Source of the DNA: Roseovarius sp. ZX-A-9
GTDB lineage: Bacteria; Pseudomonadota; Alphaproteobacteria; Rhodobacterales; Rhodobacteraceae
Assembly (NCBI RefSeq): GCF_028369135.1
Contig: NZ_JAPWHW010000004.1
Location: forward strand, 124,001-188,000
Length of the DNA stretch: 64,000 nt
Reading direction: 5' to 3'
Under the pieces are notes generated by a model. It was not told where the DNA came from, did not search any database, and saw nothing but the letters and a program-made list of their open reading frames with translations. How positions within the stretch are numbered: position 1 is the stretch's first letter; the number at the start of each line of letters is the position of its first letter. The position numbers were made by a program, and so were the translations under genes. Below, piece after piece: positions 1 through 64,000 of this stretch.

Positions 1-55
1 GCAGTGCAGGCATCGGGATCGCCTGCAAAAGCGCGCTGAGCCCCTCGGGCTGCAT
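1..55 (-). CDS. 5' end of an unidentified gene, cut by the window edge
   Basis: Only 18 codons are visible (MQPEGLSALLQAIPMPAL), reading off the left edge. The ATG lies 8 bases after the stop of the hexapeptide protein and has a G-rich ribosome site (TAGGGG) at good distance, so it looks like the next gene of the yicC-gmk operon. The 'LLQAIPMPAL' opening resembles the start of PAS-containing sensor kinases (PhoR-like), which I recall in this position in related genomes, but 18 residues cannot prove it. Confidence 0.45.
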   Translation of the reverse strand, partial: MQPEGLSALLQAIPMPAL

Positions 56-63
56 CCGCGCCC

Positions 64-609
64 CTAGCCGCGCAAAGGTACGGCGACGGGGATCAGACCG
101 GCGCGGAACCGGCGCATGTTTTCCTGATAATGCAGCGCGCTCGCCTTCAGCCCGGCAATCGCCTTGTCGTCCAGCTGGCGGACCACCTTGCCGGGGCTGC
201 CCATCACCAGGCTGCCATCCGGAATGGTCTTGCCTTCGGTAATCAGCGCGCCAGCCCCGATCAGGCAATTGTCGCCGATGGTCGCACCGTTCAGCACGGT
301 CGCGCCCATGCCGATCAGGGAATTGTTGCCAATGGTGCAACCATGCAGCATCGCCTTGTGCCCGATGGTGCAGCCCGTGCCGATGGTCAGCGGATAGCCG
401 ATATCGGTGTGCATTACCGTGCTTTCCTGCACATTCGTGCCCTCGCCCACGGTGATCAACTCGTTATCGCCCCGCAGCGTCGCGCCGAACCAAACCGATG
501 TGCCGCTCTCCAGCCTGACATATCCGATCACATTGGCGTCGGGCGCCACCCAGAAATCGCCGTCATCGGGTGTGCTGGGTTCAACTCCGTCCAGAGTATA
601 AAGGGTCAT
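64..609 (-). CDS. gamma-carbonic-anhydrase-like hexapeptide-repeat protein
   Basis: A 181-residue left-handed beta-helix protein of the gamma carbonic anhydrase/YrdA/PaaY family. The body is a run of isoleucine-rich hexapeptide turns ([24 protein letters not shown]) followed by a C-terminal helix. Three histidines, H67, H84 and H89, sit with the spacing of the zinc ligands of Cam-type enzymes (the last two five residues apart), so a trimer with metal at subunit interfaces is likely. Many family members have no measurable anhydrase activity, so the substrate is open. The start codon overlaps the gmk stop as ATGA, which indicates translational coupling. Family assignment is firm; enzymatic role is inferred. 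Confidence 0.9.
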
Positions 610-1247
610 TTGCGGTCCTCGAATTCACGTTGCAGCTTGCGCACATGATGCGTCAGGCCGGGCTGCTGGATACGGCGCAGCCGCGCCGCCGAGATGATCT
701 GTTTCAATTGCGCGTCAGTCGCGTCCAGATCGTCATTGATCAGAACATAATCATACTCGGCCCAGTGGCTGATTTCATCCCAGCTTTTCTGCATACGCTT
801 GGTGATCACCTCGGCGCTGTCCTGACCGCGCGCCTCCAGCCTGCGGTGCAATTCGGGGATGGAGGGGGGCAGGATGAAAATCGACAGCGTATGCTTGCCC
901 AGATCAGAGTTCTGAATCTGCTGCGCGCCCTGCCAGTCGATGTCGAACAGCACGTCGCGCCCGGCATCTATTGCCGCCTCCACCGGCGCCTTGGGAGAGC
1001 CGTAGAAATTGCCGAACACATGCGCGTGCTCCAGCATCTGGCCATTCGCCACGTCGTGACGGAATGCCTCTTCGCTCAGGAAATGGTAATGTTTCCCGTC
1101 CACTTCGCCCTCGCGCGGTGCGCGGGTGGTGGCCGAGACCGAGAAACTCAGGCTCTCGTCCCATTCCAGCAGCCGCCGCGAAAGGGTGGATTTTCCCGCG
1201 CCCGAGGGCGACGAGAGGATGATCAGTAGGCCACGCCGCTGGGTCAT
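606..1247 (-). CDS. gmk: guanylate kinase
   Basis: Cytosolic enzyme that phosphorylates GMP to GDP with ATP, essential for GTP supply and for recycling of cyclic-di-GMP products. At 213 residues it has the usual family length. The P-loop [10 protein letters not shown] lies at residues 12-21, followed by the GMP-binding segment with [19 protein letters not shown] and the DIDWQGAQQ motif. It sits 9 bases downstream of yicC and is coupled by a 4-base overlap to the hexapeptide protein. The pairing yicC-gmk is widespread in proteobacteria, which supports both calls. Confidence 0.97.
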
Positions 1248-1256
1248 ATGTCGTCC

Positions 1257-2147
1257 CTATTCCACATTCTGCACTTGCTCACGCATCTGGTCGATCACCG
1301 CCTTGAGCGCAAGGCCGATGCTGGTAAGCCCGCTTGATTGCGCCTTGGAACACAGCGTGTTGGCTTCGCGGTTGAATTCCTGCATCAGGAAATCAAGCTT
1401 GCGGCCCACCGCGCCGTCCTGCGCCAGCAGATCACGCGCGGCGGTCACATGGGTGCGCAGGCGGTCAATCTCCTCGGTCACGTCCGACTTGACGGCGATC
1501 ATCGCCAGTTCCTGCGTCAGCCGCGCCTCGTCCACCCCGTCGGCATTGTCCAGCACCCGCGCCAGCGACGCGCGCAGCGCGGCGGCCATGTCGTCGCGAC
1601 GCGCTTCGGCGGCCAGTGCCGCCTCGTCCGTCAGGCGTGACACCTCGTCCAGCTGGGCCTCCAGAACGCCGTGCAGCGCCTTGCCTTCGGCGGCGCGCAT
1701 GGCCTGAAACGCCGCCAGCACAGCATCGAAATCCGCCATCAGCGCCTTGGACAGTTCCGCAGTATCCTGCTCGGCGCTGGCCGTCTCCAGCACGCCGCGC
1801 ACGGACAACACATCGCCCGGGCGCGCAGGCGCCAGCGACAGGCCCTGCGCCATCGCTCGCGCCTCGACCTCGGCCATCGCCGCCAGCACGTCATCCAGTT
1901 GCGCCGTGTTCACCCGCAGCCGTCCACCCTGTTCTTCGGCCTGCACCCGCAGGCCCAGCGAGACATTGCCGCGCGCCAGTGCCTTGGTCAGCCGCGCGCG
2001 CAGCCCCGCCTCCAGCCCTTCGATCCAATCGGGAACGCGCAGGCGCAGATCCAGCCCCTTGCCGTTCACGCTGCGCAACTCCCAGACCCAAGCGTAACCC
2101 GCATGCGCTCCGCGCTCCGAGGCAAAACCTGTCATTGATATCAGCAA
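1257..2147 (-). CDS. yicC: YicC/YloC family endoribonuclease
   Basis: A 296-residue protein of the YicC family, which in other bacteria acts as a manganese-dependent endoribonuclease that helps degrade small RNAs. The N-terminal signature LISMTGFASERG and the C-terminal block KLDFLMQEFNREANTLCSKAQSS are both intact and diagnostic; the latter carries conserved acidic and cysteine residues. The middle is a long alpha-helical stretch rich in Ala and Glu. It is the first visible gene of a minus-strand operon with gmk. The 190 bases upstream include an AT-rich stretch (2250-2300) likely to hold divergent promoters for yicC and the PAS gene. Confidence 0.95.
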   Translation of the reverse strand: MLISMTGFASERGAHAGYAWVWELRSVNGKGLDLRLRVPDWIEGLEAGLRARLTKALARGNVSLGLRVQAEEQGGRLRVNTAQLDDVLAAMAEVEARAMAQGLSLAPARPGDVLSVRGVLETASAEQDTAELSKALMADFDAVLAAFQAMRAAEGKALHGVLEAQLDEVSRLTDEAALAAEARRDDMAAALRASLARVLDNADGVDEARLTQELAMIAVKSDVTEEIDRLRTHVTAARDLLAQDGAVGRKLDFLMQEFNREANTLCSKAQSSGLTSIGLALKAVIDQMREQVQNVE

Positions 2148-2358
2148 GAACTGCCCTCCAGAAGCTGCGAAGTCATGTCGTGCCCCGTGTCCTAAGCGGT
2201 TGCTCCTTCATAGGCAAGCATCCGCCCCTCAAGGACCCACAGGATCGACAGGTTAACTATTTGCATGGAATTTTAGATAAAATCATGTCGATTTATGAGA
2301 TACTTTGCGAAGCGCCCGGTACCCGCTCTGGTCCGGGCAGATGAGCGAGGTTGATGAA

Positions 2359-3054
2359 ATGTCCGACGAGCCCCGGAACGAAAACCCTGATACGATAGGT
2401 CTTCGCCGCCTTGCAGGGAACATCGCGGGCGCCAAGGACGCGAAGGCGCTGAAGGCTTTCGTCGGCTACTGGCAGCAGCTTCGTGTCAATGGAAGGGTGC
2501 CGCGCCGCGCGGATATTGACCCGCGCGGGATCGAGCCGCTCTTGTCCAATGCCTTTATCGTCGAGCGGATCGCGCCGGGTCTGGCGCGTCTGCGCGTGGC
2601 CGGCGTGCATCTGTCGGATCTGCTGGGAATGGAGGTGCGCGGCATGCCGATTAGCGCGTTTTTCAACGCCGGTCATCGCGACGCGCTGGCTCGACATCTG
2701 GTTCAGGTGTTTGACTCGCCCGCAACCATGAATCTGTCGCTCCGGTCCGAAGGGGGCCACGGCGAAGCTGCGCTCACCGGGACGATGCTGTTGCTGCCGC
2801 TGACCAGCGACCTCGGCGATATCTCGCGCGCCCTGGGTTGCCTCGTCACCAACGGCACGGCCCTGCGCCCGCCGCGCCGGTTCGAGATCACCGGCAGCCA
2901 GATCGTCCCGCTCGACGTGACCGGGCCGGCGCCGACGGCAGGCGCGGTGCCAAAGGCCGCCAGAGGCTTTGCAGAAACGAAAGCCCCCTTCACGCCGAAA
3001 TCCCGTTCCGAACGCCCATATCTGCGCCTCGTTCATTCGCAACCCGATGAATGA
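2359..3054 (+). CDS. PAS-domain regulator-like protein (PAS_5 type)
   Basis: A 231-residue soluble protein. The core around residues 40-180, with 'YWQQLRVNGRVPRRADIDPRGIEPLLSNAF' style sequence followed by a predicted ligand pocket ('GLARLRVAGVHLSDLLG'), matches the alphaproteobacterial PAS_5 family. These proteins carry a PAS fold without an attached output domain and their partners are mostly unknown. The C-terminal 50 residues are Pro/Ala-rich and probably disordered. I chose the ATG at 2359 because GAGG lies 8 bases upstream; an earlier in-frame ATG at 2341 has no good ribosome site. The gene stands alone, convergent with the DAHP synthase gene across a strong terminator. Confidence 0.8.
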   Translation: MSDEPRNENPDTIGLRRLAGNIAGAKDAKALKAFVGYWQQLRVNGRVPRRADIDPRGIEPLLSNAFIVERIAPGLARLRVAGVHLSDLLGMEVRGMPISAFFNAGHRDALARHLVQVFDSPATMNLSLRSEGGHGEAALTGTMLLLPLTSDLGDISRALGCLVTNGTALRPPRRFEITGSQIVPLDVTGPAPTAGAVPKAARGFAETKAPFTPKSRSERPYLRLVHSQPDE

Positions 3055-3082
3055 CTCTCGGGCAGGTCCCGCTCCGAAACCA

Positions 3083-3110
3083 GAAAGGCCGGGCTAAAAC
3101 CCGGCCTTTC
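3083..3110. terminator. bidirectional hairpin between convergent genes
   Basis: An 11-bp perfect stem GAAAGGCCGGG / CCCGGCCTTTC encloses the 6-base loop CTAAAA. It lies between the stops of the PAS gene and the DAHP synthase gene, with short A/T flanks on both strands, so it can serve both. Confidence 0.85.
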
Positions 3111-3172
3111 CATTGAGAACTGGTTTCCGAAATTGCCGCAAGCCGAGCTTTCGCCCGGCACATGCCATCCGA

Positions 3173-4540
3173 TCAGATCGCTTCGGCTGGCCGCTCGGCG
3201 CGCAGGCTCGAAAGCTCTTCGGCCACGAGGAACGCCAGTTCCAGCGACTGCGACGCATTGAGGCGCGGATCGCAGGCGGTGTGATAGCGTGCGCTCAGAT
3301 CCTGATCGCTGACCGCGCGGACACCGCCGGTGCATTCGGTCACGTCCTGGCCTGTCATCTCGAAATGCACGCCGCCGGGGATCGTGCCCTCGGCCTTGTG
3401 AACGGCAAAGAATTCACGCACCTCGCGCAAGACGGATTCAAAGGGCCGGGTTTTGTAGCCGGACTCCGACTTGATCGTGTTGCCATGCATCGGATCACAG
3501 ACCCAGACCACCTTGGCGCCCTCTTCCTTCACCGTGCGAATGAGACGTGGCAAATGCTCGTTCACGTTACCCGCGCCAAAGCGTGCAATCAGCGACAGGC
3601 GCCCCGCCTCGTTTTTCGGGTTGAGACGCGCCATCAGCAGCTTGAGATCCTCGGCCGTCATCGACGGGCCGCATTTCAGGCCAATCGGGTTCAGCACGCC
3701 GCGTGCGAATTCCACATGCGCGCCATCCGGCTGCCGCGTGCGGTCGCCGATCCAGATCATGTGGCCCGATCCTGCCAGCCAATTGCCCGACGTGCTGTCA
3801 AGCCGCGTCAGCGCCTCTTCATATTCCAGCAACAGCGATTCGTGGCTGGTGTAGAAATCCACAGTTTGCAGCGCTTCGGTATTGTCGCTGTTCAGACCTG
3901 CCGCCTTCATGAAATCCAGCGCATCGCTGATCCGGTTCGCCATGTCTCGGTAGCGCGCGGCCTTTTCGCCCTCGGTAAATCCAAGCGTCCAGCTGTGTAC
4001 CTTGTGCATGTCCGCATAGCCGCCCTTGGAAAAGGCGCGCAGCAGGTTGAGGGTCGCCGCTGCCTGAGTGTAGGCCTGCAGCATCTTCGTGGGATCAGGC
4101 GTGCGCGATGCCTCGCTGAAGGACAACTCGTTGATGATGTCGCCACGGTAGCTGGGCAGTTCCACTCCGTTCACCGTTTCGGTCGGCGCGCTGCGCGGCT
4201 TGGCAAACTGGCCGGCCATGCGGCCCACCTTGACCACCGGCACCTTGGCCCCGAAGGTCAGGACCATGGCCATCTGCAGCATCACCTTGAACGTGTCGCG
4301 GATCGCATCGGCGCTGAACTGATCAAAGGCTTCGGCACAATCCCCACCTTGCAGCAGAAACGCCTCGCCCCGCGACGCGGCGCCCAGCTCTGCCTTCAGG
4401 CGGCGCGCCTCGCCGGCAAAAACCAGCGGCGGAAACTTCGACAGCTTGGCCTCGACATCGGCCAGAGCGCCAGTGTCGGTATAGACCGGCATCTGAACCC
4501 GCGGCTTGGTGCGCCAGGTGGTTTTTTGCCATTCTGTCAT
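3173..4540 (-). CDS. aroG: class II 3-deoxy-7-phosphoheptulonate synthase (DAHP synthase)
   Basis: First enzyme of the shikimate pathway: condenses phosphoenolpyruvate and erythrose 4-phosphate to DAHP. At 455 residues, and with the [11 protein letters not shown] motif at 65-75 (Cys68 being the expected metal ligand), the [14 protein letters not shown] phosphate-binding segment and the later [11 protein letters not shown] metal/substrate motif, it is clearly the class II (plant/actinobacterial) type and not the E. coli AroG/F/H type. The gene is monocistronic: a terminator follows it and the neighbouring regulator is divergent. The symbol aroG is used for this class by annotation convention. 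Confidence 0.96.
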
Positions 4541-4617
4541 GGTCGTGATCTCCGCTGATCGTGTTTATGAAATGCTTCTTTAGCAAAGCCACATCTGATA
4601 GGCCATATGGGGACCGT

Positions 4618-4637
4618 GCGAATTAAGTCAAATTCGC
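4618..4637. promoter_or_regulatory. inverted repeat between aroG and the GlxA-type regulator
   Basis: GCGAATT-AAGTCA-AATTCGC, perfect 7-bp arms with a 6-bp spacer, lies in the 173-bp divergent intergenic region, 76 bases before the regulator start. Size and position suit an operator for a dimeric regulator, possibly the AraC-type protein itself. No binding evidence. Confidence 0.4.
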
Positions 4638-4713
4638 CGCCGAAGCCTTGTGTTCCACGGCACAATCGTGGATCACCGATGCGGTGCAAACTCGGACTTG
4701 GGAGTGATATCCG

Positions 4714-5715
4714 ATGCTCGACGAAGTGGCAAAAGGACAGGTCGGCGGGCAAGAGCCTCCGCGCCGTTTCGTTTTCGTGCTGGTTGATAATTTCACGCTG
4801 CTCAGTTTTGCCTCTGCCGTCGAATGCCTGCGGATCGCCAACCGGATGGCCGAGCGCAAGCTCTACACTTGGATCGTCGCAGGCGATTCCGACGATACGG
4901 TTGCCTGTTCCGCGGGTGCGCGCTTTCAGGTCGATATCAACCTCGACGAGCTTTTGCGCGACGACACCGTGATCGTCTGCGGCGGTGCCGACATCCAGCA
5001 GGCGACCAGCAAACGCCTGCTCAACTGGCTGCGGCGAGAGGCCCGGCGCGGCCTCAAGATCGGCGGGCTGTGCACCGCGTCCTACGTCCTGGCCAAGGCG
5101 GGGCTGCTGGACGGCAAGCGCGCCACGATCCACTGGGAAAACCACGACAGCTTTGCCGAAGAGTTCGAAGAGGTCGACCTGACGAAATCCGTCTTTACCG
5201 TAGATGGCAACCGCATGACCACGGCGGGCGGCACCTCTTCCATCGACCTGATGCTAAAGCTGATCGCGGACGAGCACGGCGAAAAACTGGCCAGCGCGGT
5301 CGCCGATCAACTGATCTACAGCTCGATCCGTACCGATCAGGACACACAGCGCCTGTCGGTCCCCACCCGCATCGGCGTGCGCCACCCAAAGCTGAGCCAG
5401 GTCATCCAGATGATGGAAGCCAATATCGAGGAACCGATCAGCCCCTCGATTCTGGCCCGCGAGGCAGGCATGTCCACGCGCCAGCTCGAGCGGCTGTTTC
5501 GCCGCTACCTCAGCCGGTCGCCAAAACGCTATTACATGGAATTGCGGCTGCAAAAGGCCCGCAACCTGCTGATGCAGACCGACATGACCGTGATCAATGT
5601 GGCCTTGGCCTGTGGGTTCTCGTCACCTTCGCATTTTTCCAAATGCTACCGCGCGCATTACGACACGACGCCCTACCGCGAACGCGGCGCGCACGCCTCG
5701 CGTCTGTCGGTCTGA
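4714..5715 (+). CDS. GlxA family transcriptional regulator (DJ-1/PfpI + AraC HTH)
   Basis: A 333-residue regulator with an N-terminal class I glutamine-amidotransferase-like (DJ-1/PfpI) domain at about 18-190 and a C-terminal AraC/XylS double helix-turn-helix at about 245-325 (EAGMSTRQLERLFRRYLSRSPKRYY and ALACGFSSPSHFSKCYRAHY). Cys120 in GGLCTASYVLA occupies the DJ-1 nucleophile-elbow position. Family members such as GbdR, CdhR and ArgR regulate catabolism of glycine betaine, carnitine or arginine; nothing near it here identifies the ligand. The N-terminal stretch before the domain is short, and a second start is not evident. It is transcribed away from aroG and convergent with the sugar dehydrogenase gene. 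Confidence 0.93.
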   Translation: MLDEVAKGQVGGQEPPRRFVFVLVDNFTLLSFASAVECLRIANRMAERKLYTWIVAGDSDDTVACSAGARFQVDINLDELLRDDTVIVCGGADIQQATSKRLLNWLRREARRGLKIGGLCTASYVLAKAGLLDGKRATIHWENHDSFAEEFEEVDLTKSVFTVDGNRMTTAGGTSSIDLMLKLIADEHGEKLASAVADQLIYSSIRTDQDTQRLSVPTRIGVRHPKLSQVIQMMEANIEEPISPSILAREAGMSTRQLERLFRRYLSRSPKRYYMELRLQKARNLLMQTDMTVINVALACGFSSPSHFSKCYRAHYDTTPYRERGAHASRLSV

Positions 5716-5771
5716 TCTTCGCAAACATCACGCAACCCGATTCAGCAGGCGCAGAGCTGTTGATGCATGGC

Positions 5772-6875
5772 CTACGGCGATAGCCGGTAAAGCGCGCCCT
5801 GCCCTGCGGACAGCACCCAGATCGTGCCATCCGGGGCTTCGCGAATATCGCGGGTGCGGGCGGTTTCGGGGCCTTTGATCCGTTCGCGCAGCGCCAATGG
5901 CTCACCCGATAGGCGCGCCACATGACCGAATTTCAGCGATCCGACAAAGAAATGCCCTGCCCACTCCGGCCATAGCCGCCCGGAATAGATCATCAATCCA
6001 GACGGCGCGATCGACGGGTCCCAATAGAATGCCGGCTGCTCTATGCCCGGTTTCGTAGTGCCCTCGCCGATTTTCAGGCCCGAGTAATGCCGTCCGTAGG
6101 AAATGACCGGCCAGCCGAAATTGGCGCCCTTGCGGATGAGGTTCACCTCGTCACCGCCCTTGGCCCCATGTTCGCTGACCCAGAGCTGGCCCCGACGATC
6201 CAGTGCCGCACCTTGCGGATTGCGGTGCCCGTAAGACCAGATCGCGGGCCGTGCGCCCGGTTTGCCCACAAAGGGATTGTCACGCGGCACGCTGCCGTCG
6301 CGCGCGATCCGCAGGACCGAGCCGTTCTCCCGCCCCAGATCCTGCGCCGAAGGCCGGTCGCCGCGCTCGCCCATCGTGACAAAAAGCGTGCCGTCGCGCG
6401 CCTCAACCAGACGCGACCCGAAATGCTGGCCACCGCGGCTGCCCTCGGTCATCTCGAAAATCACGCGCCAGTCGGTCAGTTGTCGCGCGTCGGCGCTCAG
6501 CCGGGCCGTGGCAACGGCGGTGCCCGATCCGCCTGCCGGCTGCGCCAATGCCTGCGTGAAAAATAGCTGTCGGCTCTGCGCGAAATCACGCGGCACCAGA
6601 ATATCGAGCAGACCGCCCTGCCCGTTCACATCCACCGGCCCGACACCGTCAACGGCGCGCCGTTCTCCATCCGGACCCACATGCCAAAGCCGACCGGATT
6701 TTTCAGTGATCAACACCGCGCCATCGGGCAGGAACCCGAAGGCCCACGGCGATTTCAACCCGCTTACGACCGTCTCGACCGTGAGGCGGCCTGCGCTGCT
6801 GTCCAGCGCGGCCAGTGGCGCGGTCAGGCAGAGCAGGAATGCCGGGACGAATAACAGCGTTCTCAGGCAGTGCAT
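5772..6875 (-). CDS. secreted PQQ-dependent sugar (glucose/sorbosone-type) dehydrogenase
   Basis: A 367-residue periplasmic protein with a Sec signal peptide (basic start, then LLFVPAFLLCLTAPLAA). The body matches the soluble glucose/sorbosone dehydrogenase beta-propeller family: LKSPWAFGFLPDGAVLITEKSGRLW near the N-terminus, GGQHFGSRLV with the catalytic-type His, GHRNPQGAALD and the calcium/PQQ-region SEHGAKGGDEVN. I prefer the ATG at 6875 to the one 24 bases upstream because AGGAGGG precedes it by 7 bases and the shorter form begins directly with the signal peptide. PQQ must come from biosynthesis genes elsewhere or from the environment. Substrate is not predictable from sequence. Confidence 0.9.
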   Translation of the reverse strand: MHCLRTLLFVPAFLLCLTAPLAALDSSAGRLTVETVVSGLKSPWAFGFLPDGAVLITEKSGRLWHVGPDGERRAVDGVGPVDVNGQGGLLDILVPRDFAQSRQLFFTQALAQPAGGSGTAVATARLSADARQLTDWRVIFEMTEGSRGGQHFGSRLVEARDGTLFVTMGERGDRPSAQDLGRENGSVLRIARDGSVPRDNPFVGKPGARPAIWSYGHRNPQGAALDRRGQLWVSEHGAKGGDEVNLIRKGANFGWPVISYGRHYSGLKIGEGTTKPGIEQPAFYWDPSIAPSGLMIYSGRLWPEWAGHFFVGSLKFGHVARLSGEPLALRERIKGPETARTRDIREAPDGTIWVLSAGQGALYRLSP

Positions 6876-6949
6876 ATGCCGCCCTCCTGATAGGATCACG
6901 ACTAAATATGTGGCCGCTGGCGCGAAAGTCCAGAATCACATTCGTGACT

Positions 6950-6985
6950 TTACCCACAAATACTTGTGGATAAACCTGTGGGTAA
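6950..6985. promoter_or_regulatory. cluster of three DnaA-box-like sites
   Basis: Between dxs and the sugar dehydrogenase gene lie TTACCCACA (6950-6958), the complement of a perfect consensus TTATCCACA (6965-6973), and the complement of TTACCCACA (6977-6985). The outer two form a 9-bp inverted repeat that could also fold as a hairpin after dxs. The density of near-perfect 9-mers is unusual outside an origin, datA-like or DnaA-regulated site. Confidence 0.55.
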
Positions 6986-7003
6986 CTTTACAAATCGCGA
7001 TAA

Positions 7004-8932
7004 TCAGGCACGTTTGCCCGCAATTTGCGCCACACCGAGAACTTCCAGCACCTTGGCTTCGATCTGTGCGGCACTCAGCCCCGCGACCTTGTACATATCG
7101 GCCGGGCTGGCCTGATCTATAAAGATGTCGGGCAGCACCATCGCGCGGAATTTGAAGCCGTGATCAAACACCCCTTCGTCGGCCAGGAGCTGTGCCACAT
7201 GGCTGCCGAACCCGCCAATCGCGCCTTCCTCGACGGTGATCATCGCCTCGTGGTCGCGGGTCAGCCGCAAGATCAGATCGCGGTCCAGCGGCTTGGCAAA
7301 TCGGGCATCAACAATGGTCGGCGTGATCCCCCTGGCGGCCAGCGCCTCGGCGGCGCGGCGCACTTCGCCCAGACGGGTGCCGAAGCTGAGCAACGCCACC
7401 CGCGCGCCCTCCTGGATCACGCGGCCCTTGCCGATCTCCAGCGGCACGCCGGTTTGCGGCATCTCGACGCCCTCGCCCTCGCCACGCGGATAGCGGAACG
7501 CGATGGGACCTTCGTCATGCGCGACGGCCGTGGCAACCATATGCACCAGTTCCGCCTCGTCGGCAGCGGCCATGACCACGAAGCCCGGCAGATTGGCCAG
7601 AAACGCGATGTCATAGCTGCCCGCATGGGTCGCCCCGTCGGCCCCAACCAGCCCGGCACGATCAACGGCGAACCGCACCGGCAGGCGCTGGATGGCCACG
7701 TCATGCACCACCTGATCGTAACCGCGTTGCAGGAATGTCGAATAAAGCGCACAGAACGGCCGCAGCCCGCCCGCCGCCATGCCCGCCGCAAAGGTCACGG
7801 CATGCTGTTCGGCAATGCCCACGTCGAAACACCGGCTGGGATAGCGTTCGTTAAAGAGGTTCAGCCCCGTGCCATCCGGCATCGCGGCGGTCACGGCGCA
7901 AATCCGTTCGTCGCGTGTAGCGTGATCGACCAGTGCGCGGCCAAAGACCGAGGTATAGCTTGGCGCGTTGCTGGGCGCCTTTTTCTGCTTGCCCGAGACC
8001 ACATCAAACTTGGCGGTGGCATGGCCGCCATCGCGCGCCTCTTCGGCAGGGCCATAGCCCTTGCCCTTCTTGGTCAGCACATGGATCAGGGTCGGGCCGG
8101 TCGCGCGCTGGCGCACCGTGCGCAACACCGGCAGAAGCTGATCCATGTCGTGCCCGTCAATCGGCCCGACATAGGAAAACCCAAGTTCCTCAAAGAGCGT
8201 TCCGCCCACGGCAATGCTCTTGAGCATGTCCTTGGCCCGCCGTGCGCCTTCCTGAAACGGCCCCGGCAACAGCGACACCGCCCCCTTGGCCGCCGCCTTG
8301 AGGTCCTGAAAGGGGGCTTCGGCGTAGAGCCGCGAAAGGTACGAGGAAAACGCGCCAACCGGTGGCGCGATCGACATCTCGTTATCGTTCAGAATGACGA
8401 TCAGGCGCTTTTTCAGGTGCCCGGCATTGTTCATCGCCTCAAAGGCCATGCCGGCACTCATCGCGCCGTCGCCGATCACTGCAATCGCGTCGCCATGGCC
8501 GGTTTCGCTCGCCCCGCCCAGATCCCGCGCCACGGCAAAACCGAGCGCAGCGCTGATCGAGGTCGAGCTATGGGCGGCGCCGAACGGGTCATAGGGAGAT
8601 TCCGAGCGCTTGGTGAAGCCGCTCAGCCCGTCCTTCTGCCGGATGGTGCGGATGCGATCGCGCCTTCCGGTCAGGATCTTGTGCGGATAGCACTGGTGGC
8701 TCACATCCCAGATGATCTTGTCGCGCGGCGCGTCAAACACCGCGTGCAGCGCCACGGTCAATTCCACCACGCCCAAGCCCGCGCCCAGATGGCCGCCGGT
8801 CTCGCTGACCGCGCTGACCGTCTCGCTGCGCAACTCATGCGCCAGCTGCGTCAGTTCCGCATCACTGAACCGCTTGAGGTCCGATGGGCTGTCAACGCGG
8901 TCGAGCAGCGGAGTTTCAGGGCGGTTCGGCAT
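7004..8932 (-). CDS. dxs: 1-deoxy-D-xylulose-5-phosphate synthase
   Basis: Thiamine-diphosphate enzyme that joins pyruvate and glyceraldehyde 3-phosphate to form DXP, the entry to the MEP isoprenoid pathway. At 642 residues it has the usual length. The sequence shows the N-terminal [21 protein letters not shown] segment, the ThDP/Mg motif [18 protein letters not shown], the transketolase-type middle domain ([17 protein letters not shown], with the catalytic Glu-Gln-His) and the C-terminal domain. It lies 44 bases after ispA, with which it is probably cotranscribed, so prenyl precursor and chain elongation are encoded together. Confidence 0.98.
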
Positions 8933-8976
8933 GGGGTGGCGGCCTCCGGGTGCGTAGTGGTTCAGGGCGGATCGGC

Positions 8977-9840
8977 TCAGGTCTGGCGCGAGATAACGAA
9001 ACGCGCCAATTGCTGCAAGGTTTCCGCGTCCTTGCCATACATAGATAGGGCATCCGTGGCTTCGTCAACCAGCGTGGCCGCGCGGCATCTCGCCCCATCC
9101 AGCCCCAGCAGGGAAACAAAGGTGGCCTTGCCTGCCGCGGCGTCCTTGCCCACCGCCTTGCCTGCTGCCGCGGCATTTCCGGTCACATCGATCACGTCGT
9201 CCTGTATCTGGAACGCCAGACCAAGCGCGCGGGCATAGCGGCCCAGCGGTGTGGGATCTGCACCGGCCATCCGGGCACCGCATGTCGCGGCCCATTCGAT
9301 CAGCGCCCCCGTCTTGCCCGCCTGAAGCGCCGTGATCTGGTCCAGATCGAGCGGCACGGGTGCGGATTCGGCGGCAATATCCAACGCCTGCCCCAGCACC
9401 ATGCCCTGCGCCCCGGCCGCGCGCGCCAGATCGCGGGCCAGATCGGCACGAACCTCGCCGCTGCCCACCTCCGGATGCGTGACGAGTTCGAAGGCCAGCG
9501 CCTGCAGCGCATCCCCGGTCAGGATCGCCGTCGCCTCGTCCCAGCGCAGATGCACCGTGGGCTGCCCCCGGCGCAGCGCATCATCGTCCATCGCGGGCAG
9601 ATCGTCATGCACCAGGCTATAGGCATGCATCGCCTCGATCGCGGCCGCAGGCCACAACGCCCGGTCGGCACTCACACCATGCAATCGCGCACCTTCGATC
9701 ACCAGCATCGCGCGGATCCGCTTGCCCCCCGCCACGGCATAGCCCATCGCCTGCGTGACGGGGCCATCTCCGAACGGTGCGAGTGCTTGCGACAAATGCG
9801 CCGCCACCGCGCGCTGCGTCGCTTCCAACCTGTCCTGCAC
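8977..9840 (-). CDS. ispA: polyprenyl (farnesyl/geranyl) diphosphate synthase
   Basis: Trans-isoprenyl diphosphate synthase that condenses isopentenyl diphosphate with allylic diphosphates, most likely to farnesyl diphosphate. The first aspartate-rich motif DDLPAMDDD is at residues 79-87 and the second, QIQDDVIDV, is near 215; GGKRIR at 39-44 binds the diphosphate. Length 287 is typical of IspA. The gene sits between xseB (5 bases away) and dxs, the conserved alphaproteobacterial arrangement. Product chain length cannot be settled from sequence alone, although small residues before the first motif allow C15. Confidence 0.95.
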
Positions 9841-9845
9841 GGGCG

Positions 9846-10088
9846 CTACTGCGCCTCTACCGGAGTCGTTCCGCTGGGCTGGCCATTGCCATCGAGCGTG
9901 ATCGCCGCCACCTTCTCTTCGGCTTCCTTCAGCTTGTCTTCACAGCGTTTTTTCAGCGCCGCGCCACGCTCGTACAAGGTGATCGACGCATCCAGCGCAA
10001 CATCACCACGCTCCAGCTGGCCGACCACCTGCTCCAGTTCGGTCATAGCTTCTTCGAACGTCATTTCCGAAACCGGTTTATCGGCCAT
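9846..10088 (-). CDS. xseB: exodeoxyribonuclease VII small subunit
   Basis: An 80-residue helical protein, small subunit of the XseA/XseB nuclease that degrades single-stranded DNA to oligonucleotides. The family signature is complete: MTFEEAMTELEQVVGQLERGDVALDASITLYERGAALKKRCEDKL, written here as the central block, with the usual acidic lead-in and a short tail. It is the first gene of the xseB-ispA-dxs operon and is divergent from the APH-like kinase gene, leaving a 103-bp region for both promoters. The large subunit gene is not in the window. Confidence 0.96.
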   Translation of the reverse strand: MADKPVSEMTFEEAMTELEQVVGQLERGDVALDASITLYERGAALKKRCEDKLKEAEEKVAAITLDGNGQPSGTTPVEAQ

Positions 10089-10191
10089 TGTTGGTGCCTC
10101 CTTGGCGGCTGAATTGCCCGAACACCATAACGGTGCTCGCAGCCGGGTTCAATTCGGTTGACGCCCCTCCAGCGTTCGGCTCAGTTGGGGC

Positions 10192-11157
10192 ATGGTCCCA
10201 TCCGACAGCACGCCGCCAATCGCCGATTTCGACAGTGCGATGATCATCGCAGGCCAGCTTGAGGCCGCCTGCGCCACCGATCCGCGTGTGGCCGCGATCG
10301 AGCCCCGCGAACTGATCCGCCATGTGCCCGGCAAAAGGGCGATCTTTCACGCCGGTTTCGAAGGCCATGATGCCGTCGTCCGCCTGTGCCTGACGCCCGA
10401 GGATGGCAGCCCCGCCCGCGAATGGGCCGAAATGCAGCGCCTCTGGCCCTACATGAAAGAGGGATGCATGCGCATCGCGCGTCCGCTTTTCGCCTGCCCG
10501 GCCCATGGAATCGTCGTCACCGCCATGGTGCCGGGGGTGCCATTGCTGAAACACTTGCAAAGCCTCACGCCTGCGGCACGCCCCCCCTATCTGCCCGCTG
10601 CCGCGAACTGGCTGCGACAAAGCACATCGATGACCAAAGGTTGGCATGTCGCCTCGGCCAAGGGCTGGTTGCGCCGGGCCCGAGCCGCCTCGGAAACACA
10701 GCCATGGGACAACCTCGCGCGGTACGAATCCGGCATCGTGACCGAAATGGAGCGGCTCGCGGAACAGATCGAGGGCAGCCAATGGCGCACCGCGATCAGT
10801 CACGGTGATTTCCATCCCAACAATCTGATCGCAAAGGAAAACAGGCTGACAGGGATCGACATCGGCGGGTCGCGCAAAATGCCCATCTACAAGGACATGG
10901 CGCGCTTCCTGATGCATCTGGGACGCCGGCGGGTGAATATGGGCGGCCCCTTGCTCTACGGCGTCAACCGCGCCGGGTTCGAGGCCTTCTGCACGGCTTT
11001 CCGGCTTGAGCCCGCAGAGCGCGACGTCTTCCTGCCCTTCATGCTGGGCTTCGAGGCGCTGATCCGGGTCGAAAACACCGCATTGCCCCCACAGCGTATC
11101 GCTCGCGCCGAAAAGGCCTATCGTGACTTGCTCGCGGATTTGCGCAGCACCCCTTGA
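10192..11157 (+). CDS. aminoglycoside-phosphotransferase-like kinase, substrate unknown
   Basis: A 321-residue member of the APH/choline kinase fold. The Brenner-type catalytic loop HGDFHPNN begins at residue 204 and the metal-binding segment follows as GIDIGGSRKMPIYKDMARFL, where an expected Asp of the DxD/DFG-like element is present. The N-lobe is weakly conserved but has a candidate lysine-bearing strand (GKRAIFHAGFEGHDAVVRL). These kinases phosphorylate small hydroxyl compounds or sugars; there is no resistance-gene context here, and the gene is single between divergent xseB and convergent lon. I do not assign a substrate. Confidence 0.8.
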   Translation: MVPSDSTPPIADFDSAMIIAGQLEAACATDPRVAAIEPRELIRHVPGKRAIFHAGFEGHDAVVRLCLTPEDGSPAREWAEMQRLWPYMKEGCMRIARPLFACPAHGIVVTAMVPGVPLLKHLQSLTPAARPPYLPAAANWLRQSTSMTKGWHVASAKGWLRRARAASETQPWDNLARYESGIVTEMERLAEQIEGSQWRTAISHGDFHPNNLIAKENRLTGIDIGGSRKMPIYKDMARFLMHLGRRRVNMGGPLLYGVNRAGFEAFCTAFRLEPAERDVFLPFMLGFEALIRVENTALPPQRIARAEKAYRDLLADLRSTP

Positions 11158-11204
11158 TCTGCGCCGGCCTGTGCAGCGCCCGGAAAACACAGTATCGAAC
11201 ATAA

Positions 11205-11231
11205 AAAAGGGGCGCCAAAAGCGCCCCTTTT
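11205..11231. terminator. bidirectional rho-independent terminator
   Basis: AAAAGGGGCGC / GCGCCCCTTTT, an 11-bp stem with a 5-base CAAAA loop and A/T runs on both sides, lies between the convergent APH-like and lon genes. Confidence 0.93.
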
Positions 11232-11251
11232 CATATATTTGCGTACAGAAC

Positions 11252-13663
11252 TTAATGCGCTGTCGCGCCGCTGCCCTTGTTCTCGTTCTTGAGCGCGGCC
11301 TCGGCGGCGGCAGCCTCTTCGGCGGCTTCGTCCCACTCGATCGGTTGGGGCTGTTCGGTCAGCGCCATGCGCAGCACTTCGCTGACATGCGTGACAGGCA
11401 CGATCTTGAGCCCTTCCTTGACGTTGTCAGGGATCTCCACCAGGTCCTTTTCGTTCTCCTGCGGGATGATGACGGTCTTGATCCCGCCCCGCAGTGCCGC
11501 CAGCAGCTTTTCCTTCAGCCCGCCGATGGGCAACGCGTTACCGCGAAGGGTCACTTCGCCGGTCATCGCGATATCCTTGCGCACCGGAATGCCGGTCAGC
11601 ACCGATACGATGGAAGTAACCATCGCCAGCCCTGCCGACGGCCCGTCCTTGGGCGTGGCGCCCTCGGGAACGTGCACGTGGATGTCCCACTTGTCGAACT
11701 TCGGCGGTTTGATGCCAAGGCTGGGCGCGACCGACCGGACGTAGGAAGACGCCGCATCAATCGATTCCTTCATGACATCACCCAGCTTGCCGGTGGTCTT
11801 CATCCGGCCCTTGCCCGGCAGGCGCAGGGCCTCGATGTTCAACAACTCGCCACCGACCGAGGTATAGGCCAGCCCGGTAACAACACCGACCTGATCCTTT
11901 TCCTCAGCCAAGCCGAACTTGTACTTCTTGACTCCAAGGAAATCACTCAGATTTTCCGGCGTCACGTTGATCGTGGTCGCCTCTTTCTTGATGATCCTGG
12001 TCACCGCCTTACGCGCCACCTTGGCAATCTCACGCTCAAGGTTCCGCACGCCCGCTTCACGTGTGTAATAGCGGATCATGTCGGTCAGCGCCTCGTCGGA
12101 CAGCGAGAACTCCTTGGCCTTCAGGCCGTGGTTCTTGATCTGCTTCTGCAACAGGTGCTGCTTGGCGATCTCGCGTTTTTCGTCCTCGGTGTAGCCCGCC
12201 AGCGGAATGATCTCCATCCGGTCCATCAGCGGCCCAGGCATGTTGTAGCTGTTCGAGGTGGTCAGGAACATCACGTTGCTGAGATCATACTCGACCTCAA
12301 GATAGTGATCCACAAAGGTGGAGTTCTGTTCCGGATCAAGCACTTCGAGCATGGCAGAGGCCGGGTCGCCACGGAAATCCTGACCCATCTTGTCGATCTC
12401 GTCGAGCAGGATGAGCGGGTTCGTGGTCTTGGCCTTTTTCAACGCCTGGATGATCTTGCCCGGCATGGACCCGATATAGGTCCGACGGTGGCCGCGGATC
12501 TCGGATTCGTCACGCACACCACCAAGGCTGATGCGAATGAACTCGCGCCCGGTGGCCCGCGCCACGGATTTGCCCAGGCTGGTCTTGCCCACGCCCGGAG
12601 GGCCGACAAGGCACATGATCGGGCCTTTCAGCTTCTTGCTGCGCTGTTGCACGGCCAGGTATTCGACGATCCGTTCCTTGACCTTCTCCAGCCCGTAGTG
12701 ATCGTCGTCCAGAATCTTCTCGGCGCGGCTCAGGTCTTTCTTCACGCGGGATTTGACGCCCCACGGGATCGACAGCATCCAGTCGAGGTAATTGCGCACC
12801 ACCGTGGCCTCGGCGCTCATCGGGCTCATGTTCTTGAGCTTTTTCAGCTCGCCTTCGGCCTTTTCGCGCGCTTCCTTGCTCAGCTTGGTTTCCTTGATGC
12901 GCGCTTCCAGCTCGGCGATCTCGCCTTCGCCTTCCTCGCCATCGCCCAACTCCTTCTGAATGGCCTTCATCTGCTCATTCAGATAGTATTCGCGCTGGGT
13001 GCGCTCCATCTGGGATTTCACGCGCGTCTTGATCTTCTTCTCGACTTGCAGAACGCTCATTTCGCCCTGCATCAGGCCATAGACCTTTTCCAGGCGCTCC
13101 GAGACCGACAGCGTTTCCAGCAATTCCTGCTTCTGTTCGACGTCGATGCCCAGATGCCCCGCGACCAGATCGGCCAGCCGCGCGGGCTCTTCGGAATCCG
13201 ACACGGCGGCCAGCGCCTCTTCGGGGATGTTCTTTTTCACCTTGGCGTAACGCTCGAACTCGTTACCGACGGTGCGCAGCAGCGCCTCGATGGTGGCGGG
13301 GTCGCCGGGCATTTCCGTCAGGTATTCGGCGCGTGCCTCGAAGAACTCTTCGTTGTCGAGATATTCAGAGATGCGCACACGTGCGACGCCTTCGACCAGC
13401 ACCTTTACAGTGCCATCGGGCAGCTTCAGCAGTTGCAGCACATTGGCCAGCACGCCGGCCTTGTAGATGCCCGCAGCGTCAGGATCGTCGACGCTTGGAT
13501 CGATCTGGCTGGACAGCAGAATCTGCTTGTCATCGGCCATCACCTCTTCCAGCGCGCGCACGGATTTGTCGCGCCCTACGAAAAGCGGCACGATCATGTG
13601 CGGAAATACGACGATGTCGCGCAGCGGCAGCACCGGATAAGAGAAATTGAGGGGCTCTTGCAT
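11252..13663 (-). CDS. lon: ATP-dependent Lon protease (endopeptidase La)
   Basis: Cytosolic AAA+ serine protease of 803 residues that degrades misfolded and regulatory proteins; in alphaproteobacteria its targets include the cell-cycle proteins DnaA and CcrM. Domains in order: N-terminal substrate-binding LON domain ([14 protein letters not shown]), coiled-coil middle with [16 protein letters not shown], Walker [10 protein letters not shown], the AAA+ module, and the S16 protease domain with the catalytic-Ser motif KDGPSAG near residue 675 and the partner Lys further on. The C-terminal tail is Ala/Glu-rich. The upstream region carries a good match to a heat-shock sigma-factor promoter. Confidence 0.98.
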
Positions 13664-13738
13664 GCTCTTTCCTTATTTTTGGCAAGCCGGACTGGCCCCG
13701 CAATGCGGCAGCGCCCACCGGCTCCTTCTGGCTGTCTT

Positions 13739-13767
13739 AGGTAGGGGTCCGTTCGGGCCTGTTCAAG
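13739..13767 (-). promoter_or_regulatory. sigma-32 (RpoH)-type promoter for lon
   Basis: On the minus strand CTTGAAC (13767-13761), a 13-bp spacer and CCCCTACCT (13747-13739) match the heat-shock consensus CTTGAA-N13/17-CCCCATNT closely. The predicted start lies about 65-70 bases before the lon ATG. Lon is a heat-shock gene in many proteobacteria, which supports the reading. Confidence 0.6.
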
Positions 13768-14103
13768 TCTGTCGCCCTACCGTCACGACGCGATTCAGAA
13801 TGCCTGCTGCTGCCCCAAGGGGCAAGCAGGTAACTGTAGAAAATGCCACACCCCGAATCGTCACCCGTGCCACATTCTTCGGACAGCGCCCCACGCTTCG
13901 GACGGTGCAAAGCCCGTCGCACATGAGTTTCTGAATGCGCAACAATGACAGCCCCGCCGCACCACAGTTTCCCAACGGGCAATGCTCCCCGACCCCCTGA
14001 CAGCAATTATTTGGGAATGAGTAACTTTCACGTGGCTATCCCCGCGATTAGCAGTTAGACGAGAAGTGTCAAAAATGTGTTTTTTTTGTGTTAGGGGAAT
14101 GCT
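13768..14103. other. intergenic region between lon and the first sorting-tail gene
   Basis: No convincing coding sequence: the open frames here lack codon bias and ribosome sites. The right half carries the leader of the first secreted paralog, including an element shared with the third paralog (13937-13973), a T-run (TTTTTTTT near 14080) and the ribosome site AGGGGA at 14093-14098. Confidence 0.6.
13937..13973 (+). repeat. upstream element shared with the third paralog, copy 1
   Basis: GCGCAACAATG at 13937-13947 and CACAGTTTCCC at 13963-13973 recur in the same order and with the same spacing at 15848-15884. Distance from the GTTT core to the start codon is 137 bases here and 138 there, so the whole leader appears to have been duplicated with the gene. 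Confidence 0.55.
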
Positions 14104-14769
14104 GTGACTTTCGTCAGATCCATGAGGACCACCCTCGCAGCGCTGTTTGTTGCCACCGGCCTGGCCGGAGGCTCTGCCTCGGCCGCGACGGTCGACTATA
14201 CAGGCCCCCAGAACGATGTCGCTGTAAGCGACGTTCTGAATGGTGGCTGGAGCATCATTTACCAAGGACTCATGAGTGACGACGACGTCCCCATCGCGGA
14301 CCTGTTCGCCGGGGCCGGTGACAAGCTCATGCTGGCCACTCGCCGCGTCGGCTCGACCACATTCGACCTGCTGGCGACGATCGGTAGCAACATCTTCATT
14401 CCGCTTCAAACCGCCCCGAATACCTCCGTCGTCGCCAACGGCGCGGGCTGGTACAAGAACGGCCGCTCAATGGGCTTCGCGGGTGAAACCGACACCATTA
14501 ATCAGAGCTCTGCCGACATAAACGGCCAGTCAGAGCGCGACCGGTTGAGCTGGCATACCAATGTCGGAGGGGACCGCAACGACGCCGCCTCGTTCCTCAG
14601 CGGCGGCTGGCGGTCGGGAGACAACACTGATCTGAACTCTTCCGACGAATGGGAGCGCCTTGTTCTGACGGCCAACGTGACGCCGGTTCCCGTGCCGGGC
14701 GCATTACCCCTGCTTCTGGGTGGCCTGGGCGGTCTCGTCGCCCTGCGCCGCCGGAAGAAAGCCGCCTGA
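14104..14769 (+). CDS. secreted protein with VPxPx-CTERM-like sorting tail, paralog 1 of 3
   Basis: A 221-residue protein with a Sec signal peptide (TTLAALFVATGLAGGSASAA) and a C-terminal tripartite tail: VPVPGALPLLLGGLGG, a hydrophobic stretch, then RRRKKAA. This layout matches the VPLPA-CTERM class of exosortase-type sorting signals, in which the tail holds the protein in the membrane until it is cut, usually for surface or exopolysaccharide-associated delivery. The mature region has no cysteine and no motif I recognise; conserved blocks across the three copies are QNDVAV, GGWSIIY, FAGAGD, RRVGSTTFD, WYKNG-SMGFAG and ERDRLSWHT. The start is GTG with AGGGGA 5 bases upstream. No exosortase gene lies in the window. 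Confidence 0.85.
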   Translation: MTFVRSMRTTLAALFVATGLAGGSASAATVDYTGPQNDVAVSDVLNGGWSIIYQGLMSDDDVPIADLFAGAGDKLMLATRRVGSTTFDLLATIGSNIFIPLQTAPNTSVVANGAGWYKNGRSMGFAGETDTINQSSADINGQSERDRLSWHTNVGGDRNDAASFLSGGWRSGDNTDLNSSDEWERLVLTANVTPVPVPGALPLLLGGLGGLVALRRRKKAA

Positions 14770-15035
14770 CGTCCCGCAACAGCGCGCTTAAGCGGGACGG
14801 CGGGCATCCGAATCAGAGCCCCCTCCCGCATCCTCCCCACGCCACACAAGGTTTCCAAATTCGCCCCAATGAGCGCGAGACAATATCGTTGTTTCGCGCA
14901 GGACCGGCGTTGCACCGCTGTTTACGGGGAAATCCACTTTTTTGTGGAAAAATAGAAACTTGCCCGACATGCTCCGGTCGAAATTAACCGCGCGTATATC
15001 ATTTTCGAAATACGCATATCTGGAGAAAGAGTTTC

Positions 15036-15713
15036 GTGAGTTTCATTAAGTACATCAAGACAACCGCAGCCGCGCTCGTCGTGGCGACGGGGCTGACCAG
15101 CGGTGCCGCTTCGGCCGCTACCTACAATCCCTTCGGCGTGCAGAACGACGTCGCCGTGGCTGACGTGGTCAGCGGCGGCTGGAGCGTGATCTATTCCGGT
15201 CGCATGTCACAAAACGCCTCGCTTACTTCGGTATTTGCCGGTGCGGGCGACATGGTCATGCTGGCCGCTCGCCGGGTCGGCTCCAGCACCTTCGACGTGC
15301 TCGCCGCGATCGACAGTGCCATCTTCATTCCGTTGCAAACCAGCTTGAACACCACGATCGACGCCAATGGTGCGCGCTGGTACAAGAACGGCTATTCGAT
15401 GGGCTTTGCCGGGGCCACCGACGCAATCAGCCAAAACACCGCAGACGTCCAAGCTCAGACCGAGCGCGACCGTCTGAGCTGGCACACCAACTGGACTGGC
15501 TACGCCCCGGGTCAGAATGCGTCCGATCCGGCTGCCTGGCTCAGCCCAGGCTGGCGGTCAGGGAACAACACCTACCTGAATAGCGCCGCCAACTGGGAAC
15601 GCGTCGTCCTCACGGCGAACATGACGCCGGTACCCGTGCCAGGCGCCTTGCCCCTGCTTCTGGGTGGCCTGGGTGGTCTCGTCGCCCTGCGCCGCCGGAA
15701 GAAAGCGGCCTGA
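15036..15713 (+). CDS. secreted protein with VPxPx-CTERM-like sorting tail, paralog 2 of 3
   Basis: A 225-residue paralog of the preceding gene, with signal peptide (KTTAAALVVATGLTSGAASAA) and the same last 29 residues, while the mature region differs most from the other two (for example NPFGVQNDVAVADVVSGGW and a longer GYAPGQNASDPAAWLSPGW insertion before the conserved W-RSG-N block). The start is GTG, with GGAG 10 bases upstream. A 266-bp leader separates it from paralog 1 and a terminator follows, so it is likely transcribed independently. It has no cysteine after the signal peptide and no recognisable catalytic motif. Confidence 0.84.
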   Translation: MSFIKYIKTTAAALVVATGLTSGAASAATYNPFGVQNDVAVADVVSGGWSVIYSGRMSQNASLTSVFAGAGDMVMLAARRVGSSTFDVLAAIDSAIFIPLQTSLNTTIDANGARWYKNGYSMGFAGATDAISQNTADVQAQTERDRLSWHTNWTGYAPGQNASDPAAWLSPGWRSGNNTYLNSAANWERVVLTANMTPVPVPGALPLLLGGLGGLVALRRRKKAA

Positions 15714-15743
15714 CAGCCCGCAACTCTACACCCGAGAGGGATG

Positions 15744-15770
15744 AAAGGCGCTCCAACGGGGCGCCTTTTT
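15744..15770 (+). terminator. rho-independent terminator after paralog 2
   Basis: AAAGGCGC...GCGCCTTT stem, extended inward by CC/GG pairs to an AAC loop, followed by a T run. It starts 30 bases after the stop codon. Confidence 0.88.
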
Positions 15771-15847
15771 CATGTCCTGGGTTTGGCGATACCCGATCAG
15801 CCCATTCCTGCCATGCATCTTCCGGCGCGCGCACGACGCTTCCGGCG

Positions 15848-15884
15848 GCGCAACAATGCGCGGCGTACCAGCGCACTGTTTCCC
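15848..15884 (+). repeat. upstream element shared with the first paralog, copy 2
   Basis: GCGCAACAATG at 15848-15858 and CACTGTTTCCC at 15874-15884, the counterpart of 13937-13973, in the 302-bp leader of paralog 3. A weaker core (CGCTGTTTACG at about 14916-14926) lies in the leader of paralog 2. The remainder of the leader holds no gene that I can support. Confidence 0.55.
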
Positions 15885-16015
15885 GGAATCCGCCGCGCTT
15901 CCTACAAGTGAGGTGGAAGTGATTTCTTTCCCCGTGACGCCCCCACGAGGCGTGACTAACTCCCCTGAGTACAGAGACATTTCAACATTCGCTTTTTCGC
16001 ACAGGGGAAATTGCA

Positions 16016-16687
16016 TTGAACTTCGTTAAATCCATGAAGACCACGGTCGCAGCGCTGATCGTTGCCACCGGTCTGGCCGGAGGCTCTGCCTCGGCTGCCA
16101 CCGTCAATTACATCGGCCCCCAGAATGACGTCGCGGTCAGCGACGTCCTGAATGGCGGCTGGAGCGTCATCTACAAGGGGTTTTTCAGTGACACTGACGT
16201 CCCTATCGCGAACCTGTTCGCCGGGGCCGGTGACCAGATCATGCTGGCCTCTCGCCGCGTTGGCTCGTCGACATTCGACCTGCTGGCCACGATCGACAGT
16301 GCCACCTACATCCCGCTGCAAACGGACCGTAGTGCCACGATCGTCGCCAATGGCGCACAATGGTACAAGAACGGCTATTCGATGGGCTTTGCCGGCCTGA
16401 CCGACCGCATTCGACAAAGTTCCGCCGATACAAGTGGCCGTTTCGAGCGCGACCGGATGAGCTGGCACACCGATGTCGGGCTTGCCGGAAGAAGCCCCAA
16501 TAACGAGGCATCCTTCCTCAGCTTTGGGTATCGGTCAGGTGACAACTACCTGAACAGCGCCGCCAACTGGGAACGCGTCGTCCTGACATCGAACATGACG
16601 CCGGTGCCTGTGCCGGGCGCCCTGCCCCTGCTTCTGGGTGGCCTGGGTGGTCTCGTCGCCCTGCGCCGCCGGAAGAAAGCGGCCTGA
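16016..16687 (+). CDS. secreted protein with VPxPx-CTERM-like sorting tail, paralog 3 of 3
   Basis: A 223-residue paralog, closest to paralog 1: the signal peptide region VATGLAGGSASAATV is identical and the mature start NYIGPQNDVAVSDVLNGGWSVIY nearly so. The C-terminal 27 residues equal those of the other two copies. The start is TTG with AGGGG 8 bases upstream, so all three paralogs use weak non-ATG starts. The mature part is predicted beta-rich, with many Gly, Ser, Asn and Asp and no cysteine. It is followed by a strong terminator and is convergent with tgt. Function unknown; surface delivery is inferred from the tail. Confidence 0.85.
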   Translation: MNFVKSMKTTVAALIVATGLAGGSASAATVNYIGPQNDVAVSDVLNGGWSVIYKGFFSDTDVPIANLFAGAGDQIMLASRRVGSSTFDLLATIDSATYIPLQTDRSATIVANGAQWYKNGYSMGFAGLTDRIRQSSADTSGRFERDRMSWHTDVGLAGRSPNNEASFLSFGYRSGDNYLNSAANWERVVLTSNMTPVPVPGALPLLLGGLGGLVALRRRKKAA

Positions 16688-16716
16688 CAGCCAGCAACAC
16701 TACACCCGAAATTGGT

Positions 16717-16745
16717 AAAAGGCGCTCCCGAGGGGGCGCCTTTTT
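16717..16745. terminator. rho-independent terminator after paralog 3
   Basis: AAAAGGCGCTCCC-GAG-GGGGCGCCTTTTT: long G+C stem with a T run, nearly the same design as the terminator after paralog 2. It can also serve the convergent tgt gene. Confidence 0.9.
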
Positions 16746-16778
16746 CATGTCGTCAATTCGGCGTCGCGGGCGGCGGCC

Positions 16779-17975
<1,197 letters not shown>

Positions 17976-18126
17976 TCACCACCGGCCCCGCCCCCAAGGG
18001 TTATGGGACACCGGGAACCCGCATGGCGCCTTTGCTGCCAGCAACTCCGCGCCTTGCGCCACCCGTGGACCGTTGCAGTTTTCCCGAACTACGGCCATAT
18101 CTCTCAGGACGCCCCCCTATGGAAGG

Positions 18127-19029
18127 ATGCCCGCCTTGGATCTCGAAACATTGCTCAGCGATCTGCTGGAACAAAACCTGCTCTACCTGCTCGGCGCTGT
18201 GCTGCTCGTCATTCTGGCGATCAAGGCGGTCAAGATCGTCCCGCAATCCGAACAGCACGTGGTCGAGCGCTTTGGCCGCCTGCATTCCGTACTGGGGCCG
18301 GGGATCAACCTGATCGTGCCGTTTCTCGACCGGATCGCACACAAGATTTCCATTCTCGAGCGGCAATTGCCGACCGCCAGCCAGGATGCCATCACCAAGG
18401 ACAACGTGCTGGTGCAGGTCGATACATCCGTGTTCTACCGGATCACCCAGCCGGAAAAGACCGTCTACCGTATCCGCGATGTCGATGCCGCGATCTCGAC
18501 CACCGTCGCCGGGATCGTGCGTGCCGAGATCGGCAAGATGGATCTCGACGAGGTGCAATCGAACCGCAACGAGCTGATCTCGACGATCAAGGTGTTGGTC
18601 GAGGATTCGGTGGATGACTGGGGCATCGAAGTGACCCGCGCCGAAATCCTCGATGTCAATCTCGATCAGGCCACCCGCGACGCGATGCTGCAACAGCTCA
18701 ATGCCGAGCGCGCCCGCCGCGCCCAGGTGACCGAGGCCGAGGGCCACAAGCGCAGTGTCGAGCTGAATGCCGATGCCCAACTCTATGCGGCGGAACAGAT
18801 CGCCAAGGCGCGCCGCATCCAGGCCGATGCTGAGGCTTATGCGACCGCTGCGGTGGCGCAGGCGATTGCCGATAACGGGCTTGAGGCGGCGCAGTACCAG
18901 GTCGCGCTGAAACAGGTCGAGGCGCTGAACGCGCTGGGCTCCAGCGCCGGATCGTCCACCATCGTCGTCCCCGCCAGCGCGCTCGAGGCGTTCGGCGACG
19001 CGTTCAAGATGCTCAAGGGCAAGGCCTGA
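18127..19029 (+). CDS. qmcA: SPFH/stomatin-family membrane protein (QmcA-like)
   Basis: About 300 residues: an N-terminal membrane helix (LLYLLGAVLLVILAIKAV), then a band-7/SPFH domain (VPQSEQHVVERFGRLHSVLGPGINLIVPFLDRI, in full a textbook start), a coiled-coil rich in Ala, Glu, Arg and Gln, and a C-terminal Ser/Val segment. Such proteins form large membrane-microdomain cages that associate with proteases. The start is uncertain: the ATG at 18127 has little room for a ribosome site, whereas a TTG at 18136 has GGAAGGA 8 bases upstream and may be the true one. The stop overlaps the NfeD start, the classical stomatin-NfeD pairing. Confidence 0.92.
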   Translation: MPALDLETLLSDLLEQNLLYLLGAVLLVILAIKAVKIVPQSEQHVVERFGRLHSVLGPGINLIVPFLDRIAHKISILERQLPTASQDAITKDNVLVQVDTSVFYRITQPEKTVYRIRDVDAAISTTVAGIVRAEIGKMDLDEVQSNRNELISTIKVLVEDSVDDWGIEVTRAEILDVNLDQATRDAMLQQLNAERARRAQVTEAEGHKRSVELNADAQLYAAEQIAKARRIQADAEAYATAAVAQAIADNGLEAAQYQVALKQVEALNALGSSAGSSTIVVPASALEAFGDAFKMLKGKA

Positions 19030-19307
19030 TGGCTGCGGCGCTCTGGTCCCTGTGGTGGGTCTGGATGGCGGTGGCGCTGGTGCTGGCGATCATCGAAGTC
19101 GTGCTGCCGGGCTTCCTGTTTCTGGGCTTTGCCATTGGCGCGGCCCTTGTCGGGCTGCTGCTGGCCGTGACCGGCGCGGGCTGGGGTCTGCCACCCCTGC
19201 TGGCGATCTTTGCGGCCTTGTCGCTGATCGCCTGGGCGGTGTTGCGCCGCAGCTTTCGCCTGCGCGAAGGTCAGGTGCGGTATATCAAGGATGACGTGAA
19301 CAAGTAG
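19029..19307 (+). CDS. NfeD family membrane protein
   Basis: A 92-residue short-form NfeD protein: two or three tightly packed membrane helices (WWVWMAVALVLAIIEVVLPGFLFLGFAIG and the LLLAVTG...LLAIFAALSLIAWAVL segment) followed by a small basic tail; it lacks the ClpP-like protease domain of long NfeD proteins and nearly all of the OB domain. Its ATG overlaps the stop of the stomatin gene (TGATG). NfeD partners of stomatins are thought to modulate their assembly. The following 200 bases hold no gene. Confidence 0.88.
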   Translation: MAAALWSLWWVWMAVALVLAIIEVVLPGFLFLGFAIGAALVGLLLAVTGAGWGLPPLLAIFAALSLIAWAVLRRSFRLREGQVRYIKDDVNK

Positions 19308-19511
19308 CCGGCCCGATTGCACGGCGGCACCGGGTGCGATATCAAGGTCGCCTCGGGGTTGCCGCCTGCGCATTGTCTTGCGGTCCGGCAATCGCGCGGC
19401 ATGATGCAGGGTCTACCCGAATACTTGGGCTACGCGATCCGCGAAACCAACGACCCTGAGCCGAAACACCACCCATCCCCCTATCCAGAGCCCCCCAGCA
19501 AGGAGTGCCCC

Positions 19512-20912
19512 ATGTCCCCATCCGATCCGGTTGAGCCCCTGCAATTTGGCTGGGAAGAATGGATTGGCTTGCCAGACCTGGGCGTGCCCGCCATCCGCGC
19601 CAAGGTGGACACCGGCGCGCGCACCTCGGCGCTGCACGCCTTCGACATCGAAACCTTCGGCCCCATCGCCAAGCCAAAGGTGCGCTTTACCGTGCATCCC
19701 ATTCCCGGCCGCGACGATCTGATCATCCCCTGTTCGGCTCCGATCATCGACCGGCGCGAGGTGACATCCTCGAACGGCGAAAAGGAATCGCGCTTCGTAA
19801 TCGAGACCAAGCTGGAAGTGAACGGGGATGATTGGCCGATCGAAATCACCCTGACCAACCGCGACAAGATGAACAGCCGCATGTTGCTGGGTCGGCAGGC
19901 GCTAAAGGACCATATTTCGATCGTCGCCACCGACCGGTTCCTGCAGCCCGAACTCAGCTATGACGTCTATCACACCGCCAAGATGCGCCAATCCGCACCG
20001 GACCGCGCACTGCGTATCGCGGTGCTCAGCCGCGAGGACAATTATTCGACCCGCCGCCTGGTGGAAGAGGGTGAAAAACGCGGCCATACGGTCGAGGTCA
20101 TCAATACCACTCGCTGCTACATGGCGATCAACGCGATGGCCCCCGAGGTGCATTACGACGGCAAGCGCCTGCCGCGGTTCGACGCCGTGATCCCGCGCAT
20201 CGGCGCATCGGTGACGCCCTACGGCGCGGCCATCCTGCGCCAGTTCGAGACCATCGGCACATGGTGCGTCAATGGAAGTACCGGCATCGTCGCCAGCCGG
20301 GACAAGCTGCACGCGCATCAGATCATGGCCCGCGCCAAGATCGGCATGCCCAACACCGCCTTTGCCGCCAGCCCGGGCGATACCGGCAACATCATCGCGC
20401 TGGTGGGCACCGCGCCGTTGATCGTCAAACTTCTGGAATCAACACAGGGCAAGGGCGTCGTGCTGGCCGAAACCCGCAAGGCCGCAGAATCGGTGATCGA
20501 CGCCTTTCGCGGGCTCAAGGCGAACTTCCTGGTGCAGGATTTTGTCAAGGAAGCCGCAGGCGAGGATATCCGCTGCCTGGTGATCGGCGGCAAGGTTGTG
20601 GCATCCATGAAGCGCACCGGCGCAGATGGCGATTTTCGCTCGAACCTGCACCGCGGCGGCAGCGCCAAGGCGGTGCGTATCACCAAGCAAGAGCGTGAGA
20701 CCGCGTTACGCGCGGCCAAGGCATTCGATCTCAACATGGCCGGCGTGGACCTCCTGCGCGCCGAAACCGGCCCTAAGGTGCTCGAGGTCAATTCTTCCCC
20801 CGGATTTGAAGGCATTGAGGCTTCCACCGGCAAGAACATCGTCGGCACGCTCTACGAGATGATCGAAACGCGGGTGCGCCCCACCCCGATCCGGCGCCGC
20901 AAGGTCAAGTAA
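19512..20912 (+). CDS. fused RimB-type aspartic protease and RimK-type glutamate ligase
   Basis: A 466-residue two-domain protein. Residues 10-150 match the retropepsin-like family once called ATP-dependent zinc protease (RimB): the active-site motif VDTGARTSALHA with Asp33, and later SRMLLGRQALKD. Residues 160-455 are an ATP-grasp ligase of the RimK type (NGSTGIVASRDKLHAHQIMA, GKGVVLAE, VKEAAGEDIRCLVIGGKVVASMKR, and the Mg motif GPKVLEVNSSPGFEGIE). RimK adds glutamates to ribosomal protein S6; RimB is reported in Pseudomonas to trim them. Here both activities are on one chain. AAGGAG lies 6 bases before the chosen ATG; the open frame extends upstream without support. Confidence 0.9.
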   Translation: MSPSDPVEPLQFGWEEWIGLPDLGVPAIRAKVDTGARTSALHAFDIETFGPIAKPKVRFTVHPIPGRDDLIIPCSAPIIDRREVTSSNGEKESRFVIETKLEVNGDDWPIEITLTNRDKMNSRMLLGRQALKDHISIVATDRFLQPELSYDVYHTAKMRQSAPDRALRIAVLSREDNYSTRRLVEEGEKRGHTVEVINTTRCYMAINAMAPEVHYDGKRLPRFDAVIPRIGASVTPYGAAILRQFETIGTWCVNGSTGIVASRDKLHAHQIMARAKIGMPNTAFAASPGDTGNIIALVGTAPLIVKLLESTQGKGVVLAETRKAAESVIDAFRGLKANFLVQDFVKEAAGEDIRCLVIGGKVVASMKRTGADGDFRSNLHRGGSAKAVRITKQERETALRAAKAFDLNMAGVDLLRAETGPKVLEVNSSPGFEGIEASTGKNIVGTLYEMIETRVRPTPIRRRKVK

Positions 20913-21012
20913 TGCATCTCGCGCGCTTGCGACGACTCGCCACTGATCGGGCTCTGGACGCGGGCGACCGCAATCCCTATATGTTTGGTCAGGTAACTGA
21001 ACAGGCCCTGTC

Positions 21013-21375
21013 ATGACCGAAAACCCGCAACCTTTCGAAGGCATTCCGCTGATCGCGCCTTCCACCACGGATCACCCGCAATACGACGCGGTGGTTGAAG
21101 CCTGCCGCAGCGTGTTCGATCCCGAAATCCCGGTGAATATCTTTGATCTGGGATTGATCTACACCATCGACATCGACGAAGAGAACGCGGTCAAGATCGT
21201 GATGACCCTGACCGCCCCCGGCTGTCCGGTCGCCGGCGAAATGCCCGGTTGGGTCGCCGAAGCGGTCGAACCGCTGGCGGGCATCAAGCAGGTCGATGTG
21301 GAACTCACATGGGAACCGCCCTGGGGCATGGACATGATGAGCGACGAAGCCCGTCTCGAACTGGGGTTCATGTAA
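21013..21375 (+). CDS. sufT: SufT/MIP18-family iron-sulfur assembly protein
   Basis: A 120-residue DUF59 (MIP18) domain protein: VVEACRSVFDPEIPVNIFDLGLIYTIDI, then MTLTAPGCPVAGEMPGW with the conserved cysteine, and the C-terminal motif ELTWEPPWGMDMMSDEARLELGFM, which is specific to the SufT group. SufT proteins help mature Fe-S enzymes under high demand. Here it lies apart from a suf operon but 1.5 kb from an IscA/SufA-type protein, with SatD and DUF3307 genes inserted between the two. The ribosome site is weak (CAGGCCCTGTC before the ATG). Confidence 0.92.
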   Translation: MTENPQPFEGIPLIAPSTTDHPQYDAVVEACRSVFDPEIPVNIFDLGLIYTIDIDEENAVKIVMTLTAPGCPVAGEMPGWVAEAVEPLAGIKQVDVELTWEPPWGMDMMSDEARLELGFM

Positions 21376-21378
21376 AGT

Positions 21379-21396
21379 GCAAGTAATTTAGCTTGC
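21379..21396. promoter_or_regulatory. palindromic operator 1 upstream of satD-like gene
   Basis: GCAAGTAATTTAGCTTGC, an 18-bp site of form GCAAG-N8-CTTGC. It begins 3 bases after the sufT stop. It matches the reverse complement of the site at 22093 at 16 of 18 positions. Confidence 0.7.
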
Positions 21397-21407
21397 ATTT
21401 TGCGATT

Positions 21408-21425
21408 GCAAGCCTTATTGCTTGC
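21408..21425. promoter_or_regulatory. palindromic operator 2 upstream of satD-like gene
   Basis: GCAAGCCTTATTGCTTGC, second GCAAG-N8-CTTGC site, 29 bases centre to centre from operator 1 and ending 2 bases before the ATG at 21428. Occupancy would block both promoter and ribosome binding. Confidence 0.7.
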
Positions 21426-21427
21426 CA

Positions 21428-22057
21428 ATGCTTCGCACCGTCCTCACTGGCGACATCGTAAACTCATCGGAACTGCCCCCCCGAGAGCTTGATGATCTGA
21501 TCGCGGCCCTGAGCCGGCTTGCCGTGGAAATCTCCCGCTGGCCGTCCGAGGGCCGCGATGAAACCCGCACCGGATTCGCCCGCCGGGGCGGCGATGGCTG
21601 GCAGATCCTGATCGACACCCCTCGCTATAGCCTGCGCCCTGCCCTTTGCGCCCAGGCCTGCATCCGCGCCCAAAGCGAAACCGCCGCCACCCGCATCGCA
21701 GTGGCCACCGGCATTGGCGAGGTTCCGGACCGTCCGGGGGCCGACCTCAACAGCGCGCATGGCCCGGTCTTCACCGCCTCCGGACGCCTGCTCGACGCAT
21801 TGCCGCCCCGGACCCTGATGGCCCATGCAGAAGGCGGCGCGCTCGATGCCACCTTCCGCCTTGCCGATCACATCTCGCAGGGCTGGACTCAGGCCCAGGC
21901 CCGCGCGCTTTGCCTGACCTTACCCCCCGATAGCGGACCACGGCGGATCGCCGCAGAGACGCTCGGGATTTCCCGGCAAGCGGTCGATCAGGCCTTGGCC
22001 GGGGCCGGGTATCACGCACTGATCGACGCGCTTGATGCAGTGGAGACGGCACAGTGA
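21428..22057 (+). CDS. SatD-family protein with C-terminal helix-turn-helix
   Basis: A 209-residue protein whose N-terminus (MLRTVLTGDIVNSS) carries the TGDIVNS signature of the SatD family. The centre reads like a nucleotidyl-cyclase-type fold (FARRGGDGWQILID, then RIAVATGIGEV and ASGRLLDALPPRTLMAH), and residues about 172-196 (RRIAAETLGISRQAVDQALAGAG) form a probable helix-turn-helix. It is followed by a DUF3307 membrane protein, a recurring pair in many bacteria. The ATG at 21428 is preferred over the TTG 6 bases earlier. Presence of an HTH beside repeated palindromes suggests autoregulation. Biochemical role unknown. Confidence 0.75.
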   Translation: MLRTVLTGDIVNSSELPPRELDDLIAALSRLAVEISRWPSEGRDETRTGFARRGGDGWQILIDTPRYSLRPALCAQACIRAQSETAATRIAVATGIGEVPDRPGADLNSAHGPVFTASGRLLDALPPRTLMAHAEGGALDATFRLADHISQGWTQAQARALCLTLPPDSGPRRIAAETLGISRQAVDQALAGAGYHALIDALDAVETAQ

Positions 22058-22092
22058 AGAGCCGCAATCCGAATGGCTTGCTTCACTCAAAA

Positions 22093-22110
22093 GCAAGCGA
22101 AATAACTTGC
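22093..22110. promoter_or_regulatory. palindromic operator 3 upstream of the DUF3307 gene
   Basis: GCAAGCGAAATAACTTGC, third GCAAG-N8-CTTGC site, 20 bases before the DUF3307 start, with an extra half-site GCTTGC at 22076-22081 and another TTGC directly after it. No further copies of this palindrome were noticed by eye in the window. Confidence 0.7.
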
Positions 22111-22130
22111 TTGCATTGCGGGGCCGCCCG

Positions 22131-22865
22131 ATGATCGAAACCCTAGCCGCCCTCCTCTTCGCCCATGTCCTCGCCGATTTCGCGCTGCAAACCGATTGGA
22201 TCAACGCCAACAAATCCCGCCCGTCCGTCATGCTGCTACATGGCGCCATCGTCTGGATCACCGCCCATGCCGCGCTGGGCCTGCCCTATGATCCGGTGCT
22301 GACCGCGCTCGCGGTTGCGCATGTCATCATCGACACGGCCAAGCTTCAGGCGGCAAGACGGTTCACCGGATTTCGCGGGTTTTCCGCTTTCATGGCCGAT
22401 CAGGGCGCACATCTGGTGACGCTGCTCGTCGCCGCCTACCTTGCCCCGGCGCTCTGGCACAGCGGCGCCTGGGCAGAGCTGTCGGTGTTTCTGCCGCTCT
22501 ATGCGCTGCTGACCGGCCTCATCCTCTGCGTCACGGCCGGCCAATATGCCGTCGGGCTGCTGATGCAGCCCCACAGCCAGCGGATTCGCAACAACGGGCT
22601 GCGCGATGGCGGGCGGCTGATCGGGGTGCTGGAACGCGGGTTGATCTACCTTCTGATCCTGTCGGGCCTGCCCATCGGTGTTGGCTTTCTGATCACCGCC
22701 AAGTCGATCCTGCGTTACGGCACCGCGACCCGCGACCAGCGCACGGCGGAATATGTCATCATAGGCACGCTGGCCTCGTTCGGCTGGGCCATCGCGGTGG
22801 CCCTTGGCACGCAACTGCTGCTTTCTCATCTGCCCCCGCTTGAGATCGCGACACAGGCGCACTAA
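22131..22865 (+). CDS. DUF3307 family membrane protein
   Basis: A 244-residue integral membrane protein with about six predicted helices. The N-terminus ETLAALLFAHVLADFALQTDW and the following HGAIVWITAHAAL segment are the conserved DUF3307 block, including the D-Q-W and H residues shared across the family. It follows a SatD-like protein, the usual partner. I chose the ATG at 22131, after GCGGGG, because the upstream open frame overlaps satD and the operator. Function unknown; conserved polar residues inside predicted helices suggest transport or membrane enzymology and not merely anchoring. Confidence 0.8.
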   Translation: MIETLAALLFAHVLADFALQTDWINANKSRPSVMLLHGAIVWITAHAALGLPYDPVLTALAVAHVIIDTAKLQAARRFTGFRGFSAFMADQGAHLVTLLVAAYLAPALWHSGAWAELSVFLPLYALLTGLILCVTAGQYAVGLLMQPHSQRIRNNGLRDGGRLIGVLERGLIYLLILSGLPIGVGFLITAKSILRYGTATRDQRTAEYVIIGTLASFGWAIAVALGTQLLLSHLPPLEIATQAH

Positions 22866-22894
22866 GTTTGCAGCAGGTAACATGAGGTTCCAAA

Positions 22895-23245
22895 ATGTTC
22901 GGCATTCCCGGCAAACAAGCGGTCACCATGACCGACAAGGCGGCAAAGCAGATATCCAAACTGATGGCCAAGGACGGCCACAAGGGGTTGCGCATCGGCG
23001 TCAAGAAGGGCGGCTGCGCAGGCATGGAGTACACCATGGACTATGTGACCGAGGTCGACCCCAACGATGAGGTGGTCGAGCAGGAAGGCGCGCGGATCAT
23101 GATCGCGCCGATGGCGCAGATGTTCCTCTTTGGCACCGAGATCGACTATCAGACCAGCTTGCTGGAATCGGGCTTTCGCTTCAGCAATCCCAACGTGACC
23201 GAGGCCTGCGGCTGCGGCGAGTCGATCAAGTTCGAAGGTATGTAA
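22895..23245 (+). CDS. A-type iron-sulfur cluster carrier (SufA/IscA/ErpA family)
   Basis: A 116-residue HesB/IscA protein that accepts and delivers Fe-S clusters. The three essential cysteines are present: one in KKGGCAGMEYTMDY and two in the C-terminal ACGCGES motif. The start ATG follows GAGG at 9 bases. It lies 29 bases after the DUF3307 gene, and together with sufT brackets the SatD/DUF3307 pair, a mixed arrangement whose logic is not obvious. Distinguishing SufA from IscA or ErpA by sequence alone is unreliable. Confidence 0.93.
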   Translation: MFGIPGKQAVTMTDKAAKQISKLMAKDGHKGLRIGVKKGGCAGMEYTMDYVTEVDPNDEVVEQEGARIMIAPMAQMFLFGTEIDYQTSLLESGFRFSNPNVTEACGCGESIKFEGM

Positions 23246-23350
23246 GATACCTGCTTAACCGGCTGTAATAAAAGATACTTCTGGGCACCTGCACCCTTGC
23301 ATTGCGCGGCCTCATGGCCGATGATACCGCACCTGAAAAGTGGAGGGATC

Positions 23351-24103
23351 ATGCGACGCAAACTGGTGGCAGGCAATTGGAAGATGCACGGGCTGCAGGC
23401 CGATCTGGCGCAGCTCACGGCACTGAACGCGACCCACCCTGCGCCCGCGATCGACATCCTGATCTGCCCGCCCGCGACGCTGATCACCGCCGCCTGTGCC
23501 ACCTGCGAAGGTAGCGCGATGCAGATCGGCGGGCAGGATTGCCACGCCCGCGCCTCGGGCGCGTTCACCGGCGATCTGTCGGCCCTGATGCTCAAGGATG
23601 CCGGCGCCAGCGCGGTGATCGTCGGCCATTCCGAACGGCGCGAGGCTCATGAGGAAAGCAGCGAAATCGTGCGCGCCAAGGCCAAGGCCGCCCATGCCGC
23701 CGGCCTGACCGCGATTATCTGCCTAGGCGAGAGCCTTGCACAGCGCGAGGCGGCCAACACGCTCGATATCATCGCCGGGCAATTGTCGCTTTCGGTGCCC
23801 GACAGCGCAGCAGCGGCCAACACCGTGATCGCCTACGAACCCTGCTGGGCCATCGGCAGCGGCCTGACCCCCAGCCCCGAACAGATCGGCGAAGTGCATG
23901 ATTTCATCCGTGCGCGGCTGACCACCCGTTTCGGCGCCGCGCAGGCGGATGGCATGCGTCTGCTCTATGGCGGATCGGTCAAGCCCGGCAACGCCGCCGA
24001 GATTTTCGCAATCCCCGATGTCGACGGCGCGCTGGTCGGTGGCGCCAGCCTGAAGGCGGATGATTTCAGCCCCATTATCAACGCGTTGGAGAGTGCTGCT
24101 TAA
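23351..24103 (+). CDS. tpiA: triose-phosphate isomerase
   Basis: TIM-barrel enzyme interconverting dihydroxyacetone phosphate and glyceraldehyde 3-phosphate. 250 residues, standard length. Catalytic residues are visible: Asn/Lys in KLVAGNWKMHG, His in IVGHSERR, Glu in AYEPCWAIGSG, and the phosphate loop LYGGSVKPGNA and VGGASLKADDF. The ATG at 23351 follows GGAGGG at 4-9 bases and gives the canonical start; the open frame further upstream is not part of the family. The gene is probably monocistronic and is convergent with the Lrp-type regulator. Confidence 0.98.
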   Translation: MRRKLVAGNWKMHGLQADLAQLTALNATHPAPAIDILICPPATLITAACATCEGSAMQIGGQDCHARASGAFTGDLSALMLKDAGASAVIVGHSERREAHEESSEIVRAKAKAAHAAGLTAIICLGESLAQREAANTLDIIAGQLSLSVPDSAAAANTVIAYEPCWAIGSGLTPSPEQIGEVHDFIRARLTTRFGAAQADGMRLLYGGSVKPGNAAEIFAIPDVDGALVGGASLKADDFSPIINALESAA

Positions 24104-24141
24104 CTACTCCTGCCGCAGCACCCGGCGGCCCTTGGCTATTT

Positions 24142-24603
24142 TCAGAGCGGCAGGATCGTCGTCGATTTGATCTCCTCCATCGACAACAGCGCCGTCACGT
24201 TATGCACCTTCACCTCTGAAATCAGCGCCTGGTAGAACGTGTCATAAGCCCGCGCATTGGCCACGCGGACCTTCAGGATATAGTCGATATCACCCGCCAG
24301 CCGGTGCGCCTCCTGCACTTCGGGGCGGTCCTGCAACGCCTTCAGAAAGGTCTTTTGCCAGTTCGCATCATGTTCCGACGTGCGGATCAGGACAAAGAAA
24401 CACGCCTCGAACCCCAGCGCGTCAGCATCCAGCAGAAAGGTCTGCCGCCGGATCACCCCGTTCTCGCGCATCTTGCGAATCCGGTTCCACACCGGCGTCT
24501 TCGAACTGCCCACCGCGCGCGCGATATCGTCGAGTGACTGCCCGCCATCGGCCTGCAATTCCATGAGGATTTTTCGATCCAGGTCATCGATGCGAACAGA
24601 CAT
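24142..24603 (-). CDS. Lrp/AsnC family regulator, probably of sulfate assimilation
   Basis: A 153-residue Lrp-type regulator: N-terminal winged HTH (DDLDRKILMELQADGGQSLDDIARAVGSSKTPVWNRIRKM) and C-terminal RAM ligand-binding/oligomerisation domain (CFFVLIRTSEHDANW, HRLAGDIDYILKVRV). AAGGA lies 8 bases before the ATG at 24603, so I reject the longer open frame. It is divergent from the cys operon across 144 bases containing a TTGGAACA direct repeat, so control of cysteine/sulfite metabolism is the natural inference; the effector, perhaps an amino acid such as cysteine or a derivative, is unknown. Confidence 0.9.
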   Translation of the reverse strand: MSVRIDDLDRKILMELQADGGQSLDDIARAVGSSKTPVWNRIRKMRENGVIRRQTFLLDADALGFEACFFVLIRTSEHDANWQKTFLKALQDRPEVQEAHRLAGDIDYILKVRVANARAYDTFYQALISEVKVHNVTALLSMEEIKSTTILPL

Positions 24604-24621
24604 TCCATTATCCTTTTGCGT

Positions 24622-24659
24622 TTGGAACAATCCAGCAAGCGGCGGGCGTGATTGGAACA
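24622..24659. promoter_or_regulatory. direct repeat, candidate Lrp-type operator
   Basis: TTGGAACA occurs at 24622-24629 and again at 24652-24659, exactly 30 bases apart (about three helical turns), just upstream of the regulator gene and of the cysG promoter. Lrp-type octamers wrap DNA through phased sites of this kind. Confidence 0.5.
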
Positions 24660-24707
24660 TACGTCCTTATTCCCCCGCCCATCTGGCGCAAATGCGGGAT
24701 TATTTTC

Positions 24708-24713
24708 TATAAT
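24708..24713 (+). promoter_or_regulatory. -10 box of the cys operon promoter
   Basis: A perfect TATAAT, in otherwise G+C-rich DNA, lies 34 bases before the cysG start. The matching -35 is weak (TGGCGC at 24684-24689, 18-bp spacer), which fits a promoter that needs an activator. Confidence 0.5.
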
Positions 24714-24747
24714 GCGGCAAGTCAACACGAGAACGGACAGCCCGCAG

Positions 24748-25734
24748 ATGAAACATTTCCCAATCTTCCTGGCTCTTGAGGGACGCCGCGTCGTCCTGTC
24801 GGGCGGCGGTGACGCCGCATTGGCCAAGCTGCGCCTGCTGCTCAAGACCCAAGCCCAGCTGACCGTATATGCCGCGTCGCCCGCCGCCGAGATCGTCGCT
24901 TGGGCCAAGTCCGGCGCCCTGACACTGGTCCGTCGCCCGCTGGCCCCCGGCGACACGCGCGGTGCCGTGCTCTTTTATGCCGCCGATGAGGATGCGTCCG
25001 AGGATGCCCGCACCACGCGCATCGCCCGCGCCGATGGCCCGCTGACCAATATCGTCGACAATCTGCAGGACAGCCAGTTCATCACCCCCGCCATCGTCGA
25101 TCGCGACCCGGTGACCATCGCCATCGGCACCGAAGGCACGGCCCCGGTTCTGGCGCGCGCGATCAAGGCCGATCTGGAGGCCCGCCTGCCCGCAACGCTC
25201 GGCCCACTGGCCCGCGCCGCGAGCGCCTTTCGCCGCATGGCCGAGGCCCTGCCGATGGGCCGCGCACGGCGCCGTTTCTGGAGCGAATTCTTCTTTCACG
25301 CAGGCCCGGACGCGCTGGACCGTGACGCCACCGCCGATCTGGGCCAGGTTCTGGACACCCATCTGGCCGCGCATCTGGGCGCACGCAGCAGCGCAGGCCG
25401 CGTGAGCTTTGCCATCGTCGGGGCCGCCGATCCCGAACTGCTGCCGCTCAAGACGCGCAACATCCTGCACGAGGCCGATCTGGTCCTGCATGGCGCGGCC
25501 ATTTCTCCACAGATCCTCGATCTGGCCCGACGCGAAGCAGCGTTCGGCGCCCTGCCCGGCTCGGCCCGGCCGCTGATCGACGCCGCGCGCGCCGGACAGC
25601 ACGTCATCTGCCTGATGCCGTCCGCACCGGATGCGCAATTGCTGGCTTCCTGTCGCAGCGCCGGGATCGCCGCACTGGTCATTCCCGGCATCGCCCCGTT
25701 GCCCAATCTTACCCCCTTGCAGGAGACTGCCTGA
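24748..25734 (+). CDS. cysG: siroheme synthase CysG with truncated methyltransferase domain
   Basis: A 328-residue protein. Residues 1-210 are the precorrin-2 dehydrogenase/ferrochelatase module: MKHFPIFLALEGRRVVLSGGGDAALAKLRLLL (NAD-binding, one GGG loop), ITPAIVDRDPVTIAIGTEGTAPVLARAIKADLE and the dimer helix. Residues from about 230 (SFAIVGAADPELLPLKTRNILHEADLVLHG) are recognisably the start of the uroporphyrinogen-III methyltransferase domain, but only about 100 residues remain and the SAM-loop glycine pattern is altered. Normal CysG has about 460. Step 1 methylation probably comes from another enzyme (CobA). First gene of the cys operon; stop overlaps the next start. Confidence 0.85.
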   Translation: MKHFPIFLALEGRRVVLSGGGDAALAKLRLLLKTQAQLTVYAASPAAEIVAWAKSGALTLVRRPLAPGDTRGAVLFYAADEDASEDARTTRIARADGPLTNIVDNLQDSQFITPAIVDRDPVTIAIGTEGTAPVLARAIKADLEARLPATLGPLARAASAFRRMAEALPMGRARRRFWSEFFFHAGPDALDRDATADLGQVLDTHLAAHLGARSSAGRVSFAIVGAADPELLPLKTRNILHEADLVLHGAAISPQILDLARREAAFGALPGSARPLIDAARAGQHVICLMPSAPDAQLLASCRSAGIAALVIPGIAPLPNLTPLQETA

Positions 25735-26045
25735 TGCCCCGCGAATTCACGCCCCAAGTCATCACCGCCAACGCCCTGATCGAGGGCGACGTGGTCTATT
25801 TCACCACCCAGGACACCTGGAGCCGCGCCCTGAGCGATGCCGACATTCTCACCGACGAGGCCGATGCCGCATTGCGTCTGCTGATCGCCGAGGCACGCCA
25901 TCACGAAGTGGTCGGCGTTTACCTGACGGCGATGAAACCCACCCCCGAAGGCCCTGTCCCGGTGCATTTCCGCGAGGAATTCCGGCGCACCGGCCCCTCG
26001 AACCATTTCCACGGCAAACAGGCAGACAGCGCGACCCGAGCCTGA
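25734..26045 (+). CDS. DUF2849 domain protein of the sulfite-reduction operon
   Basis: A 103-residue soluble protein, start overlapping the cysG stop (TGATG). It contains the family pattern ITANALIEGDVVYFTTQDTWSRAL near the start and ends in a polar tail. DUF2849 genes occur almost only between cysG and the nitrite/sulfite reductase gene in alphaproteobacteria, which implies a role with that reductase or its siroheme, but the biochemical function is not known. No metal or redox motif is visible: there is no cysteine. Confidence 0.85.
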   Translation: MPREFTPQVITANALIEGDVVYFTTQDTWSRALSDADILTDEADAALRLLIAEARHHEVVGVYLTAMKPTPEGPVPVHFREEFRRTGPSNHFHGKQADSATRA

Positions 26046-26086
26046 CCCGGATTAACGCTTCGCAGCCTCTTCTCAGGAAAAAAGTC

Positions 26087-27757
26087 ATGTACACCTATAC
26101 CGAATTTGACAAGGCGTTCGTCGCCGAACGCAACCGCCAGTTTCGTGCTCAGGTCGAACGCCGTATCGACGGCTCGCTGACCGAGGATGAATTCAAGCCA
26201 CTGCGCCTGATGAACGGGCTTTACCTGCAACTGCACGCCTACATGCTGCGCGTGGCGATCCCTTACGGCACGCTCAATTCCGCGCAGATGCGCCAGCTGG
26301 CAATGATCGCCGAGCGGTGGGACAAGGGCTATGGCCATTTCACCACGCGCCAGAATATCCAGTTCAACTGGCCGAACCTCGCCAATGTCCCCGACATTCT
26401 CGAGGCACTGGCCGAGGTGGAAATGCATTGCATCCAGACCTCCGGAAACACCATCCGCAACGTGACCGCGGACCATTTCGCAGGCGCCGCCGCCGACGAG
26501 GTGGCCGACCCGCGCCCGGTGGCCGAGCTGATCCGCCAATGGTCCACCGACCACCCCGAATTCCAGTTCCTGCCGCGCAAGTTCAAGGTCGGCGTCACCG
26601 GCAGCCCCAATGACCGCGCCGTGACAGCCGCGCATGACATTGGGCTGCGCATCGTCGAACGGGATGGCGAAATCGGCTATCAGGTTCTCGTGGGGGGCGG
26701 TCTGGGCCGCACGCCCATGATCGGCAAGGTGCTGGCCGATTTCCTGCCAGAGGCCGATCTGCTGCCCTATATCGAGGCGGTGGTAGGCGTCTGGAACCTG
26801 CTGGGGCGGCGCGACAACAAGTTCAAGGCGCGCATCAAGATCACCGTGCACGAGCATGGCATCGACGATATCCGCGCCCGGGTCGAGAAACAATTCGCCG
26901 CCATCAAACCCAGCTTTAAAGGCGTCGATCAACAGATGCTGGCCGACATCCGCGCCCAGTTTGCCCCACCGGAGTTTATCACCGCATCCGAGGCCCCCTA
27001 CAATCAGGCCCGCCAGCACGATCCGGTCTTTCGCTCCTGGGCCGACACCAACCTGTCGGAACACCGCGCGCCGGGCTACGCGATCGTCTCGATCTCGCTC
27101 AAGGCGCATGGCGCAACGCCGGGCGACGCATCGGCGCAGCAAATGCGCCTGATGGCGGACCTGGCCGAACGCTACGGCCATGACGAGCTGCGCATCTCTC
27201 ACGAGCAAAACGTGATCCTGCCGTATGTCCACAAATCCCACGTTCCCAGCGTGTTTGCCGCGCTGCGCGCCACGGGCCTTGGCACCGCCAATATCGGGTT
27301 GATCAGCGATATCATCGCCTGCCCCGGCATGGATTACTGCGCCCTGGCCACCGCGCGTTCGATCCCCATCGCGCAACAGATCGCGACCCGGTTCGACGAG
27401 TTGAAGCTGGAGCATGAAATCGGCGAGATGAAGATCAAGATTTCGGGCTGCATCAATGCCTGCGGACATCACCATGTCGGCCATATCGGCATTCTCGGGC
27501 TCGACCGGGCGGGCGTGGAAAGCTACCAGATCACCCTTGGCGGCGATCACCGCGAGGATGCACGGCTGGGCGACCGCACCGGGCCGGGCTTTTCCGCCGA
27601 TGAGATCGTCCCCGCCATCGAGCGGATCATCCACGCCTATCTGGACCTGCGCCTCGATGCGTCCGAGACCTTCCTCGCGGCTTACCAGCGGCTGGGGCTG
27701 GCCCCGTTCAAGGCCGCGCTCTACGAGATCGAGGCGCAGGCCTATGCCGCAGAATGA
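26087..27757 (+). CDS. cysI: ferredoxin-type sulfite (nitrite/sulfite) reductase
   Basis: A 556-residue siroheme/[4Fe-4S] reductase that converts sulfite to sulfide with six electrons. The two-fold repeat of the family is visible (TRQNIQFNWPNLANVPDILEAL and SHEQNVILPYVHKSHVPSVFAAL), and the cluster/siroheme cysteines lie in CPGMDYC near 412-418 and GCINACGHHH near 455-459. The operon lacks a CysJ flavoprotein, so electrons probably come from ferredoxin or flavodoxin, matching the fpr gene at the operon end. AGGAAAAAAGTC precedes the ATG. It overlaps cysH by 14 bases. Confidence 0.94.
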   Translation: MYTYTEFDKAFVAERNRQFRAQVERRIDGSLTEDEFKPLRLMNGLYLQLHAYMLRVAIPYGTLNSAQMRQLAMIAERWDKGYGHFTTRQNIQFNWPNLANVPDILEALAEVEMHCIQTSGNTIRNVTADHFAGAAADEVADPRPVAELIRQWSTDHPEFQFLPRKFKVGVTGSPNDRAVTAAHDIGLRIVERDGEIGYQVLVGGGLGRTPMIGKVLADFLPEADLLPYIEAVVGVWNLLGRRDNKFKARIKITVHEHGIDDIRARVEKQFAAIKPSFKGVDQQMLADIRAQFAPPEFITASEAPYNQARQHDPVFRSWADTNLSEHRAPGYAIVSISLKAHGATPGDASAQQMRLMADLAERYGHDELRISHEQNVILPYVHKSHVPSVFAALRATGLGTANIGLISDIIACPGMDYCALATARSIPIAQQIATRFDELKLEHEIGEMKIKISGCINACGHHHVGHIGILGLDRAGVESYQITLGGDHREDARLGDRTGPGFSADEIVPAIERIIHAYLDLRLDASETFLAAYQRLGLAPFKAALYEIEAQAYAAE

Positions 27758-28478
27758 GCTGGGGACGCGGGTTGCGTCGCTCAATGACTGGTACCGGCTG
27801 AACGCAGCCCATACGGTCCTGCAACATGCACTGACCGGCCCTGATGCCGGGCGTCTGGCGCTGGTTTCCAGCTTCGGGGCCGAATCCGTCGTGCTCTTGC
27901 ACATGGTTTCGGTGATCCGACGGGATACGCCGGTGATCTTTCTCGACACCGAACTGCTCTTTGCCGAAACGCTGGTCTACCAACAGGAACTGACCGAACG
28001 GCTGGGCCTGACCGATGTGCGCATCATCCGCGCCGATCCTGCCGAAAAAGCGGCCGACGATCCGGACATGACGCTGCATACACGCGACACCGATGCCTGC
28101 TGCGCGCTGCGCAAGACACGCCCGCTGGAACAGGCGCTGCGCGGCTTTGACGGCTGGATCACTGGGCGCAAACGCTATCAGGGCGGCGCCCGCGCCGAAA
28201 TGGATTTCTTCGAAGTCGAAGAGGCCACCGGCCGCATGAAGGTGAATCCGCTGGCACATTGGCAGCCCACCGACGTGCGCACCTACATGGAGGAAAACCG
28301 CCTGCCGCGTCATCCGCTGGTGGCGCGCGGCTATCCTTCGATCGGCTGCATGCCCTGCACCTCGCCGGTGAAACCGGGCGAAGACCCACGCGCAGGCCGT
28401 TGGCGCGGCGCGGAAAAAAGCGAATGTGGGATTCACGTCGTGAATGGCAAGATCGTAAGACAAGGAGTGAATGCATGA
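27744..28478 (+). CDS. cysH: adenylylsulfate (APS)-type reductase
   Basis: A 244-residue thioredoxin-dependent reductase producing sulfite from APS. The P-loop-like SSFGAESVVLLHM and the C-terminal catalytic ECGIH are present. The cysteine pairs DACCALRK and GCMPC ligate a [4Fe-4S] cluster, which marks the APS-using (plant/most-bacteria) class as opposed to the cluster-free PAPS reductase of E. coli. The start ATG lies inside the end of cysI and the stop overlaps the DUF934 ATG (ATGA), so translation is tightly coupled. Gene order indicates a dedicated assimilatory pathway. Confidence 0.95.
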   Translation: MPQNELGTRVASLNDWYRLNAAHTVLQHALTGPDAGRLALVSSFGAESVVLLHMVSVIRRDTPVIFLDTELLFAETLVYQQELTERLGLTDVRIIRADPAEKAADDPDMTLHTRDTDACCALRKTRPLEQALRGFDGWITGRKRYQGGARAEMDFFEVEEATGRMKVNPLAHWQPTDVRTYMEENRLPRHPLVARGYPSIGCMPCTSPVKPGEDPRAGRWRGAEKSECGIHVVNGKIVRQGVNA

Positions 28479-28882
28479 ACGTGATCGTCACCGATACCGG
28501 GTTTGACAGTGATGGCTGGAACGAGCCGTTCACGCCGCTGGACGAGGCCACCGAAACGACCGGCGTGCTGGACGTGCCCGCCGATGCCGATCTGGAGGCG
28601 CTGCTGGACAAGATCCCGAACCTGCGCATGGTGCGGGTGGATTTCCCCAGCGCGGCGGACGGGCGCGGCTTTACCCTCGCGCGGCAGTTGCGCCTGCACG
28701 GCTATACCGGCAGGTTGCGGGCGAGGGGGCATGTGATCGCCGACCAATATGCCATGGCCCGCCGCGTGGGATACGACGAGATCGAGATCGCCCCGGATCT
28801 GGCCGCCCGCCAACCCCAGGACCAGTGGCAATTTCGCGCCAACTGGCAGGCCCATGACTATCAGGCGCGCATACGCGGATAA
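28475..28882 (+). CDS. DUF934 domain protein of the sulfite-reduction operon
   Basis: A 135-residue acidic protein, start overlapping the cysH stop. The family blocks are VRVDFPSAADGRGFTLARQLRLHGYTGRLRARGHVIADQYAMARRVGYDEIEIAPDLA and a short aromatic tail (QFRANWQAHDYQARI). DUF934 proteins accompany cysI/cysH throughout proteobacteria, and have been proposed to act as a partner or scaffold of sulfite reductase. No cofactor motif is visible. Conserved context is the best evidence for function. Confidence 0.88.
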   Translation: MNVIVTDTGFDSDGWNEPFTPLDEATETTGVLDVPADADLEALLDKIPNLRMVRVDFPSAADGRGFTLARQLRLHGYTGRLRARGHVIADQYAMARRVGYDEIEIAPDLAARQPQDQWQFRANWQAHDYQARIRG

Positions 28883-28932
28883 TCACACCCTTTTCCTGAT
28901 CCACATCAAAGCCTAGTAAGAGGGGCCGGCCT

Positions 28933-29805
28933 ATGCAGCCGGTCAATGGACCCATGAACGAGATTTCGCCCGTGACAGACGCCGCGCCGATCAAACCAGT
29001 GCCCACCCTGCCCGACGCCCAGACCGTGACGCAGGTCACGCATTGGACCGACCGGCTGTTTTCCTTTCGCGTGACGCGCCCCGCAAGCCTGCGGTTCCGC
29101 TCGGGCGAATTCGTGATGATCGGCCTGATGGGCGATCCCAACCCCGAGACAGGCAAGCAAAAGCCGCTCTTGCGTGCCTATTCCATTGCCTCGCCCAGTT
29201 GGGACGACGAGCTGGAATTCTATTCGATCAAGGTTCAGGACGGCCCGCTGACCAGCCGCCTGCAACATATCGAGCCGGGCGACCAGATCATCCTGCGGCC
29301 CAAACCCGTCGGCACGCTGGTGCATGACGCGCTGCTGCCGGGCAAACGGCTGTGGCTGTTTGCCACCGGCACGGGTTTCGCGCCCTTTGCCTCGCTCTTG
29401 CGCGATCCGCAAACCTATGACGACTATGACGAGGTGATCATCACACACACCTGCCGCGAGGTTGGCGAACTGACCTATGGTGCAAAGCTGATCGAGAGCA
29501 TCCGGGCAGACGAGATGCTGGCGGAACTGATCGGCGAGGGATTTGCCGACAAGCTGCGCTACTATCCCACCACCACCCGCGAAGAGAGCCCCAAGATGGG
29601 CCGCATCACCGACCTGATGCGCTCCGGTGAGGTGTTCGCGGACCTTGGCGTGCCCCCGCTCTGCCCCGAGACCGATCGCGCGATGATTTGCGGCAACCTG
29701 GCCTTCAACCTGGAGCTCAAGGACCTGCTGGAAAGCTACGGTCTGGAGGAAGGCGCCAATTCCAAGCCCGCGCATTACGTGGTGGAAAAGGCGTTTCTGG
29801 ACTGA
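28933..29805 (+). CDS. fpr: ferredoxin/flavodoxin-NADP+ reductase
   Basis: A 290-residue FAD flavoprotein of the bacterial FPR type: FAD-binding LRAYSIASPS, NADP-binding GTGFAPFASLLRDPQTYDDYDEVIITH, ICGN, and the subclass-specific C-terminal end VVEKAFLD. Shuttles electrons between NADPH and ferredoxin or flavodoxin. It follows the cys operon by 50 bases and a strong terminator follows, so it is probably the last operon gene and the electron source for sulfite reductase. AGAGGGG precedes the first ATG by about 8 bases; a start 21 bases later is possible. Confidence 0.95.
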   Translation: MQPVNGPMNEISPVTDAAPIKPVPTLPDAQTVTQVTHWTDRLFSFRVTRPASLRFRSGEFVMIGLMGDPNPETGKQKPLLRAYSIASPSWDDELEFYSIKVQDGPLTSRLQHIEPGDQIILRPKPVGTLVHDALLPGKRLWLFATGTGFAPFASLLRDPQTYDDYDEVIITHTCREVGELTYGAKLIESIRADEMLAELIGEGFADKLRYYPTTTREESPKMGRITDLMRSGEVFADLGVPPLCPETDRAMICGNLAFNLELKDLLESYGLEEGANSKPAHYVVEKAFLD

Positions 29806-29861
29806 CGCCGCCGCGCGCGGGCTAGGCGCGGACGCTCGTCACTCCCGCAACGACGGATAAA

Positions 29862-29896
29862 AAAAGCCCGCACCGAAATTATCGGTGCGGGCTTTT
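29862..29896. terminator. bidirectional terminator after fpr
   Basis: A 15-bp perfect stem AAAAGCCCGCACCGA / TCGGTGCGGGCTTTT with a 5-base AATTA loop, flanked by A and T runs. Closes the cys operon and also the convergent repeat-protein gene. Confidence 0.95.
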
Positions 29897-29939
29897 CGCA
29901 CTCTCCCTCATCGAGGAAAAGCGCGGAAGGCTTCAGAAT

Positions 29940-30743
29940 TCAGAGACCCAGAGCGGTCTTGACCTGTTCAATCGCCATTTTCAGCATCTCTGGATTGTCG
30001 GCCGCGCCCTGCAGTGCTTTTTTCAGCACGGTCTTCTGCAACACATCGATGCTCGAATTATCGATCATGTCGGTGGCCGCGCCGAGGTCGAAATTGTCCA
30101 CGCTCAGCACGTCGTTCGCAGCGGCATCTGTCGCGGCGTCGGTGGCCGTGTCTGCCGCATCCGTTGCTGCGTCAGTTGCCGTGTCTGTCGCCGCATCCGT
30201 GGTTGCTTCAACAGCGTCCTCGGTTGCTTCGGCCGCATCGGTTACAGTGTCGGCCGCCGCATCGGTCGTCGCTTCAACAGCCTCTTCAGTGGCCTCTGCG
30301 GCATCCATTGCCGTGTCTGCTGCCGCATCCGTGGTTGCTTCAACGGCCTCTTCGGTCGCTTCGGCGGCGGTTTCGGCATTGCCGGTCAGGTCATTGATCG
30401 CATCGGACACGCCCTGTGTGGCCTCGTTCACGGCGTCATCCACCTGCGTGGCGGCGTCATCGGCCAGCGATTTGGCCTCGTCGGTGATCTCGTCCACCGC
30501 GTCGGTCGCTTCCTGCGTTGCTTCCTCGACCTTCTCTTCGACGGCCTCTTCAACCGTTTGCTCGGTCACGTCTTCGGCTTCGGCAGGTGCGGCTTCAGGC
30601 TCTTCAACCACGTCGATTTCGGCGGGCGGCGTGATCGGCTCTTCGGTCGTCCCCAACATTTCGGTTGGCGATTTGCCGGTCATCAGGAAATACCCACCAC
30701 CCAGCACAACCGCGGCTACAATGATCCACAGCAGATTTTTCAT
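29940..30743 (-). CDS. membrane-anchored acidic Ala/Thr/Glu repeat protein
   Basis: A 267-residue protein of no recognised family. Residues 4-20 are a single hydrophobic helix (LLWIIVAAVVLGGGYFL), likely an anchor with the body outside the cytoplasm. Residues 32-210 are extremely acidic and built from A, T, E, D and V only, with three 22-residue repeats at 128-149, 150-171 and 172-193 (EATEEAVEATTDAAADT-MDAA type). A 22/11-residue period predicts an amphipathic helix like apolipoproteins or LEA proteins. The last 50 residues (DLGAATDMIDNSSIDVLQKTVLKKALQGA) form a separate compact helical segment. The gene is single, convergent with fpr. Confidence 0.8.
   Translation of the reverse strand: MKNLLWIIVAAVVLGGGYFLMTGKSPTEMLGTTEEPITPPAEIDVVEEPEAAPAEAEDVTEQTVEEAVEEKVEEATQEATDAVDEITDEAKSLADDAATQVDDAVNEATQGVSDAINDLTGNAETAAEATEEAVEATTDAAADTAMDAAEATEEAVEATTDAAADTVTDAAEATEDAVEATTDAATDTATDAATDAADTATDAATDAAANDVLSVDNFDLGAATDMIDNSSIDVLQKTVLKKALQGAADNPEMLKMAIEQVKTALGL
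30165..30362 (-). repeat. three 66-bp in-frame tandem repeats
   Basis: Three 66-bp units encode the 22-residue repeats described for the acidic protein. Units 1 and 2 differ in a few codons and unit 3 is more diverged, so the array grew by duplication and is then drifting. Repeats of this type can change number between strains. Confidence 0.8.
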
Positions 30744-30879
30744 TAATCTTCCCTCTTTATCCGTTCTGGCTCATGCATGATCGCAAGGCCGTTGGTTATG
30801 TCAGACCAAATGGCGGCCCTCCTGCCAAGACACAAGGGGAATAACCGGCATTTCGGCTCAGATCAGCCTATTTTGCGGC

Positions 30880-30908
30880 TTGAAAGGCAGGGGTCACGCG
30901 GTTAGCTT
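30880..30908 (+). promoter_or_regulatory. probable sigma-70 promoter of infC
   Basis: TTGAAA (30880-30885), a 17-bp spacer and TAGCTT (30903-30908), about 40 bases before the proposed infC start. Confidence 0.45.
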
Positions 30909-30950
30909 GCCCACTCAGTCGACCCTACAAATCATCGAAGGATAAAAACC

Positions 30951-31496
30951 ATAGCCCGCAGACCCCACAACGCTCCCCCGACACGTGACACTGGTCCCCG
31001 CGTCAACGAGCGCATACGTGACGACGAAATCCGCCTGATTGGCGCTGACGGCGAAAATGTCGGAGTCGTATCCGGCCGCCGTGCCTTGGAAATGGCCGAA
31101 GAAGCGGGGCTGGACCTCGTTGAGATCTCGCCCAACGCGAGCCCGCCGGTCTGCAAGATCATGGACTATGGCAAGTACAAGTACGAGACGCAGAAGCGCG
31201 AATCTGAAGCCCGCAAGAAGCAGAAGATCATCGAGGTGAAAGAGGTCAAGTTTCGGCCCAACACCGACACGCATGATTATGAAGTGAAAATGCGCAACGT
31301 CTTCAAGTTTCTCGAGAACGGCGACAAGGTAAAGATCACCCTGCGCTTTCGCGGACGCGAGATGGCGCACCAGGATCTGGGCCGCAAACTGCTGGAGCGC
31401 GTGGCCACCGATGTCGAAGGCGTCGGCAAGGTGGAAAACATGCCCAAGATGGAAGGCCGTCAGATGATCATGATCATCGGCCCCGCAGCGCGGTAA
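30951..31496 (+). CDS. infC: translation initiation factor IF-3, AUA start
   Basis: IF-3 binds the 30S subunit and rejects wrong start codons and initiator tRNAs. The open frame continues upstream of the first ATG (31086) through [19 protein letters not shown] and [19 protein letters not shown], which is the complete family N-domain, and contains no ATG, GTG or TTG before it in that stretch except the late ones. The first plausible codon is ATA at 30951, 8 bases after GAAGGA, giving 181 residues (E. coli IF-3 has 180). AUA is a non-canonical start, in line with E. coli infC's AUU, which lets IF-3 limit its own translation. C-domain motifs MDYGKYKYE and [11 protein letters not shown] are intact. 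Confidence 0.93.
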
Positions 31497-31519
31497 TTTC
31501 TGTCGCAAACGCGATCTGG

Positions 31520-31546
31520 ACGGCGCCCCGATGCGGGCGCCGTTTT
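31520..31546 (+). terminator. rho-independent terminator after infC
   Basis: ACGGCGCCC / GGGCGCCGT stem with a CGATGC loop and TTTT, 24 bases after the infC stop. rpmI and rplT, often next to infC, do not follow here. Confidence 0.88.
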
Positions 31547-31574
31547 CATGTCCGGGGCAGGCTGTCAGGCTGCG

Positions 31575-31967
31575 CTAGGGATGCTCACGTCGTCTTCGCA
31601 GCCAATGGCGCACATCGTTGAAGTCGAACAACAGCGAGATCAGATCAACCACCAGCAGCAGCCACAGATAACGGGTGTAGCCAGCGCTCAGCTCGACGGT
31701 CCCGGCCAGCAGACAGGCCAGAAGCACCACCAGAGGCGTCCAGACCAGCACATGCGGCAGGGCCATCGTGTCGGGGAAGCCGCGTTCGCGCAGCATGATC
31801 CACAGGTTCGGCAGCATGCCGCCAATCGCCAGCGCCGCCACCCAGCCGCCGAAGGGCGCAGCAACAAAGAAGATCGCAGCCGCGTTGACTGGCACCAGAA
31901 TGCCGAATACCCAGATTTGCACCCAAAATGGCAAAGCCCGATAGCTGGCCCAGATCTGCGCAATCAT
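31575..31967 (-). CDS. small membrane protein of the xdhC-like operon, unknown
   Basis: A 130-residue protein with four predicted membrane helices (about 12-32, 40-58, 68-90 and 98-115) and an Arg-rich C-terminus (RHWLRRRREHP). It belongs to no family that I recognise. Its start overlaps the stop of the MoCF-domain gene (ATGA), so it is translationally coupled to the xdhC-like/MoCF pair and likely works with them or with the molybdoenzyme they serve. Confidence 0.75.
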   Translation of the reverse strand: MIAQIWASYRALPFWVQIWVFGILVPVNAAAIFFVAAPFGGWVAALAIGGMLPNLWIMLRERGFPDTMALPHVLVWTPLVVLLACLLAGTVELSAGYTRYLWLLLVVDLISLLFDFNDVRHWLRRRREHP

Positions 31968-32965
31968 CCGGCCGTATCCTTCCGGCCCCGGCGCGGCATC
32001 GGACGGGTCGGAATTTCCTTCAGCAGCCCGCCAACCCCCATGCCCGCGATATCGTCAGCCGTGACCGCGATCCCGCAGGCCACCCGGCTCAACACCCGGT
32101 CGGCGCCATTCAGCGATGGTGCGCGCGCGCAACCCGGCAGGCCGATCACCGGACGCCCCCCGAGTGCGCCCAGAAACAGCAGGTTGCCCGGATCGACCGG
32201 CATGCCGAACCGCTCGACCCGACCGCCCGCCGCCCGCAGCGCCGCAGGCGCGGTATCATTCGGGTCCGATGTGGCAGAGGCGGTCAGGACGAGAATCATA
32301 TCCCCCTGCGCCGTAGCCAGCGCACGCGCGATCGGGTCGATCTCGTGCGGGACGGTGATCTGGGTGCGCAATGTCATCCCAAGCGCTTCAAGCCGCGCGG
32401 CAATCGCCTCGCTGCCCTTCTCGCCGGGGCCGCCGGGTGTCTGGGTGATGATCAGCTTCGCATCGCGCAGCACCGGCTGGGCGAACGAGACAGCCCCCTG
32501 CACGGCCTGCGCCGCCGCGCGCACCGCCGTTTCGGGCACTGCATAAGAGATGATCTTGACCGTCGCGATCATCCCGCCGTCACGCATCTGCTGATACTCG
32601 GGCACCGTGGCGATGGTGATCATCGGATGCACCGCATTGGCCGCGTTGATACGCGCGGGATCCAGCCGCACGACCCCCGGCCCCGCCGCCAGCAGGTTCA
32701 CCCGCCCGGTAAAGGCGCGGCTGAGCGTGATGCCCGGCGCGGTCCCGCAGGCCGCCTCGGCCAGTTGCATCGCCGCTATATCCTCGTGCAGGTCCCCTGC
32801 CTCGGGGCGCGCGACGATTACCTCGGCCACACCGGCCTCTTGCAACGTGGCAACATGCGCCTCGGTCAGCACGATCCCCTTGCGCAACCGGCCATCAGAG
32901 ACCGAAACCGAATGCGCCAGAATGGCCCCCGTCGCCTCTGCCAGCGGTACAGGGCCAAAGATCAT
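31964..32965 (-). CDS. molybdopterin-binding (MoCF/MoeA-like) protein
   Basis: A 333-residue protein with the molybdopterin-binding fold shared by MoeA, MogA and CinA. The N-terminal part begins like MoeA (FGPVPLAEATGAILAHSV) and the C-terminal part carries ILVLTASATSDPNDTAPAALRAAGG and LLFLGALGGRPVIGLPGCARAPSLNGADRVLSRV, where the conserved glycine-rich pocket lies. Truncated relative to MoeA (about 400). Coupled by a 4-base overlap to the XdhC-like gene, so it may handle molybdenum cofactor insertion or maturation for a xanthine-dehydrogenase-type enzyme encoded elsewhere. Confidence 0.85.
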   Translation of the reverse strand: MIFGPVPLAEATGAILAHSVSVSDGRLRKGIVLTEAHVATLQEAGVAEVIVARPEAGDLHEDIAAMQLAEAACGTAPGITLSRAFTGRVNLLAAGPGVVRLDPARINAANAVHPMITIATVPEYQQMRDGGMIATVKIISYAVPETAVRAAAQAVQGAVSFAQPVLRDAKLIITQTPGGPGEKGSEAIAARLEALGMTLRTQITVPHEIDPIARALATAQGDMILVLTASATSDPNDTAPAALRAAGGRVERFGMPVDPGNLLFLGALGGRPVIGLPGCARAPSLNGADRVLSRVACGIAVTADDIAGMGVGGLLKEIPTRPMPRRGRKDTAG

Positions 32966-33927
32966 GCCCCTTGCCTCAGAACCCGGACCATTTCCGCCAG
33001 GATACTGACGGCAATCTCGGCCGGGCCTGCCGCACCGATATCAATGCCGATGGGGCCGTGAATGCGCGCCAATTGCGCCTCGCTCAGCCCGGCCTCTTTC
33101 AGCCGGGCGATGCGTTTCGCATGTGTCCGGGTCGAGCCGAGCGCACCGATATAGAACACATCTGTCTCCAGCGCTTCGATCAGCGCCGGATCGTCCAGCT
33201 TGGGATCATGGGTCAACAGCACCAGCGCCGTGCGTGTATCAAGGCCGAAGCCGCGCACGCCCTGGTCGGGCCAGTCGTCGATGATCGTCTCACCGGGAAA
33301 GCGCGCGGCACTGGCAAAGGCCGGGCGCGGGTCGATCAGGACCGGATCATAGCCTGCCAGCCGCGCCATCGGCACCAGCGCCTGCGCCACATGCACCGCC
33401 CCGACGATCAACAGCCGCAGGGGCGGATTGTGGATCGCGACGAAGGTCTCGCCATCCTCCTCGAACCCCGAGCGGTCCATGCGAAACCGCTCCTCGTGCC
33501 CGTCTCGCTCGATTCGCGGCGTCCCGGTCATGCCAGTGATATAGGCCACCGGCGTGCGGGCGGCGCGCGCCTCGACCAGTTCGGCCAGCAACGGCTCTGG
33601 CAGGACACGGCCCACCGGTTCGACCAACACGCGGATCGTCCCGCCACAGGCCAGCCCCACGGCAAAGGCATCGCCGTCGCTGACCCCGTATTCCAGCATC
33701 ACGGGTTTTTCCGCCGCAATCGCATCCAGCGCCTCGGTGATCACCGCGCCCTCGACACAGCCCCCCGAAACCGAACCTGCAATTTCGCCCTCACCGGAAA
33801 TCGCCAGCTGCGCCCCCGTCCGGCGCGGCGCGCTGCCCCAGGTCTGAACCACCGTGGCCAGCGCCGCGCCCTTGCCGGCCCGGTGCCAGGCCAGCGCTGT
33901 TTCGGGGATGTCGTCAAATCGGTTCAT
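32962..33927 (-). CDS. XdhC/CoxI family molybdenum cofactor chaperone
   Basis: A 321-residue XdhC-type protein: N-terminal domain with ALATVVQTWGSAPRRTGAQLAISGEGEIAGSVSGGCVEGAVI (the GSVSGGCVE signature, including the conserved cysteine), and a C-terminal Rossmann domain (LLIVGAVHVAQALVPMARLAGYDPVLIDPR). XdhC proteins bind and protect sulfurated molybdenum cofactor and insert it into xanthine dehydrogenase or CO-dehydrogenase-type enzymes. The ATG at 33927 follows AGGAGG at 10 bases. First gene of a three-gene coupled operon; no xdhAB or cox structural genes are in the window. Confidence 0.93.
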   Translation of the reverse strand: MNRFDDIPETALAWHRAGKGAALATVVQTWGSAPRRTGAQLAISGEGEIAGSVSGGCVEGAVITEALDAIAAEKPVMLEYGVSDGDAFAVGLACGGTIRVLVEPVGRVLPEPLLAELVEARAARTPVAYITGMTGTPRIERDGHEERFRMDRSGFEEDGETFVAIHNPPLRLLIVGAVHVAQALVPMARLAGYDPVLIDPRPAFASAARFPGETIIDDWPDQGVRGFGLDTRTALVLLTHDPKLDDPALIEALETDVFYIGALGSTRTHAKRIARLKEAGLSEAQLARIHGPIGIDIGAAGPAEIAVSILAEMVRVLRQGA

Positions 33928-34155
33928 GGCCCGAGTCCTCCTGACCATTTCACGCGCCAGAATGCCCTTCTCACCGGGGAAGTTCAATCACCCCTCCGCA
34001 CCCACGGTCCCGCCGCCCGCCTCGCAGATGAAGGCGGGAATACGGCCCATGTCGTCCAATCCTCTCGGATTTTCCAAATTTTCGCCCATATTGTCCGCTA
34101 GACCCCGACTCCAAACCGGCTAAAAAAACCGGACGAGCAGTAAGGACGCCATCCC

Positions 34156-35151
34156 ATGCAGGACGCAGCCAATACATTCGACATGCCGCTTTCGGGCCTC
34201 AAGGACCGCGATGCCTGGCTCGACAAGGTGGCTGAACTGACCGAGGAAGACGGCTATACGGCGCGGCTGGGCGACCGGCACGCGGCCATTTTCGTCGAGG
34301 AAAAGCCGATTCTGCTGGTCACCTTCGAAACCCACCAGCGCATCGCCGAAATTTCCGAGGATTGCCAGCCGATGGGCTGGGACCTGGTCAAGGCACTGGG
34401 CTGGTCGCATCTGTGCCTCGTCAGCGATGGCGACACCTGGTTTCGCGACCGGTCGGTTTACGGCTATTTCGACCGGCTTGTGGATGACGGGTTTTTCGAG
34501 GATTTCGACCAGGTCATCTTTTACGGCGCCGGCCCCTGCGGCTATGCGGCCGCGGCGTTTTCGGTTGCGGCCCCCGGCGCGCAGGTGGTGGCGATTCAGC
34601 CGCAGGCAACGCTTGACCCGCGGGTTGCCGAATGGGACGACCGCTATCTGCGGATGCGCCGCACCGCTTTTGATGACCGTTACGGCTATGCGCCCGACAT
34701 GCTTGATGCCGCGTCCCATGCCTATATCCTCTACGATCCCGAGATCGAGCTGGACGCGATGCATGCCGCGCTCTTCACCCGTCCCAACGTGACCAAGTTC
34801 CGCATGCGTTTCATGGCCGAGGATCTCGACAAGAGCCTCATCCGGATGCAGATCCTCTACCGCATCCTCGCACAGGCCAGCGCGGGCAAGCTGAACCGCA
34901 CCGCATTGGCGCGCCTGTTTCGCGCCCGCAGGACCGATCCGGGCTACCAGTTCAATCTGCTGCGCCGCGTAACCGCCGATTCGCGGCACTACCTGACCAT
35001 CCTGCTGGCGGGCAAGGTATTGAAGCAGCGCCGCGCACCGCGCTTCCGCAAGATGAAGCAGGCCGCGATCAACACTCTCAAGGCCGAAGGCGCCGCCCTG
35101 CCCCCCGGCATCGAAGACGGCAACGACGCCGAAACCGCGGCGGGGAACTGA
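34156..35151 (+). CDS. alpha/beta-hydrolase-like protein with Cys at the nucleophile elbow, function unknown
   Basis: A 331-residue soluble protein. The segment FDQVIFYGAGPCGYAAAAFSVAAPGAQVVAIQPQATLDPR has the strand-turn-helix layout of an alpha/beta-hydrolase elbow (G-x-x-x-G-Y-A-A), but the nucleophile position reads GPCGY, with Cys where Ser is expected. Relatives in Rhodobacterales are often named PAPS reductase in databases, yet no PAPS-reductase motif is present, so I distrust that name. The N-terminal 90 residues (EDGYTARLGDRHAAIFVEEKPILLVTFET) may be a separate recognition domain; the C-terminal region is basic and helical. Start ATG follows AAGGA at 9 bases. Confidence 0.6.
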   Translation: MQDAANTFDMPLSGLKDRDAWLDKVAELTEEDGYTARLGDRHAAIFVEEKPILLVTFETHQRIAEISEDCQPMGWDLVKALGWSHLCLVSDGDTWFRDRSVYGYFDRLVDDGFFEDFDQVIFYGAGPCGYAAAAFSVAAPGAQVVAIQPQATLDPRVAEWDDRYLRMRRTAFDDRYGYAPDMLDAASHAYILYDPEIELDAMHAALFTRPNVTKFRMRFMAEDLDKSLIRMQILYRILAQASAGKLNRTALARLFRARRTDPGYQFNLLRRVTADSRHYLTILLAGKVLKQRRAPRFRKMKQAAINTLKAEGAALPPGIEDGNDAETAAGN

Positions 35152-35211
35152 CACGCCTGCACTGCACGCGCGGCTCTGGTGCTGCGTGCCGCGATTGTGT
35201 AAAGCCGGGCC

Positions 35212-36246
35212 ATGATCCAGCGCCTGACACTCCGCACCCCCGATGACTGGCACCTGCATCTGCGCGATGGCGCGATGCTACGCGCCGTCCTGCCCCATTC
35301 CGCCGCGCATTTCGCCCGCGCCATCATCATGCCCAATCTGGTGCCGCCAGTGGTGACTTCCGCCGATGCCACTGCCTACCGCGCGCGGATTCTGGCCGCC
35401 CGGCCCGAAGGCAGCGATTTCACCCCGCTGATGACCCTCTACCTGACCGAGGAAACTGACGCCGACGATGTCGCCGCCGCCCATGCCAGCGGGCTGATCA
35501 CCGCCGTCAAGCTTTACCCTGCAGGCGCCACCACCAATTCCGCCAGCGGAGTCGCCGATTTCACCCGCGTGCGGGGCGTGCTGGAACGGATGGCCGAAAT
35601 CGGCCTGCCGCTCTGCGTGCATGGCGAGGTCACCGACCCGGCGGTCGATATTTTTGACCGCGAGGCGGTGTTTATCGATCGCGTGCTGGAGCCCTTGCGC
35701 ACCCGTGTGCCCGACCTGCGGGTGGTGATGGAACATATCACCACCGCGCGCGCCGCCGATTATGTGCGCAGCGTACCGGCAGGGCTGGCCGCGACCATCA
35801 CCACGCATCATCTGGTGATCAACCGCAACCATATCCTGGCCGGTGGAATCAAACCGCATTACTACTGCCTGCCCGTGGCCAAACGCGAAGAGCACCGCCT
35901 CGCCCTGCGCGCCGCTGCCACGTCCGGCGACGCCCGGTTTTTCCTCGGCACCGACAGCGCACCACATACCGACCCGGCCAAGCTGCAGGCCTGCGGCTGC
36001 GCCGGCTGCTTCACTGCCCCCAACACGATGCCGATCCTCGCGCAGGTGTTCGAGGATGAGGGTGCGCTCGACCGGCTGGAGGCTTTCACATCGCTGAACG
36101 GCCCCGCCTTTTACGGCCTGCCGCCAAACGACACGCAACTCACGCTGGAACGCGGCACGCCGGACATCCCCGCGCAGATCGACACGGAAGATGGCCCCGT
36201 CACCGTCTTCGATCCCGGCTACCCCCTTCACTGGCGCGTGACCTGA
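35212..36246 (+). CDS. pyrC: dihydroorotase
   Basis: Zinc enzyme of de novo pyrimidine synthesis, cyclising carbamoyl aspartate to dihydroorotate. The 344-residue protein belongs to the PyrC (E. coli-like, class II) type: N-terminal metal motif [12 protein letters not shown], carboxylated-lysine region [19 protein letters not shown], and [11 protein letters not shown] with catalytic Asp. It precedes pyrE by 80 bases in the same direction, an order found in related genomes. Confidence 0.97.
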
Positions 36247-36326
36247 GCATCTTCCGGCTCCGAATTTCCCCGCCGAGAGGGAAGACATAAGACCGGCCGC
36301 GCGCTGCCCGAACAAAGGACCGACAC

Positions 36327-37001
36327 ATGATTCCCTCCACCTACCCCGCCCAGGACGAAATCGCCCGCCTCACCGCCCGCATGCTGCTCGAAATCGGTGC
36401 CGTGCATTTCAACGCCAAAGAGCCCTATATCTACGCCTCTGGCCTGCCGGGTCCGACCTATATCGATTGCCGCAAGCTGATCAGCTTTCCGCGCATCCGC
36501 GCCACCTTGATGGACTTCCTGACCGTCACCGTGATGCGCAACGCGGGCTTCGAGGCGTTCGACAATATCGCCGGCGGCGAGACGGCCGGCATCCCCTTTG
36601 CCGCACTTGTGGCCGAACGCATGGCGCTGCCGATGACCTATGTGCGCAAAAAGCCCAAGGGCTACGGCCGCAATGCCAGGATCGAGGGCGTGATGACCGA
36701 GGGCGAGCGCGTGCTGCTGGTCGAGGACCTGACCACCGATGGCGGCTCCAAGATCAGCTTTGTCGATGCGATCCGAGAGACCGGGGCCACCTGCGCCCAT
36801 ACGGCGGTGATCTTCTACTACGGGATCTTCTCGGGCACGATGAAGACGCTGGGCGACCACGGCGTCACGCTGCACCATCTGTGCACTTGGTGGGACGTGC
36901 TGGCCGAAGCCCGCGCGCAAGGCGCCTTCGACGAAGAGACCCTGCACGAGGTCGAGGCCTTCCTCAAAGCACCGCGCGCCTGGCAGGACGCCCGGGCATA
37001 G
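36327..37001 (+). CDS. pyrE: orotate phosphoribosyltransferase
   Basis: Adds phosphoribose from PRPP to orotate, giving OMP. A 224-residue homodimeric enzyme with the PRPP-binding motif [14 protein letters not shown] at about 131-144 and the conserved [10 protein letters not shown] loop. It is likely cotranscribed with pyrC, although 80 bases separate them. The stop codon TAG ends at 37001, exactly where a G+C hairpin begins. Confidence 0.97.
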
Positions 37002-37020
37002 GCCGGGCGTCAGCCCGGCC
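37001..37020 (+). terminator. G+C hairpin after pyrE
   Basis: GGCCGGGC-GTCA-GCCCGGCC: perfect 8-bp stem with a 4-base loop, directly at the pyrE stop. It lacks a T run, so its terminating power is uncertain. Confidence 0.5.
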
Positions 37021-37146
37021 CCCGGCCCCGTCGCAACCGCGCGATTCGCAACTCCCCTCCGCCACCCTGCAAGCATCCCGGGCAAATTGCCCGGTCCTGT
37101 CCCATCTTTGCCGCAACAGGGCCAAAGCCCGAGCTGCGACACACTA

Positions 37147-37181
37147 TATCTTGACCCGTCAGGCCAATATGACGCAAGATA
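37147..37181. promoter_or_regulatory. inverted repeat and possible -35/-10 upstream of dnaB
   Basis: TATCTTG (37147-37153) and CAAGATA (37175-37181) form perfect 7-bp arms 21 bases apart. The same stretch has TTGACC (37151-37156) with an 18-bp spacer to CAAGAT, a moderate promoter match. The rest of the 302-bp region between pyrE and dnaB holds no gene. Confidence 0.4.
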
Positions 37182-37204
37182 CGCCAGTTCGGGCCGCCTA
37201 TCGG

Positions 37205-37213
37205 TTATCCACA
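37205..37213 (+). promoter_or_regulatory. perfect DnaA box in the dnaB leader
   Basis: TTATCCACA exactly matches the DnaA 9-mer consensus and lies 99 bases before the chosen dnaB start. DnaA is a known transcription factor in alphaproteobacteria, so direct control of the replicative helicase gene is plausible. Confidence 0.6.
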
Positions 37214-37303
37214 AAAAGATACATGCGCCCGCAGGGTAGCTGTCCATTGCCTCATCGCGCGCGCCTCTAGTATGACAAAGCCCGCCAGCCAATGGGACTC
37301 GAC

Positions 37304-38797
37304 ATGAACGAAATTACCGCTTTCAATGCCACCGGCGCGCAGATCCAGAACGCCGATACGATGCCCCACTCGATCGAGGCCGAACAGCAATTGCTGGGCG
37401 CGCTGCTGACCAACAACGACGTCTATGATCGTGTGGCCGCCATCATCGGAGCGCAGCATTTCTACGATCCCGTCCATGCCCGAATCTTCGAAACCGCTGC
37501 CGCCCGCATCGCCAAGAACAACCTCGCCTCGCCAGTGACCCTCAAGGCGTTTCTGGAAGATGATGAAGGGCTGAAGGAACTCGGCGGCCCGGCCTATCTG
37601 GTCAATCTCGCCGGTGCCGCGATCAGCAGCTTCGCGGTGCGCGACTATGCCCAGATGATCTATGATCTGGCGATCCGGCGCGAGCTGATCGCCCTTGGCC
37701 ACGATATCGCGGGCAAGGCCGCGCGGATGGAAGTGGACAGCGAGCCCAAAGACCAGATCGTCGAGGCCGAACAACAGCTCTACAAGCTGAGCGAACAGGG
37801 CCAGACCCAGACCGGCTTCCAGAGCTTTCTCAAGGCGGTAACCGACGCCGTCAATGTCGCCAACGCGGCCTATCAGCGCGATGGCGGCCTGTCAGGCATT
37901 TCCGCGGGCCTCACCGACATGGACAAGATGCTGGGCGGTCTGCACAAATCCGACCTGCTGATCCTCGCCGGACGGCCCTCGATGGGCAAGACCTCGCTGG
38001 CCACCAACATCGCCTTCAACGTCGCCAAGGCCTACCGCCGCGGCACCAAACCCGATGGTACCCAAGGGGCCGTGGAAGGTGGCGTTGTCGGCTTCTACAG
38101 CCTGGAAATGAGCGCCGAGCAGCTCGCCGCGCGGATCCTGTCGGAAGCCTCCGAGATCCCCAGCCAGCAGATCCGCTCGGGTGACATGACCGAGGCCGAA
38201 TTCCGCAAATTTGTCGATGCCGCCAAACAGCTGGAATCCTGCCCGCTCTTTATCGACGACACGCCTGCCCTGCCCATCAGTCAGCTTGCGGCGCGCGCCC
38301 GGCGCCTGAAACGGACGCAGGGGCTTGATCTGCTGATCATCGACTATCTGCAACTGGTGCGCGGCACCGGCAAGAGCGACAACCGGGTGAACGAGATCTC
38401 CGAGATCACCATGGGCCTCAAGGCGATCGCCAAGGAGCTCGACATCCCGGTGATCGCCCTGTCGCAGCTCAGCCGTCAGGTCGAGAGCCGCGAAGACAAG
38501 CGGCCACAGCTCAGCGACCTTCGCGAATCAGGGTCGATCGAACAGGACGCCGATGTGGTGATGTTCGTGTTCCGAGAGGAATATTATGCCGAACGCGAGC
38601 AACCTTCCGAGGACCGGCTGGAAGAGATGGCCGCGTGGCAGGAACGCATGGAACGGCTGCACGGCATGGCCGAGGTGATCATCGGCAAACAGCGTCACGG
38701 CCCCATTGGCACCATCAAGCTGAGCTTCGAGGGCAAATTCACCCGGTTCGGAAACCTTGTGCAGCCCTGGCAGCAGTCGGACGATCAGGAATTCTGA
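37304..38797 (+). CDS. dnaB: replicative DNA helicase DnaB
   Basis: Hexameric 5'-3' helicase that unwinds DNA at the replication fork. The 497-residue protein has the N-terminal helical domain (PHSIEAEQQLLGALLTNNDVYD), linker, and the RecA-like C-domain with Walker A GRPSMGKTSLA near residue 225, Walker B LLIIDYLQL and the late LSDLRESGSIEQDAD motif. I place the start at the ATG at 37304, 6 bases after GGGA; another ATG 12 bases earlier is possible. It is followed by palindromes and alr. No intein or insertion is present. Confidence 0.97.
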   Translation: MNEITAFNATGAQIQNADTMPHSIEAEQQLLGALLTNNDVYDRVAAIIGAQHFYDPVHARIFETAAARIAKNNLASPVTLKAFLEDDEGLKELGGPAYLVNLAGAAISSFAVRDYAQMIYDLAIRRELIALGHDIAGKAARMEVDSEPKDQIVEAEQQLYKLSEQGQTQTGFQSFLKAVTDAVNVANAAYQRDGGLSGISAGLTDMDKMLGGLHKSDLLILAGRPSMGKTSLATNIAFNVAKAYRRGTKPDGTQGAVEGGVVGFYSLEMSAEQLAARILSEASEIPSQQIRSGDMTEAEFRKFVDAAKQLESCPLFIDDTPALPISQLAARARRLKRTQGLDLLIIDYLQLVRGTGKSDNRVNEISEITMGLKAIAKELDIPVIALSQLSRQVESREDKRPQLSDLRESGSIEQDADVVMFVFREEYYAEREQPSEDRLEEMAAWQERMERLHGMAEVIIGKQRHGPIGTIKLSFEGKFTRFGNLVQPWQQSDDQEF

Positions 38798-38819
38798 TAC
38801 GGTCGCCCCTGCGCGCCAG

Positions 38820-38868
38820 AGATTTTTCGCAGAAAAATCTTGGATCAAAGAAAATTCGCGAATTTTCT
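38820..38868. repeat. two adjacent palindromes between dnaB and alr
   Basis: AGATTTTTC-GCA-GAAAAATCT (38820-38840) is followed 8 bases later by the perfect 20-bp palindrome AGAAAATTCGCGAATTTTCT (38849-38868). Both are A/T-rich stems with CG-rich centres. They may act as terminator pair or as protein-binding sites; they look like a repeat family unit. Confidence 0.65.
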
Positions 38869-38956
38869 GCGCCCGTGGCTGGGCGCGGCGCCTTATGTCC
38901 CGGACGGGCGGCGCTTTGCACTTGACCTCTGTGGCCGCCATGTCAAAACCCCAGAC

Positions 38957-39994
38957 ATGAGCACGCCCATTCTCACCATCGACCTGAACGCAATCGTTGC
39001 CAACTGGCGCGCACTGAACGCCCTGTCCGAGGGCGAGACCGGTGCCGCCGTCAAGGCAGACGCCTACGGCCTCGGTGCCGACCGCGTCGCGCGCGCCTTG
39101 GCTCGGGCCGGCGCGCGGACCTTCTTTGTCGCCGTCGCCGAAGAGGGTGCGGCCCTGCGTGAAGCGCTCGGCCCCGGCCCCGCGATCTACATCCTGTCCG
39201 GGCACATGCCCGGCGATGCGGACATGATCAACGATCTCGAACTCGTGCCGGTGATCAACTCGCTTGACCAGATGATCCGCCATGTCGAGGCCCTGCCGGG
39301 CCGCAGCTTTGGCCTGCAGCTTGATACCGGGATGAACCGACTGGGGATGGAGCCCTCCGAATGGAGCGCCGTGCGCGAAATCGCGCTGGCACAGAACCCG
39401 CAACTGATCATCAGCCACCTCGCCTGCGCCGACGAGCCCGATCACGCGATGAACCCGCACCAGCTCAATCAGTTTCTCGACATGACCCAGGGCTGCGACT
39501 GCCCGCTGAGCCTGGCCAACACCGGCGCGATCCTGCTCGACAGCGCCTATCATTTCGACCTGACCCGCCCGGGCATCGGCCTTTATGGCGGCCTGCCCTT
39601 CGTTGACGCGCGGCCCGTGGTTACGCTCGATATCCCGGTGATCCAGTGCCGCGATGTCGCGCCGGGCGAAACCGTGGGCTATGGCAACAGCTGGACCGCC
39701 CAACGAAGCAGCCGAATCGCCACGATCAGCGCAGGATATGCCGACGGAATCATGCGCGCGATGGGCCCGCGTGCCTTTGTCCATGCCGAGGACACGGCCC
39801 TGCCCGTCACCGGGCGCATCTCGATGGACCTGATCGGCATTGACGTGACCGACCTCGGGCGCGACCCGAAATCGGTACAGCTACTGGGCCCGCATCAGTC
39901 GGTCGATACGCTGGCCGATGCCGCCGGCACCATCGGCTACGAAATCCTGACATCGCTGGGCGCGCGCTATACCCGCAGGTATCTGGGCGGATGA
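38957..39994 (+). CDS. alr: alanine racemase
   Basis: PLP enzyme making D-alanine for peptidoglycan. The 345-residue protein has the PLP-lysine motif VKADAYGLG (Lys33), the barrel ([18 protein letters not shown]) and the C-domain with the catalytic Tyr in [11 protein letters not shown]. The N-terminal residues of the longer open frame upstream are not family sequence. The stop overlaps the mlaE ATG (ATGA), so it begins a coupled alr-mlaE-mlaF unit, and I see no further promoter between them. Confidence 0.96.
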
Positions 39995-40776
39995 GCTGGA
40001 TCGCCGCCCTGCTTGCATCTATCGGTCGGGCGGTCCTGAACGCCCTGGCCGCGCTGGGGCGCATCTCGATCTATTCAGGCCAGACCATCGGGCACATGGC
40101 CCGCCCGCCGATCTACCTAAAGGAAATCGGCAGCGCCCTGCTCAGCGTCGGCTATTTCAGCCTGCCGGTCGTGGGCCTCACCGCGTTCTTCACCGGCGGC
40201 GCACTGGCCTTGCAGATCTATTCCGGCGGCGCGCGCTTCAACGCCGAGGCAGTGGTGCCACAGATCGTCGCCATCGGCATGGTGCGAGAGCTGGGCCCTG
40301 TGCTGGTGGGGTTGATGATCGCCGCCCGCGTGACCTCCTCCATCGCGGCCGAAATCGCGACGATGAAAGTGACCGAACAGATCGACGCGCTGGTCACGCT
40401 GTCCACGCACCCGATGAAATACCTCACCGTGCCGCGCGTCCTTGCGGGGCTGGTCATGGTGCCGCTGCTGGTGGGTCTTGGCGATATCATCGGCGTATTT
40501 GGCGGCTACATCGTGGGCATCAAGAGCCTGGGCTTCAACTCAGCCACCTATCTGCACAACACGGTGAATTTCATCGAGGCGCGCGATATCGTCTCCAGCC
40601 TCACCAAGGGCGCGGCCTTTGGCTTTATCGCCACGGTCATGGGCTGCTATTACGGTATGAACACGACACGCGGCGCCGCTGGCGTGGGCAAGGCCACCAA
40701 AGGCGCGGTCGAGGCCGCCGCAGTCCTGATCCTTGCCGCCAACTTCATCCTCACCAGCATCATGTTCTCGATATGA
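39991..40776 (+). CDS. mlaE: MlaE-type ABC transporter permease
   Basis: A 261-residue permease of the MCE/Mla phospholipid transport system: an amphipathic N-terminal helix, then about five membrane helices, with the family motifs [64 protein letters not shown] written across 70-140 and the late [27 protein letters not shown] segment. It moves glycerophospholipids between inner and outer membrane with MlaF, MlaD and a periplasmic carrier. The last two are not in the window. Overlaps alr and mlaF by 4 bases each. Confidence 0.95.
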
Positions 40777-41519
40777 TTGAACTCAGCGACGTCCATAAAG
40801 CGTTCGGCCCCAAAAAGGTTCTTCGCGGGGTCAACCTGAAGATCGAGGGCGGCACGTCGATGGTTGTCATCGGTGGATCGGGCACGGGCAAATCGGTGCT
40901 GCTGAAATCGGTCTTGGGGTTGATACGCCCGGATAGCGGCACGATCACGCTGGACGGTGAAAACGTGCTGACCGCAGAGCGGGATGCATTCTTGGCCCGT
41001 TTCGGAATGCTCTTTCAAGGCGGCGCTCTGTTTGATTCGCTGCCCGTCTGGCAAAACGTCGCCTTTCGCCTGCTGCGCGGCTCGCTGAAACGCCCCAAGG
41101 CCGAGGCGCGCGAGATTGCCATCGAGAAGCTGCGCCGCGTCGGGCTGACACCAGATGTGGCCGATCTGTTCCCGGCAGAGCTGTCTGGCGGGATGCAAAA
41201 ACGTGTCGGACTGGCGCGGGCAATCGCGGCAGAGCCCGAGATCATCTTCTTTGACGAGCCGACGACCGGCCTTGATCCGATCATGTCCGGCGTGATCAAC
41301 GATCTGATCCGCGAAATCGTGGTCGAGATGGGCGCAACCGCGATGACCATCACCCATGACATGACAAGCGTCCGCGCCATCGCCGACAATGTGGCGATGC
41401 TGCATGACGGGGTGATTCAATGGACCGGCCCGGTGGCGGAAATGGATGCCTCGGGCGATCCCTATCTTGACCAGTTCATCCACGGCCGCGCCGAGGGACC
41501 AATCGAGGCGGTACGCTAG
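40773..41519 (+). CDS. mlaF: MlaF-type ABC transporter ATPase
   Basis: A 248-residue ATPase partner of MlaE. Walker A GGSGTGKSVLLK, Q-loop MLFQGGALFDSL (the FQ-GALF form is typical of MlaF), signature LSGGMQKRVGLARA and Walker B IIFFDEPTTGLDPIMSG are present, with the H-loop THD. Powers lipid transport across the envelope. It is the last gene of the alr-mlaE-mlaF unit; the following 200 bases have no gene, and no MlaD-like gene is adjacent, so MlaD is encoded elsewhere or the system differs. Confidence 0.95.
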   Translation: MIELSDVHKAFGPKKVLRGVNLKIEGGTSMVVIGGSGTGKSVLLKSVLGLIRPDSGTITLDGENVLTAERDAFLARFGMLFQGGALFDSLPVWQNVAFRLLRGSLKRPKAEAREIAIEKLRRVGLTPDVADLFPAELSGGMQKRVGLARAIAAEPEIIFFDEPTTGLDPIMSGVINDLIREIVVEMGATAMTITHDMTSVRAIADNVAMLHDGVIQWTGPVAEMDASGDPYLDQFIHGRAEGPIEAVR

Positions 41520-41718
41520 ACTGCGCACATGCTGGTGGAGTCCCCCGTCACGGCACCGACGCGATACCGATGGAATACCGCCGTGATGCCGATCCGGCAT
41601 TTCCACTGAATTCCATAGCCTTACAACCCAACCTTGAACCAAGGGCCCACACGCATCCTTGCACCCGCCGCACGCCGCGCCTAGCTCCTGTTAACCTGAC
41701 CCGCCCAAGGCTACGCCC

Positions 41719-42162
41719 ATGCTCCGCTTCGCCAACCTCGCCCTGCTGATCCTCTTTCCCGTCGCCTGGTCCGCGCCGATGTTGCGCGCCGGGCTGAACC
41801 TGCCGCTCTTCGGTCTCTCGGAAATCAGCGTCCTCTCCGGCCTGCAATCGCTCTGGTCCACGGATGTGGCACTGGCCTTGCTCGTCACCTTCTTTGCGCT
41901 CTTCGCACCTTACGTGAAAACCATTGGTCTCGCGCTGATCCACTTCGGCCTGATGCGGCGCAAGACATTGCCCGCACTGCAAATTCTCGGCAAATTGGCG
42001 ATGGCAGACGTCTTCCTGATCGCGCTCTATATCGTGGTGGTCAAGGGTGTCGGCATGGCCACGGTCGAGACCGCCTGGGGCCTCTATCTCTTTACCGGCT
42101 GCATCCTGGCGTCGATAGTTATCGGGCATCTGACAGAGAAGCGCAGGCCACAAGGCGTTTGA
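41719..42162 (+). CDS. PqiA-family (paraquat-inducible) membrane protein
   Basis: A 147-residue protein with four membrane helices, equal to one half of PqiA. The family segments are the N-terminal helix FANLALLILFPVAWSAPMLRA, the ISVLSGLQSLW extracytoplasmic loop, the ALFAPYVKTIGLALIHFG helix and the LALIH/LGKLAMADVFLIALYIVVVK block (D in the helix being conserved). E. coli PqiA works with MCE proteins PqiB/C in envelope lipid transport, so its position 200 bases after mlaEF is suggestive. Separate transcription is likely. Confidence 0.87.
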   Translation: MLRFANLALLILFPVAWSAPMLRAGLNLPLFGLSEISVLSGLQSLWSTDVALALLVTFFALFAPYVKTIGLALIHFGLMRRKTLPALQILGKLAMADVFLIALYIVVVKGVGMATVETAWGLYLFTGCILASIVIGHLTEKRRPQGV

Positions 42163-42193
42163 CGCCACCCGGCCCTTGGGGCATGACCCAATC

Positions 42194-43558
42194 ATGGCCA
42201 AGACATCCAGCTTCACCTGCAACGCCTGCGGCGCGGTCCACAACAAATGGTCCGGGCGCTGCGATGCCTGTGGTGACTGGAACACCATCGTCGAGGATAC
42301 CGGCCTCAGCACCGGGCCTGCGGCCAACACGCTGGGCGCCAAACGCGGCAAGGGCATGACGCTGACCGACCTGTCGGCCCGCGAAGCACCCCCGCCGCGC
42401 ACGATGAGCGGCATGGCAGAACTGGACCGCGTGCTGGGCGGCGGCCTCGTCCCGGCATCGGCGCTGCTGGTGGGGGGCGATCCGGGCATCGGCAAATCGA
42501 CGCTGCTCCTTCAGGCTGCGTCAGAATTTGCGCGCAAGGGATTGAAGACAATATATGTTTCCGGTGAGGAGGCCAGCGCGCAGGTGCGCATGAGGGCCGA
42601 ACGCCTGGGGCTGCGCGACGCGCCCGTACAACTGGCCGCCGAGACCAATCTGCGCGATATCCTGACCACGATGGAGGCGGAAAAGCCGCAGTTGGTCATC
42701 ATCGACTCGATCCAGACCATGTGGCTCGATACCATCGGCTCTGCGCCGGGCAGCGTCAGCCAGGTCCGCGCCGCCGCCCATGAGCTGACCAGCTTTGCCA
42801 AGCGCAAGGGTGTCTCGGTCGTTCTGGTCGGGCATGTCACCAAGGACGGCCAGATCGCTGGCCCCCGCGTGGTCGAACACATGGTCGATACCGTGCTCTA
42901 TTTCGAGGGCGAGCGCGGCCACCAGTTCCGCATCCTGCGCGCGGTCAAGAACCGCTTCGGCCCCGCCGACGAGATCGGCGTTTTCGAGATGACCGGGCGC
43001 GGCCTCGCACAAGTCACCAACCCATCCGCGCTCTTTCTCAGCGAACGCGGCAAACCCACGCCCGGCTCGGCGGTCTTTGCCGGGATCGAGGGCACCCGCC
43101 CGGTGCTGGTCGAGTTGCAGGCGCTGGTGGCGCCCAGCCCACACTCCCAGCCGCGGCGCGCGGTGGTTGGATGGGATGGCGCGCGTCTGGCGATGATCCT
43201 CGCGGTGCTCGAATCGCGTTGCGGCATCCCCTTTGCCGGGCTCGATGTCTATCTCAACGTCGCGGGTGGCATGAAGATCAGCGAGCCGGCCGCCGATCTG
43301 GCCGTCGCGGCGGCGCTTCTCAGCGCAAGAGAAGACAGCGCATTGCCCGCCGATACGGTGGTTTTTGGAGAAATAAGCCTGTCCGGGGCGCTTCGACCCG
43401 CGCCGCAGACCGAAAACAGGTTGAAAGAAGCCCAAAAACTTGGTTTCAACGCCGCTATCGTTCCCAAAGGTGGCAAATCCGGCGGCGCGACCGGTCTGAC
43501 CTTGACGAAGTTGGAAGATCTGACCGCTTTTGTGGGTGACATTTTCGGCGCAGGCTAG
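42194..43558 (+). CDS. radA: DNA repair/branch migration protein RadA
   Basis: A 454-residue RecA-like protein that processes recombination intermediates. Order: N-terminal C4 zinc finger (CNACGAVHNKWSGRCDACGDW), Walker A GGDPGIGKSTLLL, Walker B LVIIDSIQTM, the RadA-specific KNRFG motif (AVKNRFGPADEIG), and a C-terminal Lon-protease-like domain without protease residues (LDVYLNVAGGMKISEPAADLAVAAAL). I take the ATG at 42194, which gives the standard start; an earlier in-frame TTG lacks support. Next is cvpA. Confidence 0.97.
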   Translation: MAKTSSFTCNACGAVHNKWSGRCDACGDWNTIVEDTGLSTGPAANTLGAKRGKGMTLTDLSAREAPPPRTMSGMAELDRVLGGGLVPASALLVGGDPGIGKSTLLLQAASEFARKGLKTIYVSGEEASAQVRMRAERLGLRDAPVQLAAETNLRDILTTMEAEKPQLVIIDSIQTMWLDTIGSAPGSVSQVRAAAHELTSFAKRKGVSVVLVGHVTKDGQIAGPRVVEHMVDTVLYFEGERGHQFRILRAVKNRFGPADEIGVFEMTGRGLAQVTNPSALFLSERGKPTPGSAVFAGIEGTRPVLVELQALVAPSPHSQPRRAVVGWDGARLAMILAVLESRCGIPFAGLDVYLNVAGGMKISEPAADLAVAAALLSAREDSALPADTVVFGEISLSGALRPAPQTENRLKEAQKLGFNAAIVPKGGKSGGATGLTLTKLEDLTAFVGDIFGAG

Positions 43559-43583
43559 CGCCCATCAGGACGAGGCAAGGCAT

Positions 43584-44144
43584 ATGGAAGGCTTCACCAT
43601 CATCGACGGCGTCGTAGCGCTGGTTATCGTGCTCTCGGCGCTGCTGGCCTATAGCCGCGGGTTCGTCCGCGAGGCACTGGCAATCGCCGGCTGGATCGTG
43701 GCGGGCATCGTCGCTTTCATCTTTGCCCCGCAGGTCGAACCGCTGGTCAAGGAGATCCCCGTCGTTGGCGAATTCATCGCCGACAGTTGCGAGTTGAGTA
43801 TGATCGGCGCCTTCGCGCTGGTCTTTGCCGTCGCGTTGATCGTCGCATCGCTGATCACGCCGCTCTTTTCGTCGCTGGTGCAACGCTCGGCGCTCGGCGG
43901 GCTCGATCAGGGGATCGGGTTCCTCTTTGGCGTGGCGCGCGGCATCCTGTTGGTGGCGATTGCCTATTTCGTCTACGAGACAGTCATCACCAGTCAGAGC
44001 ATCCAGATGATCGACGACAGCCGATCGGCGCGGGTCTTTGCCCACCTCACGGGGCGGATCGAAGACGGCAACCCCGAACAGGCACTTGGCTGGATCACCG
44101 CACAATACGAAGCACTGGTCGGTGCTTGCGACGCGCCTGAATAA
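43584..44144 (+). CDS. cvpA: CvpA-family membrane protein
   Basis: A 186-residue protein with four membrane helices (about 7-25, 30-50, 68-92 and 108-130) and a C-terminal cytoplasmic tail. The N-terminal sequence IIDGVVALVIVLSALLAYSRGFVREALAIAGWI is the family signature. CvpA was named for colicin V production and the usual neighbour is purF, found here two genes downstream. Role uncertain, possibly envelope stress. AAGG precedes the ATG at 5 bases. Confidence 0.93.
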   Translation: MEGFTIIDGVVALVIVLSALLAYSRGFVREALAIAGWIVAGIVAFIFAPQVEPLVKEIPVVGEFIADSCELSMIGAFALVFAVALIVASLITPLFSSLVQRSALGGLDQGIGFLFGVARGILLVAIAYFVYETVITSQSIQMIDDSRSARVFAHLTGRIEDGNPEQALGWITAQYEALVGACDAPE

Positions 44145-44147
44145 GCG

Positions 44148-44594
44148 ATGTCCAGTTCAACCCTGATCGCGCTGTTGCTGATGGCGGCCTCGGGTGTGGC
44201 AATTGCGGTGCAGGGGCCAATCAATGCGATGCTCGGGCGCGGCCTCGGCAGCACGATGGCCGCGGCGGCGGTCTCGTTCGGGGTCGGCTTTGCCGTACTG
44301 CTCGCGCTCACCCTGCTCATCGGTCACGGCAGCAACCTGACACGACTGGGCTCAGTGCCGTTGTGGTTGCTGATCGGCGGGTCGATGGGGGCGCTTTTTG
44401 TTTTCTCCACCATCTGGAGCGTGCCGGTACTGGGCGTTCTGACCACCACCGCGGTGTTGATTCTGGGTCAATTGGTCGCCGCATTGCTGCTGGATCATTT
44501 CGGCGCCTTCGGCCTGCCCGCACAAGCGCTGTCACCGACTCGGCTGCTGGCAGCGGCACTTGTTGTCGGCGGCGTGATTCTCTCACGGCTCTGA
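44148..44594 (+). CDS. small DMT-family (YdcZ/DUF606) membrane protein
   Basis: A 148-residue protein with five predicted helices. The pattern ALLLMAASGVAIAVQGPINAMLGRGLGSTMAAAAVSFGVG and WLLIGGSMGALFVFSTIWSVPVLGVLTTTAVLILGQLVAALLLDHFG is that of YdcZ-type half transporters, which are thought to dimerise to form a DMT exporter. It starts 3 bases after the cvpA stop and shares its operon. Substrate unknown. Confidence 0.88.
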   Translation: MSSSTLIALLLMAASGVAIAVQGPINAMLGRGLGSTMAAAAVSFGVGFAVLLALTLLIGHGSNLTRLGSVPLWLLIGGSMGALFVFSTIWSVPVLGVLTTTAVLILGQLVAALLLDHFGAFGLPAQALSPTRLLAAALVVGGVILSRL

Positions 44595-44729
44595 GCCACA
44601 CTTTGCGGCACCGAATTCTGCAACCGCTGTACCTCATCGGACATTCCCTGCGGATCGGCCCGTGACATCGGCTGCCGCACCCCCTATTAGGGTGACATCA
44701 AAGACAATCGGATTTGGAGCTGCCCTGCC

Positions 44730-46220
44730 TTGTCCAAACACATGCCCCCTGCCCACCCGTTCGATACCTCGTACCTGCGCGATGTCGCCGACGAGGATAA
44801 GTTGAAAGAAGAGTGCGGCGTATACGGCGTTATCGGCGTGACGGATGCCGCCAATTTCGTTGCCCTCGGCCTGCATGCGCTGCAGCATCGCGGACAAGAG
44901 GCAGGCGGGATCGTCTGCCACGATCCCGAACAGGGCTTCAACAGCGCCCGCCGATTCGGCTATGTCCGCGATAATTTCACCAAGCAAAGCCTGATGGAGA
45001 CGCTGCCCGGCCCGTTGGCCATCGGCCATGTGCGTTATTCCACCTCTGGCGGCAAAGCCCCCCAGATTCGCGACGTACAGCCGTTTTTCGGCGAATTCGC
45101 GATGGGTGGCGCGGCGATAGCGCATAACGGCAATATCACCAACGCCGACGCCTTGCGCAAAGAGCTGATCGAACGTGGCAGCATTTTCCAGTCCAGCTCA
45201 GATACCGAATGCATCATTCACCTGATGGCCCGCTCGCTGCAACGTACCATCCCTGAGCGGATGGAGGATGCACTGCGCCGAGTCGAAGGCGCGTTCTCGA
45301 TTGTGGCGATGACCCGGACCAAGCTGATCGGTGTTCGTGATCCGTTGGGCGTGCGCCCGCTGGTGCTGGGCCAGGTGGCCGATGGCTGGGTGCTCAGTTC
45401 GGAAACCTGTGCTCTGGACATCATCGGCGCGAAATACGTGCGCGAAGTGGCGCCGGGAGAGATGGTCGTGATCAACGGAAACGGCGTCGAGAGCCACTTT
45501 CCCTTCCGCCCGCAAAAGCCGCGCTCGTGCATCTTCGAGCATGTCTATTTCAGCCGCCCCGATTCGATCATCGGCCAGCGCAGCGTCTACGAGACACGCC
45601 GCCAGATCGGGATCGAACTGGCGCGCGAGGCTCCGGTAGATGCGGATATCGTCTGCCCGGTGCCCGACAGCGGCACGCCTGCAGCCATCGGTTTCAGCCA
45701 CGAAAGCGGTATTCCCTACGCGATGGGCATCATCCGCAATCAGTACATGGGCCGGACCTTCATCGAGCCGACCGAGCAGATCCGCAACATGGGCGTCCGG
45801 CTGAAGCTGAACGTGAACCGCGCGCTGATCAAGGACAAGCGCGTGATCCTGGTCGATGACAGCGTGGTGCGCGGCACCACCAGCCGCAAGATCAAGGAAA
45901 TGATCCTTGATGCGGGCGCAAAGGAGGTGCATTTCCGAATCGCCTCTCCGCCCACCGCTTGGCCCTGCTTTTATGGCGTGGACACACCAAAGCGCGAAAA
46001 ACTGCTGGCCGCGACCATGTCCGAAGAGGAAATGCGCGAGCATCTGAACGTTGACAGCCTTCGGTTCATCTCGCTTGACGGGCTTTACCGTGCCGTCGGT
46101 GAGGAATCGGGCCGCAACTCCGCCTGCCCGCAATATTGCGACGCCTGTTTTTCCGGTGAATACCCGGTGATTCCATCGGATCAGGTCGAACAGGGGTTTG
46201 TATTGAAGGCGGCCGAGTAG
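44730..46220 (+). CDS. purF: amidophosphoribosyltransferase
   Basis: Catalyses the first committed step of purine synthesis, glutamine plus PRPP to phosphoribosylamine. The 496-residue protein has a short pro-segment ending before the nucleophilic cysteine (KEECGVYGVIG), the glutaminase domain (GHVRYSTSGG, HNGNITN), the PRPP loop (VILVDDSVVRGTTSRKIKEM) and the C-terminal cysteine-rich motif (CPQYCDACFSGEYP) of the Fe-S cluster-bearing B. subtilis type. TTG start with GGAG 10 bases upstream; an ATG 12 bases later would have poor spacing. Confidence 0.96.
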   Translation: MSKHMPPAHPFDTSYLRDVADEDKLKEECGVYGVIGVTDAANFVALGLHALQHRGQEAGGIVCHDPEQGFNSARRFGYVRDNFTKQSLMETLPGPLAIGHVRYSTSGGKAPQIRDVQPFFGEFAMGGAAIAHNGNITNADALRKELIERGSIFQSSSDTECIIHLMARSLQRTIPERMEDALRRVEGAFSIVAMTRTKLIGVRDPLGVRPLVLGQVADGWVLSSETCALDIIGAKYVREVAPGEMVVINGNGVESHFPFRPQKPRSCIFEHVYFSRPDSIIGQRSVYETRRQIGIELAREAPVDADIVCPVPDSGTPAAIGFSHESGIPYAMGIIRNQYMGRTFIEPTEQIRNMGVRLKLNVNRALIKDKRVILVDDSVVRGTTSRKIKEMILDAGAKEVHFRIASPPTAWPCFYGVDTPKREKLLAATMSEEEMREHLNVDSLRFISLDGLYRAVGEESGRNSACPQYCDACFSGEYPVIPSDQVEQGFVLKAAE

Positions 46221-46252
46221 GCCGCTCATTCCGATACTTGGATACGCAGGCT

Positions 46253-46278
46253 ATCGGCGGCGCTTTGCCGCCGCCGAT
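46253..46278. terminator. strong hairpin after purF
   Basis: ATCGGCGGCG / CGCCGCCGAT, 10-bp perfect stem with loop CTTTGC, 32 bases after the purF stop. No T run follows, so it may be an mRNA end stabiliser as much as a terminator. Confidence 0.55.
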
Positions 46279-46379
46279 GCTGCGACGCGGCATTTTCCCG
46301 CCGACGCCCGACACCTCCCCTTTCGCCCGACCTTGCACAGGGCTAAATCGCGCTGAAACACGCCTTGAAAGGGGATCAC

Positions 46380-46649
46380 GTGACAGATTTCAGCGATACC
46401 TCAACACCCTCTCAAGTGGTCGGAACGGCCGCGACCCAAGAGGCCGAAATACCATCGGGAACCGTTCTGATCGGGACCATCAACGCCAAGAACCGCGCCT
46501 ATGCCCTGGTGAAATCCAGCCGCGGCGAGATCACGCAGGTCAAACCAGGCGACCGCATCGGCCGACAAACCGTGGCCGCGATCGAGCAGGGGCAGATCAT
46601 TCTGATGCATAACGGGCAGACCGAGCGGATGGTCATCCCGGGCGGGTAA
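46380..46649 (+). CDS. small GspC/PilP-like (HR-domain-like) protein
   Basis: An 89-residue protein. Residues 30-85 (GTVLIGTINAKNRAYALVKSSRGEITQVKPGDRIGRQTVAAIEQGQIILMHNGQTERMVI) match the pattern of the homology-region domain of type II secretion GspC and of PilP in type IV pili: a short beta-barrel that docks to secretin. The usual membrane helix or signal is missing, because the protein begins directly with a Ser/Thr-rich lead, so the location is unclear. GTG start at 46380 with AAAGGGG 6 bases upstream. No secretin or pilus genes are near. Confidence 0.55.
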   Translation: MTDFSDTSTPSQVVGTAATQEAEIPSGTVLIGTINAKNRAYALVKSSRGEITQVKPGDRIGRQTVAAIEQGQIILMHNGQTERMVIPGG

Positions 46650-46651
46650 CA

Positions 46652-46668
46652 CTCCGCCTCGGGCGGAG
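46652..46668 (+). terminator. hairpin after the GspC/PilP-like gene
   Basis: CTCCGCC-TCG-GGCGGAG, 7-bp stem with a 3-base loop, 3 bases after the stop; a moderate T-rich stretch follows later. Possible terminator. Confidence 0.5.
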
Positions 46669-46751
46669 GCGAGGTTTCAATCCCGCCCTGCTCGCCCAGC
46701 GAAGGCGCTTTGCCTCTTGATTTGCAGAGCAAGGAATGAAAAGCCCCTCGC

Positions 46752-47405
46752 ATGACCAATGACAGCACCACACCCGTTGCCCTGATCACCGGCGCCTCGC
46801 GCGGCCTCGGCGCCGCGCTGGCCGAAGAACTGGCCCCGCATTACCACATCGTTGCCGTGGCCCGCACCACCGGCGCGCTGGAAGAGCTGGATGACCGCAT
46901 TCAGGCTGCCGGGCACAGCGCCACGCTGGCCCCGATGGACATCACCAACCCCGATGCGATGCGCCAGCTTTGTCGCTCGATCCATGATCGCTGGGGCGGT
47001 GTCGCGCTCTGGGCGCATACCGCGATCCATGCGGCTCCGCTCACGCTGGCGGCGCATCTGGATGCCCGCGACTGGGACAAATCCGTGGCCTGCAACGTCA
47101 CCGCCACCGGGCAGTTGATCCCGTTCATCGCACCGCTGCTGGGCACGACGGGTCAGGCGATGTTCTTCGAGGATTTCAAGGCAGGCGAGAAGTTTCACGC
47201 GGCCTACGGCGCCACCAAGGCGGCACAGATCGCGCTGGCGCGCTCCTGGCAGGCCGAAACCGACCGGACCGGCCCGCGCGTGCATATCGTCAGCCCGGAA
47301 CCGATGCCCACGGCCACCCGCGCCCGCTTCCACCCCGGCGAGCCCCGCGATGATCTGGCCGATCCGCGCAACGAGGCGCGCCGGCTGCTGGGGCTACTGC
47401 AATAG
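46752..47405 (+). CDS. short-chain dehydrogenase/reductase, atypical
   Basis: A 217-residue SDR: dinucleotide-binding [15 protein letters not shown] at 10-24, with catalytic YxxxK present as AAYGATKAA. The catalytic Ser normally 13-14 residues before Tyr is not evident (the region reads [15 protein letters not shown]), and the middle motif N-A-G is replaced by HTAIHAA. Active only if the Ser role is filled otherwise. Stands alone upstream of surE with a 130-base gap, substrate unknown. Confidence 0.78.
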
Positions 47406-47535
47406 GGCAATATCGCGACCCCGCAACCGGATGCGCCCTGGCAGGGCTTCCAAAGCAACAAATGAGTGCCGCGCCCGCTTGCCGGACTGCCCCCTGCCCG
47501 CTACACAAGACCAAACGCGGGGCAGGAGCGGAAAA

Positions 47536-48318
47536 TTGCGCATTCTCATCACCAATGACGACGGAATCAACGCACCCGGCCTGGAGGTAACCCAGGAAAT
47601 CGCCGAAAAGCTCGCCGGACCGGGGGGCGAGGTCTGGACCGTCGCGCCCGCATTCGAGCAATCGGGCGTCGGACATTGCATTTCCTACACCCAACCGATG
47701 ATGGTCAGCCAGATGAGCACGCGCCGCTATGCGGTGCAGGGCAGTCCCGCCGACTGCGTGCTGGCAGCAATCCACGACATCATGAAAGGTGCGCTGCCGG
47801 ATCTGGTTCTGTCGGGCGTCAACCGTGGCAACAATTCGGCCGAGAACGCCGTCTACTCCGGCACTGTCGGCGCCGCGATGGAAGCCGCGCTGCAAGGCGT
47901 GCCCGCCATCGCACTCAGCCAGTATTACGGCCCCGACAATCGCGATCTGGACGATCAGTTCGACGCCGCGCGCCAGCACGGGCTTGATACGGTCCAACGC
48001 CTGCTCGACAAAGGCGTGTGGGAACGCGAAGACTACGGCATCTTCTACAACGTGAATTTCCCGCCCGTGGCCGCCAGTGCGGTCAAGGGACTGCGCGCCA
48101 CTCGCCAGGGTGTCCGCCGGGATATGGGCTTCGGCGTCAAGCCGCAAAGCTCGCCGTCGGGACGCCAGTTCCTGTGGGTCACCGGTGCGCCGCAAAACCA
48201 GCAGACGGCCGACGGATCCGACGCTGACATGAATCTCAAGGGGTACATCTCGGTCACACCGATGCGGGCCGATTTAACCGCGCATGACATTCTGGAGTCG
48301 CTGAAAGCCATTGAATGA
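47536..48318 (+). CDS. surE: 5'/3'-nucleotidase SurE
   Basis: A metal-dependent phosphatase acting on nucleoside monophosphates in stationary-phase survival. The 260-residue protein starts [16 protein letters not shown] with the metal ligands Asp-Asp-Gly, then the SGVGH and [22 protein letters not shown] segments that complete the active site. The start is TTG at 47536, 7 bases after CAGGAG; no ATG fits the conserved N-terminus. It overlaps pcm by 8 bases, giving the ancient surE-pcm-nlpD order. Confidence 0.95.
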
Positions 48319-48970
48319 CCAGCCTGATCAGATAGCGGAACGCAAAATGCAATTCCTCTTCGCACTCCGCTCCAAGGGGGTGACAGACGCACGCGTGCTG
48401 AACGCGATGGAAAAGATCGACCGCGGCCCTTTCATCCGCGGCTATTTCTCGGGCCGTGCCTACGAGGACATGCCGCTGCCCATCGCCTGCGGTCAGACAA
48501 TCAGCCAGCCGTCTGTCGTCGGGTTGATGACCCAGGCCCTGAAACTCTCGGCGCGCGACAAGGTACTGGAGGTCGGCACCGGCAGCGGCTACCAGGCGGC
48601 GATCCTCAGCCAGCTGACCCGGCGCGTCTACACAGTGGACCGTCACAAGCGCCTGGTCCTTGAGGCGACCGAGATTTTCCGCATGATGGACCTGACCAAT
48701 ATCACGGCGCTCACCGCCGATGGTAGCTTCGGATTGCCCGATCAGGCCCCCTTTGACCGCATCATCGTAACCGCTGCCGCCGAAGACCCGCCGGGACCGC
48801 TCTTGGCGCAACTTAAAATCGGGGGTATCATGGTGGTGCCGGTCGGACAGTCCGACGCCGTGCAAAGCCTGATCCGCGTGACGCGCAACGAGGAAGGCTT
48901 TGACTATGACGAGTTGCGGCCGGTGCGGTTTGTGCCACTGGTCGAAGGTTTGGGCCGGGACACGGCATAG
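48311..48970 (+). CDS. pcm: protein-L-isoaspartate O-methyltransferase
   Basis: Repairs isoaspartyl damage in proteins with SAM. At 219 residues it has the conserved [24 protein letters not shown] region and SAM motif [18 protein letters not shown]. The TTG at 48311 overlaps the surE stop and gives the expected N-terminal extension ([24 protein letters not shown]), whereas the first ATG at 48347 would begin within it; I take the longer form. Neighbour of surE and nlpD. Confidence 0.94.
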
Positions 48971-49029
48971 TTGGTTGAATAAGGCAAAGCCCCGGCGCAC
49001 AAGGGGCAAATGATGAGGACGTGATCGAG

Positions 49030-50211
49030 ATGAGTTTTTCCAAACGCCCCGCCATTTTCTTGGCCGGCGCTGCGGTGCTGGTTCTGGGCGGTTGCAGCGC
49101 GCCACTCGACTTTGACATGCGCGGCGGGATCGGCCATGGGCTGGATACCGCCGAAGCGGCCCGCAAGGCCACCGCGGCCCGGCCCGATCCGGACAGCCGC
49201 GGCATCATCTCGTATCCCGGCTACCAGGTCGCGATCGCGCGACGCGGCGACACCCTGGCCAGCCTTGCCGCCCGGATCGGCGTTGACGCGGCCGAACTGG
49301 GGCGGTTCAACGGTATCGGCCCCGACGACAGGTTGCGCCGGGGCGAGGTGATCGCCCTGCCCGGCCGCGTCGCAGAGCCGACAGGCGGCCCGATCCGCCC
49401 CGATGGCGTGGACATCGCAACCATCGCCGGCGGCGCGATCGACAAGGCGGACAAGAACCAGATCGAAACCAGCGCGCTGTCCCCCGCGACGCAGACCGGC
49501 ACCGAGCCTGTACGCCACAAGGTCGCGCGCGGCGAAACAGCCTATACCATAGCACGGCTCTACAATGTGTCGATCCGCAGCCTCGCCGACTGGAATGGGC
49601 TGGGCGCTGATTTCGGCGTGCGTGAAGGCCAGTACCTGATGATCCCCGTCGCGCTGCCGGGCGAGGTCGGCAAACCCTTTGATGCGACAGACATCCCTCA
49701 GACCGAACCGCCGGGAGTGGGATCGCCCACCCCCGAACCGCCAAGCGCCGTGAAGCCGCTGCCAGAGGACGATACGGTTCCGGTCACCGACATCTCGACG
49801 CCCAAGGTCAAGCCCGGCGACGCGCCCGATCTCAGCAAGACCGTGACAAAGAAGAGCAAGGCACGCATGGGCTACCCGGTGCGCGGCGACATTGTGCGCG
49901 CCTATGCCAAGGGAAAGAACGACGGCATTGATATCGCCGCAGCCCCCGGCACGCCCGTCAAGGCGGCCGACAAGGGCACTGTGGCTGCAATCACCCAAGA
50001 CACGGCCGGCACACCGATCATTGTTGTGCGACACGCGAACAACCTGATGACGGTCTATTCCAACGTCGATAATCTCGTGGTCGAAAAAGGTGACAAGGTC
50101 AGCCGCGGCGACACGCTGGCCAAGGTCCGCAGCTCCGGCCCCGCAGCGATGCATTTCGAAGTACGCGAAGGGTTCGAGAGCCTAGATCCGGTCCCCTATC
50201 TCACCGAATGA
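49030..50211 (+). CDS. nlpD: NlpD/EnvC-type lipoprotein, LysM plus degenerate LytM (M23)
   Basis: A 393-residue outer-membrane lipoprotein: signal and lipobox LVLGGC, LysM-like repeats about 55-105 (YQVAIARRGDTLASLAARIGVDAAELGRFNGI) and 155-210 (HKVARGETAYTIARLYNVSIRSLADWNGL), proline-rich linker, and a C-terminal LytM domain (GIDIAAAPGTPVKAADKGTVAAI). The zinc site is degenerate: the first His is replaced in NDGIDI, YAH reads YSN, and HxH reads MHFE, so it should activate amidases instead of cutting. AGGA lies 9 bases before ATG. surE-pcm-nlpD order. Confidence 0.93.
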   Translation: MSFSKRPAIFLAGAAVLVLGGCSAPLDFDMRGGIGHGLDTAEAARKATAARPDPDSRGIISYPGYQVAIARRGDTLASLAARIGVDAAELGRFNGIGPDDRLRRGEVIALPGRVAEPTGGPIRPDGVDIATIAGGAIDKADKNQIETSALSPATQTGTEPVRHKVARGETAYTIARLYNVSIRSLADWNGLGADFGVREGQYLMIPVALPGEVGKPFDATDIPQTEPPGVGSPTPEPPSAVKPLPEDDTVPVTDISTPKVKPGDAPDLSKTVTKKSKARMGYPVRGDIVRAYAKGKNDGIDIAAAPGTPVKAADKGTVAAITQDTAGTPIIVVRHANNLMTVYSNVDNLVVEKGDKVSRGDTLAKVRSSGPAAMHFEVREGFESLDPVPYLTE

Positions 50212-50219
50212 CTGGTCAG

Positions 50220-50266
50220 ATCCCCGGTGACAACCCACCCGTCAGCGGCAGGTTATCACCGGGGAT
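50220..50266 (+). terminator. terminator after nlpD
   Basis: Arms ATCCCCGGTGACAACC (50220-50235) and GGTTATCACCGGGGAT (50251-50266), one mismatch, followed by TT. A long stem serving the end of surE-pcm-nlpD. The next 130 bases contain nothing notable. Confidence 0.75.
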
Positions 50267-50399
50267 TTAGGAGCCAGCCGCAGACAACTCGCGCGCCCGT
50301 CCCTTTTCGAGGGCGCATCACGGGTCGCCAAAGCCACCCGCCTAGTCCTTCATTTTGCCAAAAATACTCAATCGCCCGGCCCGCTTACCCGGCACGACG

Positions 50400-51242
50400 T
50401 CAGGCGGGTATCGCCACACCACGCCGCCCTGCCAAGTCCGTCACGTATTGCCAGGCCACCCGGCCCGAGCGCGAGCCGCGCGTCGCTTGCCACTCGATCG
50501 CTTCGGCGCGCAGCGTCTCATCGTCGATCTCGATCCCGTAGGCGTCACAGTAGCCCCTGATCATCGCCAGGTATTCATCCTGCCCGCAGGGATGGAAGCC
50601 CAGCCAGAGGCCGAACCGGTCGCTGAGCGAAACCTTCTCTTCGGTCGCCTCGCTGGGGCTGATCGCACTGGCGCGTTCGTTTTCGATCATGTCACGCGGC
50701 ATCAGATGGCGCCGGTTCGACGTGGCATAAAACACCACGTTCTCAGGCCGCCCTTCTATGCCACCATCCAGCACGGCCTTGAGCGATTTGTAATGCTGGT
50801 CATCATGGCTGAAACTGAGGTCATCGCAAAATAGAACAAAGCGCATGTCACTGGAGCGCAGGAGCGCCAGCAGGCGGGTAACGCTGGTCAGATCCTCACG
50901 TTGCAACTCGACGATCTTGAGCGGCAAGCCCTCGGCCACGACTGCGGCATGTACCGCCTTGACGAGGCTCGATTTCCCCATACCACGCGCCCCCCAGAGA
51001 AGCGCATTGTTGGCAGGCAGCCCACGGGCGAAATGGCGGGTGTTTTCAAGCAACGTGTCGCGCGAACGGTCCACCCCCAGAAGCAGGCTCATATCCACGC
51101 GCGAGACCTTCGGTACCGGCTGCAGCCGGTCAGGCGCAACCTGCCAGACAAACGCATCGGCCTTGGTGAAATCGGGGGCATCGAAAGGTGGTGGGCTGAC
51201 ACGTTCCAGTGCAGCCGCGATCCGTTCCAGCGGGTCGCTCAT
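50400..51242 (-). CDS. DUF815-family P-loop ATPase
   Basis: A 280-residue ATPase: Walker [16 protein letters not shown] near 84-98, Walker [16 protein letters not shown], sensor-type ATSNRRHL and arginine-rich C-terminal lid. DUF815 proteins are AAA+-like and found in many proteobacteria without a fixed partner; function is unknown. Here the start overlaps the tatC stop as ATGA, which links it translationally to the twin-arginine operon, so a role in handling folded substrates or cofactors is worth considering. The C-terminal region reads [18 protein letters not shown]. Confidence 0.88.
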
Positions 51243-52150
51243 TTGCGCGGCTCCTCATCCGTCCCTTGCGGTTCGTCCTCGGGGTGGATTTCGTCGTCGG
51301 GCATGTCGGTCTCATCGTCATCCTCAAACCACAGGCCCTCGGCGCGCAGCTTCGCTTCGCGCTTCTGCTCGACCCGGCGCACCAGGAAAATGGAGATCTC
51401 GTAAAGCCCGTAGACCACGACAAACAGGATCACCTGGGTAATCACATCCGGCGGCGTGACCAGAGCGGCCAATACCAGGATGCCGACCACCGCATATTTG
51501 CGCACCGCTTTCAGACCTTCGGCACCGACCAGCCCGGCCTTGCCCATCAGGGTCAGCAGCACGGGCAACTGGAAGCACAGGCCGAAAGCCACGATGAACT
51601 TGATCGTGAGGTTCAGATACTCCTGCGCGGAGCCCTGAAAGACGACGCTGAGCGGTGCTGGGCCTTGCGCGCCCTCGATCGCCTCGCCACCGGTCCCGAA
51701 TTGCTGGAACCCGAGGAAGAAATCATAGGCCAGCGGTGTCACCACGTAAAAGGCAAAGGCCGCCCCGAGGATGAACATGAATGGCGATGCGATCAGGAAT
51801 GGCAGAAACGCGCCCTTTTCCGTCTTGTAGAGCCCGGGCGCCACGAACCGCCACATCTGGTTGGCGATATAGGGAAAGCCCAACATGAAGCCCCCCAGCA
51901 GCGACACCTTGATGGCAACGAAAAAGCCCTCTTGCGGCGAGATGAAGATCAGGTTGCAGTCCTGCCCTCGGTCCGCCAGCACCGAACACAGCGGTGCAGT
52001 CAGGAAATTGAAGATCGGCGTGGCCACGGAAAAGCAGATGACCATGCCGATGATAAACGCGATCACTGACCGGATCAGGCGCGTGCGCAGCTCTGCCAGA
52101 TGCTCGATCAATGGCGCGCTGCTGTCTTCGATCTCGTCGGTATTGCTCAT
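51239..52150 (-). CDS. tatC: twin-arginine translocase subunit TatC
   Basis: Membrane protein that binds twin-arginine signal peptides with TatB. The 303-residue chain has six helices; family motifs include the N-terminal [15 protein letters not shown] and the [35 protein letters not shown] region with the conserved Glu, then FELP-like [14 protein letters not shown]. The acidic C-terminal tail (about 35 residues: [19 protein letters not shown]) is longer than in E. coli. Overlaps tatB and the DUF815 gene by 4 bases each. Confidence 0.97.
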
Positions 52151-52776
52151 GCCTTGTCCTCAGCCGCCTTTTTCCTGGCTGGCTTGGCCGCGGCCTTCGG
52201 GGCGGTGGTTTTCTTTGCCGCGGGCTTGGCCGCGGAAGGTTTGGCCGCAGCACTCTTGGCTGCCGGTTTCTTGGCTGTCGGCTTCTTGGCGGGCGCGGCT
52301 TTTTTCGTCGTGGATGTCTTGGCGGCGGGCGTTTTCGCCGCCGCGGATTTGGCGTTTGCCTTCTTGGCTGGTTTGGCCGCTGCAGCAGCGGCCTCAGCCG
52401 TTTCTTTCGCCTTGCGTTCGGTGGCTTTCTCGGCGGCTTTCTGGCTGACCTTGTCCGCCACTTCTTGCCGCTCGGGGCTCAACTTGGGCTTGCCCGCGTC
52501 CTGAGTGGCTTGGGTAAAGCTCTCGGTAGTCTTGCGGACTTCGGACATGGCCGTTTTGACCGGGCTTGTCGCCTTGCGCAACGTGTCGGTGACATCCTTG
52601 ACGCCGGACTCATCCGCCGCATCGTTCATTGCCTTGGAAAACTCGCGCGCCATGCCCTTGGCCTTGCCCACGAACTGTCCGACAGTTCGGAACATGCCAG
52701 GCAGGTCCTTCGGCCCCACGACGATCAACGCCACGATGCCGATCACCATAAGCTCGGTCCAGCCAAGGTCGAACAT
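52147..52776 (-). CDS. tatB: twin-arginine translocase subunit TatB with Ala/Lys tail
   Basis: A 209-residue TatB. N-terminus [45 protein letters not shown] contains the membrane helix, Glu and Pro hinge of TatB, followed by the amphipathic helix. From about residue 120 the tail is almost only Ala and Lys with Pro and Thr ([16 protein letters not shown] style), resembling histone H1-like tails; such low-complexity tails occur in TatB of related species. Translationally coupled with tatC; 7 bases downstream of tatA. Confidence 0.95.
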
Positions 52777-52783
52777 GTTGCGT

Positions 52784-53008
52784 TCAGGCCTTGTCTTTTT
52801 TGGATTCGGGCGTCACGTCCTTGGCGACTTCATCGGTATCGTTCGCCGCATCTTCCAGCTCTTTGTTGCCTTCATGGATGCCCTTCTTGAACGAAGTGAT
52901 GCCCTTGCCCACCTCGCCCATCAGCGACGAGATCTTGCCGCGTCCGAAAAGGACCAGCACCACAACGGCGATGAGCAGGATGCCCGGAAGGCCGATATTG
53001 TTCAGCAT
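52784..53008 (-). CDS. tatA: twin-arginine translocase subunit TatA
   Basis: The pore-forming subunit. 74 residues with the membrane helix [39 protein letters not shown], including FGRGK at the hinge, then an amphipathic helix and acidic tail. It is the first of the operon tatA-tatB-tatC-DUF815 on the minus strand; the 153 bases upstream, with A/T-rich TATTATCTAATCCC, contain the likely promoter. Confidence 0.97.
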
Positions 53009-53161
53009 GAGTATTCTCCCTGTCTCGGGGGTGGATCGAATGTGCCCCGGGAATTTCGTCAGTATTATCTAATCCCTCTGGGCGCAGGTTAAAAGAACGA
53101 AAGCGCGGCAGCGCGGCATTTTTGGCCAAGCGCCCGATCAGCGTCCCGGTCAACGTCCCGA

Positions 53162-54262
53162 TCACGCGAGGCTCGCCCCCTTGCGGGCGGGAAACACGAA
53201 ACACCGGTCGCGCCGGATCATCAGCCACAGGTTCTGACCTTCGTTGGGCAGGAAAACGTTGGGGACGGTGGCGCGCAGGGTCGATCCATCATGCGCCATC
53301 GTGAATTCCACAAGGCTTTCGGAGCCCATGAACCGTGCGCGCCGCACGACGCCCAAGGCCGGCGTCCCGTCGCCGGGTGTCGGATTCGGCCCGCGCCCGT
53401 GCCGGTCAAAGTCGATCTTGATGTGCTGAGGGCGGATGACGATATCGACCTCCTGCCCATCCGGCACGCCGGGGGCCAGGAATTGACCAAAGGGCGTATC
53501 GGTCAACGCCCCTTGAACAGTTCCCCTGATCACATTGATATCGCTGAAGAATGACACCGCATCTCGATCTACCGGGGAATTGTAGATGTTGTAGGGCGCA
53601 CCCTGCTGGACGATCCGCCCTCCCCGCATCAACGCGATCTCGTCAGCCATGCGCATCGCCTCGACCGGTTCGTGCGTGACCAGCAGAACGGCGGCGTCCT
53701 CTTCGCGCAGGATCTCCAGCGTCTCGTCTCGGATACCGTCGCGCAGCCGGTTATCGAGGCCCGAAAACGGCTCGTCCATCAGCATGATGCGCGGGCGCGG
53801 GGCAAGCGCGCGGGCCAGCGCCACGCGCTGCTGTTCGCCCCCCGACAGCTCGTGCGGAAAGGCCGACTCGAACCGCGCCAGCCCGACGCGATCCAGCATC
53901 TCGCGGATTCGGGTCGCACGGGCGTCCCGGTCCCCGCTGAGCCCGAAGCCCACATTCTCGAAGACGGAAAGATGCGGAAAGAGCGCGAAATCCTGAAACA
54001 TCAGCCCGATATTGCGCCGTTCCGGTGGCACACGGGTGTGCGTGTCGCAAATCAACGTGCCATCGACCCAGATTTCGCCCGAATCCTGCATCTCGACGCC
54101 GGCGATCATCCGCAATGTCGTGGACTTGCCGCAGCCCGAAGGCCCAAGCAGGCAGGTCACCTGTCCCGGGCCGACTGCGAGGGATACGTCATCGACCACC
54201 ACGCGCCCGTCATAGCTGCGTGTAAGGTTCTTGATTTCCAGTCGCGAGGGCCGTTCTGCCAC
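53162..54262 (-). CDS. Fe(III)/polyamine-type ABC transporter ATPase (FbpC/PotA-like), orphan
   Basis: A 366-residue ATPase with a C-terminal TOBE domain: Walker A GPSGCGKSTTLRMIAGVE, Q-loop MFQDFALFPHLSVFENVGFGL, signature LSGGEQQRVALARALA, Walker B ILMDEPFSGLD, and the TOBE part EVDIVIRPQHIKIDF. Length and the 'PHLSVFENVGFGL' style fit the FbpC/FutC iron group. GTG at 54262 has AAGGA 7 bases upstream; the ATG 33 bases earlier lies before that site. No permease or binding-protein genes are close, and an SSS symporter is the neighbour, so partners must be elsewhere. Confidence 0.88.
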   Translation of the reverse strand: MAERPSRLEIKNLTRSYDGRVVVDDVSLAVGPGQVTCLLGPSGCGKSTTLRMIAGVEMQDSGEIWVDGTLICDTHTRVPPERRNIGLMFQDFALFPHLSVFENVGFGLSGDRDARATRIREMLDRVGLARFESAFPHELSGGEQQRVALARALAPRPRIMLMDEPFSGLDNRLRDGIRDETLEILREEDAAVLLVTHEPVEAMRMADEIALMRGGRIVQQGAPYNIYNSPVDRDAVSFFSDINVIRGTVQGALTDTPFGQFLAPGVPDGQEVDIVIRPQHIKIDFDRHGRGPNPTPGDGTPALGVVRRARFMGSESLVEFTMAHDGSTLRATVPNVFLPNEGQNLWLMIRRDRCFVFPARKGASLA

Positions 54263-54355
54263 GGGCCGTCCTTTCGGCTTGTCCGATGAAAACAATCGGA
54301 ATTATCAACCGGCAGATAGCAACCCTTCGCGCCACACGCAAGACATGGCGGCACG

Positions 54356-55726
54356 TCACACCCGGCGCGACGATCCCGCCCAGACCGCAATACCGCCAGC
54401 CAGCAGCACGGCGATACAGATCACCAGAAGCTGTTCGTACTTGTGCCCTTGCGGCAACAGCGTCACAGCCCAGGCCGCATCCCGCGCGAAATAGATAGCC
54501 GCCCCGATGATCGCGGCCCCGAACGCCACGAGGTATGACCAGAGCGCAATGTCGCGTCGCATTACCAGCCCTGCCAACAGTACCGGACTGAGGAACATGC
54601 TTGCCGTGCCGCTGACCGCAACCGCGTCAAAGAGCGTCTGGTTTCCCCAAAGCGTCAGCCCGGCACCAACCGCCATGAAAGCGAACATCGCCATGCGCCC
54701 CGCCGTCAACGTGCGCGGCGCCAGGTGCAGTTCCTCAACCACCAGTCGCGCGGCGCTGGCCAGTGCGGAATCAAGCGTGCTGAGCGCCGAGATCAGCAGC
54801 GACACCAGCAACGCGACGTAAAGCCAGGGCGGGAACATCGTGGCCCAAGTGGTCAATAGCTGCCCCTCATAGGAGGCACCGACAAGACCGGCCTGAATGC
54901 CGAACATGCCAAAGGCAATGATGCACAGGGACGATATCCAGAATGCATGCAGGAACGATCTGCGCGTGGTGGCCGGATCGGCCAGAAACCCGCGATCCAT
55001 CATCACCGGATCATGCGCGGGATAGGAAAACACCTGCAACAGGGCCACCAGCAGCAGCACCTGACCATTCCACGCGCCGGATGTCCCCGGCGCGGTCAAC
55101 ACCTCAATCATGGAGAACCCCGGACTGACGACCAGCGCCACAAAGGCGGCGGCAAAGACACCGAGAAAAACCAGCATCTGCATCACATCGGTGCGCAATG
55201 CCGCGCTCAGCCCGCCCCATGCACTATAGCCAAGGCCGAGCATGGCCACGACCGCGATTGACGCTTCGCGCGCAACGTCGATCTGCGGCAGCGCCGCGGC
55301 AAAGATCAGCCCTACCACCAGCAGATTGGCAAAGACTTCGGACAGCAGGCGCAGCGCCACCACCAGATTGTAGCACGCCTGCCCCACCGTACCGAACCGC
55401 GCGCCAAGCCAGTCCTGCACCGAATGTGCGCCCTGCGCCCGCAACCGCGCCACGATAAACCCGCCGGTCAGAAATGATCCGTAATAGGCGGCATAGGCCA
55501 ACGTGCCCCAGATCCCGTAGAAATAGCCCAGGATCGCAGAGTTCATCAGCGACCGGGCAAAGATCCATGTTGTCACCTGGCTCAGCACCAGAACCCAAAG
55601 ACTCGGCGCATGTCCGCGCGCGCCAACCCCGCCAAAGAACCCTTCGACCGTGGCCCGGCGCGGGGCCACGACGATGCTGGCGGCGACGACGAGACCGAAT
55701 GCGGCTATAATGGCGATGGCCTGCAT
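54356..55726 (-). CDS. sodium:solute symporter (SSS) family protein
   Basis: A 456-residue membrane protein with about 12-13 helices. The family pattern is seen in WGTLAYAAYYGSFLTGGFIVARLRAQGAHSVQDWLGARFG, the LGLGYSAWGGLSAALRTDVMQMLVFLGVF helix and the SLLISALSTLDSALASAARLVVEELH segment, which resembles the sodium-site helix with consecutive Ser/Thr. Substrate unclear: SSS members carry sugars, proline, urea or organic acids. ATG at 55726 follows GGGGAG at 8 bases; the upstream start in the same frame is unlikely. Single gene. Confidence 0.85.
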   Translation of the reverse strand: MQAIAIIAAFGLVVAASIVVAPRRATVEGFFGGVGARGHAPSLWVLVLSQVTTWIFARSLMNSAILGYFYGIWGTLAYAAYYGSFLTGGFIVARLRAQGAHSVQDWLGARFGTVGQACYNLVVALRLLSEVFANLLVVGLIFAAALPQIDVAREASIAVVAMLGLGYSAWGGLSAALRTDVMQMLVFLGVFAAAFVALVVSPGFSMIEVLTAPGTSGAWNGQVLLLVALLQVFSYPAHDPVMMDRGFLADPATTRRSFLHAFWISSLCIIAFGMFGIQAGLVGASYEGQLLTTWATMFPPWLYVALLVSLLISALSTLDSALASAARLVVEELHLAPRTLTAGRMAMFAFMAVGAGLTLWGNQTLFDAVAVSGTASMFLSPVLLAGLVMRRDIALWSYLVAFGAAIIGAAIYFARDAAWAVTLLPQGHKYEQLLVICIAVLLAGGIAVWAGSSRRV

Positions 55727-55835
55727 GAGGCGGGCTCCCCTTTGGCTGTTTTTTGCCAATGGGTAGCCCGACAGCGCGCTTCGGACTATGCCCGATCAGA
55801 TCACAAACGCGTTTGTGAACGGTTTTCCCGGCCTG

Positions 55836-56615
55836 TCAGAGTGTCGTGTTGACCGCACCACCATCCAGCAACAGGTTCTGCCCGACGATGAACCCCGCAT
55901 GTTTCGAGCACAGGAATGCACAGGCGGCGCCGAATTCCTCGGGCGTGCCGTAACGCCCTGCGGGGATCGACGCGCAACGCTGGGCGCGGACCTCCTCGAA
56001 GGTGCCACCCTGCGCGTCCACAACCGCCTGATCCAGCGAGGTGGCCCGGTCGGTGTCGTGAATGCCCGGCAACAGGTTGTTGATGATCACACCCTTGCCC
56101 GCCACCTGACGCGACGTGCCGGCAACATAGCCGGTCAGGCCAGCCCGCGCGGAATTGCTGAGCCCCAGCACGGGGATCGGCGATTTGACAGATTGCGAGG
56201 TGATGTTGACCACCCGGCCCCAGCCACGGTCGATCATGCCCGGCAGCAACGCCTTCATCAAAGCAATCGGCGTCAGCATGTTGGCATCAAGAGCCTTGAT
56301 GAAATCGTCACGGTTCCAGTCATGCCACATGCCGGGGGGTGGCCCGCCCGCATTGTTCACCAGAATATCCACATCGCCAGCGGCTTCCAGCACGCGCGCC
56401 TGACCTTCGGCGGTGGTGATGTCAGCGACCACTTCAGTGACCTCGACGCCAAACTCATCGCGAATCGCGCTTGCCGCCTGCGCCAGCGCCTCGGCGCCGC
56501 GTGCGTTCATCACCAGATTGACGCCCTCGCCCGCCAGCGCCCGCGCACAGCCCAGCCCCAGACCCTTGGACGACGCACATACCAGCGCCCGTTTTCCCGT
56601 CAGCCCCATATCCAT
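55836..56615 (-). CDS. SDR-family protein lacking the YxxxK catalytic pair
   Basis: A 259-residue SDR with an intact N-terminal fold (TGKRALVCASSKGLGLGCARALAGEG; NNAGGPPPGMW) and the PG-type motif late (NNLLPGIHDTDRA). The position of the catalytic Tyr-x3-Lys reads SNSAR, in GLSNSARAGLTG, so Tyr and Lys are replaced by Ser and Arg; the Ser in ITSQSV remains. A family of 3-oxoacyl-ACP-reductase-like SDRs shares this change. The ATG at 56615 follows AAGGAG at 8 bases; the longer frame is rejected. Convergent with nothing known; substrate unknown. Confidence 0.82.
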   Translation of the reverse strand: MDMGLTGKRALVCASSKGLGLGCARALAGEGVNLVMNARGAEALAQAASAIRDEFGVEVTEVVADITTAEGQARVLEAAGDVDILVNNAGGPPPGMWHDWNRDDFIKALDANMLTPIALMKALLPGMIDRGWGRVVNITSQSVKSPIPVLGLSNSARAGLTGYVAGTSRQVAGKGVIINNLLPGIHDTDRATSLDQAVVDAQGGTFEEVRAQRCASIPAGRYGTPEEFGAACAFLCSKHAGFIVGQNLLLDGGAVNTTL

Positions 56616-56808
56616 CACTTGCTCTCCTTCATTCTCATGTATTGATTCTGCCTGCCGCCCGGCGATTTTTCCCCGTGACGTCAACGCGCCAACGGGCCAG
56701 AATGTCCTGAAATCCGCCGCGGATCGGCCTCTCTTTGCCACAATTTCGCTTTAACTTCAGCTTACGGCACAGCCTGCCGGACCAAAAGATGTAAAACGAG
56801 TTGTGCAG

Positions 56809-57813
56809 ATGATCCAAGCCCTTGTCCAATCCATCCCGGTCTACCCCGCCGATGCAATCAGCGTGGTGAATGGCGCCAATCTGGGCGACTCCCTGTCTTT
56901 CGCAGCCGAGCTTGACCTGGACGACACCTATGAACTGGGCCTTGACGTCGCGCTGCAACGGCTCTCTTTCAGCACCGATGGCGCGGGCGCGCTGACCGTC
57001 GCACAAGGCACGCAGCTTGGCCGGCCAGGGGACGTGCTGCACATAGATTGCTGTGTGACGATGATGAGCGCGACAGGCGCCACCACCGAGATCCTGATTC
57101 TCGTCGAAGTGGACGACGCGGGCGATGTCGAGGAGATCTTTGCCATTCCGCTGGCCCCGATGGTGCCGCGCACGGATTACACGCTGGTCGGGATCGACAT
57201 CGAAGGGGCTGCGGCGAAATTCGCCGAATTGGCCTGTGTCTCATTCTCGCGCGGCACGAATATCACGCTGGCCTCCGGCGCACAGCGACCGATCGAAGAG
57301 CTGAAGGTTGGCGACATGGTGCTGACCCGCGATGACGGCCCCCAAGAGGTGCGCTGGATCGGCAGTTCGACTGTGCGGGCGGTGGGCGCCTTTGCACCGA
57401 TCCGCATCCGCGCGGGTGCGCTGCACAATACCAATGATCTCAATGTCAGTCCCGATCACAGGCTTTTCATCTACCAGCGCTCGGATGCGCTGGGGGCCGG
57501 TCGCCACGAATTGCTGGTGCGGGCGCGGCACCTGGTGAACGGCGATACCATTGTTCAGGCTGATGGCGGGTTCGTCGATTATTTTCAATTGCTGTTTGAT
57601 AGCCACCAAATCATCTATGCCGAAGGGATCGCGGCCGAGACGCTGCTGGTCGACACCCGCACACGCCCCGCCCTGCCACCGGAACTAAACGAGAAACTCG
57701 CACAGGTGCTGCCGGGGCATTCAGAGCGCGTTCATCTCGACTTCGAAGTCAGCAAGGCGCTTCTGGACCATCCAGATGCCGCCGCCATGTTGCGGCGGGC
57801 CTCGACACGCTAA
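56809..57813 (+). CDS. stand-alone Hint (hedgehog/intein) domain protein
   Basis: A 334-residue protein. Residues 1-140 are a beta-rich region of unknown family (EIEGAAAKFAELA at its end). Residues 143-300 are a Hint_2-type domain: SFSRGTNITLASGAQRPIEELKVGDMVLTRDDGPQEVRWIG, then VSPDHRLFIY (HR in the TxxH-like position) and DYFQLLFDSHQIIYAEGIAAETLLVDT. The first residue of the Hint block in relatives is Cys; here Ser145 is in that place, while Cys143 lies two residues earlier. Such proteins are common in Rhodobacterales, often linked to exported RTX-type proteins; no such partner is visible here. ATG start with weak ribosome site. Confidence 0.82.
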   Translation: MIQALVQSIPVYPADAISVVNGANLGDSLSFAAELDLDDTYELGLDVALQRLSFSTDGAGALTVAQGTQLGRPGDVLHIDCCVTMMSATGATTEILILVEVDDAGDVEEIFAIPLAPMVPRTDYTLVGIDIEGAAAKFAELACVSFSRGTNITLASGAQRPIEELKVGDMVLTRDDGPQEVRWIGSSTVRAVGAFAPIRIRAGALHNTNDLNVSPDHRLFIYQRSDALGAGRHELLVRARHLVNGDTIVQADGGFVDYFQLLFDSHQIIYAEGIAAETLLVDTRTRPALPPELNEKLAQVLPGHSERVHLDFEVSKALLDHPDAAAMLRRASTR

Positions 57814-57962
57814 GGTCCGCTATCCCCGGACAGTCCTTCGACCTGATCGTCCGAACCGTCAAATCCCGCAGCGCATTTCCGGTTCCATCGCCTGGCATCT
57901 CCATTCTGTATCAGGGTGCGGCGCGTATTGCGCGCCCGGCGCCCGCGCCGTATACGCGGCGC

Positions 57963-59573
57963 ATGTTGGACATCGCCCCAAACCGCCCCGATCTGCCGCT
58001 CGAAATTGCGCGCCGCCGTACTTTTGCGATCATCAGTCACCCTGATGCCGGCAAGACGACGCTGACCGAGAAATTCCTGCTGTTCGGCGGCGCCATCCAG
58101 ATGGCCGGCCAGGTCCGCGCCAAGGGCGAGGCCCGGCGCACGCGCAGCGACTTCATGCAGATGGAAAAAGACCGGGGGATTTCGGTCTCGGCCTCTGCAA
58201 TGTCGTTCGATTTCAAGAAATTTCGCTTCAATCTCGTCGACACGCCCGGCCACTCGGATTTCTCCGAAGATACCTACCGCACCCTGACGGCAGTGGATGC
58301 GGCGGTGATGGTGATCGACGGTGCAAAAGGGGTCGAGAGCCAGACTCAGAAACTCTTTGAGGTGTGCCGCCTGCGCGATCTGCCGATCCTGACCTTCTGT
58401 AACAAGATGGACCGCGAAAGCCGCGATACGTTCGAGATCATCGACGAGATACAGGAAAATCTGGCCATCGACGTGACCCCGGCCAGTTGGCCTATCGGTG
58501 TCGGCCGCGATTTTGTCGGCTGTTACGACATGCTGCGCGACCGGCTGGAACTGATGGACCGGGCCGACCGCAACAAGGTGGCAGAAAGCATCGAGATCAA
58601 CGGGTTGGACGATCCGGCGCTCGATGAAAACCTGCCTGCCGCGCTGGTCACAAAGCTGCGCGAAGAGGTCGAGATGGCGCGCGAATTGCTGCCCACGCTC
58701 GACCCGCAAGCGGTGCTCGAAGGGCATATGACCCCGATTTGGTTTGGCTCTGCGATAAATTCCTTCGGCGTCAAAGAGTTGATGGATGGAATTGCCGTCT
58801 ACGGACCCGAGCCACAGATACAATCGGCCCAGCCCCGCCAGATCGCCCCGGAAGAAACCAACGTCACCGGTTTCGTGTTCAAGGTGCAGGCCAACATGGA
58901 CCCCAAGCACCGCGATCGCGTGGCGTTCCTGCGTCTGGCCTCGGGGCATTTCAAACGCGGCATGAAACTGACCCATGTGCGGACCAAGAAGCCGATGACC
59001 ATCTCCAATCCTGTGCTATTTCTCGCCTCCGACCGCGAGTTGGCCGACGAGGCCTGGGCCGGCGACATCATCGGCGTCCCGAATCATGGCCAGCTGCGCA
59101 TCGGCGATACCCTGACCGAGGGCGAAGCCCTGCGCGTGACCGGCATCCCGAGCTTTGCCCCCGAATTGTTGCAGACCGCGCGCGCGGGCGACCCGCTCAA
59201 ATCCAAGCATCTGGAGAAGGCTCTGATGCAGTTTGCCGAGGAAGGCGCCGCCAAGGTCTTCAAGCCGGTCTTCGGCTCGGGTTTCATCGTCGGCGTCGTG
59301 GGACAGTTGCAATTCGAGGTTCTGGCCAGCCGGATCGAGCTGGAATACGGCCTGCCGGTTCGTTTCGAACCCACTCAGTTCAAATCGGCCCGCTGGGCAC
59401 AGGGGTCGAAAACGGCACTGGAAAAATTCATCGCGGCCAACAAGCAGCATATCGCGCATGACAATGACGGCGACGTTGTATACCTGACGCGCCTGCAATG
59501 GGATATCGACCGGATCGAGCGCGATTACCCGGACGTGACCCTTACCGCGATCAAGGAGATGATGGTCGACTAG
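57963..59573 (+). CDS. prfC: peptide chain release factor 3
   Basis: GTPase that recycles RF1 and RF2 after termination. The 536-residue protein has the G-domain set FAIISHPDAGKTTLTEK (G1), RTRSDFMQMEKDRGISVSASAMSF (G2), VDTPGHSDFSEDTYRTL (G3) and FCNKMDRE (G4), domain 2 and domain 3 (GSGFIVGVVGQLQFEVLASRIELEYG), matching RF3 rather than EF-G. ATG at 57963. Transcribed alone, after a 150-base gap following the Hint gene. Confidence 0.97.
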   Translation: MLDIAPNRPDLPLEIARRRTFAIISHPDAGKTTLTEKFLLFGGAIQMAGQVRAKGEARRTRSDFMQMEKDRGISVSASAMSFDFKKFRFNLVDTPGHSDFSEDTYRTLTAVDAAVMVIDGAKGVESQTQKLFEVCRLRDLPILTFCNKMDRESRDTFEIIDEIQENLAIDVTPASWPIGVGRDFVGCYDMLRDRLELMDRADRNKVAESIEINGLDDPALDENLPAALVTKLREEVEMARELLPTLDPQAVLEGHMTPIWFGSAINSFGVKELMDGIAVYGPEPQIQSAQPRQIAPEETNVTGFVFKVQANMDPKHRDRVAFLRLASGHFKRGMKLTHVRTKKPMTISNPVLFLASDRELADEAWAGDIIGVPNHGQLRIGDTLTEGEALRVTGIPSFAPELLQTARAGDPLKSKHLEKALMQFAEEGAAKVFKPVFGSGFIVGVVGQLQFEVLASRIELEYGLPVRFEPTQFKSARWAQGSKTALEKFIAANKQHIAHDNDGDVVYLTRLQWDIDRIERDYPDVTLTAIKEMMVD

Positions 59574-59769
59574 ATCGATCTGCGTCTGATCCCGGAGTCC
59601 CGCCACATCACAGGCGGGTCGCCGGAAAGCAGGATAGCACTACAGCTGAGGCGGCGCGGCCACAGAGCGGCGCGCGTGATTTTCCCCTGTCTTGCCTCGG
59701 CGGCGGGTCGTCTGGTCTGGTGGTGCAGAGCCATCCCACCAGCACCGTTTGCATCCGAGGACCTCGCCC

Positions 59770-60981
59770 ATGTCCGTTACATTACCCACCGATCTGCCCG
59801 CTCTGCTCAACGACTGCTCCACAGGCTTTGCGCTGCCCCGACCGTTCTACACGCGCGCGGATATCTATGAACACGACATTGCCGCCTACTGGAACCAAAG
59901 CTGGATCTGGGTCGGGCATGTCTGCCAGATCCCCGATGCGGGTGATTATTTCCTTTTCGACTATGCGCAAGAATCCCTGATCATCACCCGTGACCGCACG
60001 GGCAATGTGCGCGCCTATCTCAACATCTGCCGCCATCGCGGCTCGCGCGTCTGTACCGAAGCGGCGGGCAACACGCGCCTTTTCGTCTGCCCCTACCACG
60101 CGTGGAGTTATGATCTGAACGGACAGTTGCGCGGCGGGCGCGACATGGGGCCGGATTTCGACCCGTCCGCATACGGGCTCTTTGAGGCGCATCTGCGCGT
60201 TTTTGACGGGCTGATCTTCGTCTGTCCGGGCGAGACTGCGCCGGAGATAGACCCAGGCCTGGACCGGCTGCGCCCGCTGACGGCACCGTTTGGTCTGGAA
60301 AACCTGCGGATCGCGCACAGCGCGTCCTATCCGGTGCCTGCCAACTGGAAACTGGCGGTGGAAAATTACATGGAGTGCTATCATTGCGCGCCCTCCCACA
60401 AGGAATACTCGCGCAGTCACAGCCTCAAGGATCCGGCGTCGATGACCGATGAATTGCTGGGGGCGATGCGCGACCGGGCGCGCGCCGCTGGCCTGCCGGA
60501 CGAAATTCTGAGCCTGCCTGAAACTGGCGATACGGGCATGAATTTCTACTATCGCCGCTACCCGCTCTATCCCGGTTATGAGACCGGCAGCCACGCCGGC
60601 GCGCCGCTGGCGCCGCTACTGGGCACGCTCGGCGGTTACGATGGCGGCGCCACCGATCTGCAGATCGGAATTCTCAACAATTTCCTGATCTATTCCGATC
60701 ATGTGGTCGGCTACCGTTTCATCCCGCGCGGCCTGCAAGAGACTGATATCCAGGTCGTCTGGTATGTGCGCGGCGACGCCGAAGCTGGGCGCGACTATGA
60801 TCGCGACGCCCTTACCTGGCTCTGGCATGTGACCTCTCTGGATGACGAACGGATCATCCGCATCAACCAACAGGGCGTGAATGCGCACCGCTTCGTGCCC
60901 GGCCCGCTGTCACAGATGGAATGGGGCGTGCAGAGTTTCTACGACAACTACCTGAGCACGATCGGCCGCAGCGTCTCCTGA
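59770..60981 (+). CDS. Rieske-type ring-hydroxylating/N-demethylating oxygenase alpha subunit
   Basis: A 403-residue oxygenase. Rieske [2Fe-2S] ligands are Cys87/His89 in CRHRGSRVC and Cys107/His110 in CPYHAWSY, and the mononuclear iron site is marked by NYMECYHCAPSHKEY with two His. The C-terminal part (FLIYSDHVVGYRFIPRGLQETDIQVVWYV, INQQGVNAHRF) is typical of the single-component alpha family that includes choline, stachydrine and glycine-betaine monooxygenases. Needs an NADH-dependent reductase not present here. Convergent with the DEAD-box gene. Confidence 0.9.
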   Translation: MSVTLPTDLPALLNDCSTGFALPRPFYTRADIYEHDIAAYWNQSWIWVGHVCQIPDAGDYFLFDYAQESLIITRDRTGNVRAYLNICRHRGSRVCTEAAGNTRLFVCPYHAWSYDLNGQLRGGRDMGPDFDPSAYGLFEAHLRVFDGLIFVCPGETAPEIDPGLDRLRPLTAPFGLENLRIAHSASYPVPANWKLAVENYMECYHCAPSHKEYSRSHSLKDPASMTDELLGAMRDRARAAGLPDEILSLPETGDTGMNFYYRRYPLYPGYETGSHAGAPLAPLLGTLGGYDGGATDLQIGILNNFLIYSDHVVGYRFIPRGLQETDIQVVWYVRGDAEAGRDYDRDALTWLWHVTSLDDERIIRINQQGVNAHRFVPGPLSQMEWGVQSFYDNYLSTIGRSVS

Positions 60982-61026
60982 CAGGTTTCGACAAAACGCC
61001 GCGATGCAACGGTTTGCCGCAACGCA

Positions 61027-62973
61027 TCAATCCTCGCGTTTCGCGCCACCCTTGCGATGCGGCGCCGGTTTGCCACCGGGTTTACCGGAAGGTTTGCCAA
61101 AGGGTTTGCCCGCACCTTTATGCGCAGTTTTGCCAACGGCAACGCGGGCGCGGTTCTTCTTGCTGCTGGGTTTGCTTTTGGGCGGCGGTGGGCCTTTGGC
61201 GTGGTCGGGCTTGCCGCTCTTGGGCTTGGGGCCGCGCTTGGCCACCAGTGCGCCATCCTCCATCGCCACCTCGGACTTGGTCTTGGGCTTGGCGTGTTTC
61301 GGCCCACCTTCGGATTTCGCATATTTAGTCGCACCGGCAGGTTTGGCATATTTCGGCGCGCCTGCGGGTTTGGACGGATGCGCGGATTTGTAGGTTTTGG
61401 CGAAATCCGGCGCGCGGTCCAGTTGCGTGACCGTGGCGTTGCCCTCGACCGTGCCGCCGGGGCCGATGCTCGTGATGAAGTTCGCGGCACTCGCCGCGCG
61501 GATTTCGACATAGCTCATGTCGTCGCGCACCCGGATTGCACCGATATCGTCACGGGTGATCCCACCCGCGTTGCACAGGATCGGCAACAGACGGCGCGGC
61601 TCGGCACCTGCCGCGCGCCCACCCGACACCGAGAACCAGACCGACGGGCCGAAAGGCGCGCGCGGCTCGGGCTTGGCGCCCGGATCCGACAAGTCCTCCG
61701 GCGCGGAATGACGCTCGGCACGCAGCCGCAAGTAGGCCGCCGCCAGTTGTGCGGCCGAGAAATGGCCGGTCAACTTGTCCACCGCCTCTTGCTCTTGCGG
61801 CTCGATGGCCTCGTGCCAGGCGGGATCGGCCAGCATCCGGGCCTCGTCCTGCGCAATCACCTCGTCAGCACCCGGCGCGGGGCCCCAAGTGGCGCGCACC
61901 TTGGCGCTTTGCAGGATGCGCTCGGCCTTCTTGCGCGATTTCGGAGGGACGATCAGCGCACTGATGCCCTTGCGCCCGGCGCGTCCGGTACGGCCAGAGC
62001 GGTGCAGCAATGTCTCGTGGCTGGATGGCAGTTCGGCATGGACCACCAGATCGAGGTTGGGCAGGTCGATCCCGCGTGCCGCCACGTCAGTGGCCACACA
62101 GACCCGTGCCCGCCCGTCGCGCATCGCCTGCAAGGCATGGCTGCGCTCGGCCTGGCTCAACTCGCCCGAAAGCGCCACGACCGAAAAGCCGCGATTGGAC
62201 AGGCGCGTGGTCATCCGGCTGACCATCGCACGGGTGTTGCAGAACACGATGGCGTTGGGCGCCTCGAAATACCGCAACACGTTGATGATCGCATTTTCCG
62301 CATCCTGCGGCGCCACCGACAGTGCGCGATACTCGATATCAGCGTGCTGGCTCTCTTCGGCCTTCGTGGAGACGCGGATCGCGTCACGTTGATATTTCTG
62401 CGCCAAGGCCGCGATGGATTTTGGTACCGTGGCGGAAAAGAGCAGAGTCTGGCGCTCTTCTGGAGACTCGCCGAGGATGAATTCCAGATCTTCGCGAAAC
62501 CCGAGGTCGAGCATCTCGTCAGCTTCGTCCAGCACAACGGCGCGCAACGCACTCAGGTCGATCGAGCCGCGTGTCAGGTGATCGCGCAGCCGCCCCGGCG
62601 TCGCGACGACAATATGCGCACCGCGTCCCAGCGCGCGCCGCTCGTCGCGCATGTCCATACCGCCCACGCAAGAGGCCAGAACCGCGCCGGCGCCTGCAAA
62701 AAGCCAGCTCAGTTCGCGCTTGACCTGCAACGCCAGTTCGCGTGTCGGCGCGATGACCAGCGCCAGTGGCGCGGCTGCGGGTTCAAAGCGCTCCGCCTCG
62801 TCCAGAATGGCAGGCGCGATGGCAATACCAAAGGCCACCGTCTTGCCCGATCCGGTCTGGGCGGAGACCAGCAGATCAGACCCCTCCAGCCCGGGCTCGG
62901 TGACCGCCTTTTGCACAGGGGTCAGGTCCGTGTAGCCACGGGATTGCAGGGCGTCGGCGAGGGCTTTTTTCAC
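61027..62973 (-). CDS. DEAD-box RNA helicase (DbpA/DeaD-like) with basic tail
   Basis: A 648-residue RNA helicase: Q-motif TPVQKAV, Walker A SAQTGSGKTVAF, DEAD box VLDEADEMLD, SAT, HRSGRTGRAGRKG and RecA-like domain 2, then a DbpA-type RNA-binding fold (VWFSVSGGRAAGAEPRRLLPILCNAGGI, DMSYVEIRA) and a 150-residue tail rich in Lys, Pro, Gly, Ala. Probably ribosome assembly or RNA decay under cold stress. The GTG at 62973 starts the family N-terminus (KKALADALQSRGYTDLTPVQ); the extended frame upstream has no family match. Confidence 0.93.
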   Translation of the reverse strand: MKKALADALQSRGYTDLTPVQKAVTEPGLEGSDLLVSAQTGSGKTVAFGIAIAPAILDEAERFEPAAAPLALVIAPTRELALQVKRELSWLFAGAGAVLASCVGGMDMRDERRALGRGAHIVVATPGRLRDHLTRGSIDLSALRAVVLDEADEMLDLGFREDLEFILGESPEERQTLLFSATVPKSIAALAQKYQRDAIRVSTKAEESQHADIEYRALSVAPQDAENAIINVLRYFEAPNAIVFCNTRAMVSRMTTRLSNRGFSVVALSGELSQAERSHALQAMRDGRARVCVATDVAARGIDLPNLDLVVHAELPSSHETLLHRSGRTGRAGRKGISALIVPPKSRKKAERILQSAKVRATWGPAPGADEVIAQDEARMLADPAWHEAIEPQEQEAVDKLTGHFSAAQLAAAYLRLRAERHSAPEDLSDPGAKPEPRAPFGPSVWFSVSGGRAAGAEPRRLLPILCNAGGITRDDIGAIRVRDDMSYVEIRAASAANFITSIGPGGTVEGNATVTQLDRAPDFAKTYKSAHPSKPAGAPKYAKPAGATKYAKSEGGPKHAKPKTKSEVAMEDGALVAKRGPKPKSGKPDHAKGPPPPKSKPSSKKNRARVAVGKTAHKGAGKPFGKPSGKPGGKPAPHRKGGAKRED

Positions 62974-63120
62974 GTGTGGTCCGTCTCTTTGAGGGTCGTT
63001 GAATGCGGGGCGATCTGCAAAAGTACAAAGCGTCGCCACCAAAGAGCGCCACCTATACCGCCGCAGAGCTAAAGTATAGCACCGAATGCGGGCTTGCGCA
63101 GTATGTCGCGGCTGCCGACT

Positions 63121-64000
63121 CTACCAGACCGGCGCTACCGGCGCATTATGTTGCGCCAGCCGTTCGAGATTGACGATGGTGGACAGCATCAGCCGGTCAT
63201 GGCTCCAGTCGCCAGAGCGTTGCGCTATTGCCGCCAGAGCCAGCAATGTCAGAACCGTCACACCGATGATCGCGCCGCTGGTGATCCGTCCGGTGCGCGC
63301 CAGCGGTCTGGCATGCAGCATCGACAGGACCCGCCCACGCAGTACGGTCGAGGCGCGGCACCCTGCCCGGCCAGCACGCATCGGCACCAGGCTGACCACC
63401 GGCACGCCGATCTGGCCGCGGCGGTTGTCGCGCAAGCTGTTGCGGCACACCCGGATCAGGCAATCGCAATATGCCTTGACCCCGAATCGACCGCTCGCCA
63501 GCACTTGCTGGTCGCAGGCCAGTTCGCGCAGCCGTTCAATCTCGCGGCGCCAGAAATGATAGGCCGGATTCCAGAAGAACAGCCCGCGCAACGCCTCGAT
63601 TCCCAGTGCCCAGCCCAGATCGCCCTGCCGGATATGTTGAAGCTCATGGGTGACCGCGATACGCAGATCGCTCTCACGTGCCAGCATCTCTGACGGAAGC
63701 ACCACATGGTGCCGCCACAGCCCGCGCGTGGAAAACGGCACATGGATCTCATCCGTCAACCGCAGCTCGACCGCCCCGATCCGGCGCCAGAGGTAGCTGC
63801 GCTTGATCAGCCCGCGGACCCGGATCAGGCTGCGCAGGCTGCATGTCAACGCGGCGGCGCTGCCGATGATCAGAAAGGCCGCAATGGCCAACCCCGCCCA
63901 GCCTGTGGGCGCAACGACGGCCTGCGTGAACGCGGCACGCCAGCCCAGCATCTCTTCGAATGCCACGGGTGACATCGCGATCCGGCCTTCCAGAAACTGC
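63121..64000 (-). CDS. BlaR1/MecR1-type M56 metallopeptidase, 5' end outside the window
   Basis: A membrane zinc peptidase. Visible: one or two helices near the right edge (TGWAGLAIAAFLIIGSAA), then the peptidase with the zinc motif HELQHIRQGD and later NPAYHFWRREIERLRELACDQQVL (the Glu/Asp ligand region), and a C-terminal helix (ITSGAIIGVTVLTLLALAAI). The reading frame remains open through the last base with in-frame sequence before the ATG at 63975 (QFLEGRIA), so the real start is beyond the window. Sensor-type M56 proteins usually pair with a BlaI repressor, not seen here. Confidence 0.85.
   Translation of the reverse strand, partial: QFLEGRIAMSPVAFEEMLGWRAAFTQAVVAPTGWAGLAIAAFLIIGSAAALTCSLRSLIRVRGLIKRSYLWRRIGAVELRLTDEIHVPFSTRGLWRHHVVLPSEMLARESDLRIAVTHELQHIRQGDLGWALGIEALRGLFFWNPAYHFWRREIERLRELACDQQVLASGRFGVKAYCDCLIRVCRNSLRDNRRGQIGVPVVSLVPMRAGRAGCRASTVLRGRVLSMLHARPLARTGRITSGAIIGVTVLTLLALAAIAQRSGDWSHDRLMLSTIVNLERLAQHNAPVAPVW

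Follow-up and report, generated by a model that had tools for sequence, protein, structure and literature searches.

What might three adjacent genes for secreted proteins with one common sorting tail deliver to the surface of Roseovarius sp. ZX-A-9, and why are there three of them? In this study, we have analysed these genes within a window of 64,000 nucleotides (the whole stretch of DNA under study), together with the rest of the genome and with relatives of the mature domain in other bacteria. Based on our results, we consider the chances somewhat better than even that the three proteins are paralogous substrates of the exosortase XrtD, which would be exported, cut by XrtD and delivered to the surface or matrix, that their mature domain is adhesive, and that they stem from old duplication. 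The tail itself is ordinary. The interest of the locus lies rather in the mature domain, a rare and undescribed family with a possible TLDc-like fold.

The three genes and their exosortase tail

The open reading frames of the trio lie side by side (Table 1), and their products are 68-76% identical over the full length (gene 1 to gene 2, 68%, and to gene 3, 76%; genes 2 and 3, 70%), which bears out the three paralogs of the initial annotation. Its further claims of non-ATG starts (GTG, GTG and TTG), of an identical C-terminal end (the final 26 alignment columns are the same in 3/3 proteins) and of a mature domain without cysteine (zero in 3/3) were likewise borne out. Judged by eye, the signal peptides have a basic start, a hydrophobic core and the junction ASA/A. 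A purine-rich, Shine-Dalgarno-like sequence stands just upstream of each start (AGGGGAA in gene 1, GGAGAAAGA in gene 2 and AGGGGAAA in gene 3); codon 7 is an in-frame ATG in genes 1 and 3, and the signal region of gene 2 has no in-frame ATG.

Table 1. Features of the array and its neighbours (positions in the window)
Feature	Position	Strand	Remarks
Lon protease gene (lon), left neighbour	11252..13663	-	TIGR00763 and NF008053 over cut-off
Gene 1, secreted VPLPA-CTERM protein	14104..14769	+	221 aa, GTG start
Mature domain, gene 1	14185..14679	+	alignments A2, A4, A6
Sorting tail, gene 1 (VPVPGALPLLLGGLGGLVALRRRKKAA)	14686..14766	+	TIGR03370 at residues 195-219, 26.9 bits
Gene 2, secreted VPLPA-CTERM protein	15036..15713	+	225 aa, GTG start
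Mature domain, gene 2	15117..15623	+	alignments
Sorting tail, gene 2	15630..15710	+	TIGR03370 at residues 199-223, 26.9 bits
Intrinsic terminator after gene 2	15738..15775	+	-18.4 kcal/mol, z -3.7, U-tract
Gene 3, secreted VPLPA-CTERM protein	16016..16687	+	223 aa, TTG start
Mature domain, gene 3	16097..16597	+	AlphaFold model
Sorting tail, gene 3	16604..16684	+	TIGR03370 at residues 197-221, 26.9 bits
Intrinsic terminator after gene 3	16714..16752	+	-21.4 kcal/mol, z -4.4, U-tract
tRNA guanosine(34) transglycosylase gene (tgt), right neighbour	16779..17960	-	TIGR00430 over cut-off

The tail had been read as an exosortase signal, and the TIGR03370 search agrees: 3/3 proteins pass the cut-off of 25.35 bits, if just barely. 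The genome also holds a matching exosortase, a single protein that reaches 601.5 bits with the XrtD model TIGR04152 (cut-off 400; exosortases were counted with this model only), and this model passed its cut-off in 0/14 control genomes. The protein has PF09721 (EpsH exosortase) and DUF3485 domains, and its translation holds the motifs EACSGLR, NSVRI and HFFEGW, which we take to carry the catalytic Cys, Arg and His. With the trio included, 28 tails in the genome pass the TIGR03370 cut-off, as against none in the 14 control genomes, and the 25 further tail-bearing proteins uphold the reading of the trio as exosortase substrates. At the fifth place of the motif the trio has Gly (VPVPG), whereas Ala stands there in each of the 25 other tails that pass the cut-off. 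Since the curated cut-off is passed in 3/3 proteins and a matching exosortase is encoded in the same genome, a chance likeness of the tail was ruled out, and the predicted exosortase sorting of the trio is supported by sequence.

The trio shares with the VPLPA-CTERM/XrtD system (TIGR03370/TIGR04152) the signal peptide (by eye), the V-P-x-P motif, the hydrophobic stretch and the basic end, as well as a genome in which a matching exosortase lies beside glycosyltransferase genes and would serve several different substrates (25 besides the trio); it differs in VPVPG, in its three tandem copies and in a mature domain outside the curated families. Within 20 kb around the XrtD gene (15 open reading frames listed, 10 scanned) we found three glycosyltransferases and two asparagine-synthase-like proteins, and on the basis of these neighbours the gene lies in an exopolysaccharide-type cluster. 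In this region (G000:C23, L120 684-6282) the XrtD gene is flanked by a VPLPA-CTERM protein gene and, on its other side, by a gene for an 881-residue protein whose N-terminal part is a class-III aminotransferase domain; these three genes stand at the edge of the stretch of glycosyltransferase genes. No XrtD mutant is described among the matches listed from the open-licence literature, in which one paper names VPLPA-CTERM.

The PEP-CTERM/EpsH system with PrsK, PrsR and PrsT, as excerpts of its description present it, resembles the trio in its single-gene-like units with upstream gaps of >200 bases, in its many different substrates and in its link to exopolysaccharide genes (PMC1569441). The same excerpts give >65% of PEP-CTERM genes as single-gene units with >200 bases of upstream non-coding DNA (PMC1569441); the gaps upstream of genes 1, 2 and 3 measure 440, 266 and 302 bases. 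The trio differs in its VPLPA-type tail and in that no sigma-54 -24/-12 site was found upstream of it in a consensus search that allowed up to two mismatches. Under these settings the window holds 9 matches against 14.7 expected by chance, and the sole sigma-54-like match near the array lies at 13906-13921 on the minus strand.

A mature domain under several anchors

The initial annotation had named no function for the mature domain, and by sequence the domain has no known family: 9/9 domains lack a Pfam match, and no NCBIfam match is credible. The sole match of the domain alone, to the beta-lactamase model NF012100 (E 0.13 in 1/9 domains), was judged noise. What matched NF038124 and other PEP-CTERM families was the tail, and as these matches vanish once it is removed, we rejected homology to these families; among 249 genomes NF038124 gave weak matches in 10, none over the cut-off and mostly at the tail end of the model. 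The flocculation protein PepA (NF033554) is also secreted with an exosortase-type tail and is weakly matched by gene 2 (E 2.2e-5, 24.4 bits) and by the relative L069 (E 8.2e-10, 38.9 bits), but the best score of the trio (24.4) is far under the 80-bit cut-off, and homology to PepA was rejected in the same way, with no match in 9/9 domains after removal of the tail. Among solved structures, a sequence search with alignment A1 gave no match, and one with alignment A6 gave two (E 0.84 and 1.2) that we judged to be chance. There was no match among phage families or, with two queries, among plasmids, no relative was found in viral contigs, and a viral fold library gave nothing at E<=0.001.

The domain is as rare as it is undescribed. 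Of 390 genomes of the order, 3 matched a profile of the trio, one of them the window's own; the 11 other genomes of the same genus among these 390 gave no match. Two short peptide patterns, which are narrow, were run against one genome per species (84,980 species) and brought three more distant relatives. An eight-sequence profile then matched only the window's own genome among 398 genomes of the phylum, one further relative (L076) among 349 genomes of the order of the Mitsuaria genome, and no further relative among 345 genomes of the phylum of the L068 genome; these searches were not exhaustive, since scoring was confined in many genomes to 9 or 10 first-look candidates.

The relatives carry differing tails. 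Two from other genera of the same family (L063 and L064) pass the VPLPA-CTERM cut-off, L067 and L069 have tails over the PEP-CTERM cut-off of Pfam, and L076 has a PEP-CTERM tail by TIGR02595 (26.5 bits, cut-off 16). L068 has no such tail; in its place there is a linker rich in Thr and Pro and then another C-terminal part. From this variety we infer that the domain is a module with exchangeable anchors, which, as judged from these sequences, has been joined to different sorting tails in different lineages. At the L068 locus (5908-7176) the domain relative is followed by the Thr/Pro repeat linker and a C-terminal part with no recognised sorting tail. The portions of the relatives' flanks that were read hold no shared neighbour gene.

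The cysteines divide the family. In a nine-sequence alignment, L067, L068 and L069 have Cys at the same four columns (in another alignment the second of these is one residue off for L067), and the other six sequences have none. Such an all-or-none pattern is what two disulfides would give, although the pairing is read from the alignment. The two additional Cys of L068 could form a third pair. In the tree, the Cys and Cys-free forms lie on opposite sides of one branch (support 98/97), and so the split is a single event and not several.

Predicted fold and possible role

The AlphaFold model of the gene 3 mature domain is of good quality (mean pLDDT 88.8, pTM 0.87), and the shape that it predicts has a weak likeness to TLDc, a domain of eukaryotes. 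As far as is known, the TLDc proteins of solved structure come from eukaryotes and lie inside the cell. The mature domain could have diverged from the TLDc (or intelectin) fold, as an extracellular relative that binds a specific partner, protein or glycan, a tentative reading to which we give a minor share of our confidence. The trio differs from TLDc (PF07534; NCOA7, TBC1D24/Skywalker, mEAK7, Rtc5p) in that the likeness has no sequence support: PF07534 had no match in 9/9 domains at E<=10, and hhalign against it gave a probability of 0.1. A search of 249 genomes of the phylum with PF07534 also gave no match, and with the controls equally silent it shows no absence. The intelectin lectin domain is larger (about 280 aa) and again has no sequence support for the trio. 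A fold missing from a VIA list was not counted as excluded. We found no literature joining the TLD domain, bacteria and PEP-CTERM, none joining intelectin with TLDc, and none joining TLDc with PEP-CTERM among the matches listed. A genome without exosortase, or a mature domain from a known cytoplasmic family, would have spoken against the initial annotation; the genome has its XrtD, and the domain matched no such family by sequence, even if its weak fold match is to TLDc, an intracellular domain in eukaryotes.

A wider version of the idea is that the domain forms a bacterial secreted branch of TLDc/intelectin type, displayed by exosortases and swapped among VPLPA, PEP-CTERM and other anchors, with four-Cys and Cys-free forms, and that the trio is a local diversified array; as a whole, we regard this as doubtful. 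Were it true, a TLDc-like fold would stand outside the cell, and should the TLDc-like fold be real, a eukaryotic intracellular domain would be linked to bacterial surface proteins.

The domain might also be an enzyme. Six residues (Q9, N85, D111, H124, T125 and R146 of the gene 3 domain) are invariant in 9/9 sequences of alignment A5 and could be thought of as an active site, but no enzyme family matches credibly and no enzyme fold tops the structure lists with good scores, and we hold catalysis to be very unlikely.

The reading that we favour is an exosortase-sorted adhesin. Each protein combines a Sec-type signal peptide (by eye), a folded mature domain of ~165 residues (from the predicted model) and a VPLPA-CTERM tail for which the genome has the matching exosortase. 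The protein would be exported and held in the inner membrane by its tail, XrtD would cut near the VPVPG motif, and the product would then be delivered to the outer surface or the matrix. There, the compact beta-rich domain would most likely act as a non-catalytic adhesive module, holding exopolysaccharide or another surface component to the cell. This adhesive role is proposed from the context of the tail, not from the domain itself, and by analogy with published work on other exosortase systems, as far as excerpts of it go (PMC12188702, PMC9850573, PMC1569441). In those excerpts, loss of its exosortase by deletion left a cyanobacterium impaired in biofilm formation and in its adhesion to polysaccharide (PMC12188702), and a PEP-CTERM protein takes part in floc formation, shifting polymer from soluble to bound (PMC9850573). 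The trio domain offers a concrete small target for the question of what XrtD substrates bind: it is compact, has a good predicted model, recurs under different tails, shows a Cys pattern that predicts disulfides, and in one genome occupies an accessory locus in three copies.

History, control and setting of the copies

The initial annotation had suggested that the family is dosage-controlled. Redundant copies that add only gene dosage would agree with the identical tails, the separate leaders and the terminators after 2/3 genes. The two clear terminators that had been claimed are indeed there: genes 2 and 3 are each followed by a hairpin with U-tract, for which 0/200 shuffles were equally good, and gene 1 has no comparable hairpin downstream (z -1.7, without U-tract). 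A generic terminator scan listed neither of the two. Against dosage alone, however, the mature domains differ at 29-36% of residues with dS of 0.83-1.64, and the 200-base 5' flanks of the three genes are only ~50% identical when aligned, so that control of the copies probably differs. We consider dosage alone unlikely, and the dosage-controlled reading has little support; given the age of the copies and the divergence of their mature parts, diversification and dosage are equally likely. In the adhesin reading, the three copies would probably raise the amount of protein and also differ slightly in their binding faces. Two sub-threshold matches to RNA families in 13600-17000 were judged to be chance.

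These dS values, together with dN/dS of 0.17-0.29 among the three mature domains, indicate that the duplications are old and the three copies constrained, and a recent duplication of the mature parts was ruled out by dS. In the tree the trio groups together (support 76/82, 80% of bootstrap trees), moderate evidence for one local duplication series. As far as these sequences tell, the array probably arose by old local duplication and has been kept by purifying selection.

The 3' ends may have a later history. Codons for shared residues are identical more often in the last 28 codons than in the rest for genes 2 and 3 (24/28 vs 71/120, one-sided p 0.006) and for genes 1 and 2 (22/28 vs 57/114, p 0.005), but not for genes 1 and 3 (22/28 vs 89/132, p 0.18). 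The p values are uncorrected, and the comparison was made with two cuts, at 28 and at 40 codons. The likeness of the 3' ends in 2/3 pairs and the terminator sequence common to genes 2 and 3 suggest that the 3' end underwent gene conversion or was copied later. The likeness might also come from constraint on the tail DNA. The likeness between genes 2 and 3 is greater at their 3' ends (window 15590-15775 and 16560-16752), including the terminators, than over most of the remaining gene length.

The array sits between lon and tgt. Among 12 other genomes of the genus, tgt is present in 12/12, and in 7/12 lon and tgt stand side by side without the array, the distance between the start of lon and the end of tgt being 259-1076 bases; in the remaining 5/12, lon is outside the 1,500 bases covered. 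No relative of gene 3 was found in 12/12 of these flanks, and together with the lon-tgt pairs that lack the array this leads us to regard the array as accessory at this site. A recent mobile insertion was ruled out: the flanks of the array have no common word of at least 9 bases and no flanking repeat, and its G+C is 61.6% against 63.1% for the window. In one genome of the genus (L117 424-1501), the lon-tgt gap of 1,076 bases holds long open frames.
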